Virus record (IMG/VR): IMGVR_UViG_3300046535_001697
Coordinates: 18,637-82,636 of that record
Origin: a virus
Length of the DNA: 64,000 nt
Direction: 5' to 3' (one strand)
Both the position numbers and the translations under genes were made by a program. Shown piece by piece: positions 1 through 64,000 of the stretch (position 1 is the first letter of the stretch; each line of letters opens with the position of its first letter). The notes under the pieces are model-generated. The model was not told the DNA's origin and made no database searches. It saw nothing but the letters and a program-made list of their open reading frames with translations.

Positions 1-518
1 GTCCACTGCGCGAGGCTGGTGGTGGCGACGACGGTGGAGCCGATCTGGGTGCCGTTGACCTTGACCCGGAGGTTGCCGGTCGATCCGGCGCCGGCGAGGA
101 TCCAGCCGGACGCGGCGAGCCTCGGGTTGCGGGTGTCGGCGTAGCCGCGCCAGAGGATCTCGTAGGCGGCGCTGGTGGTGGTGAGCATGTTGCCGGACTT
201 CGCCGGGTACATGGGCACGTCGAAGTAGGGGCGGGCGAGGCCTTGGCCGGCGGGGTCTTCGAGGATCAGGGTGTTGCCTGCGGCGTCGCGGACGAGGAGG
301 CCCTGCGGGTCGGCGCTGATCCACAGCCGGACGGTGGTGCCGTCCGCGGACAGGACCTGGATCGATCCGTTGCCGGTGATGGTGAGGGCGCCGGCGCCGA
401 TGCTCGCGGCTTCGAGGCGGCGGGCCGCCCGCAGCTCCTTGACGTCCTGCTGCAGCGCCTTGATGGCCTTCCAGATGTCGCCGGGTGCGGCGGGCAGCAT
501 CGCGGTGCGCAGGGGCAT
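1..518 (-). CDS. Tail tip / minor tail protein (partial, runs off left edge)
   Basis: The first 172 codons are visible and the 3' end lies beyond the window. The ATG overlaps the stop of the upstream tail gene (ATGA), so the two are probably translationally coupled. The N-terminus (MPLRTAMLPAAPGDIWKAIK) leads into a short heptad-like helix at about residues 18-38, then a beta-rich stretch with a repeated strand-turn pattern. This resembles minor tail proteins of actinophages. Its position downstream of tape measure, Dit-like and hub-like genes supports a tail-tip or fibre role. No enzymatic motif is visible in the part present. Confidence 0.7.
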   Translation of the reverse strand, partial: MPLRTAMLPAAPGDIWKAIKALQQDVKELRAARRLEAASIGAGALTITGNGSIQVLSADGTTVRLWISADPQGLLVRDAAGNTLILEDPAGQGLARPYFDVPMYPAKSGNMLTTTSAAYEILWRGYADTRNPRLAASGWILAGAGSTGNLRVKVNGTQIGSTVVATTSLAQW

Positions 519-1603
519 CAGCTGTCCTCCAGGAGGATCGGGGAGAGCCGGTTGGCGCCGGGGTCGAGGTCCCAGCCGTAGGCGCGGGCGACGCGGTCGA
601 TGCCGAGCGGGTGCCGGGGGCTGGTGACGATCTGGACGCGGACGTTGTCGCCGAGGCCCCAGTCGCTGCCGACGTGGGGGGAGGCGGATGCGGCGGCGCT
701 GACGGTCCAGGAGCGGGTGCCGGTCTGCATGAGGGCGAGGGCTTCGGCGGCGTGCGCGTTGAGCTGGGTGGTGCTGGTGATGCCGGTGCCGGGGCTGGTG
801 CGGTAGTCCCAGCGGCACCAGCCGCCGAGGATCAGGGCGGAGGCGACCTGGGGTGTGGACAGGGCTCGGGTTGTGCCCTCGCCCTCGCCGGTGGCCAGGA
901 CCTCGGTGGCGCCCTTGCCGTCCTCGAAGGACTCGGTGAGTTCGTACTCCGTGATGTTGCCGGGCATGTCGAACACGGCTTCCGGCTGCGGGAGCTGGGT
1001 GCCGATGGCGGGGTGGATCCGGGTGACGAGCTGCACCTGGGTCTGGGCGGCGTCCGCCCACACGGTGTCGATGGTGAGCTCCGGCGCGCCTGCCATACCG
1101 GCGAGGGTCTGCACCTGGGAGAGCACGGTCTTGTCGTCGCCGTCGGCGGTGGCGTAGTCCATCGTCGTGCCGGAGGCGACGGTGTCGAGGACCAGGGGCG
1201 GGCCGTCGGTCAGGGCGGGGGTGACGAGGGCGGCCATGATGCTGGACAGGTCGGTGGCGGCGGCGGTGTAGCTGCCGGGGTAGCGGCGGCCGAGGTAGCA
1301 CTCGGGGGTGGCTGCGGCGAGCTGCAGCTGGTCGGAGGATCCGCCCTTGCGGGTCAGGGTGATGCCGGACCAGATCGGCTGGCTGGTGGCGGTGTCGACG
1401 GCGACCAGCAGGGTGCGGCCCGGATCGGTCGCGGACTCCCATTCGCGGGGGGCGCCCGAGATGGACATGCCGAACGTGGTGCTGGTGACGCCGACCAGGC
1501 GCCGGCCGATGACCTGGCTGGGGGTGAGGGACCGCAGCTCCTCGGCGACCCGGCCGGACTTGAGGTCGCACGCCAACCAGGCCAGCTCGACCGGTGCGCG
1601 CAT
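518..1603 (-). CDS. Minor tail / baseplate hub-like protein
   Basis: 361 residues. It overlaps both neighbours by ATGA junctions, as expected within a structural operon. The sequence is beta-rich, with segments such as GRRLVGVTSTTFGMSIS and a C-terminal GDNVRVQIVTSPRHPLGIDRVARAYG, typical of tail-tip hub or adaptor proteins in actinophages. Order in the operon (tape measure, Dit-like, fibre-like, this gene) fits a tip hub. No peptidase or lytic domain was recognised. The structural role is well supported by context; the exact position in the tip is inference. Confidence 0.7.
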   Translation of the reverse strand: MRAPVELAWLACDLKSGRVAEELRSLTPSQVIGRRLVGVTSTTFGMSISGAPREWESATDPGRTLLVAVDTATSQPIWSGITLTRKGGSSDQLQLAAATPECYLGRRYPGSYTAAATDLSSIMAALVTPALTDGPPLVLDTVASGTTMDYATADGDDKTVLSQVQTLAGMAGAPELTIDTVWADAAQTQVQLVTRIHPAIGTQLPQPEAVFDMPGNITEYELTESFEDGKGATEVLATGEGEGTTRALSTPQVASALILGGWCRWDYRTSPGTGITSTTQLNAHAAEALALMQTGTRSWTVSAAASASPHVGSDWGLGDNVRVQIVTSPRHPLGIDRVARAYGWDLDPGANRLSPILLEDS

Positions 1604-2652
1604 CAGGCGGCCTCGTAGCTGAAGTCGACGACCGCGCGGTCGCTGACGGCCCAGGTGAAGGGCACGTTGAGGTTGCTGTTGGCGCCCGCGTTACCGGCGC
1701 CGGTGGGGGTGAGCAGGCGCATCACCGACTCCCCGTCGTTGATCCACGGGGTGCCGATCGCGGCGAAGCCACCGGAATTGTCGTAGGCCGAGAAGCTGCC
1801 GGCGATGCTCATCTGGTAGCTGCTGCGGCCAGCCACGGGCAGGGTCCAGGTCCAGGCACCCGTGCCGAAAGTCGTCGTGGAGCCGGCCACCATCCGGATG
1901 TTGCCCAGCACGGTCTTGCCGATGATGGTGTAGCGGGCGCTGATGTTGCCGTTGCCGATGGCCGGGTTGGTGCCGGTCGCGCACGCCCACGTCGGGGTGA
2001 AGGCCTGCCAGTCGCCCTGGGCGACCCACGCGGATCCGGTCCAGAACTCGGGCAGGCCCCGCACCGTGTTGTAGCGGGTCTGGCCGACGTAGGCACCGGA
2101 GATGGCGATGTCGGCGGCGCTGGAGACGGGCAGGATCCCGCCGGGGGCGACGGTGACCTGCCGCGCGGCGCTGGAGACGGTGGCCGAGCCGGTGCCACCG
2201 GCGCCGGTGTTCGGCACGGTGATGGTGGCCAGCGGGATGTAAATCTCGGTGCCACCCGGGGACGGTGCGACCGGCGAGCCGGACGGCGTGCCGACCAGGT
2301 ACACGGTGTCGGCCTTGCGCAGGCCGGACGCGTCGACCGCGGTGTCCCAGACCCGCAGGTACACCAGGTCGATGCGGGAGAATGTCGCGTTGGCGGCGGA
2401 CAGCGTGCCCGGGGACGACGCGGCGAGCTGCGCCCGGTACAGGCCCTGGCCGGACTTGTAGATGGTGGCGCTGCCGGCGGAGACGTTGACGGTGGTGCCG
2501 GCGAGGGTGACCGTGAGGCCCGGGTCGCCGGGGCGGATGCCGGCGCGGGCGCCCTGCGCGGTGCCGTCGGACATGACGAGCGGGAGGTCCATCTTGCGGA
2601 GTTCGGTCTCGTCGTAGCTGATGCTGGGCAGCCACAGGGGATCGGTGGGCAT
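1603..2652 (-). CDS. Tail fibre / receptor-binding-like minor tail protein
   Basis: 349 residues. The N-terminal about 150 residues carry an assembly-type domain common in actinophage baseplate proteins (motifs DLVYLRVWDT and GTEIYIPLATITVP). The middle is Gly/Ala/Thr-rich. The C-terminal third (from about residue 220, WQAFTPTWACATG) looks like a compact beta-sandwich, plausibly for host binding. It overlaps the downstream hub-like gene by ATGA and starts just after the Dit-like gene. Receptor binding is inferred from architecture and position only. Confidence 0.7.
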   Translation of the reverse strand: MPTDPLWLPSISYDETELRKMDLPLVMSDGTAQGARAGIRPGDPGLTVTLAGTTVNVSAGSATIYKSGQGLYRAQLAASSPGTLSAANATFSRIDLVYLRVWDTAVDASGLRKADTVYLVGTPSGSPVAPSPGGTEIYIPLATITVPNTGAGGTGSATVSSAARQVTVAPGGILPVSSAADIAISGAYVGQTRYNTVRGLPEFWTGSAWVAQGDWQAFTPTWACATGTNPAIGNGNISARYTIIGKTVLGNIRMVAGSTTTFGTGAWTWTLPVAGRSSYQMSIAGSFSAYDNSGGFAAIGTPWINDGESVMRLLTPTGAGNAGANSNLNVPFTWAVSDRAVVDFSYEAA

Positions 2653-2664
2653 CTCGGCTCCTCT

Positions 2665-3531
2665 CTACAGCCAGGCGGCGCGGCAGGTGCCGGTGAGCAG
2701 GGCGGCGGGGTCGTAGGACGACGCTGACCACAGGAAGGTCAGCTGGCTGCCGGCGGGGATCTCCGGCCAGGTGCCGGAGAGGTAGCGGCGGCGGCTGGTG
2801 GTGCCGTTGAGGATGACGCTGTGCGCATCGCAGTCGATGACGAGGACCTCGCCGGCCTGGAGGGTGTCGGCGTAGGCGAGCTGGGTGACGGTGCCGTCCG
2901 GGCGCTGGGCGAGGATCGTCGGTGAGGCGACCGGCCCGGTGATGGTGAGGACCGGCCGGGTCGCGGCCGTTCCCGGGTTGGTGAGGACGACGGAGCCGGA
3001 CACGGTGGTCGCGGTGATCGTGATCGGCAGTGTGATCGGCAGGCTGAGGCCGCCGGACACCGACGGCAGGCCCACGCTCTGGGACTGCAGCGTGGTCGCG
3101 TACTTGCGCGGGTCGGCGGCGGTCAGCAGGACCGAGTAGTTGGCGATGCGGTCGGTGGGCCGGTCGATCAGGACCCGGCCCGACCGGCGGACCGTGCACT
3201 GCCTGGGGGTGGTCTCGTAGACGACGAGCAGCGTGTCGTCGAGGGATGCGGCGGCCTGGAGGCTGTCGAGTGCAGCCTCCAGGGTTGCCTGGTCCGGGGC
3301 GACGATGGCGCCGCCCGCGGTGAGCACCCGGGACTGGAGGTACGCCTTGCCGGCCCAGGAGCCGTGGTCGGCCTGCCGGTCCGAGTACGAGGTGCGGACA
3401 TCGGGGCTGTCCCAGCCGTCGAGCTTGGACAGGCCCCAGGCGGTGCCGGCGCCGTCCACCGCCCCGAGGCGGACGGCGCCGAGGTCGGCCTGGATCCCGC
3501 CGAGGGACGCACCGGGGGTGTAACCGGCCAC
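2665..3531 (-). CDS. Distal tail (Dit)-like protein
   Basis: 288 residues, immediately downstream of the tape measure, the classic place for a Dit-type siphovirus tail component. The N-terminal half has the Dit-like pattern: WGLSKLDGWDSPDVRTS, then GRVLIDRPTDRIANYSVLLTAADPRKY. The C-terminal half is a beta-sandwich with TRPVLTITGP and LQAGEVLVIDCDAHSVILNG, as in siphovirus tail component C-terminal domains. It probably forms the ring joining tail tube to tip. Confidence 0.82.
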   Translation of the reverse strand: MAGYTPGASLGGIQADLGAVRLGAVDGAGTAWGLSKLDGWDSPDVRTSYSDRQADHGSWAGKAYLQSRVLTAGGAIVAPDQATLEAALDSLQAAASLDDTLLVVYETTPRQCTVRRSGRVLIDRPTDRIANYSVLLTAADPRKYATTLQSQSVGLPSVSGGLSLPITLPITITATTVSGSVVLTNPGTAATRPVLTITGPVASPTILAQRPDGTVTQLAYADTLQAGEVLVIDCDAHSVILNGTTSRRRYLSGTWPEIPAGSQLTFLWSASSYDPAALLTGTCRAAWL

Positions 3532-3547
3532 GCGGGCCCCCTCTCTT

Positions 3548-6500
3548 TCAGCTGACGGTCTCCAGGTGCCGCAGCACGTCGGCGAGTTGCTCCTGCGCGG
3601 ACTGCTTCGCCCCGTGCAGGTGGACGTGCTGGGTGCGGGACTGGTCGTAGGTGGCGCCGGATCCCCCCGCGCCGACGAGCTGCCGGGCGGGGATGAGGTC
3701 CCGCCCCAGCGGGGCGAGCTGCATCCCGAACCGCTCGGCGACTTGGGCGAGGATGCTCATGGAGCGGTCCCGCTTGCCCGGGGCGAGCGGGATGTAGGCC
3801 TCGCCGCCGGTCTCCGGTTCGGCCCACAGTCGCCAGGCGCCCGCAGGGGCGATCTGGGCGACGTGGTGCTCGCCGCCGGAGGCGAAGGAGCGGATGCCGC
3901 CCTGTCCGTAGCGGACGATGCCGCCGTCGGCCTCGGCGAGGCGGGCTTGGCCCTTGCCGCCGACGAAGATGGTCTCGCCGGTGATGGTGACCCGGACGGT
4001 GCGGCCCGTGATCCCGTTGATCATGTGTTGGATCGAGGTGGCCCCGTCGAAGGCGTCGTTCGTCGGCACGGTGACGCGGACCTTGCCGTTCGGCAGGTGG
4101 GTGACGGTGTACCCGATGGCTTCCAGGTCGCCGATGGCCTGCTCGTTGGGGGCCTTGACGTCGATGTGCTTGCCCGGCGGGACGTCCTCGACGGCCTTCT
4201 TGACGGCCTGCAGGTCGGCGATCGTCTTCAGCGCCTCGGGGTCGGTGACCTTGGTGGCCACCGTCTCGGGCACAGAGGCGTAGGCCGCGGTCAGGGAGTC
4301 GATCTGGTCCTTGGTGAAGTGGGCCTGCTGCATCGTCTGCTTGAGCATGTCGATGTCGTGGCCGAGGACGATGTTCGCTTCCTCGGTCGACCCGGTCTGC
4401 TTGGACACCGCCTCGGCGTGCTTCATGGCCGCCTCGGCCGCACTGAGGAAGGCGTCCTTGACGTTGCGGCCCTTCTCGGTGGTGATGTCCAGGCTGGTGC
4501 CGTTCTCCTGCACGGTCTTCTTGAGGTCGGCGAGCGAGGACTGCATGCTGATGGCGGCCTTGGTGGCGTCGATGTTCTTGCCGTTGAGGCCGTCCAGGGC
4601 GTCGGAGAGCTTCTCCGTCTCGGACCGGGTGTCCTTCATGTCGTCGGCCGTGGCGGTGGCCGCGCTTCCCAGCGCCTTCGTGCTGCCAGCCGCGTCCGCG
4701 GAGGCCTCGCCCTCGCGCTGCGCGGCCGCCACGGCACTGTTGACCTGCGGATTGAGGGACTTCAGGGCATCCTCGACCGAGGTGACCGACTTGCCGAGGT
4801 CGTCCTGCCCCGAGTTGGCGTCGCCGGCTGCCTGGGCGTAGTCCAGGGCGGCCTGCTTGGCCGGGCCGAGCTGGGCATTGACCCGCTTGAGGGCGTCCTC
4901 GTTGCCGAGGATCGCCGCAGTCAGGTCGGCGGTGTTGATCCCGAGGTCCTGCGCGGCCTTCAGCGCGCCGCGGGTCTCCAACTCGTGGGCCACCCACGCC
5001 TTCGTGTTGGAGCCGACTGCGGCGCCGTCCGCCTTAACCGCCGCGGTGAGGTCCTCGGTCTGCTTCTTCGCGTCCGAGTTCGCCCCGCCGAAGATGCCCA
5101 GCGCCACTGTGGCCACCGTGAGGGCGATCCCGAGCGGGCCCAGCGCGCGCATCGTGAGTGAGGCCGCGGTGGCCATCCGTGGCATCGTCGTTGCCAGTGT
5201 CGCGAGGGAGGTCTGGAAGGCGGCGATGCGCGGCAGCAGCAGCAGGAAGCCGCCGCCGACCACCGCGAGTGCGCCGCCGAGAAGGAGCAGGCCTGCGGCC
5301 GACGCCTGGGCCCAACCGGGCAGCGCCGCGTAGGCGGTAACGACCGCGTTGACCGTCTGGACCATCTCGCGGAGGATCTTGTTCGCCTCCGTGCCCGACT
5401 GGATCAGGGCCACCTCCAGGCTGCCCTTGAGGTACTGGAGGTCACCGGCGAGATTGTTCATCTGGACACCGGCCATCCTCGCGGCGGCCCCGTTGTCATC
5501 GACCGCCTTGCGGTACTCGGTGATGCCCAGCGAGCCCTGCTCGTACAGGATCGAGGCGGCACGGACCGCGTCCGAGCCGAAAATAATGCCCATGGCGGAG
5601 TTGCGGGCCTCGGGGGTAAGCGTGGCGAAGGAGCGCTGCATGCGGGCGGACAGCTCGGTCAGGCCAACGAAGTTGCCCTGCGCGTCGTACGCACTGAAGT
5701 TGAGCTTGGCCATCATGTTCGCGGCCTCGGTGGACTGCGGGGTCAACCTCTGCAGCATGGTTTTGAGGCTGGTACCGGCGTCAGAGCCGATCAAAGCATG
5801 ATCGGCAAAAGCGGACAGGACAGCGACCGTGTCCTCCAGGGACAGGCCCGTCTGGTGCGCGAGCAGGCCGCCCATGCGCAGGGACTCGCCAAGTCCGTGC
5901 ACGTCGGACGCCGACTTGTTGGCGCCGGCCGCCAGGACATCGGCGATGTGCGTGACGTCCGCGCCCTTCAGCCCAAACGTATTCATGGCCTGCGCCGCAA
6001 TGGTGGCGCTCTCGCCAAGGCTCAGCTGCCCGGCCGCAGCGAGCGAGAGGGCACCGGTGAGCGCACCTCCGACGATGTCCGACACCGAGACACCCGCGCG
6101 CGCAAGCTCACCCTCCGCGTCGGCTGCCTGACTGGCGGTGAATGCCGTGTCACGTCCCGCGGCCAGGGCCGCATCGCGGAGCTGGGCCATCTGCTCGGAC
6201 GTGGCATCGGCGACCGCACCCACGCCCGACATGGCCTTCTCGAAGCGCGCCGCCTCAAACGACGCGGCCGCGAACATGGCGAGCATGGCGAGGCCGGCCG
6301 TGCGGATGCCGGTGAGCGACTTCTCGGCCTGCGTGCCCGCAGCAGCGAGCCGCGTGAACGAGGACGTCTGGGCGGCGGCGCCCGCGGCCAGACCGGTCTG
6401 CTGGGCGATAAGCGCCTGACTGACAGCCAGCCGGTTCGCCAGCGACAGCTGGGTGCCCGCGGCGGCCGCAGCCGTCGCGGCGGTCATCCGCCCATCGGCC

Positions 6501-7189
6501 GCGACAACCGCCGCCGCCGCCGCCGTGGCCGACGTGGCAATGCCCTCCGAAGCGCGCGCAGCGATGGTGGCCGCCGACGCGAACGCGGTCGGCACACCGG
6601 CGGTGACCTCGGTCAGGCGCGCCATCCCGGTGGTGGCGGTCTGGGAGGCGGCCGCGGTCCGGGTGAACGCTGCGCCCTGCACGGCCGCACTGGACGTGGT
6701 GGCCGCCGCGAGGGTGGTCTGCTGGGCGACGAGGGCCTGACCGGCGACCAGGCGCTGCGCGAGGGAGGCCTGCATGCCGGTCGCGGCCGCAACGGACGCC
6801 TCCGACATGCGGGTCTCCGCGGCGACCACCGAGTTCGCCGCCGCGGTCGCGGAGGTGGCCATACCTCCAAGGGCCCGCTCGGTCAGAGTGGCCGCCGAAG
6901 CGAACGCCGTCGGCACACCCTCCGCGGCCTCCGCGAGCCGGGCCACGCTCCCCGATGTCGCCCGCACCGACTCCTGCGTCGCCCGGCCGGAGGCCTGAGC
7001 AACCGCCGCGGTGCGCTCCATGGCCCGCTGCGAGGCGACCGCCGCCGACTGGAACGCGTTCTGCTGCTCCGTGCCGGCCACGGTCGCGGCCTGCCCGACC
7101 CGCCGCATGGACTGCTCGGACTGGACCGCCGTCCGCTGCGCCCCGGAGTTGTCGAGATTGAGGCGGACGTTGACGGTGCGGTCAGTCAC
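3548..7189 (-). CDS. Tail tape measure protein
   Basis: About 1,213 residues from a GTG start that overlaps the stop of the chaperone T frame (GTGA) and has a GAGGAGAAG ribosome site. The TP901-type core is visible at about residues 300-420 (ARFEKAMSGVGAVADATSEQ, then FTASQAADAEGELARAGVS). Two long hydrophobic stretches follow, including AGLLLLGGALAVVGGGFLLLL. The Ala-rich N-terminus holds a tandem duplication of about 80 residues (84-163 and 191-268). The length would predict a tail of very roughly 180 nm by the usual length rule (inference). A longer upstream reading is an out-of-family extension and was rejected. Confidence 0.93.
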   Translation of the reverse strand: MTDRTVNVRLNLDNSGAQRTAVQSEQSMRRVGQAATVAGTEQQNAFQSAAVASQRAMERTAAVAQASGRATQESVRATSGSVARLAEAAEGVPTAFASAATLTERALGGMATSATAAANSVVAAETRMSEASVAAATGMQASLAQRLVAGQALVAQQTTLAAATTSSAAVQGAAFTRTAAASQTATTGMARLTEVTAGVPTAFASAATIAARASEGIATSATAAAAAVVAADGRMTAATAAAAAGTQLSLANRLAVSQALIAQQTGLAAGAAAQTSSFTRLAAAGTQAEKSLTGIRTAGLAMLAMFAAASFEAARFEKAMSGVGAVADATSEQMAQLRDAALAAGRDTAFTASQAADAEGELARAGVSVSDIVGGALTGALSLAAAGQLSLGESATIAAQAMNTFGLKGADVTHIADVLAAGANKSASDVHGLGESLRMGGLLAHQTGLSLEDTVAVLSAFADHALIGSDAGTSLKTMLQRLTPQSTEAANMMAKLNFSAYDAQGNFVGLTELSARMQRSFATLTPEARNSAMGIIFGSDAVRAASILYEQGSLGITEYRKAVDDNGAAARMAGVQMNNLAGDLQYLKGSLEVALIQSGTEANKILREMVQTVNAVVTAYAALPGWAQASAAGLLLLGGALAVVGGGFLLLLPRIAAFQTSLATLATTMPRMATAASLTMRALGPLGIALTVATVALGIFGGANSDAKKQTEDLTAAVKADGAAVGSNTKAWVAHELETRGALKAAQDLGINTADLTAAILGNEDALKRVNAQLGPAKQAALDYAQAAGDANSGQDDLGKSVTSVEDALKSLNPQVNSAVAAAQREGEASADAAGSTKALGSAATATADDMKDTRSETEKLSDALDGLNGKNIDATKAAISMQSSLADLKKTVQENGTSLDITTEKGRNVKDAFLSAAEAAMKHAEAVSKQTGSTEEANIVLGHDIDMLKQTMQQAHFTKDQIDSLTAAYASVPETVATKVTDPEALKTIADLQAVKKAVEDVPPGKHIDVKAPNEQAIGDLEAIGYTVTHLPNGKVRVTVPTNDAFDGATSIQHMINGITGRTVRVTITGETIFVGGKGQARLAEADGGIVRYGQGGIRSFASGGEHHVAQIAPAGAWRLWAEPETGGEAYIPLAPGKRDRSMSILAQVAERFGMQLAPLGRDLIPARQLVGAGGSGATYDQSRTQHVHLHGAKQSAQEQLADVLRHLETVS
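6386..6940 (-). repeat. Tandem duplication inside the tape measure N-terminus
   Basis: Two protein copies of about 80 residues lie in the tape measure at residues 84-163 and 191-268. Each contains GVPTAFASAAT followed by an ATSATAAA segment, a methionine-centred helix, and a QALxAQQTxLAA ending. The copies are clearly similar at protein level but diverged, so the duplication is not recent. Confidence 0.75.
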
Positions 7190-8033
7190 GGCTTCTCCTC
7201 CCGGTGGACGTGGATGTTCAGGCCGTGCTGGTCGCCGCCGGCCTTCTGCCACTGCTCGGCGTGGCGGCTGCCGGCGGCGCAGGCGTGGCAGCGCAGGACC
7301 TCGGGGGTCCACTGGAACTCGAGGTCCGGGCTTGTCGATTCGGACAGGGGGTTGCCGCAGCCGCGGCAGGTCTCCTCCTCGACGACGAGGAGGGCCATGG
7401 CCCAGGCCCGGTCGTCGTCGAGCCACAGCGGCTCCCCCGGGCCGGGCAGCGGCCGGCCGAGGAAGACGGAGCGGGGCACGGACCAGGCCCGGGCGGCCTC
7501 TACCTCTCGCCGGTGCTGGCGGCTGTTGCGGAGGCGAGCAGCGAGAAAGGGACCTTGGACACCGCCTGGGTGTTGAGGTCCCAGACGGCGTTGACGAGGG
7601 CTTCCTGCTGGCCGTAGGTGAGGCGCTCGGCGAGGCGGCCGTACTGCTCGACGGTCATGGCCGGTTCGACGGCGCAGGCGGCGACGGCGGCGGGGGCGAG
7701 TGTGTCGGGGTTGAACAGCTGCCCGTCGCGGCCGGGGTGTTCGGCCAGCAGGTCGGACCACTGGGTGGGGCTGATGGCCCGGAACCGGAAGTGGACGAGC
7801 TGGTCGGCCATCTCGGCGCGGATGGCCTCCATGCGCTGGGCGATCGGTACCCGCGGGTTGCCCGCGAGGGAGTCGCCGACCATGGAGGCCGCGTCGGTGA
7901 GCTGCCGCTCGAGGGCCTCGTACTCGCCCTGGAGGTCGCCGGCCAGGCACAGCGGGACGGTGGTCTCGCGGGGCTTGGCGCTGCCGATGATGGCTTCGAT
8001 GTCCGGGACGGCCGGGTTGCGCTTCTGGGGCAT
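7186..8033 (-). CDS. Tail assembly chaperone GT fusion by -1 frameshift
   Basis: The downstream T frame (ending at 7186) has no suitable start of its own. It is reached by a -1 slip at 7545-7551, giving a product of about 282 residues: 163 from G and about 119 from T. T carries four cysteines in two CxxC pairs (CRGCG and CHAC), suggesting a small zinc ribbon. Its stop overlaps the tape measure GTG start. The family role is to bind the tape measure and recruit tail tube subunits, as for lambda G/GT. Frameshifting is inferred from the slip site and conserved arrangement. Confidence 0.8.
7500..8033 (-). CDS. Tail assembly chaperone (G-type, unshifted product)
   Basis: 177 residues, directly downstream of the tail tube gene (ATGA overlap) and upstream of the tape measure, the invariant position of siphovirus tail assembly chaperones. 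It is mostly helical (for example DLQGEYEALERQLTDAASMV and YGRLAERLTYGQQEALVNAV). Near its 3' end lies the slippery heptamer CCCTTTC in the zero-frame phase C CCT TTC, so a fraction of ribosomes should shift to -1 and make the longer GT product. Confidence 0.85.
   Translation of the reverse strand: MPQKRNPAVPDIEAIIGSAKPRETTVPLCLAGDLQGEYEALERQLTDAASMVGDSLAGNPRVPIAQRMEAIRAEMADQLVHFRFRAISPTQWSDLLAEHPGRDGQLFNPDTLAPAAVAACAVEPAMTVEQYGRLAERLTYGQQEALVNAVWDLNTQAVSKVPFSLLASATAASTGER
7545..7551 (-). promoter_or_regulatory. Programmed -1 ribosomal slip site (CCCTTTC)
   Basis: On the coding strand the zero frame reads GTC CCT TTC TCG. The heptamer C CCT TTC matches X XXY YYZ exactly, so the P- and A-site tRNAs can re-pair as CCC TTT in the -1 frame, which is the frame of T. 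The T frame then stays open to the tape measure start. Confidence 0.82.
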
Positions 8034-8512
8034 CAGGCCACCGACGCGTTCGTCGCCGGCGGGCTGTAGACCATCATCGGCGAGGTGAACTTCAGCACCT
8101 CGTTGGGTGCGGAAGGCTTGTTCATGCGCTCGCCGCACACGGTCGGGTAGACCTCGACCTGCTGGCCGGTGGTCCACGCGGTGGTGTAGGTGACGGCGCG
8201 GCGCACGATGAGGTAGCCGCGGGTTCCCTTGACCAGGGTGGTGTAGGGCAGGTCCTCGGCGCCGGTGGTGCCGCGCTTGAGGGTGAGCTCGTTGGCGAAC
8301 TTGGTGCGGCCGACGTCCTCGGTGTCGTACGTCGAGGCGAGCGAGCTGGTGTCGACCGAGGCGGTGGTGGGGTCGGTCTTGAGGCCGTCGGGGGTGACGC
8401 GGGTGGTGAAGTCCAGGGCCGCGTTGAGCTCGGTGGTGGTGGGGGCGTTGATGTTGGCGATGCTCGTGGCCCAGACCACCCGGGTCTGGCCGTCGCCGAT
8501 GAGGTCGGACAT
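8033..8512 (-). CDS. Major tail protein (tail tube)
   Basis: 159 residues. The sequence opens MSDLIGDGQTRVVWATSIAN and contains ELNAALDFTTRVTPDGLKTD and a VEVYPTVCGERMN segment, as in tail tube proteins of many actinophages. It sits between tail completion genes and the chaperones, as expected. A terminator-like hairpin lies just upstream in the 70-base gap, which may help set its separate high expression. Its stop overlaps the chaperone start (ATGA). Confidence 0.85.
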   Translation of the reverse strand: MSDLIGDGQTRVVWATSIANINAPTTTELNAALDFTTRVTPDGLKTDPTTASVDTSSLASTYDTEDVGRTKFANELTLKRGTTGAEDLPYTTLVKGTRGYLIVRRAVTYTTAWTTGQQVEVYPTVCGERMNKPSAPNEVLKFTSPMMVYSPPATNASVA

Positions 8513-8534
8513 GCGTGCCCTCCTGGGCGTGAGA

Positions 8535-8579
8535 AAACCCCCGGACCCGGTGCGGGTGCGAGGGCTTGGGTGGGGGTCT
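8535..8579 (-). terminator. Terminator-like hairpin before the tail tube gene
   Basis: On the minus strand an imperfect C-rich/G-rich stem (CCCCCACCC pairing with GGGTCCGGGGG) is followed by TTTTC. It lies between the 109-residue protein gene and the tail tube gene and could act as a partial terminator or attenuator. Confidence 0.45.
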
Positions 8580-8582
8580 GGG

Positions 8583-8912
8583 TCAGATGCGGATCAGGGC
8601 GACGGTGACGCTCGTCGTCGACGAGTACGTGACCGCGCAGGTGCCGTCGGCCGGGTTGGCGAACAGCTCGGCCGGGATCGGGCCGATCATCTTGTCGCCG
8701 GTGGTGGCGGGCACGGTGACGACGGTGTCGGCCGCGCCCTGGCCGCGGACCTTGGCGGTGGCGGTCAGGGTCACCGTCATGGACGAGCCGTTGGTGTTCT
8801 TGACGTGCAGGAAGATGTGCTCGCCGCACGGCACCGTGGTGCTCGCGGCGGCGGCCGAGTAGGTGGGGGCCGTACCGGCAATGGTCACGACCTGGGGCTG
8901 CAGCAGAGCCAT
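8583..8912 (-). CDS. Small beta-rich virion-type protein
   Basis: 109 residues with regular alternating strands (TVPCGEHIFLHVKNTNGSSM, then TVTLTATAKVRGQ) and a C-terminal TSVTVALIRI. Small immunoglobulin-like or decoration-type proteins of this appearance are frequent in actinophage structural operons at this position. It may decorate the head or tail. No motif decides between these, and the function is inferred from context. Confidence 0.6.
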   Translation of the reverse strand: MALLQPQVVTIAGTAPTYSAAAASTTVPCGEHIFLHVKNTNGSSMTVTLTATAKVRGQGAADTVVTVPATTGDKMIGPIPAELFANPADGTCAVTYSSTTSVTVALIRI

Positions 8913-8925
8913 CGGGGGTCTCCGT

Positions 8926-9336
8926 TCAGGCGGATAGGGAGCGAAGCCGGTACTGCACCGGCAGGTACCACAGGGGCTTGGTCAGGTCGTCGTCGCGCTG
9001 TTCGGGCGGCCCGCCGAGGAGTTCCGGCTTCCAGCAGGCGCGCCCGTCGACCGTGAGCGGGTCGGCGAGGGCGGCGGCGACCCGGTCCCTGGTCCCGATG
9101 GCGCCCTCGGCGGTGGTGGCCACGCACGTGACCTGCACCAGGAGGTCCAGCACGGTGCGGTCGTCGGCCAGGGAGGCCGCCTCGACCGTGCCCGGGGCGG
9201 AGTACAGCACCGCGTAGGTCTTGGGCAGCGGGTCCGGGCCGCGGGGCGCACCGGCGAGGTAGACGGTCAGCGGGACGGCCTCGAGGACCGCGGTGACGGC
9301 GGCGATGTGCGGCAGGACCTCGGGCGCGGTGGTCAC
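8926..9336 (-). CDS. Tail terminator-like protein
   Basis: 136 residues. It opens with helices (EVLPHIAAVTAVLEAVPLTV), continues with a conserved-looking KTYAVLYSAPGT strand, and then VQVTCVATTAEGAIGTRDRVAAAL. This is the pattern of siphovirus tail terminator (gpU/DUF3168-like) proteins, which cap the tail tube. It overlaps the preceding gp10-like gene (ATGA) and precedes the tube genes, which supports the call. Confidence 0.7.
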   Translation of the reverse strand: MTTAPEVLPHIAAVTAVLEAVPLTVYLAGAPRGPDPLPKTYAVLYSAPGTVEAASLADDRTVLDLLVQVTCVATTAEGAIGTRDRVAAALADPLTVDGRACWKPELLGGPPEQRDDDLTKPLWYLPVQYRLRSLSA

Positions 9337-9719
9337 AGGAGGTCACCCCCGAGCTGTTCGACCGCGGCGATGAACCGCGGTTCTTCGGCGGCGAGGGCGC
9401 GGCCGCCGTCGTTGTGCGGCGGGTTGTGGGCGGAGCCGTACTCGAGCAAGTTGCCGAGCGGGCCCTGGGGGCCGGCCTTGTCGGGTCCGATGACGGCGCC
9501 GACGCCGACGCCCGGGATGGTGACCGGGTCGTCGTAGCCGATGGACAGCGGGTACAGGCGGGCGTGGGCGCCTGCGGTGGCGCGGGCGTTGGCCCGCCAG
9601 TCCCGCTTGATGTTGAGGGCGCCGCGGGCGACGACCTGGCGGCAGCGCTCGTCGAGGGTGGCTGCGGCCCGGGCGAGGTCGGCGGCGAACGCCTCGAGTT
9701 CCCTGATGTCCGCGGTCAT
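9333..9719 (-). CDS. Tail completion / HK97 gp10-like neck protein
   Basis: 128 residues starting at the ATG that overlaps the upstream stop. The N-terminal helix contains LEAFAADLARAAATLDER. The core has SIGYDDPVTIPGVGVGAVIG and GNLLEYGSAHNPPHND, the usual signature of HK97 gp10-type proteins (GxxLExGTxxxPP-like). It probably acts at the head-tail neck or in tail completion. Confidence 0.75.
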   Translation of the reverse strand: MTADIRELEAFAADLARAAATLDERCRQVVARGALNIKRDWRANARATAGAHARLYPLSIGYDDPVTIPGVGVGAVIGPDKAGPQGPLGNLLEYGSAHNPPHNDGGRALAAEEPRFIAAVEQLGGDLL

Positions 9720-10126
9720 GAGCGGTCCTCCACGACGATGCGCCAGGCGGTAGCCGTCGCGGACTCGCCGAGGCTGGTCACCCACAGGACGAGGCCGGAC
9801 AGGCGCGGGTCCGGGGAGGCGGTGACGGTGGCCCGGTCGTCGGGCAGGACCCGGGCGGCGACGGCCGGTACCGAGGTCCACGGCAGGGCGACCTCGTAGC
9901 GGCGGATGACGACGGCCCGCTCGCCCGCCCGGATGTCCTGGCTGTGGGCGATGAGCGGCTTGACCCGGGCCGGGCCCGAGTACAGGACCTGCGCCGGGCC
10001 CTCGCCGGTGTCGCCGGTCACCGGGTCGTAGACGTCGGGGGCGGGCCGCTCGAGACGGATCGTGTCGACCATGAGCTGCTCGTGGGCCGCCCGCCCGGCG
10101 GCGAGCAGCGCGTCCAGGGCGCTCAC
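9716..10126 (-). CDS. Head closure (stopper)-like protein, DUF6093-like
   Basis: 136 residues with overlaps on both sides. The N-terminal helix is followed by VDTIRLERPAPDVYDPVTGD and a beta-barrel-like region with RRYEVALPWTSVPA and GLVLWVTSLGESATATAWRI. This matches the actinophage DUF6093-type connector seen between adaptor and gp10-like proteins, which probably seals the portal channel after packaging. Family naming is from memory of the pattern. Confidence 0.65.
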   Translation of the reverse strand: MSALDALLAAGRAAHEQLMVDTIRLERPAPDVYDPVTGDTGEGPAQVLYSGPARVKPLIAHSQDIRAGERAVVIRRYEVALPWTSVPAVAARVLPDDRATVTASPDPRLSGLVLWVTSLGESATATAWRIVVEDRS

Positions 10127-10752
10127 GTGACCGGCTTCACGGAGAACGCCGCTGCCCGGTAGGGGCGCAGCATGGCTTTCTGGTCGGGGGTCAGGGAGCC
10201 GGCGCCGATGGTCTCGGACGCGAAGGTCCGGGAGTAGTCGTCGATGCTCTCGGAGCGCAGGCCCTGCGGGTTCGTCATGGTCAGGGCCGCGATCTCCACG
10301 ACGATGTCGACGATGTCGTCGGGGACGACGGTGTAGCCGTGGCTGTAGGTGATGCGGATGCGGTCGGCCCAGATGCCCTGGGGGCGGGCCCAGGGCCAGC
10401 CCATGAGGCGGGTCTGTGCCCAGAACGCTTCGGCGCGGGTGAGTTTGGAGCCGGTGCGGAGGTAGTCGCGGCCTTCCAGGCAGGGGAACTCGGTGGAGGT
10501 CACGCCGAACAGTTCGACGACGGTGAGCGGGTTGTCGGCGTCGACGACCAGGGGCCGTTGGGGCATCAGGAGTTGGCGGCCGCCGCCGGTGATGGTGATG
10601 GTGTCCTGGGCGTGGAAGGTGAGTTCCTGCCGGCAGTAGCCGCGGACGCGGGCGGATGCCCGGCGCAGGGCGCTGGCGGCCTGCGCCGGGTCGAGGGTGC
10701 GCTGGAGTGCGGCCTCGAGGTCGGCCTGGTTGGCGAGTGGGGGGAGGGACAT
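10123..10752 (-). CDS. Head-tail connector adaptor (gp6/gp15-like)
   Basis: 209 residues from an ATG preceded by GGGAGGAGC. The N-terminus (LANQADLEAALQRTLDPAQAASALRRAS) and the RVRGYCRQELTF helix are typical of head-tail adaptor proteins. They are followed by a beta insert and RIRITYSHGYTVVPDDIVDI with the characteristic YxxGY/PxDI pattern. It should bind the portal and form the first connector ring. Confidence 0.8.
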   Translation of the reverse strand: MSLPPLANQADLEAALQRTLDPAQAASALRRASARVRGYCRQELTFHAQDTITITGGGRQLLMPQRPLVVDADNPLTVVELFGVTSTEFPCLEGRDYLRTGSKLTRAEAFWAQTRLMGWPWARPQGIWADRIRITYSHGYTVVPDDIVDIVVEIAALTMTNPQGLRSESIDDYSRTFASETIGAGSLTPDQKAMLRPYRAAAFSVKPVT

Positions 10753-10768
10753 GGTGCTCCTCCCGTGG

Positions 10769-11233
10769 TCAGTCGGTCTGGGTCTCGGACTCGGTGTCGG
10801 TGGGGGTCGCCGGCTCGGTGGCGGGGTCGTTCTCCGCCTGGCCGTCATCGGTCTCGGACTCGGTGTCGGCGATGGCCGTGAGGCGCTTCACGGCGGTCGA
10901 GCGGGGGTTGTCCTTGGCCTGCTCGGCGGCCAGTGCGGCCCGGGCGCGGGCGGGGTCGTCGCCGACCCACGTCATGAGGTTGTCGATGGTGCCGTCGACG
11001 GGCGGCTCCCCGGCCGGGTCGCCGTCGTCCGGGCCGTTCCCGCCGCCGCTGTCCTCGGTCTGCGGGACGACCGGGGCGGGCGGTGCGGGCGGCTCGCCGT
11101 CGACGATCTCGACGGGCGCCAGGGTGAGCCACAGGTGTGCGGCGATCTCGCCGTCGACCTCGGCGCCCTGGCGGAGTTCGTGGACCTGGTAGTTGAAGTA
11201 GGTGCGGGTGTCTTCGGTGGCGCGGACACGCAT
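10769..11233 (-). CDS. Unknown structural-operon protein with acidic linker
   Basis: 154 residues. The N-terminal 50 residues look like a small beta domain (ATEDTRTYFNYQVHELRQGA). A Pro/Gly/Asp-rich linker follows, then a short helical domain with NLMTWVGDDPARARAALAAE, and an acidic repetitive tail (TESETDDGQAEND). It lies between major capsid and adaptor, a position often used for small head proteins. I do not recognise the family. Confidence 0.65.
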   Translation of the reverse strand: MRVRATEDTRTYFNYQVHELRQGAEVDGEIAAHLWLTLAPVEIVDGEPPAPPAPVVPQTEDSGGGNGPDDGDPAGEPPVDGTIDNLMTWVGDDPARARAALAAEQAKDNPRSTAVKRLTAIADTESETDDGQAENDPATEPATPTDTESETQTD

Positions 11234-11257
11234 GGTGGTCCCTCCTTCGGGGCCGGA

Positions 11258-11288
11258 CCCGGGGCGCGGCCGTGCGGCTGCGCCCCGG
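11258..11288 (-). terminator. GC-rich hairpin downstream of the major capsid gene
   Basis: Reading the minus strand, CCCGGGGCGCAGCC pairs with GGCCGCGCCCCGGG around a four-base loop, a few bases after the capsid stop. There is no T-run, so it may be a pause or RNA-stability element rather than a strong terminator. Confidence 0.5.
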
Positions 11289-11295
11289 GGAGGGG

Positions 11296-12597
11296 TCAGG
11301 CGTGCTCGATGACGACGGCGCGCTTGAACAGGGCGGCGTCGCCGGTGCCGACGTCGGTGGGGACGCCGTAGTCGCCGATCCAGGACCAGGTCGAGGAGAG
11401 GATCTGCTGGAGGCGGTCCTGCGGCGGGCGGACGATCATGGTGATGTCCACGCCGGGGGCGGCGTTGATGGTGCGGACATCGGGGACGTCCTCGACGCCG
11501 GTGCCCGCGAGCAGGGAGCCGGTGGAGTCGAACGGGGCCGCCATGAGGGCGCTGCCGCCGAGGACGATCGGCCGGTGCACGGTGAGGGTTCCGGCGGAGC
11601 CGCCCAGGATGGTCGGGCACTCGATGTTGCGGACCCAGTCGATGCCGCCGAACCGGCCGATCGACAGGTCCCGGAAGATCGGGGAGTCGACGCGGCCCTG
11701 CAGGGCCTGCTTGAAGTCCGAGTCGGAGAACAGCTGCGCCTCGGTGTCGGGGTCGATGTGCGCGACGTAGTAGCCGTTGATCGTCGGCACGTTCATCTTC
11801 CGCAGGCGGGCGACCGCGGCGCGGAAGTTGGCGAAGGTGACGGTGTTGGACCCGGACAGGTCGTAGGCGGAGTTACCGGTGGCGCGGATGGTGACCGGGG
11901 CGTTGGAGGCGAGGACGTAGTCGCCGGCGGTGTCGGCGCGGGCGGTGCCCAGGGTGAGGGTGTTGGTGCCCGCGTTGACGCCGACGACGGTGTTCGCGAC
12001 GCCGGCGATGGTGACGTTGAGCGGGGTCGCGCCGGAGACCGGGGTGGGGACGCCGTTGACGAGGACGCTCGAGAAGCCGGCGACGGACTGCACGATGATG
12101 CTGGTGTCCGAGCCGGCAGTGGTGGTGCACCAGGTGCGGCCGCCGCTGTAGGCGGCGTAGAGCTTGTTGCGGGAGACCTGGTTGATGGTCTGGCCGGCGT
12201 TGATGGCGAGGGTCTCGACGTCGGACAGGAACTTGTTGGCGAGCGCCATCGAGCTGGACAGCAGGTTGGTGTCCATGGAGTTGCCGTACTGGTCCATGGT
12301 CACGGACCACTGCTCGATGCCGTAGGTGGCCGCGGACGGGTCGGAGCCGGTGATGGGGGTGGTGACCGGCGCGAGGAGGCCCTTGCGGGTGAAGGTCTTG
12401 GTGTCGCCGAGGCCGGCCATCCACGGCTCGGCGTCCGCGATGGCGGGGAAGATGAAGTTCGGGACGAGCGCGTCCTTGAAGACGCGGTCGAGGATGCCGT
12501 TCTGCAGCATCGCGCGGATCGCTGCGGGGACGGTGCCGCGGACGTCGTGCCGGGCGAGGTCGAACCACGGGCGGGCCGCGGTCAGGGTGGGGGTCAT
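11296..12597 (-). CDS. Major capsid protein (HK97-fold type)
   Basis: 433 residues from the ATG at 12597, five bases after GAGGAG; a GTG two codons upstream sits directly on that site and is less likely. It has the expected size, the place after scaffold, and segments such as FIFPAIADAEPWMAGLGDTK, LLSSSMALANKFLSDVETLA and GGIDWVRNIECP. An insertion-like beta region (about residues 165-235, Thr/Val/Gly-rich) looks like an added domain. Residues 11-18 read WFDLARHD, the same octamer as residues 13-20 of the scaffold, a candidate proteolysis motif. Confidence 0.92.
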   Translation of the reverse strand: MTPTLTAARPWFDLARHDVRGTVPAAIRAMLQNGILDRVFKDALVPNFIFPAIADAEPWMAGLGDTKTFTRKGLLAPVTTPITGSDPSAATYGIEQWSVTMDQYGNSMDTNLLSSSMALANKFLSDVETLAINAGQTINQVSRNKLYAAYSGGRTWCTTTAGSDTSIIVQSVAGFSSVLVNGVPTPVSGATPLNVTIAGVANTVVGVNAGTNTLTLGTARADTAGDYVLASNAPVTIRATGNSAYDLSGSNTVTFANFRAAVARLRKMNVPTINGYYVAHIDPDTEAQLFSDSDFKQALQGRVDSPIFRDLSIGRFGGIDWVRNIECPTILGGSAGTLTVHRPIVLGGSALMAAPFDSTGSLLAGTGVEDVPDVRTINAAPGVDITMIVRPPQDRLQQILSSTWSWIGDYGVPTDVGTGDAALFKRAVVIEHA

Positions 12598-12599
12598 GC

Positions 12600-12788
12600 T
12601 CACTCCTCGGTGATGGTGACGGACACGAGGTCCGGGTGTTGCCGGGCGATCTGTTCGAGGCCCAGCAGTGCGGTTTGGGTGACGGCGGATACGGCCGCGC
12701 AGACGCGGCCTCCGGCGGCGTGCTCCTCATGGCCGACCACCTCGATGGAGGTGCGCCCGTCGCCCAGGCGGGCGCGGATGTGGATCAC
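12600..12788 (-). CDS. Prp-like cysteine protease (miniature)
   Basis: 62 residues, between scaffold and major capsid and overlapping the scaffold stop. The pattern matches Prp (YsxB), the protease that trims ribosomal protein L27 in Firmicutes: VVGHEEHAAGGRVCAAVSAVTQTALLG, seen here as the GH motif (His20), a short loop, then VCAAVS (Cys30) and TQTALLGLEQ. The usual Prp is about 105-110 residues, so this one ends after the first half and may be a minimal or degenerate form. By analogy with staphylococcal phages, whose capsid precursors are cut by host Prp, it is a candidate prohead protease. Confidence 0.72.
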   Translation of the reverse strand: MIHIRARLGDGRTSIEVVGHEEHAAGGRVCAAVSAVTQTALLGLEQIARQHPDLVSVTITEE

Positions 12789-13555
12789 GACCGGAGCCGG
12801 TACCCGTACTTGGCGAGTTCCGCGTCGCGCTCCTCGGGGGAGGCGTTGCGGAAGTCCGTGGCCGGTGCGGGCGGCCGGGAGCCCTGGCCCGGGTCGGGCT
12901 TGGGCCGGCGGGGCCGCTCGGCGGCCGGTGCGGGGTCGGCCGGGGCCGCGGCGGGGGCCTGCGGTGCGGGCTTCGCCCAGTGCGCCTTGCGGTCCAGGAG
13001 GTCGGCGAGGTCGGCCTCGATGGCCTCGGTGTCGATCTCGCCGTCGGAGTCGACGTACTTGGAGGGGTCGCGCATGAGGACCTCGACGGCGTCCGTCGGG
13101 TCGGCGAACCGGTCGATGGACAGGGTCCTCACCTCGGCGGCGACCGCGCGGGCGGTGGCCCTGGCGGCCTGTTCCGCGGCGCGCTCCGCCTTGGCGGTGG
13201 CCTTCTCGAGGTCGGACTTGTCGCGGTCCTCGTACTCGCGGACCTTGGCCTCGGCGGCGAGACGGGCCTTGCGCTCGTCCGCGGCCGCCCTCTTGGCTGC
13301 CTGCTGGGTGGCCTTCATTCGCTCGATGGCCCGCTTGGCCTTGTCGCCGAGCGCCGGGTCGTCGCCGTCCGGGCTGTCGCCCTCGGGCTCCGGGTCGCCG
13401 TCGTCGGCCGGGTCGGGGTCGGCCTGGGGGTCGGGGTCGGCGGCCGGATCCGGGTTGCCCGGGTCGGCCCCCTCGGGGGTGGGGTCGTCGCCCTCGTCGT
13501 GACGGGCGAGGTCGAACCAGTGCGGGGCACGGCTCGTCAGGGTGCGGTCGGACAT
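12785..13555 (-). CDS. Scaffolding protein
   Basis: 256 residues, directly upstream of the protease and capsid genes. Residues 24-70 are a Pro/Asp repeat linker. Residues 75-145 are a strongly charged Ala-rich helix (KAKRAIERMKATQQAAKRAA onward) typical of scaffolds. The C-terminus has a basic patch and a short helix ending KYGYRLRS. Residues 13-20 are WFDLARHD, identical to residues 11-18 of the major capsid protein and encoded by an identical 17-base stretch. This suggests a shared processing or binding motif. Confidence 0.85.
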   Translation of the reverse strand: MSDRTLTSRAPHWFDLARHDEGDDPTPEGADPGNPDPAADPDPQADPDPADDGDPEPEGDSPDGDDPALGDKAKRAIERMKATQQAAKRAAADERKARLAAEAKVREYEDRDKSDLEKATAKAERAAEQAARATARAVAAEVRTLSIDRFADPTDAVEVLMRDPSKYVDSDGEIDTEAIEADLADLLDRKAHWAKPAPQAPAAAPADPAPAAERPRRPKPDPGQGSRPPAPATDFRNASPEERDAELAKYGYRLRS

Positions 13556-13604
13556 GGTGGTGTCTCCCGTTGCAGGAGTCGGGACCGTCGGCGTTGCGCC
13601 GGGG

Positions 13605-14594
13605 TCAGATCAGGTAGCCGTAGCGGCGGAGCATCGCGATCAGCTCGTCGCGGTCCCCGGCGCGGGCGTAGATTTCCTCCGGCAGGAGGCGGTGGGCGCG
13701 GAGCTTGAAGCCCTTGCCGGACGGCGGGACCAGGCCGCGCTCGATCGCCCGCTGGCGTTCGAGGCGGAAGAACCGGCCCCGCTTGGTCGTGGAGTCGTAG
13801 GTGGAGCGCAGCCGCTGCCCGTACGAGTCGGCGGTGTACATGCCGCGGCGGGCGTTGACGACCTGCCCGATGTCGGCGCCGTCCCTGATGGCCTGCGCGC
13901 CGGCGGCGGTGAACACGCGGGCCTGTTCGGCCTCGGACAGGCTGTTGAAGTAGGCCCGCGGGTCCGTCATCGCCCGGCCCGCCTGGTAGCGGGTGACGGG
14001 CTGGTGCACGCAGTCGCAGTGCGGGTGGCGCTGGAAGCCGGTGTTGTACCGGTAGAAGGTGCCGGCCAGCACCACGCAGCGCGCGCAGGACGGCGGGCTG
14101 AGGACCCGCACGTAGCCGGTGACCGCCCGGTTGGAGGCGATCCCGGCCCCGGCCGCGGTCCTCCCCGCGTCCGCGACCTCCGTGGTCGCCGAGCGGAGCA
14201 GGGTGGCGAGGGATCCGGTCATGGCGTCCGCCTCCGCCTGGCCGGCCTCCAGGCGCCACTTCGCATCGATGACCGGCTCGTACAGCAGGCCGAGCAGGGA
14301 CCGGCCGTCGGCGGCCTGCCCGGCGAACGCCCCGACCCGGATGGCCCCGGCCGGATCGCTCTGGGCGCCGTCCGCGGCGATGACCGCCGCCAGGTAGGCG
14401 TCGGCCGGTGAGGCGGCGGCCTGCTGCCCTTCAGTGACGGCCTGCACCAGCGCCGGGCCGGCGGTCAGCCACTCGTGGTCGAGCCTGCGGGCATGCAGGC
14501 GCCGCCAGATGGCCTGCACCCGGTCCGCAGTGCGGCGCACGGTGCGCTGCTGCTGCAGGTAGTGCGCGGTGGCGATCTCCGAGGCGGTGGGCAC
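13605..14594 (-). CDS. MuF-like minor capsid protein
   Basis: 329 residues between portal and scaffold, the usual place for MuF/VG15-type proteins that enter the head with the DNA. The N-terminal two thirds are helical. The C-terminal part has a Cys/His cluster (SPPSCARCVVLAGTFYRYN, then RHPHCDCVHQPVTRY), characteristic of this family, and ends in a basic helical region. I see no fused toxin or protease domain. Confidence 0.82.
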   Translation of the reverse strand: MPTASEIATAHYLQQQRTVRRTADRVQAIWRRLHARRLDHEWLTAGPALVQAVTEGQQAAASPADAYLAAVIAADGAQSDPAGAIRVGAFAGQAADGRSLLGLLYEPVIDAKWRLEAGQAEADAMTGSLATLLRSATTEVADAGRTAAGAGIASNRAVTGYVRVLSPPSCARCVVLAGTFYRYNTGFQRHPHCDCVHQPVTRYQAGRAMTDPRAYFNSLSEAEQARVFTAAGAQAIRDGADIGQVVNARRGMYTADSYGQRLRSTYDSTTKRGRFFRLERQRAIERGLVPPSGKGFKLRAHRLLPEEIYARAGDRDELIAMLRRYGYLI

Positions 14595-14597
14595 CGG

Positions 14598-16046
14598 CTA
14601 CTCCCCCGCAGCCGGAGGCGCCCCGTCCCCGCCGTCCGCAGGCTCGCCGCCGTCCGTGACGGGGGCGGCGGGTTCGGCCGGCGGTGGCGGCGGCTTGGGC
14701 CCGTACACGGCGGCGAGGTCGCCGCCCATGGCCCGGTCGAGGGCGTCCTGCTGCATGTCCCGCATCCGGGCCCGCTGCTCGGCGGAGTAGCCGAGGTCCT
14801 CCCAGGCCTGCTCGGTCGGCAGCAACCCCGCGGCGTGGAGCTTGACCACCGCATCGGCCTTCTGCGCGTACGTCGGCGTCGCCGGGTCCCGCCACTGCGT
14901 CTCCAGGGACCGGGCCGACGGTGCGACGTCGCCGTCCCGGACCAGCAGCGCCAGCCGCATGACCCGCTCCCACGGGCCGCCGAACGCCCTCTGCCGGCGC
15001 TCCGCACGCTTCACCAGCCGCGTCTCGGACGAGCGGATGGCGTCCGCCGAGACCGGGTTGTCGGTCGCCAGGCCCAGGAACGCCGGCGGCAGGCCGGTCA
15101 GCGACGCCACCAGCCGGGCCAGGGCGTTCAGCGTGTCGTGGAAGTTGGTCAGCTGCGCCTCGGGGAACTGCCCGTACTTGACGTCCGAGTTCTCCGTGGC
15201 CCACAGGCGGCCCGCGAGGGAGGAGAACGCGCCGAGCGGGTTGCCCTGCTCGTCGGTGAAGTCCTCCCGGGAGACGCCGGTCGCCCAGCGGCGCGGCATC
15301 GCGTGGTACTCCGCGGACAGCATCATGTCCGTGGCGATCTTGCAGGCGGCATCCGAGAGCGGGATGACGGCCTTCAGCTCGGACGTGCCCAGGGCGCTCT
15401 CGAGACGGGGCCGGTTCGCGAGCATCTCGACCGGGACCTGCCCCAGGTCGTGCTGGTCGCCCTCGTCCGTCTTCTCGGCCCACTTGCCCTTCTCGAGGGC
15501 GAACACGTGCCGCGAGTCCGGCAGGTACAGCGTCGCCATCTTCGTCGGCGCTGCGCCCAGGCAGGGCTCCTCCCAGCGCTTGACCGCGGCGAGGACCTTC
15601 CGGGTGCGGGGGTCCCGTTCGGCGTAGACCTGCAGCGCCGACTCCACGGTGATCAGCGGGGTGTCGTCGTCCTCGTCGTTCGCGCCGACGATGACGTACG
15701 CCCGGCCGAGGGCCAGCGCATCCACGTGGCCCTGCTGGGAGCCCTCGTCGAGGTCGTTGGCCTGCCAGATGGACCACAGGTCGTCCGCGGTGGTCTCCGA
15801 GTCCGCGTACCGGAACCCTTCGACGTCCAGGCGTTCCTCGAGGGAGTCGACGACCAGCTGCGGCCAGTTGATGACGACCTGCCGCATCCGGTCCTGGAGT
15901 TCGTTGAGGAGCTCGGGCGCCATGTACGACAGGGGCTGGCTGCCCTCGTAGTAGGAGTTCATGAGCACGAGGCCCTTCTTCGCCTCGTCGTGGTCGGCGA
16001 CGAGGCGCTTCAGCCACTGCTCGGGGTCCAGATCGCTCAGCGCCAT
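14598..16046 (-). CDS. Portal protein (SPP1 gp6-like)
   Basis: 482 residues. Recognisable family features are the early YYEGSQPLSYM segment, NWPQLVVDSLEERLDVEGFR, and the stem region ASLTGLPPAFLGLATDNPVSADAIRSSE followed by a long RRQRAFGGPWERVMRLALL helix. The C-terminal 50 residues are a Pro/Ala-rich tail (PPPPPAEPAAPVTDGGEPA). It forms the dodecameric entry channel for DNA. It lies 13 bases after the terminase stop. Confidence 0.92.
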   Translation of the reverse strand: MALSDLDPEQWLKRLVADHDEAKKGLVLMNSYYEGSQPLSYMAPELLNELQDRMRQVVINWPQLVVDSLEERLDVEGFRYADSETTADDLWSIWQANDLDEGSQQGHVDALALGRAYVIVGANDEDDDTPLITVESALQVYAERDPRTRKVLAAVKRWEEPCLGAAPTKMATLYLPDSRHVFALEKGKWAEKTDEGDQHDLGQVPVEMLANRPRLESALGTSELKAVIPLSDAACKIATDMMLSAEYHAMPRRWATGVSREDFTDEQGNPLGAFSSLAGRLWATENSDVKYGQFPEAQLTNFHDTLNALARLVASLTGLPPAFLGLATDNPVSADAIRSSETRLVKRAERRQRAFGGPWERVMRLALLVRDGDVAPSARSLETQWRDPATPTYAQKADAVVKLHAAGLLPTEQAWEDLGYSAEQRARMRDMQQDALDRAMGGDLAAVYGPKPPPPPAEPAAPVTDGGEPADGGDGAPPAAGE

Positions 16047-16059
16047 CGGGCACCCCCTG

Positions 16060-17694
16060 TCATCGCATCACGGTGGTTCTCCGTGGGGTTTTGGGTCGGG
16101 CGAGACCCGCTGCGACGGCGTCGCTGGCGGCCTCGTGGGCAAGGACTGACACGACCGCGAGGTCGATCTTCTGGTGGGGTGCGGCCTTGCGGAGCACGTA
16201 CCGGTCGGCCGGCCGGGCCGCCCGGCGGGCGTGCCCGACGTGCGCCGAGGTGTCCTCGCAGCCGTCGTGGAAGAACGTGCTGTCGGCCTTGGTGACGTCG
16301 GTGACCAGGCGTTCGCACGCGGCGTGCATCCGGATGATCTGGTTGGTGTTCCACTTGAAGACCCGCTTGTCGCCGTACTTCTCCGCCCACGCGTCGACCT
16401 CGGTCGGCCAGTACGGCGGGTCGCAGTACATGCGGACGACGTCGTAGCGGCGCATCAGCTCGTCGAGTGCGGCGTCGACTTCCAGGCGCGGCACCTGGCC
16501 GCCCCACTCCTTCGGGTCCCACACGGTCGGCAGGGCCAGGGAGCTGTAGACGGGCGTGAACTGGTAGCCGTCCAGGGTCTCGGCGCGGATCCCGGTCCAG
16601 TCGTCGATGTCCGAGCCGTCGAAGCCGAGGACCACGGAGGTGCCGTCGGGCACGTCCCGGTGGGTCTCCCGCGCGTCCCAGTGGTCGCGGTTGATCCAGG
16701 TCCCAGTGCCGGCGACGACCCGGTTGCCGAAGAACCGCTCGGCCTCCGCGGGCTCCTTCTCGAGGAGCTCGGCGGCCTCGCCCTCGATGGCGTCGAGGTC
16801 GATGTGCGTGGACCCGGCGTAGACGTGACTGTGGATCTTCCGCCGTTCGGCCTTGTTGGCGTACGACAGGCCCTTGGGCGGGGGCCGGTGGTACCGGTAG
16901 ACGTCGGTCTGCTTGGTCTCGGAGGTCTTCTGCGCGACCGAGTTCTCCGACGGGTCCCAGCAGTTCGTGGTCTCCAGCGAGCGGCCGCTCATGCCCGCCA
17001 GGCCGCGGCGCTGGGTCGTGGCGACCTTCGTCATCTTGTTGCCGTCGGTCCAGATACCCGTCTCGTCCTGGATCGCGAACGTGATCGGGTTTCCCAGGCG
17101 GGACTGCGCCGACGACGTGACGACGTCGATCCGGCCGTCGTTCGGCAGCCGGATGAACTGCTCGCCGACCTTCATCAGGTCACCGAGCGGGCCGTTGCGG
17201 ATCATCGCCTGCAACGGCCGGTAGACGTTGTCGGTCTGGTCCTCGCTGGTCGCGGTGATCTGCAGCAGCGGAGTCGACCACGGCCGGCCCATCGGCTCGC
17301 CCGGCTCGTACTCGTACATCCAGCCGCAGCCGCAGCCATGCGCCCGGCAGTCGTACACCTCGCCGCCCGCGGCCCAGCCGGCGAACAGCACCGGCCCGAC
17401 CGCTTCCGCCGCCGTGATCCCCGCGGTCCAGGGGCCCTTGCCCGACTTCTGAGGCGCGACGACCTGGCCGCGCCGGTAGTGAAACGCCGTCGACAGCTGG
17501 CCCACCTTGGCCGTCGGCCGCACCCGGTAGAAGTTGGCGGTGGCCCGCAGCTGCCAGTCGTACATCTCGAACGACTGCGGGCCCCGGGTCAGGCCTCCGA
17601 CGGACTCCAGGCGGCAGTGCCTGGCGATCCAGTCGGGGACGACGAACAGCGTCGGGAAGTCCAGCGGCCAGGTGCCGTCGTCAGCTGCCGCCAC
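16060..17694 (-). CDS. terL: Terminase large subunit
   Basis: 544 residues. The ATPase domain has a Walker A-like loop APQKSGKGP (residues 80-88) and a Walker B with catalytic acid FAIQDETG (Asp210, Glu211). The nuclease domain has the three expected acidic positions: GFDGSD (Asp359), YCDPPYW (Asp425) and KIDLAVVSVLAHEA (Asp511). An unusual CRAHGCGCGWMYEYEPGE insert sits at residues 116-133. The start overlaps the end of the small-subunit gene by 14 bases. The protein powers and ends genome packaging. Confidence 0.95.
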   Translation of the reverse strand: MAAADDGTWPLDFPTLFVVPDWIARHCRLESVGGLTRGPQSFEMYDWQLRATANFYRVRPTAKVGQLSTAFHYRRGQVVAPQKSGKGPWTAGITAAEAVGPVLFAGWAAGGEVYDCRAHGCGCGWMYEYEPGEPMGRPWSTPLLQITATSEDQTDNVYRPLQAMIRNGPLGDLMKVGEQFIRLPNDGRIDVVTSSAQSRLGNPITFAIQDETGIWTDGNKMTKVATTQRRGLAGMSGRSLETTNCWDPSENSVAQKTSETKQTDVYRYHRPPPKGLSYANKAERRKIHSHVYAGSTHIDLDAIEGEAAELLEKEPAEAERFFGNRVVAGTGTWINRDHWDARETHRDVPDGTSVVLGFDGSDIDDWTGIRAETLDGYQFTPVYSSLALPTVWDPKEWGGQVPRLEVDAALDELMRRYDVVRMYCDPPYWPTEVDAWAEKYGDKRVFKWNTNQIIRMHAACERLVTDVTKADSTFFHDGCEDTSAHVGHARRAARPADRYVLRKAAPHQKIDLAVVSVLAHEAASDAVAAGLARPKTPRRTTVMR

Positions 17695-18148
17695 CGTTGA
17701 TCGCCTTCAGGCGGGCACGCGCCGAGCCAGGCACGACGGGGCCGGCCGCCGCCGTGACGGGCCGGGCGTCCTCCTCCGCCCGGTCGATGCGCCAGCGGTT
17801 CGCCCGCATGCCCGGGGTGGACAGGCCCAGGCTGTCGCCCATCTGCTTGACCACGGTGGTCAGCGTCACCGCCGACTCGAGCTGCTCCGCCTCGGACAGC
17901 CGCCGCACGTACAGGGCGACTTCGTACTCCTGGCCGTACCGCTCCCACATCAGGGCCTGCGGCTTGGCCCACAACCGCTCCCACAGCTGCGACTCCCGGA
18001 GCGTCTCGTCCGTCAGGGGCCAGTCGGGCGTTGCGCCCTGGCGGCCCTCGGCGGGCAGGATCGTCCAATCGCCGGCGTCCTTCTCGCGTCGGAACGCGGT
18101 GGGGTCGGGGGCCGGTCCGGATCGTGCGCGTGCTCCGCCCTTCGCCAT
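17681..18148 (-). CDS. Terminase small subunit-like (P27-type)
   Basis: 155 residues, first gene of the structural operon. It opens with a basic MAKGGARARSGPAPDP tail typical of P27-like small terminases. A central region follows (LWERLWAKPQALMWERYGQE and YEVALYVRRLSEAEQLESA), then the common LGLSTPGMRANRWRI motif. It should recognise the packaging site, perhaps in the 430-base non-coding region just upstream. Confidence 0.85.
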   Translation of the reverse strand: MAKGGARARSGPAPDPTAFRREKDAGDWTILPAEGRQGATPDWPLTDETLRESQLWERLWAKPQALMWERYGQEYEVALYVRRLSEAEQLESAVTLTTVVKQMGDSLGLSTPGMRANRWRIDRAEEDARPVTAAAGPVVPGSARARLKAINGGGS

Positions 18149-18580
18149 GTCGGTCTCCTCGCGGGGTGCGCCGTTGCGGCGCGTGGTGTCCGGCCGGCGT
18201 TGCGCGCGGCCGCGGTGCAGGAAGAGCCCAGCGTGTTGGTGCGGGCGCTGCGGTGGTGCGGTCTCCGGGGCGACTCACGGAGGGTGACGAATCCCGGGCA
18301 TTTCAAGATCACGAAAATCTCTGAACCTGAAAAACCTCCGCCGGACCTCCCCGGCGGTCCCCGGCCAAATGATCTTTGGGTAACCCCCCTGGGTGATCAT
18401 GACCCTGAGTGACCAAGGTCGGATGATCAACCAGGCAGGGGGCCGGCCGACCGGCCGGCGGGAGGCTGCGCAGTGCATGCCCTGTGCCCCTCGGTGCCTG
18501 CGCTGCGGCCGCGGTGGCCACGGCGTGGGCTCTGGCCTGCCGCTGCCCGGGCCAGGCCCGCAGACGGCCGCCTGGGCGCG
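18149..18580. other. Non-coding region upstream of terminase; candidate promoter and packaging site
   Basis: No convincing gene is present. Around 18300-18420 the base composition drops and short inverted elements appear (GGGTAACCCCCCTGGGTGATC and nearby GATCAT repeats). This is the natural place for the late promoter of the leftward structural operon and for a cos or pac site. I cannot define either precisely from sequence alone. Confidence 0.45.
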
Positions 18581-18931
18581 CTACCGGACCTGCCGGTGCT
18601 CTGCCCCGCCGACCTGGCCGGGCTCCCCGGTGACGTGGCGCAGCGGGTAGCCGTGAGCGGCGCGAGCGCGGTTGATGTTGACCGTCGTGCGCTTGATGGC
18701 TACGCAGATGCGTTCGAGCTCGGCAGGGGTGAGCACGAGGGCGGGCGTGGGCCGGCTGTCGGGGTGGGGCAGGGCGCAGCCGTACGGCTGGTCCGGGTCC
18801 ACCAGTAGGCGGAGGTTGACGATGCCGCCGGTTGCCACGGTGCCCAGTTCGTCGGCGGTGGTGGTGTGCTCCTCGGCGATGGCTGTGCTGCCGTCGGGCA
18901 GCCGGCGCACACGGGTCAGGTCCTGGGTCAT
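18581..18931 (-). CDS. Hypothetical protein (Streptomyces phage type)
   Basis: 116 residues. It contains VNLRLLVDPDQPYGCALPHP and ALVLTPAELERICVAIKRTTV. The DPEQPHGCAL/DPDQPYGCAL motif recurs in the next gene (18928-19275), so the two may be distantly related or share a small domain. Its start overlaps the stop of that gene. No function was recognised. Confidence 0.65.
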   Translation of the reverse strand: MTQDLTRVRRLPDGSTAIAEEHTTTADELGTVATGGIVNLRLLVDPDQPYGCALPHPDSRPTPALVLTPAELERICVAIKRTTVNINRARAAHGYPLRHVTGEPGQVGGAEHRQVR

Positions 18932-19275
18932 GCGCTGTCCTCGGGGCTGGCCCAGAGGCGGGGCTGCGTGGTGGCGTCGAATGCTCGGACGGCGGCATCG
19001 CAGCCTGGGCAGTCGTTGTGGGCCTGCTGTACAGCGGGGGTCTTGGCAAGGTTGCGGCGGGTGTACGCCGGGTCGATGGCCATGTCCTGGTGGACCGCCT
19101 CTGGGTAGGCCAGGCTGTACACCGGGCCGAGGAACTCCCCGGCGAGGGAACGTCGGTGGTTCTCATCGCGGATGGACTGGGCGATGTGGTGGCCAGCAGC
19201 GGCACGGGTGGCACGGTAGGTGAGGGCGCAGCCGTGCGGCTGCTCTGGGTCTGTCTGCTGGGTGTGCTTGCTCAT
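18928..19275 (-). CDS. Hypothetical protein with CxxC
   Basis: 115 residues. The N-terminus has DPEQPHGCAL, matching DPDQPYGCAL in the neighbouring protein. A central helical region follows (HIAQSIRDENHRRSLAGEFL), and a CPGCDAAVRAFDA motif near the end may bind metal with other residues. It overlaps both neighbours, so it belongs to the same leftward transcript. Confidence 0.65.
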   Translation of the reverse strand: MSKHTQQTDPEQPHGCALTYRATRAAAGHHIAQSIRDENHRRSLAGEFLGPVYSLAYPEAVHQDMAIDPAYTRRNLAKTPAVQQAHNDCPGCDAAVRAFDATTQPRLWASPEDSA

Positions 19276-19523
19276 TCGTCGTCACTGCTTCCGACGGATG
19301 GTGTGCCGCTCTCGATGACCTCGGCGACGCGGAGCATGCCGACGCGTTCGATCCATCCGAGGCCGTCGGAGTAGGTCATGCTGAGCCGGGTGTCTCCGTC
19401 TTCCTGGAGGATCTTGAGCAGGACGACGGCGCCGGCTACCAGCTCGCCTTCGTCGACTCGGGCGGTGACGTTGAGCGCGTCGAGGACGTGGCCGATGGTC
19501 TGTTCGTCTGTCTGTCCGCTCAC
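19272..19523 (-). CDS. Small hypothetical protein
   Basis: 83 residues, acidic, with ALNVTARVDEGELVAGAVVLLKILQEDG and a strand TRLSMTYSDGLGW. The pattern of alternating strands suggests a small alpha/beta fold. It lies in an overlapping string of minus-strand genes. No family was recognised. Confidence 0.6.
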   Translation of the reverse strand: MSGQTDEQTIGHVLDALNVTARVDEGELVAGAVVLLKILQEDGDTRLSMTYSDGLGWIERVGMLRVAEVIESGTPSVGSSDDE

Positions 19524-19527
19524 GTGT

Positions 19528-19968
19528 TCATCCTCCGGGCTGGTCCTGTGCGGGGGCTGCAGCCACAGCGCGCCAGACTCCGCGGTCGTCCTGGATGAGG
19601 AGGCCGCAGCGGGTGCACTGGCCGGTGGACGTCACGAGCCGGGTGTCTGCGTCGTAGGCCGGGTGGTCCTGGCGGCAGGCGTCTTCCTGTGGCGGGAGGG
19701 CCTGTAGGCCTGTCGGCGGGGTCCAGCCGAGGTCGGCCAGGAGGGCTGCGGTCTCGGGGTCCAGCCGTACGTGGGCCTGGGTGGTGGCGTGGTCCATGTG
19801 AATGACGAGGGGGTCGAGGGTGAGCTGTGGGTATTCCCCTGGCTGGATGCTGAGGATGGCGCCGCGCAGGCTGTGGCTGATGTCGGTGCCGTCGAGGGTG
19901 ACGGTGTGCACGATCCCGTTGCTGGTGATGGTGACGGTGCGGGTGCCGTCCCCGCCGTGCTTGCTCAT
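19528..19968 (-). CDS. Hypothetical protein with C-terminal CxxC
   Basis: 146 residues. The N-terminal half is beta-rich (TRTVTITSNGIVHTVTLDG, then GEYPQLTLDPLVIHMD). The middle has a helix, and the C-terminus has RLVTSTGQCTRCGLLIQDDRG, a zinc-ribbon-like half site. It overlaps the upstream 67-residue gene (ATGA). No function is assigned. Confidence 0.62.
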   Translation of the reverse strand: MSKHGGDGTRTVTITSNGIVHTVTLDGTDISHSLRGAILSIQPGEYPQLTLDPLVIHMDHATTQAHVRLDPETAALLADLGWTPPTGLQALPPQEDACRQDHPAYDADTRLVTSTGQCTRCGLLIQDDRGVWRAVAAAPAQDQPGG

Positions 19969-20168
19969 GTGGATTCCACTTCGAGCGTGTACTGCTGGCC
20001 GACGTCGGCTCCTTCGTTCCAGTGGAGCTGGAGGGAGAAGCCGCGGACGGTGACGTACTGGCCCGCGTGGCCGGTGATGCTGACGCCGGTGAAGGTGGTG
20101 GTCTCGGCGAAGGCGTCGAGTGCGTCGGCGAGGGCGCGGAGGTCGGCTGCGGTGAGTCGCTCGCTCAT
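19965..20168 (-). CDS. Small hypothetical protein
   Basis: 67 residues: an N-terminal helix (RLTAADLRALADALDAFAET) and a beta hairpin (VTVRGFSLQLHWNEG). This layout is shared by many short accessory proteins of Streptomyces phages. It is coupled by ATGA overlap to the downstream gene. Function unknown. Confidence 0.6.
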   Translation of the reverse strand: MSERLTAADLRALADALDAFAETTTFTGVSITGHAGQYVTVRGFSLQLHWNEGADVGQQYTLEVEST

Positions 20169-20231
20169 GCCTGGCGGCCGTGCTGGGTGTCGGTCACGTC
20201 TGTCTCCGTGTGGTTGAGGGGGGCGGGTGGG

Positions 20232-20594
20232 TCAGTGCTGGTTGAAGCCGCCGGGTTGGTGCTGGGCGGTTTCGGTGCTGTGGCAGGGCTTGCAGATGCC
20301 GCGCATGCGTTCGGGGGCGTCGGGGTCGGGGACGCCTTGGGCGAGGAGGTCGCGGCGGCTGGTGGGCCAGTGGTCGGCGACGGTGGAGGGGCGGCCGCAG
20401 CCGAGGACGCAGTTGGGGTCGCGGGTGAGGACGGTGGCGCGGGCCTGGTTCCAGGTTCGGCCGCCGTAGCCGCGTTGGCGGGCGGTGCCGCGTCGGGCGT
20501 CTGCTTGGCGTCGGTGTTCGTCGCAGCGGCCGCTGTCGGTGTACTGGGGGCATCCGTGGACGGTGCAGATGGTGAGTGCTCGGCCTCTGGGCAT
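20232..20594 (-). CDS. HNH endonuclease
   Basis: 120 residues from the ATG at 20594 (GGCAGG eight bases upstream). Two N-terminal cysteine motifs (CTVHGCPQY and RCDEHRRQAD) precede the HNH core: VLTRDPNCVLGCGRPSTVADHW, then RMRGICKPCHSTET, giving the His, Asn/His-type finger with CxxC structural metal sites. Phage HNH nucleases near terminase genes often take part in packaging cleavage, so it may work with the terminase, although eight genes separate them from the operon start. Confidence 0.88.
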   Translation of the reverse strand: MPRGRALTICTVHGCPQYTDSGRCDEHRRQADARRGTARQRGYGGRTWNQARATVLTRDPNCVLGCGRPSTVADHWPTSRRDLLAQGVPDPDAPERMRGICKPCHSTETAQHQPGGFNQH

Positions 20595-20650
20595 GGTGGT
20601 CACCTGCCTCTACGCTGGGCGCCCTTGTTGTCCCGATGTGGGGGTGCGTG

Positions 20651-20941
20651 ATGGTGGATCGTGTGGGCCGGGCGTTGTTGACGGCGGGTCTGGCTGCGGC
20701 GGCCTGTGGGCTGCTGTACGGGCTGTGGTCGGTGGGGCCGTCCGGTACGGATTGCGGGTCGGCGTTCATCCAGAAGGCGCGGGACAGCGTGGCGTGTGTG
20801 GCGGCTGTGGAGGGCCGGACGAACACGGCGTGGCTGTTGATGATCTCGGGCGGGTCGGTGGCGGCCGGGGCGGTCGTGCTGACGCGTGAGCCGGCGTCGG
20901 CGAAGCAGGCGGCCGCGCCGGGGGCGTCCGACCCGGCGTGA
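20651..20941 (+). CDS. Small two-helix membrane protein
   Basis: 96 residues on the plus strand inside a minus-strand block. Two hydrophobic helices (LLTAGLAAAACGLLYGLW at about 9-26 and WLLMISGGSVAAGAVVL at about 61-77) flank an external-looking loop with two cysteines (TDCGSAF and VACVAAVEG) that could pair. An isolated, oppositely oriented membrane gene in a prophage is often a lysogeny-expressed cargo. A holin role cannot be excluded, but nothing supports it specifically. Confidence 0.6.
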   Translation: MVDRVGRALLTAGLAAAACGLLYGLWSVGPSGTDCGSAFIQKARDSVACVAAVEGRTNTAWLLMISGGSVAAGAVVLTREPASAKQAAAPGASDPA

Positions 20942-20969
20942 GCGGGGGCCCGGGCCTGGCCGTCGCCGG

Positions 20970-21257
20970 TCAGGCCCGAGGCGGCCAGTGCCAGGTGCCG
21001 CCGGCCGTGGGGTCCTCGGAGTACGGGACGGCCGGGTCGAAGAACATGCCGGTCGGGTTGAGGATGCAGAGGCTGGCCACGATGGGGAGCGATGTCCCGT
21101 CGTTGGGGCAGCCGTCGTAGGGCTCCTGCTCGAGGTGTTCGGGGACCGCGGTGACGATGGCGGCTCGCGGCAGCGGCTGGTACTTCTGGGTGCCGTCGGG
21201 GAGGACGGGGCTGCCGTGGCTGACGTAGTGGACGATGCGGCCGATGGTCGGCTTCAC
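20970..21257 (-). CDS. Hypothetical protein (Streptomyces phage type)
   Basis: 95 residues. It opens KPTIGRIVHYVSHGSPVLPDG and continues with LPRAAIVTAVPEH and ASLCILNPTGMFFDP, ending GGTWHWPPRA. This compact beta-rich pattern, an SH3-like start followed by an HW-containing end, is common in Streptomyces and mycobacterial phages without known function. It is separate from its neighbours and convergent with the membrane protein gene. Confidence 0.68.
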   Translation of the reverse strand: MKPTIGRIVHYVSHGSPVLPDGTQKYQPLPRAAIVTAVPEHLEQEPYDGCPNDGTSLPIVASLCILNPTGMFFDPAVPYSEDPTAGGTWHWPPRA

Positions 21258-21292
21258 GCGGTCTCCTGAGGGGTTGTGGGGCGTGGCGCTGT

Positions 21293-21601
21293 TCAGGCGA
21301 CGCGCCAGCCTCCGTCGCGGCTGTGGATCATGTGGGCGCCGCAGCCTGTGCAGAGGGCGTTGGCCCGGTTGTCGGTCATCGACGTGATCTCGACGGGGTC
21401 GTGGGTGATGCAGGTCCCGGTGCGGCGCAGCGCGATGGTGAGGGCTGCGGGGGTGCCGGGTTCGGGTTGGATGCCGTAGAGGTCGTGTTCGAGGACGGCG
21501 ATGCGGGTCGGGTTGGGCCGGGGGGCCGGTTCGGGGTTGGTGTGGCGGTCGCGGAGTTTGGCGAGGGCGTTGCGGACGGTGGCGGCGGTGAGTGGGGTCA
21601 T
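21293..21601 (-). CDS. Hypothetical protein with zinc-ribbon-like tail
   Basis: 102 residues. The N-terminal helix (AATVRNALAKLRDRH) is followed by a beta segment and a C-terminal ANALCTGCGAHMIHSRDGGW. A further CITHD upstream could complete a Cys/His metal site. It lies just downstream of the tail-fibre-like gene on the same strand. Function unknown. Confidence 0.6.
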   Translation of the reverse strand: MTPLTAATVRNALAKLRDRHTNPEPAPRPNPTRIAVLEHDLYGIQPEPGTPAALTIALRRTGTCITHDPVEITSMTDNRANALCTGCGAHMIHSRDGGWRVA

Positions 21602-21620
21602 CCGGGCTGCTCCCGTCCGG

Positions 21621-23786
21621 TCAGGTGATGCTGAAGGCGACGCCTTCGAGGTGGGGGTGTTCGGGGGTGGCGGTGACGTCGATCCAGGGTGTCCAGGTGC
21701 CGGGGCCGAGGGTGATGGCGCCGCCGTCGGGGCCGATGAGGAGTTGGGCGTGGGGGATGCCGTTGACGGTGGCCCAGGTGGCGGTGTGCCAGTCGCCGGT
21801 GGTGGGGCGGTCTCCTGGGGGGAGGATCGCGATCCGGACGGGGTAGCTGGAGGGGTCGGTGTCGGCGTAGACGGGGAGCTGGAGGAGTTCGGTGCCGTCG
21901 CGGTCCATGGCGTTGCTCCTCGCTGCTCCGCTGGTCCATCGGGTTCGGTTGCGGCCGGGGGTCCAGCGGGTGCGGGGTGGGCCGGTGCGGACGGTGCCGA
22001 GCTGGTGGCCTGTGCGGGTGGGCCCGTTGGCGGTGTCGAGTTCTGTGGCGCGGCCGGGGGTGAGGTTCTTGGCGCGTCCCGGGGCCTGGCCGGTGCTGGT
22101 CTCGGCGGCGGGGGTGACGGCGATGGTCCGGCCGGAGCGGGTGGAGCCGAGGGCGGTGCTGGTCTCTGTGGCGGGGGCTGTGCCGAGGCGCTTTGCTGCG
22201 CCTGCGGGGGTGGCGGTGTCGGTGCCGGTGGCCGCGGTGATGCTGCGGGTCTTTGTGCCGGTGGCGGGCCGGGCCGTGCTCGTTTCGGCGGCGGTGCCTG
22301 CCGGGGTGTGCTTGGCGCGTCCCGGGGTCTGGCCGGTGCTGGTCTCCGTCGCGGGGGCCGTGGTGGCGTGCTTGGCCCGGGCGAGAGTCTGGGCGGTGTC
22401 GACGCTGCCTGCAGGTGCCGCGGTGAGCCGCTTGGTCCTGGGGAGGGTCTGTGCGGTGTCGACGCCGGCGGCGGGGGTGAGCGTGGCGCGCTTGGTCCTG
22501 GGGACGGTCTGCGCGGTGTCGATGCTCGCGGCCCGGCCGGGGGCGAGGGTTTTGGTTCGTGCGGTGGCCTGGGCGGTGCTGGTCTCTGCGGCGGGGGTGA
22601 CGGCGATGGTGTGGCCGGCGGCCGGGTTGACGTTGTCGATCTCGGCGAAGTCGCTGGTGCCTGCGGAGCGCTGCGACTCGAAGTAGCCGATGAGGGTGCC
22701 GAGGCGCATCCACTGGGTGGGTGTGGCGATGGTGCGCTGGGTGGTCCAGGTCGTGTTGTCGGGGCTGGTCTCCATGAGGAGGGAGCCGCCGGTCTCACGG
22801 AAGCGCCACCAGGCGTGGGAGGTGGCGTTGTAGGTGAGGGTGGTCGGTGAGGCGTCGGAGCCGCCGACGTTGTTCCGCAGGACGAGGTTCCCGGTGACCG
22901 GGGAGTACTCGAATTCCAGGTTGGTGTTGGAGATGGTCGGCCCGGCGGAGAGGTAGGCGCTGAAGGTGACGGTGGAGCCGCCGCCGGCCGCGGGCAGGGT
23001 GGGGACCTGGAAGGCGAGCTGGGCGCCCTGGATCTCGTAGGCACCGACGGTGTACATGTCGGCGAGGGTGGTGGTGCAGTTGATGCGGGCCCGGCCGCCG
23101 GTGCCGCTGACGCCCGCGGTGGTGTTCCACAGGGTGCCGCTGATGCCGGTGGCGAAGGTGTCGGTGAGGGTGGTGATGGCGGGGGTGAAGAGGCCGTCGG
23201 CGCCGGAGAACTCGATCCAGCCGGGCTCGGTGGTGACGGCGGTGTCGCCGGACGCGAGGTCGGTGCCGCCGACGTTGCCGTAGTTGATCGTGGCGTTGTA
23301 CGTGGTGGCGAGGGCGTTCGCGCGGTAGCCGATTTCGGCGACGATGCGGTCGCCGACCTGGACGGCGACGGGTGTGACGGTCTGTGCGCCCGCGGTGGCG
23401 CCGGTGGCGGTGGTGGTGAATTCCGTGGCGCCGATGTAGTCGGTGAGGAGGGTGCCGCGGGGGGTGTCGGAGTCGCCGGACGTGACGTAGACGTGGAGGT
23501 GCCAGAACCCGTTGAGGTCGACGTTGGACTCTTTGACGCCGATGGTCCACTGCACGGTGCCGGACAGGGTGCCGGCTTTGACGGCGCCGGCGCTGATGGA
23601 GCGGTGGAGGAGGATGTCGCGGTCGGCGGCGGTGGATCCGACGTTGATGGACGACGTGCCGGCGGAGCCCTGGGGCTTGCGTCCGAGCAGTTGGATGTCT
23701 TCGCCGGTGGCGACGTCCCAGGCACCGCGTCGGGTGGTGGGGGTGTAGGGCGGGGCTGCGGATGTCAGCCAGAACCTGGTGGCCAC
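21621..23786 (-). CDS. Tail-fibre-like protein with tandem repeat stalk
   Basis: 721 residues. The N-terminal 390 residues are beta-rich. They include DLNGFWHLHVYVTSGDSDTP and a concanavalin/LamG-like region ending TSDFAEIDNVNPAAG. Residues about 391-600 are ten imperfect units of about 20 residues rich in Thr, Ala, Gln, Arg and Lys. The C-terminal 100 residues form a separate beta domain (PVRIAILPPGDRPTTGDW, then GTWTPWIDVTATPEHP). Its size, modularity and phage setting suggest a fibre or surface adhesin, although it is outside the main tail block. No signal peptide is visible. Confidence 0.65.
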   Translation of the reverse strand: MATRFWLTSAAPPYTPTTRRGAWDVATGEDIQLLGRKPQGSAGTSSINVGSTAADRDILLHRSISAGAVKAGTLSGTVQWTIGVKESNVDLNGFWHLHVYVTSGDSDTPRGTLLTDYIGATEFTTTATGATAGAQTVTPVAVQVGDRIVAEIGYRANALATTYNATINYGNVGGTDLASGDTAVTTEPGWIEFSGADGLFTPAITTLTDTFATGISGTLWNTTAGVSGTGGRARINCTTTLADMYTVGAYEIQGAQLAFQVPTLPAAGGGSTVTFSAYLSAGPTISNTNLEFEYSPVTGNLVLRNNVGGSDASPTTLTYNATSHAWWRFRETGGSLLMETSPDNTTWTTQRTIATPTQWMRLGTLIGYFESQRSAGTSDFAEIDNVNPAAGHTIAVTPAAETSTAQATARTKTLAPGRAASIDTAQTVPRTKRATLTPAAGVDTAQTLPRTKRLTAAPAGSVDTAQTLARAKHATTAPATETSTGQTPGRAKHTPAGTAAETSTARPATGTKTRSITAATGTDTATPAGAAKRLGTAPATETSTALGSTRSGRTIAVTPAAETSTGQAPGRAKNLTPGRATELDTANGPTRTGHQLGTVRTGPPRTRWTPGRNRTRWTSGAARSNAMDRDGTELLQLPVYADTDPSSYPVRIAILPPGDRPTTGDWHTATWATVNGIPHAQLLIGPDGGAITLGPGTWTPWIDVTATPEHPHLEGVAFSIT
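21985..22612 (-). repeat. Ten-unit protein repeat in the fibre-like gene
   Basis: The units run about 20 residues, with a core of D/TSTAQ-x(4-5)-RTK-x(3-5)-TPA. The segment TIAVTPAAETST occurs at both ends, eight units apart, and DTAQTLPRTKR/DTAQTVPRTKR units are adjacent. DNA identity between some units is high, so the array could change copy number by recombination. Confidence 0.8.
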
Positions 23787-23817
23787 GGCTCACCGCCTCC
23801 CGGGCTTGTGAGGGTGG

Positions 23818-24267
23818 TCAGGCCGCGGAGGTGATCCGGATGAAGTCCGTGATCGTTGCCGTCACATCGCTGCCGTCCGGGGTGATCACGAAGTCGACGA
23901 GGACCCACGGTACGAGGTTGGAGTCGGTGCCGGTGGTGGTGTCGTTGTCGAACGCGAACAGGAGTTTGGAGATGGCGTTGCCGGAGGCGGCGGTCCAGGT
24001 GATGTCCGCGCAGTCCACGGCGTACCTGTCGTTGGTGTTGTCGACGGCCCCGGTGACGCTGGTGATCGTCTTGCGGCCCATCGTCGTCTGCTCGTTCGTG
24101 GCGCCGACGAAGAACGCGGCGACGTCGGCCTTGTCGCGCAGGACGCTGTCGGCCTCGAGTCCGCTCGTTTCGACGGGGATGACGATGAGGGCGGCGTTGC
24201 CGGTGCCGACGGCGTCGGCGAACGCCTTGGAGCGGCCGAGGGCGATGTTGGGGACGATGTTGGCCAT
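23818..24267 (-). CDS. Phage structural-type beta protein
   Basis: 149 residues. It opens MANIVPNIALGRSKAFADAV and contains NAALIVIPVETSGLEADSVL, DVAAFFVGATNEQTTMGRK and VLVDFVITPDGSDVTATITD. This pattern recurs in actinophage virion operons. It sits just upstream of the fibre-like gene and may be its assembly partner or a minor virion component. Its exact role is unknown. Confidence 0.65.
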   Translation of the reverse strand: MANIVPNIALGRSKAFADAVGTGNAALIVIPVETSGLEADSVLRDKADVAAFFVGATNEQTTMGRKTITSVTGAVDNTNDRYAVDCADITWTAASGNAISKLLFAFDNDTTTGTDSNLVPWVLVDFVITPDGSDVTATITDFIRITSAA

Positions 24268-24317
24268 GGTGGTTCCTCCGGCGGGGGGGTGCGGTGCGGG
24301 GTTCGCCGGGGGCCGGG

Positions 24318-24524
24318 TCAGGCTGCGGCGTGGTCCTGGAGGGGGACGAAGCGGGCCGGGCGGCCGCGGTCGGTGCACGGGGTGTCGAGGTGCCACCAGC
24401 GGGTCGTGCCCTGTTCGGCGGGCTGACCGCAGCGGGAGCAGGTGCCGGGGGCGGGCTGCCACGTGTCCCAGGTGGTGAAGGGCGCGTCGAGGGCGTGCCA
24501 GCGGTCCGGGTCGGGCTGGGTCAC
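24318..24524 (-). CDS. Small CxxC hypothetical protein
   Basis: 68 residues from a GTG that overlaps the upstream stop (GTGA). It contains GTCSRCGQPAEQGTTRWWHLDTPC, resembling a small zinc ribbon with an HLD/Cys second half. Such short proteins are common in actinophage accessory strings. Function unknown. Confidence 0.6.
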   Translation of the reverse strand: MTQPDPDRWHALDAPFTTWDTWQPAPGTCSRCGQPAEQGTTRWWHLDTPCTDRGRPARFVPLQDHAAA

Positions 24525-25042
24525 CCGGCGGCCTCGGTGGGGGTCCAGCGGACCCGGCCGTTCTCGAACGCGAAGCGGAGGCCGGAGACCTGGGCGACGC
24601 GGTCGAGGGTGGCCTGCCCGATGGCCGGGTCGGCGAGGTGGGTGCTGTACAGCTTGGCGTGGTGCTTGGGCCGGGGGCCGACCATCACCCACCGGTAGGC
24701 GCTGAGGTCGCCCCAGCCGCCGGTGTCGGTGCCGTCGGGGAGTTCGCCGATCGGGAGCCAGCCGGTGGGGGCGGGAGGGTTCGGGGTGTTGGAGGTGCCG
24801 ATAAGGAACAGGCGGTCGGGTTCCCGGTTGGGCAGGTCGATGTACAGCTTGTGGGGCCAGCCGTACTTGGCGTCCGCCCAGTGGGCCTGCGCGGCGGTCT
24901 CGGCGGCGAGGTCGTCGGGGTGGATCGATCCGCAGTGGCTGCAGGTGCGGTAGTGCTCGCCGGACATGGGCTCGCGCCAGGACCAGCCGCCCCAGCGGTC
25001 TGCCTCGGTGCCGTGGACGGGGTCGGGGGTGTCGCTGCTCAT
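24521..25042 (-). CDS. Hypothetical phage protein with N-terminal zinc motif
   Basis: 173 residues. The N-terminus has WSWREPMSGEHYRTCSHCGSIHP, a pattern frequent in Streptomyces phage proteins. The middle contains GWPHKLYIDLPNREPDRLFLIG, and the end has RFAFENGRVRWTPTEAAG. It is conserved-looking but without known activity. A perfect inverted repeat lies upstream of its start, between it and the 64-residue gene. Confidence 0.65.
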   Translation of the reverse strand: MSSDTPDPVHGTEADRWGGWSWREPMSGEHYRTCSHCGSIHPDDLAAETAAQAHWADAKYGWPHKLYIDLPNREPDRLFLIGTSNTPNPPAPTGWLPIGELPDGTDTGGWGDLSAYRWVMVGPRPKHHAKLYSTHLADPAIGQATLDRVAQVSGLRFAFENGRVRWTPTEAAG

Positions 25043-25065
25043 GGCACTGGGCTCCCGTGGTTGTG

Positions 25066-25106
25066 GCCGGCCCGGACCTGCCCCCCTCAGAGCGGTCCGG
25101 GCCGGC
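25066..25106 (-). terminator. Perfect 12-bp hairpin
   Basis: GCCGGCCCGGAC and GTCCGGGCCGGC form a perfect stem around a 17-base loop, just after the stop of the 64-residue gene when read leftward. There is no T-run. It probably ends or stabilises that transcript. Confidence 0.55.
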
Positions 25107-25122
25107 GGCTTGTGGAGGGGGG

Positions 25123-25317
25123 TCAGTCGTTCCGCTGGGAGGCGAGCAGGGTGTGTGCGATGGCGTTCCAGCTGTCGGCGAGGCGTTCCAGGCGCTCCAT
25201 GACCGCGAGGTTCGTCTCGAGCTCGGCATTGCGGAGGAGCCGTGCGGCGTTGGCGATGGCTTCGTCTACCGTCGGCAAGGCTTCCACCGGCGGGTTGGGG
25301 ACGGGCTCTGCGGCCAT
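25123..25317 (-). CDS. Small helical hypothetical protein
   Basis: 64 residues: a Pro-rich start, then one long amphipathic region (DEAIANAARLLRNAELETNL, then VMERLERLADSWNAIAHTLL) likely to form a helical hairpin or coiled coil. It stands between two hairpins and may be its own unit. Function unknown. Confidence 0.55.
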   Translation of the reverse strand: MAAEPVPNPPVEALPTVDEAIANAARLLRNAELETNLAVMERLERLADSWNAIAHTLLASQRND

Positions 25318-25345
25318 GGGCGTCTCCGCGGTGGGGAACGACGAA

Positions 25346-25369
25346 GCCCCGCCCAGGGAGTGGCGGGGC
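25346..25369 (-). terminator. GC hairpin after the small wHTH gene
   Basis: GCCCCGCC and GGCGGGGC pair around an eight-base loop, 27 bases beyond the stop of the wHTH gene at 25396, in the right place for its terminator. Confidence 0.6.
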
Positions 25370-25395
25370 CGTACAGGGGTGAGGGGGCAGCGGGT

Positions 25396-25623
25396 TCAGG
25401 CTGCGGCGGTGCGGTTGTTCGGCAGGGGCGGGACGGGTCCGGGGCTGCCGTCGTCCTCGGCGGGTGGGAGTTCGTCGAGGTCGTAGTAGGTGTAGCGGCC
25501 GTGGCGGTGCCGGGTGGTGCGGCCTTCGTGGCCCCAGCGGCGGATGGTGCCTTCGGGGTGGCCGGTCCAGATGGCGGCGGACGCGGCGAGGACAAGGCGC
25601 GGGAGGACGGGGGCGAGGGGCAT
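25396..25623 (-). CDS. Small winged-helix DNA-binding protein (excisionase/MerR-like)
   Basis: 75 residues. The core reads AASAAIWTGHPEGTIRRWGH, then RTTRHRHGRYTYYDLDELPPAE. This is the helix-turn-helix plus wing typical of excisionase, AlpA and MerR N-terminal domains (x-GTIRRW and GRYxYYDLDEL). With no integrase in view it may act as a transcriptional or replication control factor. Confidence 0.72.
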   Translation of the reverse strand: MPLAPVLPRLVLAASAAIWTGHPEGTIRRWGHEGRTTRHRHGRYTYYDLDELPPAEDDGSPGPVPPLPNNRTAAA

Positions 25624-26012
25624 GCCGGCGCTCCAGGGCGAGGGTGTTGTGGTCGGGAACGCGAAAAGGGGCCGCCGTGTGGCGACCCCTCGGGGCGTAC
25701 GTAGACCATTCGAGCAGATCGTATGTTCACTCTGCTGCTCCGTCAACTTCCGGCCCTGGTGGCGGGACCTGCGGCGTTGCGCGCGTGTGGCTGTGCTGCG
25801 CCCGGCCGGGCCCCGGGGGTGGGCCCTTGGCGGGGCGGTGCGGCGGGGGTGGTGGGTGTTCGGGGTGCTTTCATGGCTGTGGCCCCACCCGGCGCGAATC
25901 CGGTAAAGAGTGAGCAAAATATCGGGGATGGTCGGTGGAAAGTCGCCGGTCAGCCTGCCATGGCGTACACGGACTGCATTCTTTGTGTTCGACCCGCCAT
26001 CAGTTCACGGGC
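25624..26012. other. Gene-free stretch with a terminator-like hairpin
   Basis: I see no convincing gene. At 25664-25689 the minus strand forms GGGGTCGCC-ACAC-GGCGGCCCC followed by TTTT, a good intrinsic terminator or attenuator ahead of the small wHTH gene. The AT-richer stretch around 25700-25740 may hold its promoter. Confidence 0.5.
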
Positions 26013-26252
26013 CTACTCGGGGCTGCGGAAGCTTCGGCGGACGGTGCGGGGTGCGGGGATCCGGCCGGCGGCGACGAGGCAGTCCCAGACGGTGGTGCCG
26101 GTGGCAGCGGCCGGGGCGTCCGGGGCGGGGACCAGGGTGAGGTGTCCACGACGAGACCGTTCGCATGCTGCGGTTTCTTCTGACGGGCCGTCGGAATTCC
26201 GGGCGGCTCGTGCTGTTGCGCTGATGCCGGTCTGCTTGCCACGGTGATCCAT
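26013..26252 (-). CDS. Small protein paired with a divergent XRE regulator
   Basis: 79 residues, divergent from the MmyB-like regulator gene. The C-terminal half contains TGTTVWDCLVAAGRIPAPRTV, which matches AGTTVWECLVAAGVDLETART in the protein at 44412-44849, also divergent from an XRE gene. Two such pairs in one window suggest a small partner family for HTH regulators. The N-terminal half is unconserved. No function was recognised. Confidence 0.55.
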   Translation of the reverse strand: MDHRGKQTGISATARAARNSDGPSEETAACERSRRGHLTLVPAPDAPAAATGTTVWDCLVAAGRIPAPRTVRRSFRSPE

Positions 26253-26441
26253 GCCGCTCCCCCGCACGTGGATGGGCCCACCTCGGGTGTGCACGGTTGG
26301 TGTGCGCGAGGTGGATGGGGCACCGATTGTTCCGGCATCAACGATCTGTTTTACAGGGGAAGATTCGTTAGGTAATTCGACGATCGGCCCGCGGGGGCGG
26401 GGTGCGGTCGTCGCCGGTGGCGATGATGGGTTGAGCGGGAG

Positions 26442-27272
26442 ATGGATAGCATCAGGCAGCGGGAAGCGCTGCGGGCGTTCCTGCGGTGTGCCAGGGCGGC
26501 TCTGTCGCCGGAGGAGGTCGGCCTGCCCCCGCGGGCCGAGGGGCGGGGCCGCCGCGCGGTGGGCCTGTCCCAGGAGCAGGTGGACGAGCTGATGAACCGG
26601 GCCGCGGGCACGTATGCCCGGCTGGAACGCGGCTCGCTGTACGGGGTGACGCCGGAGCTGTGCCGGGACGTGGCGCTCGCGCTGCGCTTCGCGGAGGAGC
26701 AGTGGCAGGCGCTGTGGATCTACATGTACGGGCATCTGCCGCCGTGGCTGCTGCACCCGTCGCAGGCGGGCCTGGTGGGCGGGCACTGGCGGCGGGTGGT
26801 GGAGATGCACGGGGAGCCGGCGTACGTGACGGACGCGGGCTGGAACATCATCTACCACAACCACCTGTTCGCGGCGATCTTCCCGGGGAGGGTGGCTCCG
26901 GCGAACGCGATGGAGTGGATGATGCTGTCGGCGGACGCCCGGCACCGGCTGGTGGACTGGCCGCGGGCGTGGGCGCCGAAGGTGCTGCCGCAGCTGCGGG
27001 CGGCGGTGTTGGAGCATCCGGAGAACGAGACGCTGCAGTGGCTGGACCGGGCGGTGCGGCGGGATCCGGTGGCGGGCCGGCTGTACGGGGAGACGCACGA
27101 TGCGCATCTGCAGCCGGACGGGGACGTGCGGCAGCTGGTGCACGCGGGCCGAGGGGACCGCCAGGTGGTGCAGATGGCGGCGGCGGAGCCGACGGGCAAG
27201 CGCGGTGCGCGGTTCATGGTGCTGCAGCTCGATCCGGTGGTGGGGGATCGGACGTTCGCCGACGTCATGTGA
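26442..27272 (+). CDS. XRE regulator with MmyB-like ligand-binding domain
   Basis: 276 residues. The N-terminal HTH is at about residues 5-85 (LRAFLRCARAALSPEEVGLP, then LSQEQVDELMNRAAGTYARLERG). The C-terminal domain has GEPAYVTDAGWNIIYHNHLF, a PAS-like start typical of the MmyB-like ligand-binding family, then ANAMEWMMLSADARHRLVDW and a long helical end. Members of this family regulate nearby biosynthetic genes and are thought to sense small, often lipid-like, ligands. It is followed by a hairpin and then the type III polyketide synthase gene on the same strand, so control of that gene is a natural hypothesis. Confidence 0.87.
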   Translation: MDSIRQREALRAFLRCARAALSPEEVGLPPRAEGRGRRAVGLSQEQVDELMNRAAGTYARLERGSLYGVTPELCRDVALALRFAEEQWQALWIYMYGHLPPWLLHPSQAGLVGGHWRRVVEMHGEPAYVTDAGWNIIYHNHLFAAIFPGRVAPANAMEWMMLSADARHRLVDWPRAWAPKVLPQLRAAVLEHPENETLQWLDRAVRRDPVAGRLYGETHDAHLQPDGDVRQLVHAGRGDRQVVQMAAAEPTGKRGARFMVLQLDPVVGDRTFADVM

Positions 27273-27292
27273 CGTGGTTCGGGAACTGATCA

Positions 27293-27323
27293 CCGGCCGC
27301 CCCTTGTGGTGAGGGGCGGCCGG
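27293..27323 (+). terminator. Perfect 11-bp GC hairpin
   Basis: CCGGCCGCCCC pairs with GGGGCGGCCGG around a nine-base loop, 20 bases after the MmyB-like regulator stop. It has no T-run but is strong enough to end or slow transcription before the PKS gene. Confidence 0.6.
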
Positions 27324-27433
27324 GTAGTTGTCTGGTCCAACGCACCGTGGGCGTGGCCGCTGATTGGCCGGGCTTGGCCGGGCGCCATCGTCCGGCCGCG
27401 TCTCGGTGCCGGACGAGAGGGAGGGGACCTGTC

Positions 27434-28507
27434 ATGATCAGTCCCGAAGTGCGGCCGGTGTTCGTGTCCCGGCCGGCGGTGTTCCTGCCGGAACACGTGG
27501 TGACACGGGAGACGATCCTCGCCGACATGCTCACCCGGCACCCGGACCACCCCCGGGCCCGGCTGCTCCCCCGGCTGCTGGACAAGCTGCCCGCCACGCG
27601 TCGCATGTCCCGGCCGTGGGAGACCGTGATCTCGGATCGGACGTTGGAGGAGCGCAACCGCGGGGCGTTCGCGGACGTGGTGACGATGGGTGGGGCCGCC
27701 GCGCGCCAGGTGCTGGAGCTGCACGGCGTGGACCCGGGCGCCGTGGACTGCGTGGTGACCACGCACTCCACGGGCGACGCCGTCCCCGGCCTGGACGTCC
27801 ACCTGGTCGACGCGCTGGGGCTGCGCCCGGATGTGTCGCGCCGTCCGATGACACAGCTCGGCTGCGGCGGCGGCGCGCACGGCCTGGTGATGGCCGCCGA
27901 GTTCGTGCGGGCCCGCCCCGGGTCGACGGTGCTGGTCGTCGCGGCGGAGTCCCTGTCGAGCATCTACCACCACGGCGACACCGACATCCAAGGCATGATC
28001 TTCAAGGCGCTGTGGGGCGACTCCGGCGCAGCGGTCCTCGTCTCGGACCGGCCGTTCGGGCCGGGGCTGCAGGTCGACGGGCCGACGTGGGAGTACCTGA
28101 TCCCCGGCTCGGCCGGCCGCTACACCAAGCGCCTCGACGCCGACGGCGTGCACTTCGACTCGGTGAAGGCGTCGATGAACTGCGTGCCGGACATGGGCCC
28201 GGCGCTGCGGGAGTGGCTGTGGCAGTACGGCCCGGAGCGGCTCGACTTCGTGGTCGCGCACACCGGCGGCGAGGCCATCCTCGCCTCCCTGGCCGACGAG
28301 CTGGAGCCCCTTGGCGTCGACACCGGCATGCTGGTCCACTCGTGGGCGTCCCTCGACGAGGAGGGCAACCTCGGCGGGCCGTCCGTGCTGGCTGTCCTGG
28401 ACCGCACCCACGCCGCGCCGCCGAAGCCCGGCGACCGGGGGCTGCTCCTCGGCTTCGGGCCCGGGTTCTCCGTGTCGGCGCTGACCGTGACATGGACTGA
28501 CGGCTGA
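27434..28507 (+). CDS. Type III polyketide synthase (chalcone synthase-like)
   Basis: 357 residues from the ATG with GAGGGAGGGG upstream. The thiolase-fold signature is complete: nucleophile Cys144 in QLGCGGGAHG, His276 in VVAHTGGEAIL and Asn312 in EEGNLGGPSV form the Cys-His-Asn triad, and GFGPG at 340-344 is the hallmark of type III PKSs. A long N-terminal segment (TRHPDHPRARLLPRLLDKL) may shape the tunnel. These enzymes act without a carrier protein, extending an acyl-CoA with malonyl-CoA. Substrate and product cannot be read from sequence. Such an enzyme on a phage-plasmid is unusual cargo. Confidence 0.88.
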   Translation: MISPEVRPVFVSRPAVFLPEHVVTRETILADMLTRHPDHPRARLLPRLLDKLPATRRMSRPWETVISDRTLEERNRGAFADVVTMGGAAARQVLELHGVDPGAVDCVVTTHSTGDAVPGLDVHLVDALGLRPDVSRRPMTQLGCGGGAHGLVMAAEFVRARPGSTVLVVAAESLSSIYHHGDTDIQGMIFKALWGDSGAAVLVSDRPFGPGLQVDGPTWEYLIPGSAGRYTKRLDADGVHFDSVKASMNCVPDMGPALREWLWQYGPERLDFVVAHTGGEAILASLADELEPLGVDTGMLVHSWASLDEEGNLGGPSVLAVLDRTHAAPPKPGDRGLLLGFGPGFSVSALTVTWTDG

Positions 28508-28625
28508 GTCGCTCCGGTCGCTGCCCGGGCCGGGCTGTCCGACCCGGGCGCCATCATGCCCCGGTGGCCGGGTGATCCCCTGGCTGCCGAACCATCCCCT
28601 CGCCTCCCCGAAGGACAAGTCGCCG

Positions 28626-29450
28626 ATGCTCCATGTCCCTCCGCCCCCTCCTGCCGCCTCGGTTGCGGATGCCCCGAAGTGGACGGACGTGATGTCCGCC
28701 TGGGGATCCCTGGGCGCGGTCGTGTTCGCCGTCGTCGCGATCGGCGCCACCCTGTGGCTGGCCGACCGGGACCGGAAACGGTCCGAGCAGCTGCGGCAGC
28801 AGGACCTGGCCGCGGCCGCCCAGGACCGGGCCGAGGCAGACGCCCGGCTGATCGCCGAACGGGCCGCAGCGGACCAGCGACTGCGGGACGAGCGAGCCGA
28901 CCGGGACCGCCGCCAGGCACGCGACTGGCAGGCCGCTGCTGCGGTCAGGCTCCTGGAGCGGATCGCCGGGATCCAGCCCCATCTCGTGCGGCTCACCAAC
29001 CACCAGACGTCCCCCGTGGCGCAGCCGGACCGGACCGAGGCGATTCGGCACTTGCGCGACGGCGCCATGTCCGATGCGCTCGCCCTCGGCGACGCCAACG
29101 GGACGCTCCTCTACCGGACGCTGGCCGGTCTGGTCGTCGGCGCGACCCCGGCCATGAACGAGCTCCAGCGGACCGGGAGCGATGGCGCGACGCTCGGTGC
29201 CTCGGCGGAGATGCTGGCTCTCAACGTGCGCCGCTACTCCCGGTACGTGCGTCTGTGGCTGCACCATCTGATCGAGCACGGCTCCATCCCGGACCACGCG
29301 GTCGGGCCGGCCCGTTCCCTTCATGCGCCGATCCTGACGGCGCTCACTGCCCAGGTCGCGTGGACGCCGATCGAGCATCCGGCCGGGTGGGACGAGGACA
29401 CCGACCTCGACCCGGACGATCCCCAGTCGAGGTTGTACCCGCGCAGGTAG
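28626..29450 (+). CDS. Membrane-anchored coiled-coil protein
   Basis: 274 residues. One transmembrane helix (AWGSLGAVVFAVVAIGATLW, about 25-44) is followed by a charged coiled coil of about 60 residues (DRDRKRSEQLRQQDLAAAAQ onward). A globular helical C-terminal domain follows, with RHLRDGAMSDALALGDANGT and ALNVRRYSRYVRLWLHHLIE. This layout is common in actinobacterial proteins of unknown function. It may be a lysogeny-expressed cargo or superinfection factor (speculative). It is in the same direction as the PKS gene. Confidence 0.65.
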   Translation: MLHVPPPPPAASVADAPKWTDVMSAWGSLGAVVFAVVAIGATLWLADRDRKRSEQLRQQDLAAAAQDRAEADARLIAERAAADQRLRDERADRDRRQARDWQAAAAVRLLERIAGIQPHLVRLTNHQTSPVAQPDRTEAIRHLRDGAMSDALALGDANGTLLYRTLAGLVVGATPAMNELQRTGSDGATLGASAEMLALNVRRYSRYVRLWLHHLIEHGSIPDHAVGPARSLHAPILTALTAQVAWTPIEHPAGWDEDTDLDPDDPQSRLYPRR

Positions 29451-29553
29451 CCGTGGTCGGGAAGCGAGCCGGCCGCCCTGTCACGCCCGCGCGCAATGAT
29501 GTGCACGGCGGTCTCCCCCTCGGCCGCCGTCCCCCAGCGATCCGGAGAACACC

Positions 29554-29889
29554 GTGGACCAGAACCAAGTCCTCAAGCACGTCGTCGCCATCCTCGCCGC
29601 CGGGGACGGGATGCGGACCTCGGACGACCCGCAGCTCGGCACCGAGTTCACCCAGCTCCTCGGCGAGGTCATGAACGACTCTCTCGGCAAGCTGGAGTTC
29701 GCCGAGGACGAGCCGCTGAGCGAAGTCCTGCCGGTGATCGGGCAGGCGTTCGCCGAGCCCCTGATGAAGCTGGTCGGCGGATTCATGGTCGCCTTCCTGC
29801 AGCTCGCCGAGGTCCACGACTCCGGGCAGACCCACCTGTCTTCGAAGGATGTCCTGCAGGACCTGGCGCTGCGCGTCGAACAGGGCTGA
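29554..29889 (+). CDS. Hypothetical helical protein
   Basis: 111 residues from a GTG start. It is mainly helical and acidic (VLKHVVAILAAGDGMRTSDD, then EVMNDSLGKLEFAEDEPLSE), with a hydrophobic stretch LVGGFMVAFLQLAE that is too short and polar-flanked for a sure membrane helix. It ends before a strong bidirectional terminator. The protein at 44017-44406 has a roughly similar helical layout, but I see no clear homology. Confidence 0.58.
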   Translation: MDQNQVLKHVVAILAAGDGMRTSDDPQLGTEFTQLLGEVMNDSLGKLEFAEDEPLSEVLPVIGQAFAEPLMKLVGGFMVAFLQLAEVHDSGQTHLSSKDVLQDLALRVEQG

Positions 29890-29908
29890 CCACCGGCCGG
29901 CACATGCC

Positions 29909-29946
29909 GCGGCCCCCCTCCCCCGTTCGTCCGGGGGGGGGGCCGC
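29909..29946. terminator. Bidirectional terminator between convergent genes
   Basis: GCGGCCCCCC and the run of G ending GGCCGC form a GC-rich stem in the gap between a plus-strand gene ending at 29889 and a minus-strand gene ending at 29956. Confidence 0.65.
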
Positions 29947-29955
29947 TGTCGTTGT

Positions 29956-30444
29956 TCAAGCCCTGACGGTGGGCCACTCGTACTTCCCGGGGTACTGGAT
30001 GTCCCTGCCCCAGGTGTTGGCCGCGTCGGTGTCACCGATGAATGCGAAGCCTTCGCCGTCACCGATGCTGCAGTACTCGCTCATGGCCTGCTGCTGGTTT
30101 CCGCACCGGCACCAGCGGTCGCCGTCCCAGGCGTAGACGCCGCGGTCGGCACCGGCCCGAACGAATTCGGCAAGGGCTTTGGCCTCCTCGACGTCGCGCA
30201 CTCCAATGCAGGCGCTGGTGTGCCAGGCGTCGAGGGCCGGGCCGTCGGGGAAGACGTGGCCGTTGAGGGCGACGAGGAGCTGCCCGGGGGTGAAGGGCCA
30301 CGCGGGTTCTTCGTCGGCCGGGGTGTGGGTGCCGGTGATGACGAACCATCCGATGTCGCGCAGGCGCACGGGCTTGCAGTCGTTGAGGGCGTAGAGGACC
30401 TCGTCGGCGGTCGGCCCGGTGGGGATGGTGTAGCGGTCGGTCAT
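29956..30444 (-). CDS. Hypothetical protein
   Basis: 162 residues. Segments include CKPVRLRDIGWFVITGTHTP, FTPGQLLVALNGHVFPDGPA and GVYAWDGDRWCRCGNQQQAM. It resembles conserved but uncharacterised Streptomyces phage proteins with an alpha/beta core and a CRCG motif. It ends the leftward accessory string 29956-32546. Confidence 0.6.
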   Translation of the reverse strand: MTDRYTIPTGPTADEVLYALNDCKPVRLRDIGWFVITGTHTPADEEPAWPFTPGQLLVALNGHVFPDGPALDAWHTSACIGVRDVEEAKALAEFVRAGADRGVYAWDGDRWCRCGNQQQAMSEYCSIGDGEGFAFIGDTDAANTWGRDIQYPGKYEWPTVRA

Positions 30445-30455
30445 GGCCGGGTTCC

Positions 30456-30965
30456 TCACGCGTCGGGCGCCCAGTCGGGCTGATAGTCGGGGTGCCCGCG
30501 GTACGGCAGGGCGAGCAGGCAGAGCAGCATCAGGTCGGCCCCGTTGCCCGGGTCGCCTCCCACTCCCCACTCGCTGTCGATCTGCGCCTCCATGCTGGTG
30601 ACCTCGGGGACGATCTCGTTGATGACGCGCCGCTTGGCGGCGACCTCGGCCAGGGTCCGCGCCGGGTCCTGGCGGGCGATGTGCCGGTGCTGGCCGACCG
30701 TCAGCTTGCCGCTGGCGGAGTAGAGCGCGACGTCGTTGGGGATCGGGCTGGCGTCGTCCCAGCGGCCGTCGGTGGTGGCCTTGGCGCCCAGGGCCGCGCT
30801 CTCGTCCATGGACAGCATGTCGAGGAGGAACGCGCGGATGTCGGTCGTGCGGAGCCCACAGGGGCCGTGGAGGTAGCGGGGCTCCGGGTCGTACGGCCCG
30901 GTGTAGTTCTCACGGACCGGGCATTCGGCGGCGTCGTGGTAGCCGGGGATGCGCTGCTCGGTCAT
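30456..30965 (-). CDS. DUF6221-like protein
   Basis: 169 residues. The conserved features of this actinobacterial phage/plasmid family are visible: AFLLDMLSMDESAALGAK, then SGKLTVGQHRHIARQDPARTLAEVAAKRRVI and a C-terminal LLLCLLALPYRGHPDYQPDW. The N-terminal GYHDAAECPVRENYTG extension adds one cysteine. The family is widespread in Streptomyces mobile elements and has no known function. Confidence 0.72.
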   Translation of the reverse strand: MTEQRIPGYHDAAECPVRENYTGPYDPEPRYLHGPCGLRTTDIRAFLLDMLSMDESAALGAKATTDGRWDDASPIPNDVALYSASGKLTVGQHRHIARQDPARTLAEVAAKRRVINEIVPEVTSMEAQIDSEWGVGGDPGNGADLMLLCLLALPYRGHPDYQPDWAPDA

Positions 30966-30969
30966 GTGC

Positions 30970-31359
30970 TCAGCCTTCCGCTTCGGGTGCCGGGGCGAAG
31001 ACGGCGAGGGCAGCGGTGGCGAACTGGTAGGGCTCGCCGACGAGGTGCCAGTGGTCGCGGGCCACTGCGAGGATCTTCTCGGCGTCCTCGGCGGAGACGC
31101 CGCGCCACCGCGCCTCGTCGACGTAGCGGTCGTGCCGCTGCCGAGCCTCTCGGGCGCGGGCCTCCTGCTCGTCCCGCACGCGGGAGATGAGGACCCCGTA
31201 TGCTGCCGCGACCGCAGGGGCAACGCCGCCATTTCCGAACTCGCAGTGGACGTCGTGGCAGGCGTGATCGTCCGAAGCGGGGGCGTAGATCAGGGGTGTG
31301 CCGTGCGTCGGGCAGACGCAGTGGGTGCCGCACTGGTGCTGGTGGGCCATGCGGTTCAT
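30970..31359 (-). CDS. Hypothetical Cys/His-rich protein
   Basis: 129 residues. The N-terminal 40 residues hold five cysteines and several histidines (HQCGTHCVCPTHGTPLIY, then HACHDVHCEFG), likely a metal site. The rest is helical with EARAREARQRHDRYVDEARW. It lies immediately upstream of the DUF6221-like gene (a few bases apart) and is probably cotranscribed. Confidence 0.6.
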   Translation of the reverse strand: MNRMAHQHQCGTHCVCPTHGTPLIYAPASDDHACHDVHCEFGNGGVAPAVAAAYGVLISRVRDEQEARAREARQRHDRYVDEARWRGVSAEDAEKILAVARDHWHLVGEPYQFATAALAVFAPAPEAEG

Positions 31360-31372
31360 CCTCTCGCAGGGG

Positions 31373-31401
31373 GCCCGCCCCGGACACCTGCCGGGGCGGG
31401 C
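31373..31401 (-). terminator. Perfect GC hairpin at the end of the frameshifted gene
   Basis: GCCCGCCCCGG and CCGGGGCGGGC pair around a seven-base loop immediately after the stop at 31405. It may separate the frameshifted gene from the next gene. Confidence 0.6.
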
Positions 31402-31404
31402 GGG

Positions 31405-31742
31405 TCAGCGGTCGAGCAGGGACGCCTTCACGGCCATGGACAGGGCGGTCCCGCGTCGGTCGTCCTCGGCGATGAGCCGGCTGGCCTGGGTCTGGGTGAT
31501 GTGGAGGGCGCGGGCTGCGCGGGCTGCTCCGCCGTGCTCGGTGCCGACGAGGTCGCGGACGAGGTTGGCGTCGGCGCGCTGGAGGAGCTGGTCCTGGCGG
31601 GCGATCAGGGCGCGGCGGCGCTTGATGGTGGCCCGGGCGGCGGCGGGGTCGGCGGGCAGCGCCAGGCGCAGGATCTCGGTGTACTCGTCGAGGGCGTCTC
31701 GGGCATGCCGTCGTCGTCGAGGGCGATCTGCCTGATGCGCAT
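31405..31742 (-). pseudogene. Frameshifted HTH-like gene
   Basis: An ATG at 31742 with a strong AAGGAG opens MRIRQIALDDDGM. Coding character then continues in the -1 frame (ARDALDEYTEILRLALPADP, then RADANLVRDLVGTEHGGAAR and ALHITQTQASRLIAEDDRRG) to a stop at 31405. The shift is consistent with loss of one base near the GAC repeat at about 31707-31717. The repaired product would be about 112 residues with a helix-turn-helix-like AARALHITQTQASRLIAEDD. No slippery heptamer is visible, so mutation or sequencing error is likelier than programmed shifting. Confidence 0.6.
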
Positions 31743-31778
31743 AGCGGTTCTCCTTCGGGTCTTGGCGGTTTCGTGAGG

Positions 31779-32546
31779 CTACTCGGCGGCTACGACGGGG
31801 ATTCCGTACTCGCCCTTGGCGCCGCGCACGGCCTTGCCGTCCTTGACGAGCTGGGTGCAGACGTTAGCGACGGTGCTATAGGAGACGCTGGCCAACTCGG
31901 CAAGCTGGTCGACGTGCAGGTAGGCGACCCTGCCGGTTCCGGGATCGCAACACGCCCCAAGTGCCAGGAGGATCTTCTCGGCGGCCGTGGGTGCCTTCTC
32001 CCTGGCCGGCGCCTTCTGGGTGGGAACCCAGCCGTGGAAGGCTTCCTTCACAGTCAGCGACGGCTTGCTGAGGGCGCATCTCTCGATGAACCGCGTGATG
32101 CGCGGAGTGAGCTCGAACCACTCGGTGTTGTGCACCCTCTCTCTGGCAAACCGGCGGTGCAGTGCCTGTTCGAGCGCGGCACCGCCGCGCAGGAGGAGCA
32201 GCACATCCCGCTCCCGCAGAGCGAGGGTGCCGACCCTGCCTTTGAGGTTGGTGGTGTAGCCGATTTTGATTCGGCTGCCGTTGGTGAGGAAGTACACGGC
32301 GCTGGGATGTGACCCCAGGAGGGCGCCTTGGATGTCGAGGGCCTTCGCCCTTTCGATGATGCCCCTGTCCGAAGCCTGCTCGACAGTGTCGGAGGCCTCA
32401 ACGCGGATGAAGGCTTCGGTCGCCAGGTGGACGACGGTTGCGAGGTGTTTGCGGCAAAGGGGTACCGGGCGGCTGATGAGCGGCGCTTCCCAGCAGGGGC
32501 CGTCGTTCTCGATGACGGCGCAGTCGTCGATGGGCGGGGTAGTCAC
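31779..32546 (-). CDS. T5orf172/GIY-YIG-like protein with C-terminal wHTH
   Basis: 255 residues from a GTG start. After a Cys-containing N-terminus (CRKHLATVVHLATEAFIRVE), residues about 85-155 match the T5orf172 (MUG113) branch of the GIY-YIG fold: AVYFLTNGSRIKIGYTTNLK, GRVGTLAL, then EQALHRRFARERVHNTEWFE. The C-terminal 80 residues look like a winged helix (VDQLAELASVSYSTVANVCT, then GKAVRGAKGEYGIPVV). Base composition is less GC-extreme than the neighbours. It may be a nuclease-like DNA-binding regulator. Confidence 0.78.
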   Translation of the reverse strand: MTTPPIDDCAVIENDGPCWEAPLISRPVPLCRKHLATVVHLATEAFIRVEASDTVEQASDRGIIERAKALDIQGALLGSHPSAVYFLTNGSRIKIGYTTNLKGRVGTLALRERDVLLLLRGGAALEQALHRRFARERVHNTEWFELTPRITRFIERCALSKPSLTVKEAFHGWVPTQKAPAREKAPTAAEKILLALGACCDPGTGRVAYLHVDQLAELASVSYSTVANVCTQLVKDGKAVRGAKGEYGIPVVAAE

Positions 32547-32568
32547 GGACGGTGCTCCTCTGTGCTGG

Positions 32569-33057
32569 TCAGTTGGCGCGGTTCTTCCAGCCGGATGCGG
32601 CGCTGGCGTGGCTGGTCGCGGTGGAGTGGGAGGTGGAGCCGGTGTTGCTGTTGTTGATGTTGACGGTGACTTTGGCGGAGGAGCCCTTGAGGAGGCTGAC
32701 GGCCGCGGCGGCGACGCCGACGGCCAGGCCGGCGCCCTCGGCGGCGTGGGCGAACTCGGCGAGGCCGTGGGCGTAGTGGCCAACCGCAACAGCGACACCG
32801 GCGATGGTGCCGCCGGAGGCAACGATGCGGGCGGGCCACGGGTCACGGGGTGCCTGCTGGACGATGACCGGCGCCGGGGCCGGCTGGGGCTGGGGGGCGG
32901 CACGGGGCTCGGGCGCCGGGGTGTCGTTCATGTAGACGGCGACGGGCTTGTGGTCCTCGACACCGATGGCGATGCCGATGCCGGTGAACTGCCCGGCAGC
33001 GAGGTCGGCCTGGGTTGCGTAGGCGGTGCGGTCGGCGGACTGCTGGGTGGTGGTCAC
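32569..33057 (-). CDS. Spread-type membrane protein beside the translocase
   Basis: 162 residues. A soluble N-terminus (GQFTGIGIAIGVEDHKPVAV) and a Pro/Ala linker lead to two hydrophobic helices (RIVASGGTIAGVAVAVGHYA and GAGLAVGVAAAAVSLLKG). A Ser/Thr/Asn-rich tail with VTVNINNSNTGSTSHSTATS follows. Its start overlaps the end of the FtsK/TraB gene. Small membrane proteins in this position in Streptomyces plasmids are often Spd-type factors for intramycelial plasmid spreading. The assignment rests on context. Confidence 0.65.
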   Translation of the reverse strand: MTTTQQSADRTAYATQADLAAGQFTGIGIAIGVEDHKPVAVYMNDTPAPEPRAAPQPQPAPAPVIVQQAPRDPWPARIVASGGTIAGVAVAVGHYAHGLAEFAHAAEGAGLAVGVAAAAVSLLKGSSAKVTVNINNSNTGSTSHSTATSHASAASGWKNRAN

Positions 33058-35237
33058 TGCTGCTCCTCGGGGGCGTCGGTGCGGTGCTTGACGTGGGCGT
33101 AGGCGCCGCGCATGGGCTTGTAGAACTGGGGCTCGGCCTTCAGCCAGTCCGTGATGGCGGACCGGGACGGTGCCGGGGCAACCGGGAAGATCACGGCGAA
33201 GAGTTCACGGATGGCGTCGGGGCCGATACCGGACGGGCCGGCCTTGACGACGATGCTGAAGACGGTGGGCCAGCGGGCGTCGTCGCTGACGCCGGGGGTG
33301 GGCGTGGGGCCAGTTGCCTGCTTCGGCGCCGGGGCGGACTCGGGGGTGAGGTGCGCGGGGGGCTTCCACAGGGCGCCGCCCTCGCCGAGGATCTCCCGGA
33401 ACTGCCGGTCGAGGTCGGCGTCGTGGCTGGTGGTCTCGTTCATGGCGCCGCGTACGCGGTTGCGGGTCTCCTCGGCGGCGGCGATGGCGTCAGCGGCGCT
33501 TCCGGCGGGCGGTGTGCTGTCCCAGTCGGCGGTGACGCTGCGCCTCGGCGTGCTGTTCCCGTCCGTGGTCGGGCCGGCCTGCGGGGGGACGGCGTCCATG
33601 ATTCCGGCGAGGATGCTGTCGGGGTCCTGGACGTCGATGAGGAACAGGTGGTCGGTGTTGTCCCAGCGCCGCTCGTACGCTTCACCGGCGACCTTGCGGG
33701 ATGCGGCGTCGAGTTCGGGGCGGCGGGTGCTGACCTCCTGGATGAGGGCCATCATGATGTCGGGCTTCATGAGGTAGGTCTTGAACGGGCGGGCGTGCTT
33801 GCGGCCGAACTTGAGGAAGCCGCAGCCCTCGTAGGGGGCGTCTTCGGGCTTGAGGCGCTCATTCCAGCCGAACAGGTAGTTCAGCTCGGCTTCGGTGTCG
33901 ACGCCGAGGCCGATCTTCATGATGGACTGCTTGAGGACCTGCGGTTCGGCGATGACGTCCTGGGTGGCGCGCAGGGCAGCGTTCTCGACGTTGCAGGCGG
34001 TGGCCCGGCCGATCTCGATGATCTCGACGATGTTGTCGCCGACCTTGCGGAGGATCTCGTCGCGGCGGGCGCGCTGCGAGAAGAGCATGGCGATCTCGTC
34101 GTTGTTGAGGGTCAGGGCGGGGATGCGCGGGGTGACGGGCAGCTTGTCGTCGTTGGCCTGGAGCTCGAGGGCCTTGTAGGCGGTCTTGCGGATCTTGGCG
34201 ATGCGCTTCATGGCCTCGGTCATGGCGAGGGCCTTTTCGGGGGTGTCGGCGACCCAGTCGACGGGGGGCTTGCCGGGCTTGCCGAGCTGCGTCCACAGAT
34301 GGAGCCAGGGCAGGGCGAGGTTGCCGCCGTTGAGGTCGATGACCCAGACGAGGTTGTCGACCATGCGGAGCTGGTTGGCGATCTTGACGTTCATCAAGTT
34401 GGACTTGCCGGAGCCGCGCTGGCCGACGGTGACGCTGGAGGCCTGGCGCATGACGGCGCCGGCCTTCTCGCCGTCCTGGTAGACGCCGATCGCGGTGAAG
34501 TCATTGATCGACAGGGGGGAGAAGTCCATGGGGTAGGGGACGTCGTCGAGGAGGTGGTTGACGGTGGCGACGTTGACGAGTGCGGTGCCTCGGTCGGCGC
34601 CGGCTGTGACCTCGACGCCGCAGCCCTCGGGGAGGCGGGCGTCGCCGGCGAGCCGGTCCTCGAACGGCTTGAGTTGGCGCCAGGTGGTGCCGCCCGGGGG
34701 GACGATCTCCAGGGTGTAGCCGCCGCCGCTGTCCCACTGCTCGATGGCGAGGACGGTGGTGTTGTGGACGGCGCAGACGCGGCCGATGCGGGCGGTCCAT
34801 TCGGCGGCGAGTTCGGTGCGCAGGGCCTGGGCGGCGTTGGCGATGTCGGTGGCCTGCTGGTCGGCGGCGGCCTGGGCGGTGGCGCGCCCGGTGCGGGCTT
34901 CGCCGGTCCAGGCCATGCCGAGGCCGATGGTTCCGGCGGCGAGGGTGCCGAGGCTGGTGGTGGTCCAGGGGCTGGTGGCCATGGCCCAGGAGCACCAGGT
35001 GCCGGCGCCGGCCCAGGTGGCGGCTCGGACGGCGAGGCTGGTGCCGGTGATGTGGTGGGTGCCGCGCTGGCGGACGCCGGCGAGGTGGTGGCCGAGGAGG
35101 CCGGCGCCGGCGGTGGCGGCGGCCCACATGGGGGGCATGTGGGCGACGTGGCCGGCCCAGGCGGCGGCGAGGGTGGCGCCGGCGATGTTGAGGGGGCCGG
35201 TGACGGGGCCGTGGCCGGCTTCCCAGTCGACGTTCAC
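33054..35237 (-). CDS. FtsK/SpoIIIE-type DNA translocase (TraB-like)
   Basis: 727 residues from a GTG. Membrane segments lie at about residues 15-50 and 67-110. The ATPase has Walker A GQRGSGKSN (272-280) and a Walker B-type IPALTLNNDEIAML (Asp380, Glu381). The C-terminus (WPTVFSIVVKAGPSGIGPDA, then APSRSAITDWLKAEPQFYK) looks like a winged helix, as in TraB and FtsK-gamma modules that read short DNA repeats. Streptomyces TraB proteins move double-stranded plasmid DNA between cells. In a phage-plasmid it could serve conjugative transfer or segregation. Confidence 0.87.
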   Translation of the reverse strand: MNVDWEAGHGPVTGPLNIAGATLAAAWAGHVAHMPPMWAAATAGAGLLGHHLAGVRQRGTHHITGTSLAVRAATWAGAGTWCSWAMATSPWTTTSLGTLAAGTIGLGMAWTGEARTGRATAQAAADQQATDIANAAQALRTELAAEWTARIGRVCAVHNTTVLAIEQWDSGGGYTLEIVPPGGTTWRQLKPFEDRLAGDARLPEGCGVEVTAGADRGTALVNVATVNHLLDDVPYPMDFSPLSINDFTAIGVYQDGEKAGAVMRQASSVTVGQRGSGKSNLMNVKIANQLRMVDNLVWVIDLNGGNLALPWLHLWTQLGKPGKPPVDWVADTPEKALAMTEAMKRIAKIRKTAYKALELQANDDKLPVTPRIPALTLNNDEIAMLFSQRARRDEILRKVGDNIVEIIEIGRATACNVENAALRATQDVIAEPQVLKQSIMKIGLGVDTEAELNYLFGWNERLKPEDAPYEGCGFLKFGRKHARPFKTYLMKPDIMMALIQEVSTRRPELDAASRKVAGEAYERRWDNTDHLFLIDVQDPDSILAGIMDAVPPQAGPTTDGNSTPRRSVTADWDSTPPAGSAADAIAAAEETRNRVRGAMNETTSHDADLDRQFREILGEGGALWKPPAHLTPESAPAPKQATGPTPTPGVSDDARWPTVFSIVVKAGPSGIGPDAIRELFAVIFPVAPAPSRSAITDWLKAEPQFYKPMRGAYAHVKHRTDAPEEQQ

Positions 35238-35335
35238 GGTGGCGGGTTCTCCTGTCGGTGGCGGTCGGTGGCCGCGGGTCGGTGAGGGTGGCGGGAGGGC
35301 GGCCGCCCGGGCGAGGGCCCGGGCGGCCGGGCTGG

Positions 35336-36895
35336 TCAGTGGAAGTCGACGTTCGCGGCGATGTCCCACATCTCCTCGCCGGGGCGCGGGTTGCGGTGAC
35401 GCTCGAGGTCGACGTGGTGGAGGTTCTCGAACGCGGGGGCGAGCTCTCCGGCCATCTCGGCGGCCTTCTGGGTGAGCTGGTAGATGCCGCGCATCAGCTC
35501 GATGATCTGCGGGTCCAAGGGGTAGGGGCCGTCGGCCTTCTCGGTGGTGATCTTCATGGCCTCGGCGACAAGCTGCAGTGCATCCGGGAGGCTGGCGAAG
35601 TCCTGGCCGACCTGGAGCATGGCGGTCGGCTCGTAGGCGGAGGCGGCACGGGCCATCTCCACGGCGGCGGCGGTGAAGTGGTGACCGGACATGTCGGTGG
35701 CTCCCTGGGTCGTGGTGGACGGGCTGAAGGTGGTGGCGCCGGCGGGGCGGCGGATGGTGCCGCCGATCTCCGGCTCCGTGGTGTCGATGGCGGGCTGCGC
35801 GGAGGCGGCCTTGGCGGCTGCGCGTTCCGCCCGTGCTGCGCGGCGGCGGGCCCAGGTGGCGCGCATCCGGGCCCAGCCGGTCTTGCCCGACCAGTTCCAG
35901 ATGCCGTGCCACAGGCCGGCACCGACGGACAGGAAGCCGTCCCATCCGACCGCGGCGGTCTTGCGGGTGCCTCGGCCGAGGGCGGCGAGCACCCGGGCCC
36001 GGTGCGGCTTCGTCTTCACGATGGCGGTGCGGGTGCCGGCGGCGGCGAGGGTGGCGCCGCGCTTCCCGGCCCGGCCGGCCGTGGCGGTCAGGCGGCGCCG
36101 GGCAGCGGCCCGGCTGTTCTTCCTGTCCGCGGTGAGGGCAGCGGCGGCCTTCTCCTCCTTCGAGAGCTGCCCCGCCTTCCCGGCGCCGGTCCGCTCGGCA
36201 GAGCGGTCGGCACGGCCGGTGCCGCCGGACAGCCGGTCGGCGATCCGGCCCAGACGCCCCGCCTTCCCTCCGCCGTCGACCCGCCCCGAGTTGGCGCCAA
36301 CACCCGACGCTGCGCCGGTCCCGTTCTGGCGGCCGAGGGACCAGCTGGTCGACGACGGACGTTGTCCTGTCCCGCCACTCCTGGCGCCGGCACCGCCGCC
36401 GACACCGCCCCGGCTGCCGCCGCCGGAGAGCAGACCGCCGCGGGCGCTGTTGGCGCCAGAACGGGTACCGCCAGGAGCGAGCAACCCGGCCTTCGCCGTC
36501 TTGTTGGCGGTCTGCTTCTTGACGGTGGCGCGGCGCTTCAGGACCGCCGCCGTGGTGCCGCCAAGCGCGAGGCCGGCCGCGCCGCCGATGCCGGGGAGGC
36601 CGGCGATCTGGTAGGCGGCGGTCAGGGCGGTGGCGGTGCCGTTGGCGGCGGCCACGAGGGCGGGCGCGGCGGGGATGCCCTTGCGGCGGGCGGTCTTCTT
36701 GTCGGCCTTCTGGTCGCGGGCAAGTTCGGTGAGGGCGGCCTGGGCGGCCGGGGACTGGGTCTTCCAGTCGATGGCGGGTGCGGGGGCGCCGGGGGTGACG
36801 TACACGGAGTCGTGGTCGGGCTGGGGGGTGGTTGTTGCCGGTGCGCGGGTCGGCGCGGGCGGCGCTTGGGTCTGGGACACCGGGCTCTCCTTCAA
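35336..36895 (-). CDS. Conjugation-module protein with Gly/Arg-rich middle
   Basis: 519 residues. The N-terminus is Pro-rich. A hydrophobic Ala/Gly stretch (ALVAAANGTATALTAAYQIA, then GIGGAAGLALGG) follows. A long low-complexity basic region (residues about 130-300, rich in Gly, Arg and Ser) precedes a helical segment with GLWHGIWNWSGKTGWARMRA. The C-terminal 120 residues are helical (VEMARAASAYEPTAMLQVGQ, then LMRGIYQLTQKAAEMAGELA) and resemble proteins found next to TraB-like genes in Streptomyces elements. The basic region could bind DNA. No enzymatic motif was seen. Confidence 0.68.
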   Translation of the reverse strand: MKESPVSQTQAPPAPTRAPATTTPQPDHDSVYVTPGAPAPAIDWKTQSPAAQAALTELARDQKADKKTARRKGIPAAPALVAAANGTATALTAAYQIAGLPGIGGAAGLALGGTTAAVLKRRATVKKQTANKTAKAGLLAPGGTRSGANSARGGLLSGGGSRGGVGGGAGARSGGTGQRPSSTSWSLGRQNGTGAASGVGANSGRVDGGGKAGRLGRIADRLSGGTGRADRSAERTGAGKAGQLSKEEKAAAALTADRKNSRAAARRRLTATAGRAGKRGATLAAAGTRTAIVKTKPHRARVLAALGRGTRKTAAVGWDGFLSVGAGLWHGIWNWSGKTGWARMRATWARRRAARAERAAAKAASAQPAIDTTEPEIGGTIRRPAGATTFSPSTTTQGATDMSGHHFTAAAVEMARAASAYEPTAMLQVGQDFASLPDALQLVAEAMKITTEKADGPYPLDPQIIELMRGIYQLTQKAAEMAGELAPAFENLHHVDLERHRNPRPGEEMWDIAANVDFH

Positions 36896-36898
36896 TGT

Positions 36899-36995
36899 CG
36901 TCGTCGTAGTCGTCGGGTCCGAGGGATGGGGGTGGTGCGGGGTTTTTGCTGTTCAGGGGGGTGCTGGGGGGTCGGCTACGACGACGACTACGACG
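36899..36995. repeat. 14-bp inverted repeat upstream of the 519-residue protein gene
   Basis: CGTCGTAGTCGTCG at 36899-36912 is the exact complement of CGACGACTACGACG at 36982-36995, with a G/T-rich 69-base spacer. It lies in the short gap between two conjugation-module genes and may be an mRNA structure or a protein-binding site. Confidence 0.55.
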
Positions 36996-37026
36996 TCGAC
37001 GACATCAGGGCCGGCCGGTGGGCGGG

Positions 37027-38325
37027 TCAGTCCATGGCGGGCATCGGGGTCTTGTCGAGGATCGCGGTGCGGATGTTCTTCGCCGTGGACGCGGACACGC
37101 TGCCCAGCCCGGCGGTCTCGATGGCCTTGGCGAACTCCTCGCCGGTGGGCTGCCTGCGCAGGCGCTGGAACTCGTCGTGGAAGACGGGCCCGGCGAGGTC
37201 GACCCATTCGTCCATGGGGCGGCGGGTGTTCTTCTGGGTGGTGGTCTCGGCGCGGACGGTGCGGCGGCGGGTGGCGGCGGGGCGGGGCTTCTTGGCGCCG
37301 GTCGTGCTGCTGTCGCTGGCGCCAGGTGCGTCCTGCTGGTGGCGCCAGGTGGCGCCGTTGCTGGCGGCAGGAGCGGCGCTGTCCTGTCGCCAGTTGGCGG
37401 TGCTGTTGTCGCCAGAAGCGGTGTCCGTACTGTCGCCAGCTGTCGCCAGTTCGGGGGTGTCGCTGTCGCTAGTTGTCGTCTCGTTCTGTCGCCAGTTGGC
37501 GGTGCTGTTGGCGCTGTCGCTGGCGGTGCTGTTGGCGGCAGGAGCGGTCGTGCTGGCGCCAGGAGCGACCGGGTTGCTGTCGCCATCTGCCGCCAGTTCG
37601 GCCGGGTGGTCCGCCAGCGTCTGGCGGATCGGGGCGCCGAGCCGGGCGAGCCTGATCGCCATCACCTCGTGTGCGGGGGCGGTCCGGCGCCAGCTGCGGC
37701 CGTAGCGGCGGCGGAGCTTCTCGCGGAAGATCCGGGCCTCCCACTCGATCGCGACGACGTCCGTGTACGAGGTGAGGTGCCACAGGTGCTGGCGGCGCCA
37801 GATGCGGTAGGTGGAGATCGGGCTGAGGATCCACCGCTTGATGGGCGGGGTCTCGATGTGCCGGTCGGCGGTGATGTCGGCGATGCGGCCGACGGCGTGC
37901 CGGGCTGCCTCCATGACGACGATGAAGAGCGTGGGGATGGTGGCGTGCATGCCGACGGCCAGCCAGTCGCCCCAGGCCGAGGAGGCGTTGAAGGCGACGG
38001 TGGCGGCGGTGAGGAACCAGGCTGTCTGGCGGAGCAGGGGGAACGGCATGCGGAGGCCGGTGAGGACCAGGTCGAGGGCGAGGAGGACGCCGATGCCGGC
38101 GTCGATGCCGATGGGGAAGGCGTACGCGAAAGAGCCGAAGTCCTTGTCGATGGCGAGCTTGGTGACGGCGCGGTAGGAGCCAGCGAAGCCGATGCCTGCG
38201 ATGGCGGCAGAGCCTCCGGCGACGGCACCGATGAGGCCTTTCTGGGTCTTGGTCAGCTGAGTGGGGACGGCCGGCTCGGGCTGTGTGCTGGTCGGCTGGC
38301 CGGCGGACAGGTCGGGCGCGGTCAC
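37027..38325 (-). CDS. DUF2637-type membrane protein
   Basis: 432 residues from a GTG. The N-terminal half shows four hydrophobic segments (about 28-50, 66-90, 98-115 and 122-145) with conserved-looking FAYAFPIGIDAGIGVLLALD and AWGDWLAVGMHATIPTLFIV. These match DUF2637 proteins of actinobacterial conjugative elements. A Ser/Thr/Asn/Ala linker (about 255-355) repeats NSTANWRQ twice and a related ATWRHQQ. The C-terminal 65 residues (EFQRLRRQPTGEEFAKAIET, then SASTAKNIRTAIL) look like a small helical DNA-binding domain. It is a likely partner of the TraB-like translocase. Confidence 0.78.
   Translation of the reverse strand: MTAPDLSAGQPTSTQPEPAVPTQLTKTQKGLIGAVAGGSAAIAGIGFAGSYRAVTKLAIDKDFGSFAYAFPIGIDAGIGVLLALDLVLTGLRMPFPLLRQTAWFLTAATVAFNASSAWGDWLAVGMHATIPTLFIVVMEAARHAVGRIADITADRHIETPPIKRWILSPISTYRIWRRQHLWHLTSYTDVVAIEWEARIFREKLRRRYGRSWRRTAPAHEVMAIRLARLGAPIRQTLADHPAELAADGDSNPVAPGASTTAPAANSTASDSANSTANWRQNETTTSDSDTPELATAGDSTDTASGDNSTANWRQDSAAPAASNGATWRHQQDAPGASDSSTTGAKKPRPAATRRRTVRAETTTQKNTRRPMDEWVDLAGPVFHDEFQRLRRQPTGEEFAKAIETAGLGSVSASTAKNIRTAILDKTPMPAMD
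37308..37640. repeat. Cluster of short repeats (C/T-GNCGCCAG) in the DUF2637 linker
   Basis: About eleven copies of TGTCGCCAG, TGGCGCCAG or TGCCGCCAG and the related CTGGCGGCAG occur within 330 bases. They include the perfect palindrome CTGGCGCCAG at 37317-37326 and longer shared units such as TGTCGCCAGTTGGCGGTGCTG-like blocks at 37385 and 37488. Codon repetition explains part of the pattern but not both orientations. Short direct repeats inside or near tra genes are the recognition sites of TraB in other Streptomyces plasmids. Confidence 0.55.
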
Positions 38326-38408
38326 GGGGGTCTCCAGAGGATGGCTGGTGGCATATGCATGACATGGGCTGGGTGGTGCGGGTTGCCGGTGGCCCCGGCC
38401 GGGGCGGG

Positions 38409-38663
38409 TCAGAGCTGGTCGGGCTCCAGGGAGAAGAACACGACGTCGGCCCGCTCCAGGGCGGGGTTCTGCTTGGTGAGGGCGGCGCGGATCTCGCGGT
38501 AGGCGCCGGCTCGGCTGGCCCCGGGCCGGGTCGGGAGGGTTCCGTTGATGGTGGCGATGCTGAAGCCGCCGGCGGCCGGGTACTGGAGGGTGATCAGCCA
38601 GGAGTAGAGGACGGGCTCCTCGGAGGTGGAGGCGGAGGCGGGAGCGGTGGCGGTGGTGGTCAT
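38409..38663 (-). CDS. Small hypothetical protein of the conjugation module
   Basis: 84 residues from the ATG with GAGAGAAG upstream. It contains VLYSWLITLQYPAAGGFSIA and REIRAALTKQNPALERADVV, ending FFSLEPDQL. This compact alpha/beta pattern is common in Streptomyces plasmids next to tra genes. Function unknown. Confidence 0.62.
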   Translation of the reverse strand: MTTTATAPASASTSEEPVLYSWLITLQYPAAGGFSIATINGTLPTRPGASRAGAYREIRAALTKQNPALERADVVFFSLEPDQL

Positions 38664-38753
38664 TGGTCTTCTCTCTCGTGTGGTCATACCGGGCGGGGTG
38701 TCTGAGTGCCTGCGGCTGCCGCACGGCTGGGGCTGTGCGGCGCCGTCCGGCGA

Positions 38754-38921
38754 TCAGGCGCGCGGGTGGTGGAAGGGGCTCGGGTTGGTGTGCATGATCT
38801 CGTCGGCACAGTCGGCGGCCCAGGTCTGGTGCGTGTAGCAGGTCTGGCGGTCGTCGGCGTGCATGCCGGCGTCCTCTCGCTGGTTGTCGCGCTCGATCGC
38901 GGCGGCGAGCTTCTTGTCCAT
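38754..38921 (-). CDS. 55-residue hypothetical protein
   Basis: ATG at 38921 with GGAAGGACACC nearby. The product has a charged helix (KLAAAIERDNQREDAGMH) and two cysteines with histidines (RQTCYTHQTWAADCADE), suggestive of a small metal site. It lies within the same leftward string and has normal codon use. Confidence 0.55.
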   Translation of the reverse strand: MDKKLAAAIERDNQREDAGMHADDRQTCYTHQTWAADCADEIMHTNPSPFHHPRA

Positions 38922-38937
38922 GGGTGTCCTTCCGGGG

Positions 38938-39090
38938 TCAGGCGGCGGTGGGGAGGGGTTGTTCGTCGTCGCGCGGTGCGGGTGCGGGTTCGCCGTCGTC
39001 GTCGGGGTGCCAGGCGGCGGGGCGGACGGTGAAGCGGACGAGGCGGCGGGCCTGGTAGAGGCCGGCGGCGGCGGGGCGGCGGCCGGTCAT
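38938..39090 (-). CDS. 50-residue basic hypothetical protein
   Basis: ATG at 39090 overlaps the stop of the upstream gene (ATGA). The product starts RRPAAAGLYQARRLVRFTVR and ends with an acidic Pro-rich tail. It is supported mainly by the overlap pattern and codon bias. Confidence 0.5.
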   Translation of the reverse strand: MTGRRPAAAGLYQARRLVRFTVRPAAWHPDDDGEPAPAPRDDEQPLPTAA

Positions 39091-39248
39091 TTCGCGGCGC
39101 CGCTCTGCGGCTGCGGGGCCGGCTGGGTGGGGCGGACGGCTTCGCAGGTGACGGGGCAGGGGATGGTGCCGTGGCCGTCGGGGCTGACGACGATGCCCCA
39201 GTCCTGGCACTCGTTGCAGCGGTAGGCGGGGATACCGGCGAGGGTCAC
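39087..39248 (-). CDS. 53-residue zinc-ribbon-like protein
   Basis: GTG start overlapping the upstream stop (GTGA). It contains YRCNECQDWGIVVSPDGHGT followed by IPCPVTCEAV, giving CxxC and CxxxC pairs typical of a small zinc ribbon. It is linked by overlaps to both neighbours. Confidence 0.6.
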   Translation of the reverse strand: MTLAGIPAYRCNECQDWGIVVSPDGHGTIPCPVTCEAVRPTQPAPQPQSGAAK

Positions 39249-39400
39249 TGCGGGCCTCCGAGGTGCTGGGTGACCATGTGGGCGAGCTGCGCGGCCTGGT
39301 CTCGGAGGACCGGTGCGGGCGGGACCGTCGGCGCGGGCAGCGGCGCCGGGGCGGGGGCCGGTGCGGGGGCCGGCTTGGAGGGGGTCTGCTGCGCGCTCAC
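39245..39400 (-). CDS. 51-residue Pro/Ala-rich protein
   Basis: GTG start overlapping the upstream stop. Residues 8-30 are Pro-Ala repeats, followed by a helix LRDQAAQLAHMVTQHLGG. It may be a short tether or accessory peptide. Support is from overlap and codon use only. Confidence 0.48.
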   Translation of the reverse strand: MSAQQTPSKPAPAPAPAPAPLPAPTVPPAPVLRDQAAQLAHMVTQHLGGPQ

Positions 39401-39768
39401 AGGACACCGCCGGACTTGCCGTCGAGGACGGCCTGCAGGGCGGTGACGATCTCGTCGATGCGGTCAGCGGAGAGCAGCAGGGTGCCGTAGCGGCTGCCGG
39501 AGATGTTGTTGATCTGGATGAGCGCGGCGGCCGGGGTGTCGTGGTCGAGGATCTCGAACTCGGCAAGGACGGCGATGAGCCGCGCGACGGCGTCGGCCTG
39601 CGTGCCGGCCTGGGCGAGGGCCTCCTCGGCGGTGAACACCGGAAGGTCCGTCACGCTCAGGGGCTCGGCGGGCTCGGCAACGAGCAGCACCGGGGCGCCG
39701 AAGTCCGTGTTGGGCGCGCTGGGCTGCGCCTGGTGTGTGCCGGAAGCCGGCATCTCGGTACGATCCAT
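39397..39768 (-). CDS. Hypothetical helical protein, first gene of leftward module
   Basis: 123 residues. The C-terminal two thirds are helical (FTAEEALAQAGTQADAVARL, then ILDHDTPAAALIQINNISGS and RIDEIVTALQAVLDG). It is the promoter-proximal gene of the leftward conjugation module, transcribed away from the complex control region 39769-39976. Function unknown. Confidence 0.62.
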   Translation of the reverse strand: MDRTEMPASGTHQAQPSAPNTDFGAPVLLVAEPAEPLSVTDLPVFTAEEALAQAGTQADAVARLIAVLAEFEILDHDTPAAALIQINNISGSRYGTLLLSADRIDEIVTALQAVLDGKSGGVL

Positions 39769-39976
39769 AGGGATCGGCCTCCTGGTTGTGTCAGGTGGGC
39801 TGGTCTGCGCTGGCGGGTGTTGACGCACTCGCCCAGCAAGGGCCCCGAGCTTGGTGTTGACGCACCCTCGGGGCTTCTTGCTGTTCTGCTGAGACCAACG
39901 TAGCACAACTTCCTCTCGACGAACACAGCAAGTTAGTGCAGGATGTTGAGCAAGGAAGTTGGGATAGGATGTCGCC
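39769..39976. promoter_or_regulatory. Divergent control region with direct and inverted repeats
   Basis: The direct repeat GGTGTTGACGCAC occurs at 39816-39828 and 39853-39865. AGCAAGGGCCCCGAG (39835-39849) and the complement-like CTCGGGGCTTCTTGCT form a hairpin that encloses the second repeat. AACTTCCT and AGGAAGTT form another pair at about 39907 and 39953. A TAGGAT -10 element (39965-39970) lies six bases before the ATG at 39977, implying a leaderless transcript. This looks like a switch between the leftward transfer module and the rightward replication module. Confidence 0.6.
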
Positions 39977-40264
39977 ATGCCCAGCACCTCTGGGAACGAA
40001 CAGCAAGCAGAAGGAAAGGAGCCCGACTTGGTCACGTTCACCGACATCCCTGACCGCCTTGAGCGGCAGGGGCTGAAGAGGATCAGTGCGTCGCGTGTGC
40101 GGCAGCTTGCCGAGACCGATCCCGACTGGCCGATCCCGCTGGAGCAGGCGCAGAAGGCCGGCCGCATCAGGCTGTTCGACTGGAACGTGCTCGAGCCGTA
40201 CTTCGTCAACCGCGTCTCGCGGCAGGGGAAGCGCACGGACCTCGACAAGCTCCGGGGCAAGTAG
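39977..40264 (+). CDS. Small DNA-binding (helix-turn-helix) protein
   Basis: 95 residues. The core TFTDIPDRLERQGLKRISAS, then RVRQLAETDPDWPIPLEQAQKAGRIRLFDWNVLEPYF, has the excisionase/AlpA-like shape of an HTH followed by a wing. It probably starts at the 5' end of its transcript (see the TAGGAT element). Located between divergent modules, it is a good candidate for controlling them. Confidence 0.7.
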   Translation: MPSTSGNEQQAEGKEPDLVTFTDIPDRLERQGLKRISASRVRQLAETDPDWPIPLEQAQKAGRIRLFDWNVLEPYFVNRVSRQGKRTDLDKLRGK

Positions 40265-40461
40265 TCTCCCCAGAACGCGCAAACGGCCGACGGGGGTGGA
40301 GCCCCGGCCGGCCGTCCAAGCGCAACAGCGAGATCGCACTCGCTGTCAGATGAGACCCCCCATGCAGCAGGAAGGTGCTCGAAGGTGACTGTACCCACGA
40401 GGGTAGGGCAGCCCAACCCGTACCGACACAGCTCACAGCGAGTGGCGGTCGGTGATTCCAC
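40265..40461. other. Structured gap before the replication-protein candidate
   Basis: This stretch holds an interrupted hairpin at 40283-40315 (ACGGCCG with CGGCCGT, inner GGGG/CCCC), probably a terminator for the small HTH gene. A perfect hairpin ACAGCGAG-ATCGCA-CTCGCTGT follows at 40325-40346, and ACAGCGAG recurs at about 40435. The repeats next to a Rep-like gene make this a candidate origin or operator. Confidence 0.45.
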
Positions 40462-41697
40462 GTGAGCGCGGCACACATGGGCATGGTGTTCGCAGCTGAG
40501 GGCCTGGACGGCACCGAGAAGCTGCTGCTGCTCGGCTACACAAACTACACGGACCCGCACGGCTACTGCTGGCCCAGCGAGGAGCGGCTGGCGGACGACT
40601 GCGGCACGTCGCGCAGCACGGTCCAGCGCGGGAAGCGGAAGCTCACCGCCAGGAATCTGATCAAGGGCGTTCGGCGGTTCAACCCCGCCACCGAGGAACC
40701 GACGTCGAACCTGACTCGGGTCAACCTGCCGCTGCTCGCCTCGATGGCCCGGAAGCGCACCCAGTACAACGACGACCTGATCAACGCCATCAGCTTCGAG
40801 GACGACACCCAGGGCGACCCGTTCAGCAGCCTCGGCGGAACCCCAGACGACCCCGAACCTACTGCTGACCTGCTGATGATTCGATCTGACTCCTACCCTG
40901 AGCCAAATCGACTCGCACCCCGGGTCAATGTGACTCACGGGCTGGGTCAGGATGACTCTCAATCCACCAGTGATCCCGTATGTATCCCTGAAGAGATCCC
41001 GACGCCTGTCCCGGACGCCCGTAGGGCAGGTACAGGTAGTAGCGCGCGCGAGGCTGGCGGCTCCGCCGCGTCCGGCAAGAAGCAGCGATTCACGTCTGGG
41101 GAGGGGAAGCAGGCTGCCGAGTTCGTCCGCTGCTTGCCGCCTTACCTTCGACGGCACGTGCCGTCGAAGCGGCCCCGCAACTTCACTGCAGCCGTCATTG
41201 CTGCACTCGCTGCCGAACAGCCGCACGAGCGCACCCCGGAGCAGCTGGTGCGGTTCCGGGTGCTGGCGAAGTGGGACAAACACTGGGGTGCCGAGTTCGG
41301 AGCCGGCCGAGTCCGGCAACCCGTCGGCGCGATCATCAAGATGCTCGAGCGATCCGCCGAGTGCGGTGACCCGCGGTGCGATGAGCGAATCAACGTCGAC
41401 ACGGGGCAGCCGTGCGGCAGCTGCGGGGAGCGAGTCGCGGACGAGAAGCAGGACCGGAAGGCTGCGGCCGCCGCCAGGGTCGCCGAGGAGCACGGCGCCA
41501 GCGACGTCGACTACTACCCGGAGATGCCGGAGCCCGGCGGAGGCGAGCCGCCGGAGTGGGCCGACGTCCCGAAGCAGCGGACGACCGAACCAGCGCCGCC
41601 AACCCATCCCATGCGGACCTGCGACGGCTGCGACAAGGCCTACCGCGGCCCGGCCGGCCTGTGCGGCATCTGCATCAACGAAGCCCAGTACGCCTGA
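40462..41697 (+). CDS. Replication-initiator-like wHTH protein with C-terminal zinc ribbon
   Basis: 411 residues from a GTG. The N-terminal domain (LLLLGYTNYTDPHGYCWPSE, then RLADDCGTSRSTVQRGKRKL) is the winged helix shared by phage and plasmid replication or DnaD-like initiators. A variable linker spans about 120-205. A second domain (FVRCLPPYLRRHVPSKRPRN, then RVLAKWDKHWGAEFGAGRV) resembles actinophage replication proteins. Two Cys4 sites follow (CGDPRC...CGSC and CDGCDKAYRGPAGLCGIC). It is the best replication candidate in the window, but pure regulation is possible. Confidence 0.68.
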   Translation: MSAAHMGMVFAAEGLDGTEKLLLLGYTNYTDPHGYCWPSEERLADDCGTSRSTVQRGKRKLTARNLIKGVRRFNPATEEPTSNLTRVNLPLLASMARKRTQYNDDLINAISFEDDTQGDPFSSLGGTPDDPEPTADLLMIRSDSYPEPNRLAPRVNVTHGLGQDDSQSTSDPVCIPEEIPTPVPDARRAGTGSSAREAGGSAASGKKQRFTSGEGKQAAEFVRCLPPYLRRHVPSKRPRNFTAAVIAALAAEQPHERTPEQLVRFRVLAKWDKHWGAEFGAGRVRQPVGAIIKMLERSAECGDPRCDERINVDTGQPCGSCGERVADEKQDRKAAAAARVAEEHGASDVDYYPEMPEPGGGEPPEWADVPKQRTTEPAPPTHPMRTCDGCDKAYRGPAGLCGICINEAQYA

Positions 41698-41712
41698 CCC
41701 AAGGGGGACCCG

Positions 41713-42075
41713 ATGTCTCTGCGCCACCGCCTTGTACCTGTGTTCAGCCTGGGCCGTCAGGCCCTGCGTGCCGCCGCCGGGCACTTCGACATCCCTGCCG
41801 ACCGCACGGAACTGTGGATGGAAAGCGCCCGTGCCACGGCGGATGCCTTTCGGGCTGCCACCACAAGCACGCCCGCGACGCCGGCGGAGGCGCCTTCGCC
41901 GCCGCCGACGCGGGTTGAACTTGCCAAGCAGCGGCAGCGTCTCCTGGCCGAGTGCCGGCTGACCTACGGTGAGCTCCGTGACCGGGCCGCTGCCTACACG
42001 CTCAGCCCGGACGAGCTCGACATCTGGCACACCATCGAAGGCATCGACTTCCTCCTCGCAGGCACCGGCGGCTGA
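41713..42075 (+). CDS. Hypothetical protein sharing a motif with the downstream XRE protein
   Basis: 120 residues, 16 bases after the Rep-like gene and probably cotranscribed. Residues 15-47 (RQALRAAAGHFDIPADRTEL, then WMESARATADAFRA) closely match the C-terminus of the XRE protein at 42211-42642. The C-terminal part is helical (RLLAECRLTYGELRDRAAAY, then SPDELDIWHTIEGIDFLLAG). It may be a binding partner of that regulator. Confidence 0.62.
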   Translation: MSLRHRLVPVFSLGRQALRAAAGHFDIPADRTELWMESARATADAFRAATTSTPATPAEAPSPPPTRVELAKQRQRLLAECRLTYGELRDRAAAYTLSPDELDIWHTIEGIDFLLAGTGG

Positions 42076-42084
42076 CACCAACCG

Positions 42085-42115
42085 GGCCGCGGTCCGGGGC
42101 GCGCGGACCGCGGCC
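42085..42115 (+). terminator. Perfect 12-bp GC hairpin
   Basis: GGCCGCGGTCCG pairs with CGGACCGCGGCC around a seven-base loop, ten bases after the stop at 42075. It probably ends the 40462-42075 transcript. Confidence 0.65.
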
Positions 42116-42197
42116 TGCGTCATCGGCTCTGACGACGGCGCCACAACCTTCCAATTCCCGTTTCCGGGATTGCTCCCGCAAGCGGCAAATGCGGCAG

Positions 42198-42210
42198 TAG
42201 GGTCGGCGCT
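42198..42210 (+). promoter_or_regulatory. -10 element TAGGGT for a leaderless XRE transcript
   Basis: TAGGGT at 42198-42203 is followed by seven bases and the ATG at 42211, so transcription would start at or next to the start codon. No good -35 hexamer at standard spacing is seen. The same layout (TAGGAT, six bases, ATG) precedes the gene at 39977. Confidence 0.5.
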
Positions 42211-42642
42211 ATGACCGAACCCACCGCCCTTCGCCACCTCACCGAGAACTTCGCGCTCTGGCTCGCCGACTCCATGCGCGTCGCCGACCTCGACATCGAC
42301 CGGCAACGCGGTGGCGGCCGAACAACGCTCGCCAAGGCCGTCGGCGTCGCACCCAGCACCGTAGCCCGCTGGCTCGACGGCCTCGCCCTGCCCAGCCCCG
42401 AACACCTCCAGGGCATCGCCGACGCCGTCGGCGTCAACCCCATCGAGATGCTCATCACCAGCGGCATCCTGCGCATCGACCGGCGCGACGTCGCACTCAC
42501 ACCAAACCGCAGCAGCGACGAACCCGAGACCGCCGCGCGCGCCGCCCTCCAGGAAGCCGCCACCGTCCTCGGCATCCCTTCCACACGGACCAACCTGTGG
42601 ATCCAAACCGTGAAAGCCACCGCGGAACCCTTCCGCGCCTGA
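42211..42642 (+). CDS. XRE-family regulator
   Basis: 143 residues. The HTH spans about residues 30-75 (GRTTLAKAVGVAPSTVARWL, then DGLALPSPEHLQGIADAVGV). The C-terminal 35 residues (ARAALQEAATVLGIPSTRTN, then LWIQTVKATAEPFRA) repeat the motif found at the N-terminus of the 41713-42075 protein. It probably represses its own or nearby promoters. Its leaderless start suits a lysogeny-maintained repressor. Confidence 0.8.
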   Translation: MTEPTALRHLTENFALWLADSMRVADLDIDRQRGGGRTTLAKAVGVAPSTVARWLDGLALPSPEHLQGIADAVGVNPIEMLITSGILRIDRRDVALTPNRSSDEPETAARAALQEAATVLGIPSTRTNLWIQTVKATAEPFRA

Positions 42643-42662
42643 CCCGGCCGGCGCCGCAGCGG

Positions 42663-43100
42663 CTACTCGGCGGCGCCAAGCTCCCGCAGTCGCGCTTCCA
42701 GTACCGACGACTCCGTGAGCGTCTGTTCCAGCTCGGATGCCGACGTGCGCAGCAGGGCGGCGTCCGAGCTTTCCGCACCGGCTTTGCAGTCCCGGGCCGC
42801 CTGCCCGAACAGTTCGAGCATCCGGGCCCAGTGCTGCTGCGCGGTGGTGTCGGGAATCGGCGGGTAGGCCTTCGCTGCTTGCGCGTGTTCCACGCCGGAG
42901 GTGCAGGCTTTGGCGTCCGTTTCCAGATCGGTGGCGTTGCCCATGGCCCGCGCATCCTCGGTCAGGGCTGTGATGTGTGTCCGGCCGCCTTGGCTGTACC
43001 AGTCGGTGAACGACTGGCCGTTCGAGGAGCACCCGGTGGCGGTCAGCGCGGCAGCGGCGATGAGCAGTGCGGCGGCGGCGCGGTAGGGGTTGGTGGGCAT
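42663..43100 (-). CDS. Lipoprotein
   Basis: 145 residues. A signal peptide (RAAAALLIAAAALTATGC) ends in a lipobox, so Cys24 should be lipid-modified and the protein anchored outside the membrane. The mature part is helical, with DWYSQGGRTHITALTEDARA and HWARMLELFGQAARDCKAGA. Prophage lipoproteins can block superinfection, but that is a guess here. It is transcribed toward the XRE gene. Confidence 0.75.
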   Translation of the reverse strand: MPTNPYRAAAALLIAAAALTATGCSSNGQSFTDWYSQGGRTHITALTEDARAMGNATDLETDAKACTSGVEHAQAAKAYPPIPDTTAQQHWARMLELFGQAARDCKAGAESSDAALLRTSASELEQTLTESSVLEARLRELGAAE

Positions 43101-43240
43101 GGGTGTGGCTCCCGTGGTCGGTGCTGGGTGCCGAACACGCTCCCAGCCCTGCGACGCTGCTGTGAGGGGGTTGCCGAACCGTGATTGCAGTGATCTGCGC
43201 CAGGATGCATCGATCTGCACTGTGCTGCAGAGAACTGCAC

Positions 43241-43276
43241 TTGCCCCGCATCAAAAAGTGATGCACGATGTGAGGC
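43241..43276 (+). promoter_or_regulatory. Promoter with operator for the toxin-antitoxin pair
   Basis: TTGCCC (43241-43246), a 17-base spacer and CACGAT (43264-43269) precede the ATG at 43277. The spacer and its edge hold the inverted repeat GCATCA-AAAAG-TGATGC (43248-43264), well placed for autoregulation. Farther upstream, GATCTGC occurs twice within a larger inverted repeat (about 43185-43225). Confidence 0.6.
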
Positions 43277-43591
43277 ATGAGCACTCTCACTGGCAAGGCC
43301 GTCGCGCGCAAAACCGTGCCCGTCACAGCCGAGGACACCCAAGCCGTGGAGCGCCTGCGCGAGCCCGCCAGCGCGTACCGCACCGCTCTCGCCGAAATCC
43401 TCGGCGTGGAACTCTCCGCCGACCCCTCCGAGGCCGAGGTCCTCCAGGCCCTCATCGAGGCAGGACGCATCGCAGTGGAACAGAAGGTCATGGTCGGCGG
43501 GTACGCTGCCCTCGCCGCAGCCCGGGACGACGAAGACCGTGCGTACGCCCGAGCCATGCGCGGCCGCCGACGGGGATCCAGCGAAGACTGA
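43277..43591 (+). CDS. Antitoxin of a MazF-type module
   Basis: 104 residues ending nine bases before the toxin start. The N-terminus is short and basic, and the body is helical (EDTQAVERLREPASAYRTAL, then PSEAEVLQALIEAGRIAVEQ). The C-terminus is acidic-to-basic with EDRAYARAMRGRRRG. Its position, size and upstream operator fit an antitoxin that binds DNA and neutralises the downstream toxin. The fold of the DNA-binding part is not obvious from sequence. Confidence 0.72.
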   Translation: MSTLTGKAVARKTVPVTAEDTQAVERLREPASAYRTALAEILGVELSADPSEAEVLQALIEAGRIAVEQKVMVGGYAALAAARDDEDRAYARAMRGRRRGSSED

Positions 43592-43599
43592 GGAGCAGA

Positions 43600-43920
43600 G
43601 TGCCCGAAATCGTCCCGGTACGTGGCGTCGTCTACAGAGCCGACGCAGGCTTCGGCCTCAAACCGTTCCTGGTGGTGTCGAACAACGCCCGGAACCAGAA
43701 GCTCGACGATTGCCTGGCCGTCCGGATCACCACCTCGGACAAGCCCGAGCTGGCCAGCATCATCAAGCTCGGTCCCGCGGACGGCCCCCTGGTCGGCTCG
43801 GTCCTGTGCGACGACGTCCTGCCGTTGTTCCGCGACGAGCTCCGGGAGAACCTCGGCGCCCTGAGCCCCGGCACGATGATGAAGGTCGCGGCCGGCCTGC
43901 GCGCAGCGCTCGCCCTGTAG
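43600..43920 (+). CDS. MazF/PemK-type endoribonuclease toxin
   Basis: 106 residues from a GTG with GAGGAGCAG just upstream. The family pattern is visible: RGVVYRADAGFGLKPFLVVS with SNNARNQ, then CLAVRITTSD (the usual V-PIT-S segment) and GSVLCDDVLPLFRDELRE (the VDQxRTxD region in divergent form). Such toxins cut mRNA, and on plasmids they stabilise inheritance. The Arg at the RGVVY position and Thr in RITTS are retained. Confidence 0.83.
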   Translation: MPEIVPVRGVVYRADAGFGLKPFLVVSNNARNQKLDDCLAVRITTSDKPELASIIKLGPADGPLVGSVLCDDVLPLFRDELRENLGALSPGTMMKVAAGLRAALAL

Positions 43921-43941
43921 CCACCGCCATCCCCTTCCGGG

Positions 43942-43970
43942 AATGCCCCCACCCGCCCGGTGGGGGCATT
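43942..43970 (+). terminator. Terminator after the toxin gene
   Basis: AATGCCCCCACC pairs perfectly with GGTGGGGGCATT around a five-base loop, 22 bases beyond the toxin stop. Confidence 0.7.
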
Positions 43971-44016
43971 GCGCATTCCGCAGCAGGTGACAGTGCCGCG
44001 CGGCAGGATGTCCGGC

Positions 44017-44406
44017 ATGGACCTGAACCGTGACCCCCAGACGATCGCCGCCGCTGCTGCGGAGGAGATCCGCGCCCTGAACCACAAGACGTTGACGCCC
44101 GGCGGGAGCTTCACCTATCCCAGCAACATCTACGACACCGTCGGTTCCCTCGAGACGATGGTCGAGCGGCTGCCGCAGGCCCTCGACCAGATCGGCCGGG
44201 CCCTCGCCAAGTTCAACGCCGACGGGGTGATCCGCATGGACGACGGCAGCGACCCGGGCGAGGCGGTCGCCGCGGTGACGCGGGCCCTCGAGTCGGGGAA
44301 GTCCGTCGCCGAGGCCCTGGGCACCATCCTGCAGGTCGCGGTCCAGCCGCTCGGCAAGATGTGGTTCCAGGCCCCTCCCGGGCACGACGACGCCGACGAC
44401 GAGTAG
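44017..44406 (+). CDS. Hypothetical helical protein
   Basis: 129 residues. It contains PQTIAAAAAEEIRALNHKTL, GSLETMVERLPQALDQIGRA and GEAVAAVTRALESGKSVAEA, and ends in an acidic DDADDE tail. The protein looks like an all-helical bundle. It is read toward the minus-strand gene at 44412 (five bases apart). It is widespread-looking in Streptomyces but has no known function. Confidence 0.65.
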   Translation: MDLNRDPQTIAAAAAEEIRALNHKTLTPGGSFTYPSNIYDTVGSLETMVERLPQALDQIGRALAKFNADGVIRMDDGSDPGEAVAAVTRALESGKSVAEALGTILQVAVQPLGKMWFQAPPGHDDADDE

Positions 44407-44411
44407 CTCCG

Positions 44412-44849
44412 TCACGACGCCTCCCCCACCACCGGACGGCGGCGGCGCAGCGGCAGTATGACGGCACCCCGGTGGCCGTGTGCGGCGGTTTCGGGGCCGG
44501 GTGCGGGTGTCGGGGCGCCAGCGGCCTGTGCGGCGTGCTGAAGGGCTGTCAGCGCCGCCCGGCCCGGGGTGTCGACGCCGTCACCAGGGTTGGTGAGGTA
44601 GGCGTCCAGTCCGGTGCGGGCGGTCTCGAGGTCCACGCCCGCGGCGACCAGGCACTCCCACACCGTGGTCCCGGCCGGCACCCCGGTGGCGGGCTGGCCC
44701 GTGGTCTCGTGGCCGGTGGCCGCCGGGGTCACGTCCGGTACCGGGAGGCGCGCCACGCCGGACCCTGACCGCTCCACGGACTCGAGGCCCCCACCGGCAC
44801 CACCACGGCTGCTCGGCCACATCAGGGCCACCTCCAGACGACACGCCAC
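44412..44849 (-). CDS. Small protein paired with the divergent XRE-TPR regulator
   Basis: 145 residues (an alternative start nine codons in). A variable N-terminus is followed by AGTTVWECLVAAGVDLETAR, then TGLDAYLTNPGDGVDTPGRA and ALTALQHAAQAAGAPTPAPG. The TTVWECLVAAG motif matches the protein at 26013-26252, which is also divergent from an XRE regulator. Co-regulation from the shared intergenic region is likely. Molecular function unknown. Confidence 0.6.
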   Translation of the reverse strand: MACRLEVALMWPSSRGGAGGGLESVERSGSGVARLPVPDVTPAATGHETTGQPATGVPAGTTVWECLVAAGVDLETARTGLDAYLTNPGDGVDTPGRAALTALQHAAQAAGAPTPAPGPETAAHGHRGAVILPLRRRRPVVGEAS

Positions 44850-44892
44850 CCAACTTGCGAGTCACCAGAGTGATCGTCAGAACCGTGCCGCA

Positions 44893-44911
44893 GGTTCACG
44901 GTTCGTGAACC
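44893..44911. promoter_or_regulatory. Palindromic operator candidate (GGTTCACG-GTT-CGTGAACC)
   Basis: A perfect eight-base inverted repeat with a three-base centre lies between the divergent genes at 44849 and 45063. It is a plausible binding site for the adjacent XRE regulator. Confidence 0.6.
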
Positions 44912-45062
44912 CCAAACCCGTGCACACCACCATCAACCGGCATCAACCGGCCCCGGCCGTGCACCACCGTGCGCGCCCCACCGCGAGATACCCGTACCCC
45001 CGCACGCCCCCACACGCCTACCCTGGGCACCACTGCCGACAAGGACACCCTGGGGGACCGTC

Positions 45063-46259
45063 ATGCCCGTGCACCCTGCCGACGACCACATCGGCCGCCA
45101 CATCGCCCAGCAGCGCAAACTCGCAGGCCTCACCCAGACCCAGCTCGCCACCCAGACCGGCTACTCCCTCAGCCTCATCAAACAGGTCGAAACCGGCGCC
45201 AAGCCCGCCACCCCCGCCCTCGTCGCCACGATCGCCCGCGGCCTGCACATCCACCAGGGCCTCCTCACCGGCCAGCCCGACCACACCCTGCTGCGCGCCG
45301 ACGCCCTCGACCGCACCATCTCGGCAATCCGCGACGCCCTCGACCTCTTCGACCTCGGGGCCGACGACACCGTGTCCCGGCCCCGCCCGGCGAACGTCCT
45401 CCACGTCATCGCCGAGGACCAGTGCCGACACGTGCGGGCCGGCCACATCCGGCAGGTCGCCGACATCCTCCCCGCCCTCATCGAGGAAGCCACCGCCGCC
45501 GCCTACCTCGCACCGACCGGCCACACCGCGGAATGGGCGACCCTCGGCTCCGTCTACCGAACCGCGTACGACGTCGCCACGAAGCTCGGCCACCAGGACC
45601 TCGCCGCGATCGCCCTCGACCGCATGGCCTGGGCCGGCGAGAAGGCCTCTGACCCCACCTTGGCCGCCCTTCGCATGTACATGAGGAGCCTCGTCCAGCT
45701 CCGAAGCGGCCGCTACGCCACCGGACAGCGCCTCGTCGACGCCGGCCAGGCCCTCCTCCAGCAGACCGACAACCTGCTCGAGCGCACCGCCCTCACCGGG
45801 CAGCTCCACCTCGGCTCCGCCGTCCTCGCCGCCCGGGCGGGCAACCGCGACGAGGCCCTCGACCACCTCGACCAGGCCGACCGGGCCGCCGCCGTCACCG
45901 GCGAGGTCCCCCGCCTGCGCTGGGTGTCCTTCGGCCCGACCAACGCAGCCGCGCACCGCGTCGCCGCCCTCGCCGAACTCCACGACTACACCGGCGCCGT
46001 CCAGGCCGCCGACGCGCTCGCCGTCCCCGCCGACTGGCCCGCGTCCCGCGCCGCCCGCCACCACGTCGAGGTCGCCAACGCCCGCCTGTGGTCCGGCGAC
46101 AAGGACGGCTCCCTCCGCGACCTGCAGACGGCCCGCCAGCTCGCACCCCAGCAGGTCCGCTACGACGTCACCGTCCGCGAGACCGTGTCCGCCCTCGTCC
46201 GGGCGCAGCGCTCCACCCCCGGCACCCTGCAGCACATGGCGGCCTGGGTCGGCGTCTGA
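45063..46259 (+). CDS. XRE regulator with TPR-like C-terminal domain
   Basis: 398 residues. The HTH is at residues 10-62 (IGRHIAQQRKLAGLTQTQLA, then TGYSLSLIKQVETGAKPATP). The rest is a series of helical TPR-like repeats (ALIEEATAAAYLAPTGHTAE, GYRTAYDVATKLG-like, then RLVDAGQALLQQTDNLLERT). This is a common architecture of Streptomyces regulators, some of which sense peptides. GGGGGACC gives a good ribosome site. It is divergent from its small partner gene. Confidence 0.83.
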   Translation: MPVHPADDHIGRHIAQQRKLAGLTQTQLATQTGYSLSLIKQVETGAKPATPALVATIARGLHIHQGLLTGQPDHTLLRADALDRTISAIRDALDLFDLGADDTVSRPRPANVLHVIAEDQCRHVRAGHIRQVADILPALIEEATAAAYLAPTGHTAEWATLGSVYRTAYDVATKLGHQDLAAIALDRMAWAGEKASDPTLAALRMYMRSLVQLRSGRYATGQRLVDAGQALLQQTDNLLERTALTGQLHLGSAVLAARAGNRDEALDHLDQADRAAAVTGEVPRLRWVSFGPTNAAAHRVAALAELHDYTGAVQAADALAVPADWPASRAARHHVEVANARLWSGDKDGSLRDLQTARQLAPQQVRYDVTVRETVSALVRAQRSTPGTLQHMAAWVGV

Positions 46260-46390
46260 CGGCCAGCCGAAAGGCCGGCGGCCCGCCGGTCTGTTCAGCC
46301 CCGGGCGCCGCACTTCCCCGAACACGGCGCCCGGCCGCGCAGTCGCGGATATACATCCAGGAGAGCCCGAACGAGGAAGGGGCACCCGCC

Positions 46391-46828
46391 ATGAGCACCA
46401 CCACGCCCGAGCTGGCTGCGATCTGCCAGACCTGCCACAAGCCCATCGCCGCCGGCGAAGGCAGCATCTGGATCAAGAAAACCGACCTGAACGCCACCGA
46501 ACAGGCCGCCAGGGAGTGGGAGGAGCGGCAGGAGGAGCGGACCCGGCAGAACAACGGCATGCCCGTCTACAGTGCCCTCGACCTCTCCGAGTACCCCGAC
46601 GAAGCACACTGGCGGGTCAGCCACCACGCGTGCTCCGACACCAGCACCGCCATGTACTCCTTCGAGGTCCAGCGTTGCAGCACCTGGGCCGAGCTCGTGC
46701 ACTGGACCGCCCACCTCATGGAGAAGGACTGGCTGCGGCACACCGACTGGAGCGACATGCTCCGCGAGACCAGCGACGGCTCCGGCAGCCGCCTGCGCCC
46801 GGCCGTCAAACCGGTCATCCACCCGTAG
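46391..46828 (+). CDS. Hypothetical protein with N-terminal CxxC
   Basis: 145 residues. It starts PELAAICQTCHKPIAAGEGS, continues with a charged helix (ATEQAAREWEERQEERTRQN) and WRVSHHACSDTSTAMYSFEV, and ends RCSTWAELVHWTAHLMEKDW. The Cys/His set (CQTC and HHAC) suggests a zinc site. Proteins of this pattern are common in Streptomyces genomes next to XRE genes. Function unknown. Confidence 0.68.
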   Translation: MSTTTPELAAICQTCHKPIAAGEGSIWIKKTDLNATEQAAREWEERQEERTRQNNGMPVYSALDLSEYPDEAHWRVSHHACSDTSTAMYSFEVQRCSTWAELVHWTAHLMEKDWLRHTDWSDMLRETSDGSGSRLRPAVKPVIHP

Positions 46829-46885
46829 CCGGCCCGGCCCGGCCGGCCCCTGTCCACGGGCGCCGGCCGGGCGTAGCGTGCCCGT

Positions 46886-47041
46886 ATGACCGACCCCCAG
46901 CAGCCTGCCCCCGACACCACCGGGTGGGAGATCACCGACAGCGGCTACGGCGGCGACGTCCGACGCATCACCATCCGAGCCGCACCGCCGCGGCCGCGGC
47001 TGCGCCTGGTCCGGCCCGACGACGGGGAGCAGCCCGGGTAG
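46886..47041 (+). CDS. 51-residue hypothetical protein
   Basis: The ATG is followed by TDPQQPAPDTTGWEITDSGY and GGDVRRITIRAAPPRPRLRL. The codon use is typical, and such short GWEITDSG-type peptides occur beside the preceding gene type in streptomycetes. Support is moderate. Confidence 0.5.
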   Translation: MTDPQQPAPDTTGWEITDSGYGGDVRRITIRAAPPRPRLRLVRPDDGEQPG

Positions 47042-47088
47042 ACGGCCCGGGTGCGGAGCTTCCGGAAACCCGGGGCGCCAACCGGTGC

Positions 47089-48216
47089 TCAGCCGGAGGT
47101 CGGTGCCCCGGCGGCCCGCATCTCCGCCAGCACAGCGTCCAGGGTGTCCAGGCACACCGAGGCGGCCTCCATGCGGGCCTGGTCGTCCTCGTCGTGCACG
47201 GACTTCGACGCGAGGCGCCACCACATGCGGGCGTGCTCCCGTTCCTCCTCGACCTCGGGCAGCGTCATCCCGGCCACCTGCCGGCGGGTGCGCGTGGCGA
47301 GGGCCGCCTTCTCCTGCGGGCTGAGCACGTCGGCGACGTCCTCGGTCTCGTACTCGACCACGTCGGCGCCCGAAGCGGCCCGCCACCGGACGAGTTCCTC
47401 CTCATGGGTGCCGGACGCGGTGGCCTGCGCCACCGTGCGCACTCGGGCCGGGTCCGGTTCCCTGCCGGCCATGAGACCGCCGACGAGGGTCAGTGGCCAC
47501 CTCGGGCCGACCACCCGCGGCAGCCGCGGATTGGAGTCGGTGACGAAGTCGAGTGGCTCGAAGTACTCCCACTCGACGCCGTCCGCGTCGACGACCCTGT
47601 CGCGGCCATCCAGCATCGGGTACGGGCGGCACAGCCGCTCCACAGTCATCGGCGCATCCGCCCAGGGGCGCAGCAGAAATCGGTGGCCGGCGCCGTCACG
47701 CATTGTCTCCCGGGTCTCGCTGACACCGTGTCGGAAGACGCCCACGACGGCGCCGCTGGTGTAGGAGACGTGAACGACGGACGGCGGGATGTCGATGGCG
47801 ACCATGTCGCCTTCCCTCACGTCGCTCGTCAGGCCGGTGATGCGGAACGGCCAGCGCTCCGGGCCTCCGGGCGCGGGGATGTCCACCGCAACCCTGCCTG
47901 GTTCCGTCTCCGGGTCGGTCCACGGCCAGACGAGCACGACCGTATCGCCCGGATCGGTCCCCCACACCTCCGCGACTGTGGCTACTCCAGGCGGGCAGGA
48001 GACCCGCAGCACGTCACCGCGCCGGATCACCTCGTCGGGGACACCGAACCCGTCGTCCGGCAGCCTGTCGCCAGGCGACACCACCACCAGGGCGCCGTCG
48101 GCCCCCGCCCCGGGGGCAGGCTGGTCGCGGACCGCTTCGACGGCCTGTCGGTGAGAACCACCGTCCTCGAGACGCCGGCGGCGGGCATCGTTCTTACGGG
48201 CGTGATTGGCAACCAC
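47089..48216 (-). CDS. Hypothetical protein with actinobacterial ARKN motif
   Basis: 375 residues. The first 20 residues (ANHARKNDARRRRLEDGGSH) are a short motif seen at the start of many actinobacterial plasmid and ICE proteins. The central region is beta-rich (GDTVVLVWPWTDPETEPGRV, then EGDMVAIDIPPSVVHVSYTS). The C-terminal 100 residues are charged and helical (SPQEKAALATRTRRQVAGMT, then EEREHARMWWRLASKSVHDE). I do not recognise the family. Confidence 0.65.
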   Translation of the reverse strand: MVANHARKNDARRRRLEDGGSHRQAVEAVRDQPAPGAGADGALVVVSPGDRLPDDGFGVPDEVIRRGDVLRVSCPPGVATVAEVWGTDPGDTVVLVWPWTDPETEPGRVAVDIPAPGGPERWPFRITGLTSDVREGDMVAIDIPPSVVHVSYTSGAVVGVFRHGVSETRETMRDGAGHRFLLRPWADAPMTVERLCRPYPMLDGRDRVVDADGVEWEYFEPLDFVTDSNPRLPRVVGPRWPLTLVGGLMAGREPDPARVRTVAQATASGTHEEELVRWRAASGADVVEYETEDVADVLSPQEKAALATRTRRQVAGMTLPEVEEEREHARMWWRLASKSVHDEDDQARMEAASVCLDTLDAVLAEMRAAGAPTSG

Positions 48217-48421
48217 GGCTCAAGCTCCTCAGCGCGTGCACGGCCCGTGATCTGGCACGCCCAGGCCAAGGGCGAGCAACGGAGGTCCTGCTGTCGCGTG
48301 GATGCGGGGCACCTGGGGCCGTCAACGCCTCACCGGTCACGGGCCGGACAGGACTGGGCCGGGCCGACACGAGCGGCGGCCATCACGCAGGACGATACCG
48401 CGCCCTGCGGACAGGCTGCAG

Positions 48422-48460
48422 AAAAACGGGCCCGGGACAGGATGCGCCCTGTCCCGGGCC
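48422..48460 (-). terminator. Intrinsic terminator (second of two)
   Basis: GGCCCGGGACAGG and CCTGTCCCGGGCC form a perfect 13-bp stem around a six-base loop. On the minus strand this is followed by CGTTTTTC, a classic intrinsic terminator. Confidence 0.75.
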
Positions 48461-48534
48461 GGCGCCCCCAGGCGGTAATGCGCACACGCTACGCCCCAGG
48501 TCGGGCCGCGTCCACGGTCCGGCCGGAAACGCAG

Positions 48535-48586
48535 AAAAGGGGCCGGGGCCCGGGCGCCCATGACAGGCTCACCCGGGCCCCGGCCC
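48535..48586 (-). terminator. Intrinsic terminator (first of two)
   Basis: A 15-bp GC stem (GGGCCGGGGCCCGGG with its complement) around a loop of about 17 bases is followed on the minus strand by CCTTTTC, just after the stop at 48594. Confidence 0.75.
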
Positions 48587-48593
48587 GTACCGC

Positions 48594-49082
48594 TCATGCT
48601 GCCGCCCGCACCCGATCCAGATGCGGACCACACGACGCCTTCCTCCCCATCGTGTGACACGACTCCCCCGGCGCCGACCCGCACTTCGGGCACGCCACGT
48701 CCAGCGGATCCCGCCGCAGCAGCACCCCGCCGTGACTCACCGCCGCACGGCGCAGCACCTCGATCCCGTCGGTCAGGGCCCGCACCTCCGGCCCGGTCAG
48801 GGCGCGGTCCCGGGTCTTGGCGACCAGGGCGTCCAACTGCGCCGGCGTCGGGCCCTCGGCGACAACGGCGATCCGCATCCGCTGTTTGGCTTCCGGCGCA
48901 CGGCGCGGCGACGCGGGCACCTGCGGGACTTCCCGCTCCACCCGGTCCGGCGCGAGGTGCGGCTCGACGGCGGCGGCCAGCGCATCGATCTGCCGCACGG
49001 TGACCGGCAGGCCGAGCCGGTCCGCGGTATTCATCAGGGCGCGGCGGGCCCGCGAAAAAGTGATCGGGGTGAGAGTGTCCAC
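48594..49082 (-). CDS. Zinc-finger-tailed hypothetical protein
   Basis: 162 residues from a GTG. The N-terminal half is helical (FSRARRALMNTADRLGLPVT, then VRQIDALAAAVEPHLAP). The C-terminal finger ACPKCGSAPGESCHTMGRKA followed by CGPHLDRVRAAA is the familiar actinophage finger (CPxCGAxPGxxC...PHxxR). It is the last gene before the double terminator. The role is probably nucleic-acid binding. Confidence 0.7.
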   Translation of the reverse strand: MDTLTPITFSRARRALMNTADRLGLPVTVRQIDALAAAVEPHLAPDRVEREVPQVPASPRRAPEAKQRMRIAVVAEGPTPAQLDALVAKTRDRALTGPEVRALTDGIEVLRRAAVSHGGVLLRRDPLDVACPKCGSAPGESCHTMGRKASCGPHLDRVRAAA

Positions 49083-49099
49083 CGTTCCTCCTGTGCTGT

Positions 49100-49303
49100 T
49101 CAGGCTGCGGCCGGGTAGTCGGCAAGGTCTCGGATGACCGTGGCCGTGGGCCGTCCGGCGGGGATGGGTTCGAACTCGGGCTGGCAGTCGCCAAGCTGCG
49201 GGTTGAGCGCGCGCACGGTGCGGGGGTCGGCGCCGGCGGCGATCCGTTCCCACCGGTCGTTCTCGTCCACGGCGTCCGTGCCGGTGGCCGGCCCTGCGGT
49301 CAC
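49100..49303 (-). CDS. Small hypothetical protein
   Basis: 67 residues from a GTG that overlaps the upstream stop (GTGA). It contains DENDRWERIAAGADPRTVRA and PIPAGRPTATVIRDLADYPA. It is coupled to the SLOG-family gene upstream. Function unknown. Confidence 0.55.
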   Translation of the reverse strand: MTAGPATGTDAVDENDRWERIAAGADPRTVRALNPQLGDCQPEFEPIPAGRPTATVIRDLADYPAAA

Positions 49304-49662
49304 GGCTCGACCACCTCCACCGGGATCCCCGCGGCCTCGGCGAGCTGCATGCAGCCGCGGGTACCCCTCGACTCGCCGTACGGGAACGCGAGACACAGGT
49401 CAGCGCCGGACTCGACCATCTGCCGGTTGCGGAGCGGCCCGGCAACGCGGCCGTGCAGCGTCCAGTTCGCGACGTACGGGTCCGTCTTGATGCGACGCGC
49501 GTGGGCCCACTTCGCGGCGTGGAGGTCAGCGCCGCTGGGGCAGTTGCCGTGGACGATGGTCAGCGTGTCGGGCTCGTGGCCGGTGGCCGCCCGGTCGAGG
49601 GCGTCCCAGACTGCCTGCTGGTTGGGCCAGTGGCGGCTGCCGGTGACGAGGATGCGGGGCAT
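49300..49662 (-). CDS. SLOG-family protein (DUF2493/YspA-like)
   Basis: 120 residues. The Rossmann-like start PRILVTGSRHWPNQQAVWDA, the TIVHGNCPSGADLHAAKWAH motif and the later GADLCLAFPYGESRGTRGCM are the signature of DUF2493 SLOG proteins. Family members are thought to bind nucleotides or nucleotide-derived ligands and recur in phages and defence loci. The PSGAD motif is intact. Confidence 0.82.
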   Translation of the reverse strand: MPRILVTGSRHWPNQQAVWDALDRAATGHEPDTLTIVHGNCPSGADLHAAKWAHARRIKTDPYVANWTLHGRVAGPLRNRQMVESGADLCLAFPYGESRGTRGCMQLAEAAGIPVEVVEP

Positions 49663-49664
49663 GG

Positions 49665-49820
49665 TCAGTCCTTTCGGAGTGCGCGTTCGAGGGCTGCGAT
49701 TTGGTGGCGGTGTGCGCGTCCGGGGCGCTGGTCCGGGTCGGGCCGGCAGGCGGAGCGCTGGACCAGGGCGACGACCGTGGCGGAGATGGCGATCAGGACG
49801 GCGAGGACGATGCCGGTCAC
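49665..49820 (-). CDS. 51-residue single-pass membrane protein
   Basis: GTG start overlapping the upstream stop. The N-terminal helix GIVLAVLIAISATVVALVQ is followed by a basic tail with HRHQIAALERALRKD. It overlaps another mini membrane protein, suggesting that the two small peptides act together. Confidence 0.55.
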   Translation of the reverse strand: MTGIVLAVLIAISATVVALVQRSACRPDPDQRPGRAHRHQIAALERALRKD

Positions 49821-49915
49821 GGGTCGCTCCGGTCGCCGCGGCTGCCGCACCTGGCGGCGGCGAGGAACACCAGCAGGGCGAGCACGCCGAGCACGGCGGC
49901 GACGGCAGCCCACAT
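49817..49915 (-). CDS. 32-residue single-pass membrane peptide
   Basis: ATG overlapping the stop of the HIT-family gene. The sequence is essentially one membrane helix (MWAAVAAVLGVLALLVFLAA) with a charged Arg/Asp tail. Overlapping junctions on both sides support it as a real coupled gene despite its size. Confidence 0.5.
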   Translation of the reverse strand: MWAAVAAVLGVLALLVFLAAARCGSRGDRSDP

Positions 49916-50301
49916 CACGACGCACCGCCCGCGATCCGACGGCTGCGCTTGCCGCTGTACCAGGGCAGCGCCAGCCCGTCGTTCTCCGCCCGGGGCACGA
50001 GGTGCAGGTGGAGGTGGAACACGGACTGCGTCGCTTCCCGGCCACGGCTGGTGATCACGTTCATCGGCCGGTCCGTCCAGCGCATCAGCTCCGCTGCCCG
50101 GCGCATCGTTGCCGCGGACACGTCCGGGTCGGCGGCGAAGTCCTGGACGTGGACCTTGGGCACGATGAGCGTGTGGCCCTCGACGACGGGGTTCAGCGGG
50201 ACGAACGCGACGGCGTCGTCCCATTCGTCGGGGGCGACGACCCACGTGGCGGGCTCCCGCCCGGCGACGATCTCGCAGAAGACGCAGGGGGTGCGGCTCA
50301 C
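49915..50301 (-). CDS. HIT-family nucleotide hydrolase/transferase
   Basis: 128 residues from a GTG. The N-terminal CVFCEIVAGREPATWVVAPD, the GHTLIVPKVHVQDFA segment and the catalytic histidine triad in VFHLHLHLVPR (HxHxHxx) define the HIT family, which acts on nucleoside phosphate bonds. It overlaps a small gene on each side. A phage role could be nucleotide salvage or signal removal (inference). Confidence 0.87.
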   Translation of the reverse strand: MSRTPCVFCEIVAGREPATWVVAPDEWDDAVAFVPLNPVVEGHTLIVPKVHVQDFAADPDVSAATMRRAAELMRWTDRPMNVITSRGREATQSVFHLHLHLVPRAENDGLALPWYSGKRSRRIAGGAS

Positions 50302-50498
50302 GACGCACCGCCCAGCACGGCACGGGCCACCGCCAGGGCATACGGGTTGATCTCGCCCTGATCGTCGCCGTCCGCGGCGTCGTCGAGGAGTTCGGAGATG
50401 GCCCAGGCGAGGTTGCTGTCGGCGATCTCGGGCGCGGAGGTCCGGACGCGCTGGGCGGCGGCGTGCAGCTGCTCGGCGGGGGTGGGGGTGTCGGGCAT
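50298..50498 (-). CDS. Small acidic hypothetical protein
   Basis: 66 residues. It contains TPAEQLHAAAQRVRTSAPEI, then SNLAWAISELLDDAADGDDQ and YALAVARAVLGGAS. Short helical proteins of this pattern are very common in Streptomyces phages. It is coupled by overlap to the HIT gene. Confidence 0.62.
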   Translation of the reverse strand: MPDTPTPAEQLHAAAQRVRTSAPEIADSNLAWAISELLDDAADGDDQGEINPYALAVARAVLGGAS

Positions 50499-50548
50499 CG
50501 GTGCTCCAGGGGTTGGTGCCGGCCGCCAGGTGACGGCCGGCCAGACGG

Positions 50549-51637
50549 TCAAGCAGCGACAGCCGCACGGGCCGCGGCGGCTACGGGCTGCGGGAGGCCG
50601 AACGCCGCGGCACACACGTGCGCGGCCAGCAGCGGCGGCACAGCGTTACCGACCTGCTCAAACTGCCTCGTTCGGGTGCCCTGCCACGGATAGTCAGCGG
50701 GGAACGACTGCAGCACCCCGGCCTCCTGGACGGTGATGCGCACCGTGTCCGGGCTGGCGAACTGCGACTCACCGCCAGGGTTGCGGTTCCGGTGCCCCGG
50801 CGGCGCGATGCGACTGTCAGCGCACACGGTGGTGGCGGGCCGTACGTGAATCCACTCGACGCGGGCCGCGTTGTTGCCGAACGCGACGGTCGGCGCGGGC
50901 TCGCCTAGGCCGCGGATTGCGGCGCCGGCCTGGTTGCCGTTCCTGAGCATCGTTCCGTCGGCCGGCCAGCTGAGCGCGTCGGCCATGGGCACCCAGGGGG
51001 CCCGGCCAGGGCCGAACAGGCCGGCGTCCTCGGCGTGCTCCGCGTGGGTCGGCACGGGGGGCTGCACGGCCCGGACCCGGGACGCTATGAGGATCGCCCG
51101 GCGGCGGGTCTGGGGGACGCCGTAGTCGGCGGCGTTCAGCTCCCCGGCCCACACGCTGTAGCCCCAGCCGCGCAGCGTCTCGGCGTACTGCCGGAACAGG
51201 GGCAGCACGTCGGGGACTTCCTCCATGACGACGTCTTCGGGGCGGAGGTCGGCCAGGTAGCGCATGGGTTCGGCGGCGAGCAGGCTGCGCGGGTCCTGGC
51301 ACTGGGCGAGCAGGGCGGTCCGGGTGTCGCGGCCGTGCGCGAGGTCGTGGACGGCCTGGTGCACGAGCGGCTGGTCGACTAGGCCCAACCGCTTGCCTGC
51401 GCGGGACCAGGCCTGGCAGGGCGGGGAGGCGATGAGGCGGCGGATCCGGCCCTTCATGGGGGCGGTGGCGAGCTGGGCGATGTCGGCGCGCACGGTGTGG
51501 TGCCCGGCGGCGCGGCGGGTCCGGCAGGCGGCGGCGTCCCATTCGATGCCGATGTCGATGAGGCCGAGGTGGCCGCGGATGCCCTCGGACCAGCCGCCGG
51601 GGCCGGCGAACAGGTCCAGCACGTCGGGGGTGTGCAT
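50549..51637 (-). CDS. C5-cytosine DNA methyltransferase
   Basis: 362 residues with all main motifs in order: DLFAGPGGWSEG (motif I), the catalytic SPPCQAWSRAG (motif IV), MEEVPDVLPL (motif VI, ENV in diverged form), GVPQTRRRAILIA (motif VIII) and RQFEQVGNAVPPLLAAH (motif X). The target-recognition region lies at about residues 190-290. No restriction enzyme gene adjoins it, so it is likely an orphan methylase protecting phage DNA. Confidence 0.92.
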   Translation of the reverse strand: MHTPDVLDLFAGPGGWSEGIRGHLGLIDIGIEWDAAACRTRRAAGHHTVRADIAQLATAPMKGRIRRLIASPPCQAWSRAGKRLGLVDQPLVHQAVHDLAHGRDTRTALLAQCQDPRSLLAAEPMRYLADLRPEDVVMEEVPDVLPLFRQYAETLRGWGYSVWAGELNAADYGVPQTRRRAILIASRVRAVQPPVPTHAEHAEDAGLFGPGRAPWVPMADALSWPADGTMLRNGNQAGAAIRGLGEPAPTVAFGNNAARVEWIHVRPATTVCADSRIAPPGHRNRNPGGESQFASPDTVRITVQEAGVLQSFPADYPWQGTRTRQFEQVGNAVPPLLAAHVCAAAFGLPQPVAAAARAAVAA

Positions 51638-51646
51638 GGTGTCTCC

Positions 51647-51871
51647 TCAGCGGGTCGGCGCGGCAGCAGGGACGGCGGCGTGGCGGGTGCGGCGGATGTC
51701 GACGGCGGCGATGTCGACCTCGGCACGGCACCACTCGCGCGTGCCGTCCGCGCCGGGCCGCTTGTGCCAGTGGGTGAGGCGGATCATGCCGTCGCCGTGG
51801 CGGGGATTGTGTACGGCCACCGCCTTGTCGCAGTTCGGGCAGTCGGCGTATTCGGTCCACGGGGTGGCCAT
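51647..51871 (-). CDS. Small Cys/His hypothetical protein
   Basis: 74 residues. It contains TEYADCPNCDKAVAVHNPRH and LTHWHKRPGADGTREWCRAE, giving a CxxC with later His/Cys, probably a small zinc fold. It lies immediately upstream of the C5 methyltransferase gene and may be cotranscribed. Confidence 0.62.
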   Translation of the reverse strand: MATPWTEYADCPNCDKAVAVHNPRHGDGMIRLTHWHKRPGADGTREWCRAEVDIAAVDIRRTRHAAVPAAAPTR

Positions 51872-51873
51872 GG

Positions 51874-52158
51874 TCAGCTCTCTTGGGTGCCGCGGGCGGC
51901 GCGGTAGGCAGCCAGGTCGGTGGGGTGCAGCGGCCCGTCGAGGATCGGGCCGATCATGCCGACGATCCCGGCCGGGTCCTGCTGGACGTCGATCGGTGTC
52001 AGCGTCTGCTCGATGAGCCACAGGCGGGCGCGCAGTCCCTCCTTGGCCGCGGCGGCTTCGGTGAGGACCTGGTCGCGGTAGGCGTCGAGGAGCGGGCCGA
52101 TCGGCGTGGCGCGGCTCCAGAGGTTTTCGATCCGCTCACGGGCGGTGGGCTGTTGCAT
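51874..52158 (-). CDS. Hypothetical helical protein
   Basis: 94 residues: ARERIENLWSRATPIGPLLD, then VLTEAAAAKEGLRARLWLIE and PILDGPLHPTDLAAYRAARG. All-helical pattern. It lies between the two methyltransferase genes and starts after a normal GGAGCAC ribosome site. Function unknown. Confidence 0.6.
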   Translation of the reverse strand: MQQPTARERIENLWSRATPIGPLLDAYRDQVLTEAAAAKEGLRARLWLIEQTLTPIDVQQDPAGIVGMIGPILDGPLHPTDLAAYRAARGTQES

Positions 52159-52198
52159 GGTGTGCTCCTGGTGGCTGGTGCGGGTGGCGGGTGGGGGC

Positions 52199-52945
52199 TC
52201 AGGCAGCAGGCAGGGTGGCCTGTGAGAGGCGCAGGGCGGCCCGTTCGGCATAGGGCTCGTGGGCCTCAATGCCGATGGCGCGGCGGCCGGCCTGCCGAGC
52301 GGCGTCGAGGGTGGAGCCGGAGCCGGCGAACAGGTCGAGGACGAGTCCGCCGGGCGGGCAGGCGTAGCGGATCAGCGGGTCCAGCAGGCCGATCGGCTTC
52401 TCGGTGGGATGCAGGCCACCGCGGACGGATTGCGCGCGCTGGACTGATCGCATGAGGCGGGTGCCGTCGTCGGTGTACCGGTGCGCACCGATTGCTCCCG
52501 TGTGCGGCGTCCGGGCTGTGCGGGCGCGGGCGTGCTTGTCGGGGCCGTTGTACGAGACTCGCGGGGTGTCGTGGTGCACGCCCCCCCAGCTTCCGCGATA
52601 CCAGTGCGTGGCGATCTCGTGGACGCGCTTGAAGCGGTCGGTGGCGAAGCCTGTTCCGTTGGCCTTCTCCCACACGATGTCCTGGCTCATCTGCCAGCCG
52701 GCCCCGGCGAACTCGGCGCCGTGCTGGAGGAACATGCGCATCGACCCGAAGCACCACATCGACGACGCGGCCGTGGCGGCAAGGGTGGGCCAGCAGTCGG
52801 GCCACCGGTCCCAGGTGAGGGACGTCTCGCCGTAGGGTGGATCGACTACGATCAAATCGGCCTTGATGCCGAGGGCGGGAAGAACCTCGCGGCAGTCCCC
52901 GAGGTAGAGTTTGACGTTTTCGTCCTCGTAATAGGGCTCGGTCAT
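52199..52945 (-). CDS. DNA amino-methyltransferase (DPPY type)
   Basis: 248 residues. Motif order is DLIVVDPPYGETSLTWDRWP (catalytic DPPY, about residue 35) near the N-terminus and PGGLVLDLFAGSGSTLDAAR (AdoMet-binding FxGxG) near the C-terminus. HPTEKPIGLLDPLIRYA lies between, as in beta-class N4-cytosine or N6-adenine methylases. It overlaps the PD-(D/E)XK nuclease gene by four bases, so the two are made together and could form a restriction-modification-like pair. Confidence 0.9.
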   Translation of the reverse strand: MTEPYYEDENVKLYLGDCREVLPALGIKADLIVVDPPYGETSLTWDRWPDCWPTLAATAASSMWCFGSMRMFLQHGAEFAGAGWQMSQDIVWEKANGTGFATDRFKRVHEIATHWYRGSWGGVHHDTPRVSYNGPDKHARARTARTPHTGAIGAHRYTDDGTRLMRSVQRAQSVRGGLHPTEKPIGLLDPLIRYACPPGGLVLDLFAGSGSTLDAARQAGRRAIGIEAHEPYAERAALRLSQATLPAA

Positions 52946-53565
52946 GACGCAGCTCCGATCTCGTAAAGGGCTCGCGCGAACGGGTAATCGGCGAACCGCT
53001 TGCCAATTTCGGCCCCAGCGGGGCGGATCTGGATCAGGGTTCGAGTGAGAGAGGGCGGCATGTAGGCCACCTGTCGAGCGTCAAGGCCGACGAGGGCAAG
53101 CAAGTCGAACTCGTCTGCCGCGTACTTGCGTCGACCGCCCTTGCCCGCACGCCGGACATGCCACTGGTACGCAGGGACGGAGCCGGTTCGCTGCGGTATG
53201 TCCCGTGCAGCTCTCGTTGACTTGACCTGCAGCCGCACGAGTCGGCCGCCAAGGTCGACAGCTACGTCGTAGGCGCAGTTCTGGTCCGTTCGGAAGGCCA
53301 CGTAGCCACCGAGTAGAAGGTCTGCACACACCAGATGCTCACCTGCCGTGCCGACGTCGAGGTCCGTGGGCTCGCGCGCGTTGACAATCTCCGGTGCTTC
53401 CCGCCAACGAGCAAGAGAGTCGTTTTTGATCGGCGTCGGCCCGCTGTCCGGCTTGCCGGCTTTGAACCAGCGGAGGTAGCAAGGGCGGCACCACCCGCGG
53501 CGAAGGTTGTTCTTCTCTGCTCCGCAGCTGGAACAGGGGGTGGGCGTTGCGGGGTTGTCAGGCAC
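52942..53565 (-). CDS. PD-(D/E)XK nuclease with N-terminal zinc finger
   Basis: 207 residues. A Cys4 motif (CSSCGAEKNNLRRGWCRPCY) opens the protein. The nuclease core follows: TAGEHLVCADLLLGGYVAFR (the helix with Glu), YDVAVDLGGRLVRLQVKST (Asp, then QxK) and EFDLLALVGLD. This matches the PDDEXK_5 group I intron endonuclease-like family. Base composition is lower in GC than the neighbours. It is translationally coupled to the downstream DNA methyltransferase. Confidence 0.82.
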   Translation of the reverse strand: MPDNPATPTPCSSCGAEKNNLRRGWCRPCYLRWFKAGKPDSGPTPIKNDSLARWREAPEIVNAREPTDLDVGTAGEHLVCADLLLGGYVAFRTDQNCAYDVAVDLGGRLVRLQVKSTRAARDIPQRTGSVPAYQWHVRRAGKGGRRKYAADEFDLLALVGLDARQVAYMPPSLTRTLIQIRPAGAEIGKRFADYPFARALYEIGAAS

Positions 53566-53639
53566 CTCGGGCTCCTTCGTGGCTGGGTGGCGGGCGGGGG
53601 CGGGCGGTGACGGCCGCCCCGCCAGCAGAGATCAGGCGG

Positions 53640-53969
53640 TCAGGAGAAGTCCGGCGGCAGGGCGTCCGGGACGTTGGCCATGGCCTTGGTGATGAAGCTG
53701 GCCGGCGGGACGAGCGTGGCCGGGGCGCGGTCGGCGGCCTGCTCCCGGGCCTGCTCCAGCTCGGCGCGGAGCCGGCGGATCTCGGTGTCGCGCTGGTCCA
53801 GCTCGGACTGCACCACGGCCAGGAGTGCCTGGGTGTACTGCTCGCGAACGCGGACGCAGTCCGGGCATCCGGTCTCGCCGGGTTCGAAGCCGCATTCGCC
53901 GCAGAACGCTCCGGCCTCTGACAGCGCGGCGGCGATGCGGTCGGCGAGGGGCTGGGGCTGCTGGGTCAC
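53640..53969 (-). CDS. Cys-containing coiled-coil hypothetical protein
   Basis: 109 residues; start chosen at the GTG seven bases after AGGAGG. CGECGFEPGETGCPDCVRVR forms a Cys4 site near the N-terminus, followed by a coiled coil (QSELDQRDTEIRRLRAELEQ) and a short tail. The same ribosome-site cassette (GGTCACGCCTCCTG on the plus strand) recurs before the next gene upstream, a small local duplication. Confidence 0.65.
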   Translation of the reverse strand: MTQQPQPLADRIAAALSEAGAFCGECGFEPGETGCPDCVRVREQYTQALLAVVQSELDQRDTEIRRLRAELEQAREQAADRAPATLVPPASFITKAMANVPDALPPDFS

Positions 53970-53971
53970 GG

Positions 53972-54157
53972 TCACGCCTCCTGGCTGGTTCGCTGGGCCG
54001 CGACAACGGCGCGGACATGGCGGACGGGGACGCCGAAGCGGACGGCGACCTGCATCAGCGGGGAGTGGCACCACCGCTTGCGGTAGTAGTCGTGCTGCGA
54101 GCGCTTCTTGGCGGCGCGCCACATCAGGTACATGCGACGCTCGGGCGTCTGGGCCAT
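53972..54157 (-). CDS. 61-residue basic HTH-like protein
   Basis: ATG seven bases after AGGAGG. The sequence AAKKRSQHDYYRKRWCHSPL, then MQVAVRFGVPVRHVRAVVAA, is basic with a possible C-terminal helix-turn-helix (VRFGVPVRHVRAVVA). It may bind DNA. It belongs to the tightly packed leftward early operon. Confidence 0.58.
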   Translation of the reverse strand: MAQTPERRMYLMWRAAKKRSQHDYYRKRWCHSPLMQVAVRFGVPVRHVRAVVAAQRTSQEA

Positions 54158-54159
54158 GG

Positions 54160-54426
54160 TCACGCCTCCTGCGGGTCAACGTGGGTGAGGGCGATGCACG
54201 CCCCGTGTCCGTCGACCCAGACGACCGCGGTGTGCCCGCCGAGCACGGAGGCCCGGGAGCGGGTCGTGGTGTCGAGGCGCGTGATGTCGTCGATTCCGGG
54301 AGCGGCCTCGGGCCGGAACCCGGGGTAGGCGATCACGCGGGTGCCGATCGGGTAGCGCTCGTTGAACCGGTCGGCGGCCATGCGCTCGTTGGCCTCGGTG
54401 ACGGTGGCGGGCTGGGGTGTGGTCAT
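54160..54426 (-). CDS. Hypothetical protein
   Basis: 88 residues. It contains ANERMAADRFNERYPIGTRV, then RSRASVLGGHTAVVWVDGHG and ACIALTHVDP. This short beta-barrel-like pattern (a parallel to SH3-like folds: YPIGTRVIAYPG and HTAVVWVDG) is frequent in Streptomyces phages and plasmids. Function unknown. Confidence 0.65.
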   Translation of the reverse strand: MTTPQPATVTEANERMAADRFNERYPIGTRVIAYPGFRPEAAPGIDDITRLDTTTRSRASVLGGHTAVVWVDGHGACIALTHVDPQEA

Positions 54427-54461
54427 GGTGGTCTCCGGTCAGCGGACGGACGGGACGGGGG

Positions 54462-54950
54462 TTAGGCAGCGAGCTGGGATGCCCACACATCGAGCTGGCC
54501 GGTGCGTTCCGCGGCCTTCCCGACACAGGACGGGCACCAGGTGAGGCCAGCGGGCGGGGAGGCCGGGAGCGGGTCGATCAGGACCGTCTCCGAGTGCGTG
54601 ACGTCGTAGCCGCCCGTCCCGCACAGGGCCTGACGGCCCGGGTGCTTGCCGTCCTCGCGCATGATGTGCAGCCGGCGGACCTGTCCGGCGCGACGCTCGG
54701 ACCCGGAGTGGTAGCCGCGGTAGAACGCCCTCACGATGCGGCCTTCGCCAGCCAACGCCTCTTCGCGGGTGTCCGACCGGACGTTGGACTTGTCGATCAC
54801 CCAGCGGCCGACGGTGTTGCCCGTGTGGCGCCGGTCGTCGCTGTCGTCGAACACGACGGTGTCGTAGCGGTTCGGGCCGAGCTTGATGGTCGACACGGTC
54901 AGGGTGCGGTCGTCGGTACCGATGCGGCTGACGCGGACGGTCTCGGTCAT
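54462..54950 (-). CDS. Hypothetical protein with C-terminal CxxC
   Basis: 162 residues. The N-terminal half is beta-rich (TVRVSRIGTDDRTLTVSTIK, then RYDTVVFDDSDDRRHTGNTV). The C-terminal half has RLHIMREDGKHPGRQALCGT and GLTWCPSCVGKAAERTGQLD, a pattern (LCG...WCPSCVGxAAE) widely repeated in Streptomyces mobile elements. It is probably a small zinc-binding protein. Confidence 0.65.
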   Translation of the reverse strand: MTETVRVSRIGTDDRTLTVSTIKLGPNRYDTVVFDDSDDRRHTGNTVGRWVIDKSNVRSDTREEALAGEGRIVRAFYRGYHSGSERRAGQVRRLHIMREDGKHPGRQALCGTGGYDVTHSETVLIDPLPASPPAGLTWCPSCVGKAAERTGQLDVWASQLAA

Positions 54951-55013
54951 GGCTGGCCTTTCGGGCTGGTCGGGTGGTGGGGTGCCCGTACGGGACAGGC
55001 ACCCGGGCGGTGG

Positions 55014-55463
55014 TCAGAAGGGCCTGAGGGTGCTGTTCGACAGGACGTACGCGTGGCCGTACTCGGGGTCGAGGCGCGGGCCGGCGGCGCCGTGGTGGAA
55101 CTCGGTGACCGCGCGCTGCAGGTCGCTGGTGGCCTCGAAAAGCTCCAGCGCCTCGTCCTTCAGGTACTTCAGCGCCCAGTCGGGCAGAGAGCCATCGACG
55201 GCGTCGCCGCGGAACTCGCTGTCGAGCGCGTCGAGTGCGTCGCGCCAGGTGGAGAGCATGTCGAGGTGGCTGCGGATGAACTCGTCAGCCGCCGACTCGA
55301 AGGTGACACCTTCTCGGTTGAGGCTCACGGCGTACGCGGCGAGGTCGCGGATGGCCTCGCCGGTCATGAAGGCGAAGCAGTCAGGGATGCCTGCGATGGC
55401 CTCTTCGTAGCGGTTGCACGCGTCGTGCAGGCGCTGCCGGGGCGGGGTCTGGCCGAGGGCCAC
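55014..55463 (-). CDS. Hypothetical helical protein, first gene of an operator-controlled unit
   Basis: 149 residues, all-helical: RLHDACNRYEEAIAGIPDCF, EAIRDLAAYAVSLNREGVTF and DALDALDSEFRGDAVDGSLP. It is the promoter-proximal gene after the palindromic operator-promoter at 55518-55554, so it and the following minus-strand genes should be controlled by the factor that binds there. No family was recognised. Confidence 0.65.
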   Translation of the reverse strand: MALGQTPPRQRLHDACNRYEEAIAGIPDCFAFMTGEAIRDLAAYAVSLNREGVTFESAADEFIRSHLDMLSTWRDALDALDSEFRGDAVDGSLPDWALKYLKDEALELFEATSDLQRAVTEFHHGAAGPRLDPEYGHAYVLSNSTLRPF

Positions 55464-55517
55464 GGGTGTCTCCTGGGGGCTGGTGGTGTACGGGCGGGAC
55501 AGCGGGGCGTGGTGACG

Positions 55518-55554
55518 ACACTACGCCTTAAGTCTTACGCGCGCAAGACTTAAG
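55518..55554 (-). promoter_or_regulatory. Operator-promoter 1 (TAAGTCTT palindrome)
   Basis: On the minus strand TTGCGC (55546-55541), a 17-base spacer and TAGTGT (55523-55518) form a promoter for the gene at 55463. Embedded in it is the perfect inverted repeat CTTAAGTCTT-N8-AAGACTTAAG (55527-55554). A second site with the same geometry is at 60208-60247. Confidence 0.78.
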
Positions 55555-55574
55555 CGAAGGGAGGGGAAACACCA

Positions 55575-55600
55575 AGGCCCGACCTCCGAAGAGACCGGGC
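55575..55600 (-). terminator. Terminator with TTCG tetraloop after ssb
   Basis: On the minus strand GGCCCGGTCTC-TTCG-GAGGTCGGGCC forms an 11-bp stem with two G-T pairs and the very stable UUCG loop. It is followed by TTGGTGTTT, about 20 bases after the ssb stop. Confidence 0.7.
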
Positions 55601-55619
55601 CCACCACACACCACCCACC

Positions 55620-56132
55620 TCAGAAAGGCGGCTCTTCCGAGAACCCCTGCTGCGGAGCACCCCACCCACCGCCACCGCCCTGCTGCCCCGCCGAATCCCC
55701 CCAGCCACCACCGCCGCCCGAGCCGCCCTGCCTCGCCTGACCGCCACCCGCCGTCGCCCCGCCCGGCCGCTGCACCCTCGTCACCTTCGCCGTCGCCGAC
55801 CGCAGCGTCGGACCGACCTCGTCGACATCCAGCTCCATCACCGTCCGCTTCTCTCCCTCCTTCGTCTCGTAGGAGCGCTGGCGGAGCCGGCCCTGGACGA
55901 TGACGCGCATGCCGCGCTGCAGCGACTCCGCCACGTTCTCGGCCGGCTGCCGCCACACGGTGCACGGGAGGAACAGGCTGTCGCCGTCCTTCCACTCGTT
56001 GGTCTGCCGGTCGTAGGTGCGCGGGGTAGACGCGATGCGGAACTTTGCAACTGCGTCGCCGCCGGGGGTGAACCGCAGCTCGGGGTCGTCGACCAGGTTG
56101 CCGACCAGGGTGATCACGGTCTCTCCAGCCAT
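55620..56132 (-). CDS. ssb: Single-stranded DNA-binding protein
   Basis: 170 residues. The OB fold is clear: [81 protein letters not shown] Gly/Gln-rich linker leads to the acidic C-terminal tip FSEEPPF, the usual docking site for replication partners. Its start overlaps the preceding gene stop (ATGA). Confidence 0.95.
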
Positions 56133-56710
56133 CAGGCTGCTCTCCTTTTTGCCGAAGTGTCGGGATGTTCGGCCCAGGCGGGCCGGGTGGGGACGGGTTC
56201 GCCGACTGCCCGGGCATGCGCGCGGGCTCGCTCCCAGGACCGTTTGACGGCTTCGTAGTTCATGTCGAGGAGTTCAGCGACGGTCTCGGTCTCCATGCCG
56301 GCGACGAGGCCCCGGACGATGACGGCCCGTCGCTCAGCGCGGGTGAGCGGGACCTTGCGGCCGCTGAGGGCGTGGCCGACAGCGATCTCGTCGATGTAGG
56401 GGGCCTGCTGGGTGGGCCGGTAGTGCTCGGCGAGGCTGCGGAGGGTGATGGCGGTCTTGGTCGGGTCCGTGCGCTTCCCGGTCTCGTCCCAGGTGAGGTA
56501 TCCGAGGAGCGATCCGAGCGGCGTATCGGTGGGCACCAGGCCGGCGAGGACGGTGATGAGCGCGTCCTTCTCGCCGTCGGCGAGGCGCGCAAGCACCTGG
56601 TGAATGTCCCGGCGGCCCCCCGCGTCGTGGACAAGGCAGGCCAGCTGCGCGGCGACGGGCAGCACACGCTCGGCGAGGTCGCCGCGTGCCCGGTCTTCGG
56701 CGCTGCTCAT
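56132..56710 (-). CDS. Sigma/HTH-like DNA-binding protein
   Basis: 192 residues. The first part is helical ([20 protein letters not shown], then [20 protein letters not shown]). The C-terminal part has [20 protein letters not shown], then [20 protein letters not shown], a helix-turn-helix like sigma-70 region 4. Such proteins precede ssb in several Streptomyces phages and probably regulate early genes. It overlaps both neighbours. Confidence 0.7.
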
Positions 56711-57654
56711 GCCGCTGTCTCCATCCGGCTCTGCTGGATCAGACGGTGCGCGTAACCGACCTGATCCCCGCTGACACCCAGGAGTACAGCCACCTCGACG
56801 TGAGTCCGGCCCGCGTCTGCCAGGGCGAGCAGCGCATCGGGCACGGCCTTCGCCAGGGCCTGCGAGACGCCCCACTTCACCGGGCCTACGAAAGGCATGT
56901 GCGGCGCACAGGTCCCGCACGGCTCTTCACCGGCCGCGACATGGAGCAGCCGACCACTGGCGGTGCCGCAGTGCCCGGTCCAGTCCGGGAACGCAGCCGG
57001 GTCGTCGATGCGGTCCTCGTCCCAGCACCCGGGGGGCGCCCACCCGTGCCGCCGGGCATACGTCCTGGTCGTCGCCGCCCGGTCCGCGGCGATACCGTGC
57101 CCGACCGGATCGGCACGCCACAGCCGCTCGTACAGGGCGACCGCCGCGACATGCGTCTGGATGCAGACCATGACCCGGTGGCCACTACGAATCTGCGCCG
57201 TGTTCGGGACCGCGAGACCGAGGCCGGCGGCCAGCGTCGGCAGGCCGAAGCCGCGCGCCGACAGCGCCTGCATCCGCCGCACCGTCCCCACGGCCGGCAC
57301 CATCGTGCGCGGCCTGCTCACCGCGGTCTTCTCCGGCACGGGGATGCCGAGAACGGCATCGGCGCTGCTGCGCCACACGTTTCTGGTGCTGGCCCGCCTG
57401 ATCAGGTGGATGGTGGAGATCCCGAGACCGGACCGGGCCGCGATGTCTGCCGGTGACATCCCGGCGTGGACGAGGAGTTCCGCGTGGGCCCGGGCCGGCC
57501 CGGCGTCGACGGACTGCCGGATGCCGAGCTTCATGTCCTGGCGGTGCTGCTTCCTTGCGCGGTGCGCTGCGGCCCTGCACTGCTCCTCCTGGCAGCCGTA
57601 GCGGGCGCAGCTGGCCATGCCGTGCCGGACGGTGGACTTGGCGGGCCGGTTCAT
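56707..57654 (-). CDS. Multi-HTH protein with Cys-rich N-terminus
   Basis: 315 residues. The N-terminus HGMASCARYGCQEEQCRAAA is a small Cys3 motif common in actinophages. It is followed by at least three HTH-like units: AELLVHAGMSPADIAARSGL, QALSARGFGLPTLAAGLGLA and ALADAGRTHVEVAVLLGVSG. A Cys/His segment (GHCGTASG...EEPCGTCAPH) separates the second and third. It is probably a DNA-binding regulator. Overlaps on both sides place it in the early operon. Confidence 0.7.
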   Translation of the reverse strand: MNRPAKSTVRHGMASCARYGCQEEQCRAAAHRARKQHRQDMKLGIRQSVDAGPARAHAELLVHAGMSPADIAARSGLGISTIHLIRRASTRNVWRSSADAVLGIPVPEKTAVSRPRTMVPAVGTVRRMQALSARGFGLPTLAAGLGLAVPNTAQIRSGHRVMVCIQTHVAAVALYERLWRADPVGHGIAADRAATTRTYARRHGWAPPGCWDEDRIDDPAAFPDWTGHCGTASGRLLHVAAGEEPCGTCAPHMPFVGPVKWGVSQALAKAVPDALLALADAGRTHVEVAVLLGVSGDQVGYAHRLIQQSRMETAA

Positions 57655-58133
57655 GCCGGCACCCCCATGCGCTCGGCCTGGCGGGTCTGCTGGCGGCGGC
57701 TGGTGCCGCAGGGCCGGCACTCGACCTTTCCGGCCCAGGCGACGCTGGAGTGGTCGCGGCGGAGGTGGTCGTGCTCGCACACGCCGGACAGGTCGATGCC
57801 GAGGAGGGCCGCGCGCAGCAGCTGCTCCTGCTGGCGCTTGGTGCGGTCGGACAGGCAGCGGCCGGCGACGCACAGGGGCTTGCGGCAGTCGCGGATGACC
57901 TTGCCGACCGGGTCGGTGCCGTAGTGGAGGACCCAGGCGATGGTCAGGACGGAGTAGCGGTGGAGGTCCTTGGTGAGGGTGGGGACGGCGTCGTGCTCGA
58001 GGGGTCCGGTCCACAGGAGGTGGCCGCGGGCGCGGGTGGTGCGCTGGTGGAAGGCAGCGGCGAGGCCGTCGGGGAGGTGGCCGGCGCGGACGGTGCCGCG
58101 GGTGCGGGGTCGCCGGTTGGTGGTGATGGTCAT
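57651..58133 (-). CDS. HNH-like Cys/His protein
   Basis: 160 residues. LWTGPLEHDAVPTLTKDLHR, then YSVLTIAWVLHYGTDPVGKV, CRKPLCVAGRCLSDRTKRQQ and a final KVECRPCGTSRRQQTRQAER give a set of cysteines and histidines resembling a zinc-stabilised HNH/endonuclease VII-like fold, though the active-site His-Asn-His order is not clear. It lies between the RusA-like and multi-HTH genes with overlaps. Confidence 0.6.
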   Translation of the reverse strand: MTITTNRRPRTRGTVRAGHLPDGLAAAFHQRTTRARGHLLWTGPLEHDAVPTLTKDLHRYSVLTIAWVLHYGTDPVGKVIRDCRKPLCVAGRCLSDRTKRQQEQLLRAALLGIDLSGVCEHDHLRRDHSSVAWAGKVECRPCGTSRRQQTRQAERMGVPA

Positions 58134-58612
58134 TGGACTGCCTCCCTGCTGATCTGGCGGGTGGGGTCGAACTGGTCGAGGGTGTCGGCCGGCCAGGTGG
58201 TGAGGTCGGTGATGATGAGGACGAGCTGGCCCTTCTTGACGGGCCGGCCGAGGCGCGGGTCGGGGCCGAGGAGCCGGGTGGAGTTGTCGTCGTCGAGGAC
58301 GCGGGCGTCGACGAGGCCGTCGATGGCGGCCTTCGCGGAGGGCGCCCAGTTGCCGGGGTCGCGGCGCCGGGCGACGGACACGGGGTGGACGATGTAGAAG
58401 ACGTGGGCGCGCTCCAGGCGCGGCACACGGGCCTTGCGGGCGAGCAGGCAGGCGGTCTTGCGGATGTCCTTGACGAGGCTGGCCTGGGCGAAGCGGTTGA
58501 GCCGCTGGTTGGCGTTGAGGAGGTCCGTGCCGGCGGGCAGGGCGACCCGGTACTGGTGGAGGACGGGCGCCGCCCCGCCGGTGGGCGGGGCGGCGTCGGG
58601 CACGGTGGTCAC
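58130..58612 (-). CDS. RusA-like Holliday junction resolvase
   Basis: 160 residues from a GTG. The acidic RusA signature is seen in ARRRDPGNWAPSAKAAIDGL followed by VDARVLDDDNSTRLLGPDPR, giving the conserved D-x-x-N, D and DDD residues, and a C-terminal QLVLIITDL strand. These enzymes resolve branched phage DNA before packaging. It overlaps both neighbours, in keeping with an early DNA-metabolism operon with ssb. Confidence 0.8.
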   Translation of the reverse strand: MTTVPDAAPPTGGAAPVLHQYRVALPAGTDLLNANQRLNRFAQASLVKDIRKTACLLARKARVPRLERAHVFYIVHPVSVARRRDPGNWAPSAKAAIDGLVDARVLDDDNSTRLLGPDPRLGRPVKKGQLVLIITDLTTWPADTLDQFDPTRQISREAVQ

Positions 58613-58995
58613 GAGGCGACCGCCCCGCGCTCCTGGAGGGACAGCACCGTCGCGTCGGGGATGCTGGCCGGGTCGATCGGCGCCAGGCCGGCGGCGGCGT
58701 ACAGGCTGATCCGTCCGGACCACCGGCCGGCAGCGGCCGTGGGCAGCACCGGCTGGATCACGGCCGGCCTCATGACGGCCCGGGCGACGGCGAGAGCTCT
58801 CTCCGCGGCCTCGGCGCGCTTCTCGGCGTACTCGAGGTCGGCGGCCATCCCGGCGATGATGTGAACCCCGGACCCGTACCACTCCTGGTACAGGGCGCTG
58901 CTCTCCTCGGCGGCGGCGAGCCGCTTCTGAAGGTTCCTGACGCGCCAGTTCAGGCGCTGGACTCTTGCGACGAGCGCCAGGTGGTCGAGCATCAT
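58609..58995 (-). CDS. Coiled-coil hypothetical protein
   Basis: 128 residues. The first 70 residues form a coiled coil (VARVQRLNWRVRNLQKRLAA, then DLEYAEKRAEAAERALAVAR). A short C-terminal region contains AAGRWSGRISLYAAAGLAPI. The C-terminal ATVLSLQERGAVAS is typical of Streptomyces phage proteins in this position. Function unknown. Confidence 0.62.
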   Translation of the reverse strand: MMLDHLALVARVQRLNWRVRNLQKRLAAAEESSALYQEWYGSGVHIIAGMAADLEYAEKRAEAAERALAVARAVMRPAVIQPVLPTAAAGRWSGRISLYAAAGLAPIDPASIPDATVLSLQERGAVAS

Positions 58996-59267
58996 CGGTG
59001 GTTCTCCTTCTCCAGGTCGTCCCAGGCGGCGGCCGCGGTGCCGAGGGCGCGTTCCATGACGGCGTCCCAGTAGCCCTGCGCCCAGGGGTGGGCGAGGTGG
59101 TCGAGGGCGTACTCGACGCGGGTGATGGCGGCGGTCGGGCTGTAGTGGGCGTCGATGGTGCCTTCGGCGTGGCCGGCGTCGTACGCGGCGACGTAGGCGG
59201 TGCCGAGGATCAGCTCGCCGGGGGTGGGAGACAGGGACTGGGTGATGTGGTCGGTGCTGGTGGTCAC
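58992..59267 (-). CDS. Small hypothetical protein
   Basis: 91 residues from a GTG. It contains PGELILGTAYVAAYDAGHAE, then THREAT-like helix AITRVEYALDHLAHPWAQGY and WDAVMERALGTAAAAWDDLE. The repeated aromatic helices suggest a compact bundle. It overlaps the downstream coiled-coil gene. Confidence 0.58.
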   Translation of the reverse strand: MTTSTDHITQSLSPTPGELILGTAYVAAYDAGHAEGTIDAHYSPTAAITRVEYALDHLAHPWAQGYWDAVMERALGTAAAAWDDLEKENHR

Positions 59268-59308
59268 GGGGTGCTCCTGTGTCGGCGTCAGGTGCGGTGG
59301 ACGGAGGG

Positions 59309-59548
59309 TCAGGCGTGGCGGCCGAAGAGCCGCTCGTGGCCGGGCGTGCCGGGCGCGGTGAAAGCGAGGTGCATCTCGACGAGCTGCTTCTCGTGGGCGT
59401 TGCGCTCGGCCCAGGTGGCGGTCGGGGCGTGCTGGACGGCGAGCTGCTCGAACGCGGCCGCGAGGCCGGGGTTCTCGATCTCGTCGATGAGGTGGTCCTG
59501 CTCGGCGAGGGCGCCGGCGGTGACGGAGGGGTTGGTGCGGACGGTCAT
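59309..59548 (-). CDS. Small acidic hypothetical protein
   Basis: 79 residues, mostly helical: AGALAEQDHLIDEIENPGLA, then AFEQLAVQHAPTATWAERNA and HEKQLVEMHLAFTAPGTPGH. The ATG is preceded by GGAGACC. Function unknown. Confidence 0.58.
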   Translation of the reverse strand: MTVRTNPSVTAGALAEQDHLIDEIENPGLAAAFEQLAVQHAPTATWAERNAHEKQLVEMHLAFTAPGTPGHERLFGRHA

Positions 59549-59652
59549 GGCGGTCTCCTCGCCATAGCGGTCCGGGCGGTGTGTCCGGGCCTCCAGGGGC
59601 AGGCACGCGCCGAGGGGGCGTCGGGGCGTGCCTGCGGCCAGGGGGCCCGGGC

Positions 59653-60027
59653 TCAGTGCCGGGTGCCGGCCCGTCGGGTGACGCGGGCCCGGATCCGGTC
59701 GGCGGCCGCGGCGTGAAGCAGGGTCTTCCCGTTGCTGGACGCCGCGGTGTGGACGACGCCGGCGTGGCCGTGCTCGTGGCACTCGGAGGAGACGAGGCGG
59801 GCGACCGCCTGGACGGACATGCCCAGTTCCTGGGCGAGGTCGGCGATGGCGATGGGCTGTCGGGGGTGACGGGACGGCCGGTCGGGGTCCGGGACCCGGA
59901 GGGTGCCGCAGCAGGAGCAGTGCTCCCGGGGCTCGTAGGAGCGGGTGCACCAGATGTGCGTGCGGTCGTACTCGTCCGACGTGGTGTCCGGGCAGACCTC
60001 GCTGTCGATGGCTCTGGTGTCGGGCAT
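59653..60027 (-). CDS. Helix-turn-helix protein with Cys motif
   Basis: 124 residues. The N-terminal IWCTRSYEPREHCSCCGTLR holds a Cys cluster. The second half, IAIADLAQELGMSVQAVARL followed by VHTAASSNGKTLLHAAAADR, has a clear helix-turn-helix and a wing-like strand. It is the first gene after operator-promoter 2 and so could be an autoregulator acting on the twin operators (inference). Confidence 0.68.
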   Translation of the reverse strand: MPDTRAIDSEVCPDTTSDEYDRTHIWCTRSYEPREHCSCCGTLRVPDPDRPSRHPRQPIAIADLAQELGMSVQAVARLVSSECHEHGHAGVVHTAASSNGKTLLHAAAADRIRARVTRRAGTRH

Positions 60028-60207
60028 GGCGGTACTCCTGTCGGTGCAGGCGCTGGGTGTTGTGGGCCGGGCGCAGCAGGTGCTCGGTGGCTGTCACTGC
60101 TGTGCCCGGCCGGTTGTGTCCGGCCCGGCCTCGGGAACGGGGGCGGTTCGACCGGGGTCGGGCCGGAGTGGTTGGGGACTCCGGGGTGCGGGGTCCTTGT
60201 GTGGAAG

Positions 60208-60247
60208 ACACTACGCGCTAAGTCTTACATGCGCAAGACTTAGCGCG
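60208..60247 (-). promoter_or_regulatory. Operator-promoter 2 (TAAGTCTT palindrome)
   Basis: Minus-strand TTGCGC (60236-60231), a 17-base spacer and TAGTGT (60213-60208), identical to operator-promoter 1. The inverted repeat here has 13-bp arms, CGCGCTAAGTCTT-N8-AAGACTTAGCGCG (60214-60247). Promoter and operator overlap in the same register at both sites. Confidence 0.78.
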
Positions 60248-60260
60248 GATGGGGTGACGC

Positions 60261-60296
60261 AAAAGGGCCCGATCCCTGGTGGAGGGATCGGGCCCC
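60261..60296 (-). terminator. Intrinsic terminator
   Basis: GGGCCCGATCCCT and AGGGATCGGGCCC form a perfect 13-bp stem with a five-base loop. On the minus strand TTTTGCG follows. It lies just after the gene ending at 60346 and insulates operator-promoter 2. Confidence 0.8.
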
Positions 60297-60345
60297 GGAG
60301 GTGTGGTGGCCGGTGGCGGTCCGGTCGGGTGGTGGGTGGTGCGGG

Positions 60346-60636
60346 TCAGGCGGCGGCGGCCATGTCGGCCCGGATCTTGTCGCGGTGCCAGGCGAACACG
60401 TCGCTCATGGAGACGAGCTCGCCTCGGCGGCCGACGTTCTGCCAGGTCCGCAGGCCCCGGCCGGGCTTGAAGCCCCGTCGCAGGGTTCGTTCGGAGACGG
60501 GGTGGGGGGTGCGGGCGAGGACCGCGGTGGCCTCCGCGAATGTCAGGAGGTCGGTGGGCGGGGCGGTGAGCCGCCGGTGGGTGGGACACGGGGACGGGCG
60601 GCCGGCGTCGTTGTCGGCCGGGACGGGTTGGCGCAT
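60346..60636 (-). CDS. Excisionase-like / HTH protein
   Basis: 96 residues from the ATG. The core LLTFAEATAVLARTPHPVSE, then RTLRRGFKPGRGLRTWQNVG and RRGELVSMSDVFAWHRDKIR, matches the small phage HTH/excisionase-like proteins that carry a wing (GRGLRTWQNV) before a C-terminal helix. It may regulate early genes or act in replication. Confidence 0.66.
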   Translation of the reverse strand: MRQPVPADNDAGRPSPCPTHRRLTAPPTDLLTFAEATAVLARTPHPVSERTLRRGFKPGRGLRTWQNVGRRGELVSMSDVFAWHRDKIRADMAAAA

Positions 60637-60763
60637 CGTGCAGGGTCCCAATCGGTCGGGCGGGGGCGGCCGTGGAGCTCGGCGGCCCGTCGACAGGGCG
60701 GGCGAGGGTGTGGCTGTGCAGGCGGTGCGGTGGTGCGGGCGGTGCCGGGCGGCCGGGCTGGGA

Positions 60764-61303
60764 TCAGGCTGCCCAGGGGTCCCGCAGGTGGTGGCCGGCG
60801 ACGGCGCGCAGGCTCCACGTCCGGGCCCCGGTGGTGGTGGCGCAGTGGCGGCGCAGACAGGTGGCCTGCCAGCCGCCGGTGGTGGTGCGGATGGGGGTGA
60901 GGCTCCAGCATCCGCAGTGGGGGCAGGTGATGGCGGCGATCGCGTCGCGGCCTTCGCCGATGGCGATGCGCGCGAGGAGCCGGCCGGCGAGATTGCGGGC
61001 GGCGAGGTCCTCGGCGGCTGCCGGGTCGGCGGCGGCGATCATTCCGGCGGCTGCGTAGAGGGAGGCGTCGGTGGCCGGTGCGGGGGCGCCGTGCCGGGTG
61101 ACGAATTCGGCGACGTTCCTGGCGTGGTCCTGCTGGAGGGCGAGCCACGTCAGGTTGTAGGTGCCGGCCGGTTCGGTGCGGGTGGGGCGGCGGTCCGCGG
61201 TGGCGTCCGGATCGGGGCGCGTGGACGACGGGGCCGCCCAGTACGGGTTGTCGGCCATGGCCGCGAGGATCCGGTGGAGTGGTGACGCACTGCTCATGGG
61301 CAT
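60764..61303 (-). CDS. Hypothetical protein with zinc-ribbon region
   Basis: 179 residues (an ATG two codons in is equally possible). The N-terminus contains PLHRILAAMADNPYWAAPSS. The middle is helical (LALQQDHARNVAEFVTRHGA). The C-terminal part has ITCPHCGCWSLTPIRTTTGG, then WQATCLRRHCATTTGARTWS, giving CxxC and CxxxxC in a zinc-ribbon layout. It may bind nucleic acid. Confidence 0.65.
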   Translation of the reverse strand: MPMSSASPLHRILAAMADNPYWAAPSSTRPDPDATADRRPTRTEPAGTYNLTWLALQQDHARNVAEFVTRHGAPAPATDASLYAAAGMIAAADPAAAEDLAARNLAGRLLARIAIGEGRDAIAAITCPHCGCWSLTPIRTTTGGWQATCLRRHCATTTGARTWSLRAVAGHHLRDPWAA

Positions 61304-61509
61304 CCCCGTGATCCTCGGCGCCGGGGGCGCGCACGGTGTGGTGCGGGGGCGCGCCGGGGGCGGTTGCGGCTCGGTGAGAGCGCCCATCATGGCATGTGGC
61401 GGGGGCGGTGTCAGTGGCATACGGAGAGATCGGAGCGTACCGGGACAGTTGTTATCTGCCCGTTATCATTGACGCTCCGTCATCAAACAGGTGTGCGGCC
61501 GATGGGCCG

Positions 61510-61965
61510 TCACAGCTCCTGCGCGACATCCCGCATGGCCGCGAAGTCGGCCGGTGCGAGCCGCATGTCCCGCGCCATCTGATGCACGGTTTCCACCCCC
61601 GGGGCGTCCAGGCCCCGGCCGGCGTCCGGCTGGAGCCCGCGCTCCTCGTCGCCGACCCGCAGCCGCCAGGCGCCGAGCGTGACCCGCTCCAGGAACTCCG
61701 CCCACGCGGCGGACGCCGCGGCGACCGCCGGGTCGCCCAGGCTCACGCCGTGGGCGTTCATCAGCTCCTCCATGTGCGTGACGACGGCACGGACGATCTT
61801 CGGATCCCTCGGCACGGCGGCCTCCCGGCCGAGCGGGGCCGGCGCGGGCACAGCCGCGGGGGCGACGGGTGTCTGGCTGCGGCGGGCGAATCGGGAAGCG
61901 AGATCGATGACCTGGGCGCCGGCCTGGTCGGCCTGGTCGCCGTGGTGGTGCGCAGAGGCAGGCAT
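61510..61965 (-). CDS. Hypothetical protein near the partition locus
   Basis: 151 residues. A His/Gln-rich start is followed by QVIDLASRFARRSQTPVAPA. A helical body has KIVRAVVTHMEELMNAHGVS, then AAASAAWAEFLERVTLGAWR, and a C-terminus with VETVHQMARDMRLAPADFAA. It is the rightmost minus-strand gene, divergent from parA across a 602-base gap. Function unknown. Confidence 0.62.
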   Translation of the reverse strand: MPASAHHHGDQADQAGAQVIDLASRFARRSQTPVAPAAVPAPAPLGREAAVPRDPKIVRAVVTHMEELMNAHGVSLGDPAVAAASAAWAEFLERVTLGAWRLRVGDEERGLQPDAGRGLDAPGVETVHQMARDMRLAPADFAAMRDVAQEL

Positions 61966-62567
61966 GGCTTCTCCGCTCGTCCGGCACACGAGGAGGGGGG
62001 CTGGAGCTGTTTCGGGCGGCGGCGTTGCCGGTGACCGTGCCCGGATGATCAGAGTGCCGTGCTGCGGGGGTTGCGGCCAGTGGATGCGGGGATGCTGACC
62101 ACATCCTGGCCTGTCACCACCGTTCGGTGACTGAAATGGGAGCGTCCCTCACACTGCGCGCACATGTTTTGCCGACAAGGACAACGCAGCGGAGGGACAC
62201 CACATCACAGTCCCTTCACCCCCGACGGGGGATCAGGTAGGCCGGAACCGTGGTTCCGACCGTGCGGCGATTGTAGACACCCCGACCGGCGCCCTGATAG
62301 GGACCCCGGCGAATGCACACACCACCTACGCGATTGGCATATGCCAGACGCCTGCGGTGTGGGCCCGCAGACCCAGGGCCCCCGGCCCTCACCTGGGCGG
62401 GAGGGTAAACCCGGTTTACCCCTCGACCCCGTGCCCGGTCCGCCAGCCGAGCCGGCCCGCGGGACGCCCCCGGTGCGACACGCTCACCGCATCCCGTCCC
62501 TTGCCCCCACAGCCCGGTCTGGGAGACTGTCCGCTGCCCGTAGTACCAGACCATTGGGAATCAAACG
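61966..62567. other. Large non-coding region upstream of parA
   Basis: No gene is supported. It contains several inverted elements: GTCACC with CGGTGAC near 62117, GTCCCTC with GAGGGAC around 62142-62205, TGGCATATGCCA near 62336, and the parS-like palindrome at 62403-62421. The AT content is locally raised near 62160-62340. This is a likely site for parAB control, a centromere and possibly a replication origin. Confidence 0.5.
62403..62421. promoter_or_regulatory. Candidate parS site 1 (GGGTAAACC-C-GGTTTACCC)
   Basis: A perfect nine-base inverted repeat with one central base, 147 bases before parA. The identical 19-mer, within a shared block of about 24 bases starting CGGGAGGG, occurs again at 63981-63999 inside parB. 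Palindromic repeats flanking parAB are typical ParB-binding centromeres. Confidence 0.75.
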
Positions 62568-63236
62568 GTGACTCACATGCAATCCTCTGTCCTCGTCGTG
62601 TCCACAGACCCTCAGGGCTCCGCCGTATGGTGGGCCGACCGGGTCGACGAAGGCCTCCCCTTCGATTTCGCGCAGGCCCACGACGACCCCTCCGGCCTCA
62701 AGGCCCTCCGCGACTTCGGCGCGAAAATCCACGTCGTCGCGAACCAGAAGGGCGGCGTCGGCAAGACCACCCTCGCCATCAATCTCGGCGCCGTCGTCTA
62801 CGACACCATCGGCCAGGCCCCCGGCTACAAGCACATCTTCATCGACACCCCCGGCAGCCTCGAGGACGAACGGCTCCTCGCCGCGTCCCTCGCCATCGCC
62901 GACGACGTCCTCGTGCCGATGCCGCCCGAGCCTCTCGCGTTCGATCCGACCGCCCGCACCATCGAGCAGGTCATCCGGCCGCGCGAGCTGCCGTTCCGCG
63001 TCGTCATCAACAACTGGGACCCCCGCGACGGCAAGGCCGACCTCGAAGAGACCCAGCAGTACATAGACGCACAGGGCTGGCCCCGGACCACATCGGTGAT
63101 CCGCCGCTACAAAATCCACACCCGGGCTTCCGCCGAGGGCCGCGTCGTCACCCAGTACCAGCGCAACAGGGTCGCCATGGAGGCCCGCGAGGACTTCTTC
63201 CGCTGCGCCCTCGAGCTGAACTACGGGGGGAACTGA
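62568..63236 (+). CDS. parA: ParA-family partition ATPase with permuted N-terminal segments
   Basis: 222 residues. The ParA motifs are all present but out of order: STDPQGSAVWWADRV (switch I, residues 12-26) comes before the deviant Walker A VANQKGGVGKTTLAINL (57-73), which is followed after only about 20 residues by IFIDTPG (Walker B, 90-96). Exchanging the blocks M4-D49 (62577-62714) and F50-Q83 (62715-62816) gives a normal ParA with the usual spacing of about 70 residues between Walker A and B. The rest (FRVVINNWDPRDGKADLEET, then RYKIHTRASAEGRVVTQYQR) is ordinary. The ribosome site is weak. The gene overlaps parB (TGATG). Confidence 0.85.
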   Translation: MTHMQSSVLVVSTDPQGSAVWWADRVDEGLPFDFAQAHDDPSGLKALRDFGAKIHVVANQKGGVGKTTLAINLGAVVYDTIGQAPGYKHIFIDTPGSLEDERLLAASLAIADDVLVPMPPEPLAFDPTARTIEQVIRPRELPFRVVINNWDPRDGKADLEETQQYIDAQGWPRTTSVIRRYKIHTRASAEGRVVTQYQRNRVAMEAREDFFRCALELNYGGN

Positions 63237-64000
63237 TGGGGTCCGGACGTCGCGTCAACCTCGCGACCCTGCCGGGCAAGCCGTTCAACCCCGCAGCCGA
63301 CACCGAGCCGGCGCCGCCCGCCGCCCCGGCCCCCACGGCGGACCGCGGGCACCGGGCGGTCGGCGTGCCGCTGGCGGCCATCGTGTTCAACCCGCTGAAC
63401 CCGCGCCGTACCTTCGTCGAGGAGACCCTCGCCGAGCTCGCGGACAGCCTGCGCACGCACGGCCAGATCTCCCCGATCACCGTCGTCAGCCGGGCCGCGT
63501 TCCTCGCCGCACACCCCGGTCAGGAGGGTGCGCTGGGTGACGCCGAGTTCGTTGCCCTCGAGGGCAACCGCCGCCTGAACGCTGCCCACCGGGCTGGCCT
63601 CGAGGAGCTGCGGGTCGACCTCAACGACGACCTGGCGGCGACCGCGGCTGACATGCTGCAGTCCGCGCTCGCGGCGAACACCCACCGGGAGGCGGTCCCC
63701 GAACTCGAGGAGGCCCGCGCCATCCAGGAACTCCTGGACCGCAGGTACGACGGCAACCAGGCGGCCGTCGCCCGGGCGCTCTCCAAGACGTCGGCGTGGG
63801 TCGGCCAGCGCCTGGCCCTGCTCCACCTCACCCCCGAGGTGCAGGAGATGGTGGAGAGCCGGGAGCTCACGGTGAAGGCGGCCCGGCAGATCGGCGCGGC
63901 AACCCGCCGCGGGGATCTGACCCCGGAGGAGCAGCTGGCCGCCGCACGGGAGGCCCTGGCGAAGCCCGCCGGCCCCGGGAGGGTAAACCCGGTTTACCCT
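63236..64000 (+). CDS. parB: ParB-family partition protein (partial)
   Basis: 255 codons are visible and the 3' end is beyond the window. After a Pro/Ala-rich N-terminal arm come the ParB/Srx motifs VFNPLNPRRTFVEETLAELA (NPRR), GQISPITVVSR and FVALEGNRRLNAAHRAGLEE (EGNRR in place of GERR). Next come SALAANTHREAVPELEEARA and an HTH (NQAAVARALSKTSAWVGQRL). The start overlaps the parA stop. A parS-like palindrome sits in the coding sequence at the window edge. Confidence 0.92.
   Translation, partial: MGSGRRVNLATLPGKPFNPAADTEPAPPAAPAPTADRGHRAVGVPLAAIVFNPLNPRRTFVEETLAELADSLRTHGQISPITVVSRAAFLAAHPGQEGALGDAEFVALEGNRRLNAAHRAGLEELRVDLNDDLAATAADMLQSALAANTHREAVPELEEARAIQELLDRRYDGNQAAVARALSKTSAWVGQRLALLHLTPEVQEMVESRELTVKAARQIGAATRRGDLTPEEQLAAAREALAKPAGPGRVNPVYP
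63981..63999. promoter_or_regulatory. Candidate parS site 2 inside parB
   Basis: The 19-base palindrome is identical to the one at 62403-62421. Here it is translated as part of ParB (GRVNPVYP), so the centromere site is kept within coding DNA. Confidence 0.72.

Follow-up and report, generated by a model that had tools for sequence, protein, structure and literature searches.

The parA gene at 62577–63236 of the analysed window (a stretch of 64,000 nucleotides) putatively encodes a ParA ATPase that is functional in the ParABS system of a Streptomyces-type phage-plasmid and whose first two sub-blocks have changed places relative to the ancestral protein. The probability of this reading is put at about 0.87. 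It is also likely that the exchange represents a fixed, putatively functional non-circular permutation in the ParA/MinD class, with core strands reconnected, the active site kept, one origin, and phage-plasmid spread through actinomycetes. Among the three options raised in a preliminary description of this DNA (a working permuted ParA, a dead partition gene, an assembly or editing artefact), the first appears best supported.

The open reading frame of 222 codons at 62568–63236 (+) encodes a ParA-type ATPase. Its motifs follow the order A′, Walker A, Walker B; the usual ParA order (Walker A, A′, Walker B) is absent from the protein. Motif contexts are STDPQGS (A′), NQKGGVGKTT (Walker A) and HIFIDTPG (Walker B). 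Numbered from the GTG start, DPQ occupies residues 14–16, KGGVGKTT residues 61–68 and IDTP residues 92–95. Each motif is present in a single copy, which indicates a swap and not a duplication. For the family, duplication or intein-like insertion is ruled out by the presence of one Walker A and one A′ at the expected spacing in each reading frame. The real start is probably the ATG at 62577 (residue 4), since an ATG is found at the equivalent place, 1–3 codons before β2, in 38 of the 39 other permuted reading frames located; the exception is L018, in which the searched stretch has no start codon. The product is 219 amino acids long from this ATG (62577–63236, +) and 222 amino acids long from the alternative GTG at 62568.

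Block boundaries are set by homology. Block B (62577–62717, +; residues 4–50 in GTG-start numbering) comprises β2-α2-β3-α3, is now N-terminal and bears the A′ or switch I motif D-P-Q (62607–62615, +), the Asp of which is invariant in the alignment. Block A (62718–62816, +; residues 51–83) comprises β1, the P-loop and α1, is now internal and bears the deviant Walker A motif KGGVGKTT (62748–62771, +) with the signature Lys and the P-loop Lys. Its first residue, Gly51, corresponds to the start Met of relatives with the ordinary A-B order. Block C (62817–63233, +) extends from β4, with Walker B (IDTPG), to the C-terminus and is collinear with ordinary ParA. Re-reading of the frame and of the motif positions upheld the motif and block order, frame and coordinates of the preliminary description, and its proposal that two adjacent ParA segments are exchanged with the frame intact is borne out by the same order in 42 sequences. 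Both segments had been taken for single β-α units, which is correct for block A (β1-α1); block B holds two such units. The boundary between them had been drawn at residues 49/50, and homology shifts the beginning of block A to Gly51, the exchange itself being confirmed. With Gly51 at the ancestral Met position, the restored N-terminus becomes M-A-K-I-H-V in place of the proposed MTH-FGAKIHVV.

The permuted order is read in 42 sequences (near-identical records counted separately). With that of the window among them, these correspond to 38 distinct proteins and come from Streptomyces, Kitasatospora, Embleya, Actinocorallia and Actinomadura. The database search suggested earlier for the same order thus recovered it from phages, plasmids and genomes, and occurrence in five genera refutes the view of the swap as a feature of the window molecule alone. 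Permuted relatives on GTDB contigs, obtained by protein search, number 27 (L003–L028 and L037); measured from Walker A, their A′ is at −47 to −49 and their Walker B at +29 or +30. In the whole permuted set the A′ spacing extends to −51 (pSLE1), and Walker B is at +29/30. This repetition of one order with almost fixed spacing places the swap well beyond chance. The order is also present in six IMG/VR contigs, Streptomyces phage ZL12, plasmids pSAM1, pSLE1 and pCQ3, another Streptomyces plasmid, a Kitasatospora cathayae plasmid, and a 1.7-Mb Kitasatospora plasmid. Plasmid records collinear with the window protein at 60–80% identity number 34; the motif order was read in some of these. No other permuted case outside the family was found by a motif-order search of IMG/VR and 397 Actinomycetota genomes, which required exact DPQ and KGGVGK, so that variant motifs would escape; the remaining matches are due to chance.

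An assembly, editing or other sequence artefact, one of the three original options, is practically excluded. The assembly does have at least one weak spot, a repeat near parA at which the contig stops, but many independent records show the same order, among them complete plasmids and PacBio-assembled pSLE1, and an independent Kitasatospora contig encodes a permuted protein 88% identical to that of the window. The pSLE1 assembly is based on PacBio and Illumina data (PMC4487206). The contig end is a 24-base repeat (63976–64000), also present upstream of parA (62398–62421). Because the contig ends exactly there, the record is probably broken at the candidate parS repeat. A continuation of parB was not seen at the start of the record.

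The nearest relatives outside the permuted group have the normal order and belong to Micromonospora, Pseudonocardia, Dactylosporangium and Salinispora (about 57% identity). More distant normal-order relatives occur in Nocardia, Mycobacterium, Rhodococcus, Saccharothrix and some Streptomyces plasmids. Homologues with the A-B order, named in the preliminary description as possible evidence of a misreading, are thus present in the sister group, where they represent the ancestral state; the order in the window was not misread. A full-length tree, built with the blocks restored to the standard order, places the permuted proteins on one side of a single branch within the normal-order ParAs, with modest support (81/66). 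Nested among A-B relatives in this way, the permuted order is derived. Block C alone, which is independent of the arrangement, gives a tree needing two changes; the AU test does not reject a single clade (p = 0.384). Most simply, the swap would have a single origin, and the shared break positions favour one event.

Most permuted proteins have the B-A junction GA[KQR][IV]HV[IV]A. Relatives with the A-B order begin with M[AT][RQ][IV]HV; L095 has MARVHVIA where a permuted junction reads GARVHVIA. This match between junctions and N-termini places the start of block A at Gly51. Block A thus begins at the ancestral protein start, the start Met having become Gly. The pattern fits in-frame tandem duplication with loss of the outer A and the inner B, and duplication followed by partial loss is a known route to permuted proteins. 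Such an origin is likely. The A-B part would have been duplicated in frame to give A-B-A-B-C, the first A (creating a new start) and the second B would then have been lost to give B-A-C, and the internalised start Met would have been replaced by Gly. An A-B-A-B-C intermediate was not found among the sequences examined. No remnant of block A upstream of parA scores above shuffles, a marginal score being obtained in one of about 40 loci. As to the origin only, a chimera is an unlikely alternative, in which block A of one ParA lineage was inserted between β3/α3 and β4 of another lacking its own A. The closest relatives do differ between blocks: Pseudonocardia/Saccharothrix for block A (mean 74%), the Micromonospora group for block C (65%) and L092 for block B (59%). 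Blocks A and B, however, are only 33 and 45 residues long and highly conserved, so that these differences may be noise, and the full-length tree puts the permuted proteins beside one A-B group.

Pfam AAA_31 matches the P-loop region of the window protein (43.8 bits, cut-off 27), and CbiA matches too. The NCBIfam ParA_partition model gives 76.5 bits against a cut-off of 180, with the best stretch C-terminal (residues 85–206), a shortfall that would suit a real swap in a functionally dead protein, a scrambled ParA kept by chance or decaying. That the gene is dead, the second of the original options, is highly improbable and is contradicted by several features. Values of dN/dS are 0.07–0.20 in nine pairs (0.20 in the pair of the window with L003), and stops are absent; judged by these ratios, the permuted parA is under purifying selection. 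The P-loop and signature lysines and the Asp residues of A′ and Walker B are invariant in 29 aligned permuted proteins; for A′ and Walker B, the invariant positions are D11, P12, Q13, D90 and P92. The partner gene parB and the palindromes are intact across many lineages. Weak GTPase-like profile matches and Ras-like fold matches are also obtained and probably reflect the short Walker A–Walker B distance.

The permuted ParA is predicted to fold compactly. AlphaFold with 29 permuted homologues, a shallow alignment, gives pTM 0.82 and mean pLDDT 75.6 (five models, 57.0–75.6), with pLDDT 59–72 across residues 11–40. The predicted strand-helix succession is as expected, and the chain would follow the path β2-α2-β3-α3-β1-α1-β4 onward. 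A relative with the A-B order, modelled with eight sequences only, gives pTM 0.72. In the PDB, the permuted model matches ParA 3cwq and ParF best, in agreement with the sequence profile. Foldseek gives TM of about 0.6 to several ParF chains, a value that cannot locate the moved strands because the alignment follows sequence order. The usual sheet of deviant Walker A proteins has the strand order 3-2-4-1-5-6-7, from which the moved strands can be inferred to occupy their normal ParA sheet positions. The swap would alter the links between strands; the crossover direction, and hence the helix side, can stay unchanged.

The gene parB (ParB_N and HTH_ParB; 63236–64000, +) is located directly downstream of parA, as is characteristic of ParABS. 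Its ATG shares one base with the stop codon of parA, and the contig end cuts the gene. The ParB N-terminus, M(A)G[RK]R[TV][SN]LA.LA, is basic and is found in most operons of both orders. Basic peptides at the N-terminus of ParB proteins make contact with ParA (PMC12260392); with this peptide conserved, the contact is probably retained.

A candidate parS palindrome, GGGTAAACCCGGTTTACCC, is located at 62403–62421 (+), about 155 bases before the parA ATG. A second copy lies within the parB coding sequence (63981–63999, +) and encodes V-N-P-V-Y. Counting both strands, the palindrome has four matches in the window against 0.01 expected. Palindromes occur near parA in most permuted and many ordinary loci, vary in sequence by locus (for example, GGTTTACCGCGGTAAACC and GTATACCGCGGTATAC), and mostly occupy one or both of two positions, 100–200 bases ahead of parA and about 1.4 kb past the parA start. 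On plasmid SCP1, inverted-repeat parS sites have been mapped experimentally both around parB and within it (PMC13245405). The second candidate parS of the window, a predicted site, is likewise inside parB. In the parB of L003 (downstream of 5669), internal palindromes translate as repeated V-N-P-V-N after the HTH, equivalent to V-N-P-V-Y in the window.

In the putative partition system, ATP-bound ParA dimers would bind the nucleoid, ParB on the palindromes would trigger hydrolysis via its basic N-terminal peptide, and, as in ordinary ParABS, the plasmid would be drawn to the daughter cells. Since ParA/MinD relatives serve many jobs, the protein might instead act for the phage-plasmid as a ParA-like regulator or a positioning ATPase, outside partition; this is very unlikely in view of the HTH ParB directly downstream and the candidate centromeres in most loci.

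Small type I ParAs (Synechocystis ParA, 3cwq; TP228 ParF, 4dzz) share with the window ParA the deviant Walker A, A′ and Walker B motifs, a size of about 205–220 amino acids and collinear C-terminal two thirds; in the window ParA, by contrast, the first two sub-blocks are exchanged. No close homologue with the permuted order is present among the solved structures matched. ParAs of A-B order on actinobacterial plasmids (Micromonospora, Pseudonocardia, Dactylosporangium, Nocardia, Rhodococcus) belong to the same family (about 46–60% identity) and have the same parAB layout, with similar nearby palindromes and a similar ParB N-terminus, but differ in the motif order (Walker A, A′, Walker B) and in the start Met right before β1. 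The ParAs of ZL12 (pZL12.17c), pSAM1, pCQ3 and pSLE1 belong to the permuted group, are 61–72% identical to the window protein and are annotated simply as ParA. No mention of their permuted order was found in the open literature searched.

Circularly permuted GTPases of the TRAFAC class (RsgA/YjeQ, YlqF) are P-loop NTPases that work with a permuted motif order, and in this they resemble the window ParA. They differ in being circular permutations, in which the exchange of N- and C-terminal parts involves the whole domain; in the window ParA, two internal segments are exchanged and the C-terminal part is in place. In the open literature searched, nothing relevant was found on permutation or rearrangement in ParA, MinD or deviant Walker A proteins. 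According to a 2026 study of SCP1, which includes a survey of partition systems on Streptomyces plasmids, plasmid ParAs keep their ATP-binding residues; its main text does not contain 'permut' or 'swapped'. The permuted ParA, not described in the open literature searched, descends from ParA and probably works alike, and it departs from the linear motif order that defines ParA.

Segment exchange in a compact catalytic domain with the ancestral and derived orders both extant (about 57–60% identity) is rarely caught. As ParA is among the best-studied ATPase switches, the pair provides a natural test of strand connectivity versus strand position, in relation to nucleotide-driven dimerisation and partner activation. 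The rearrangement escapes routine annotation: the label is 'ParA family protein', and profiles match partially.

The source record is an 82.6-kb IMG/VR contig. Genes in the window include terminase, portal, major capsid, tape measure, FtsK-like and replication-initiation genes. Gene content and homologues point to a pZL12-like phage-plasmid as the carrier. Besides phage head and tail genes, the element encodes the FtsK/SpoIIIE-like protein (33054–35945, −; PHROG 31069). At 27347–28507 (+) lies a gene for a type III polyketide synthase of the chalcone/stilbene kind (Pfam Chal_sti_synt_N, 66.5 bits). Related pSLE1 also bears a type III polyketide synthase gene (PMC4487206). In the set of homologues, the ParA sequences L035 and L038 are identical, one from a 'Planctomycetota' MAG and the other from a Pseudonocardiales MAG, and probably represent a mis-binned plasmid contig.
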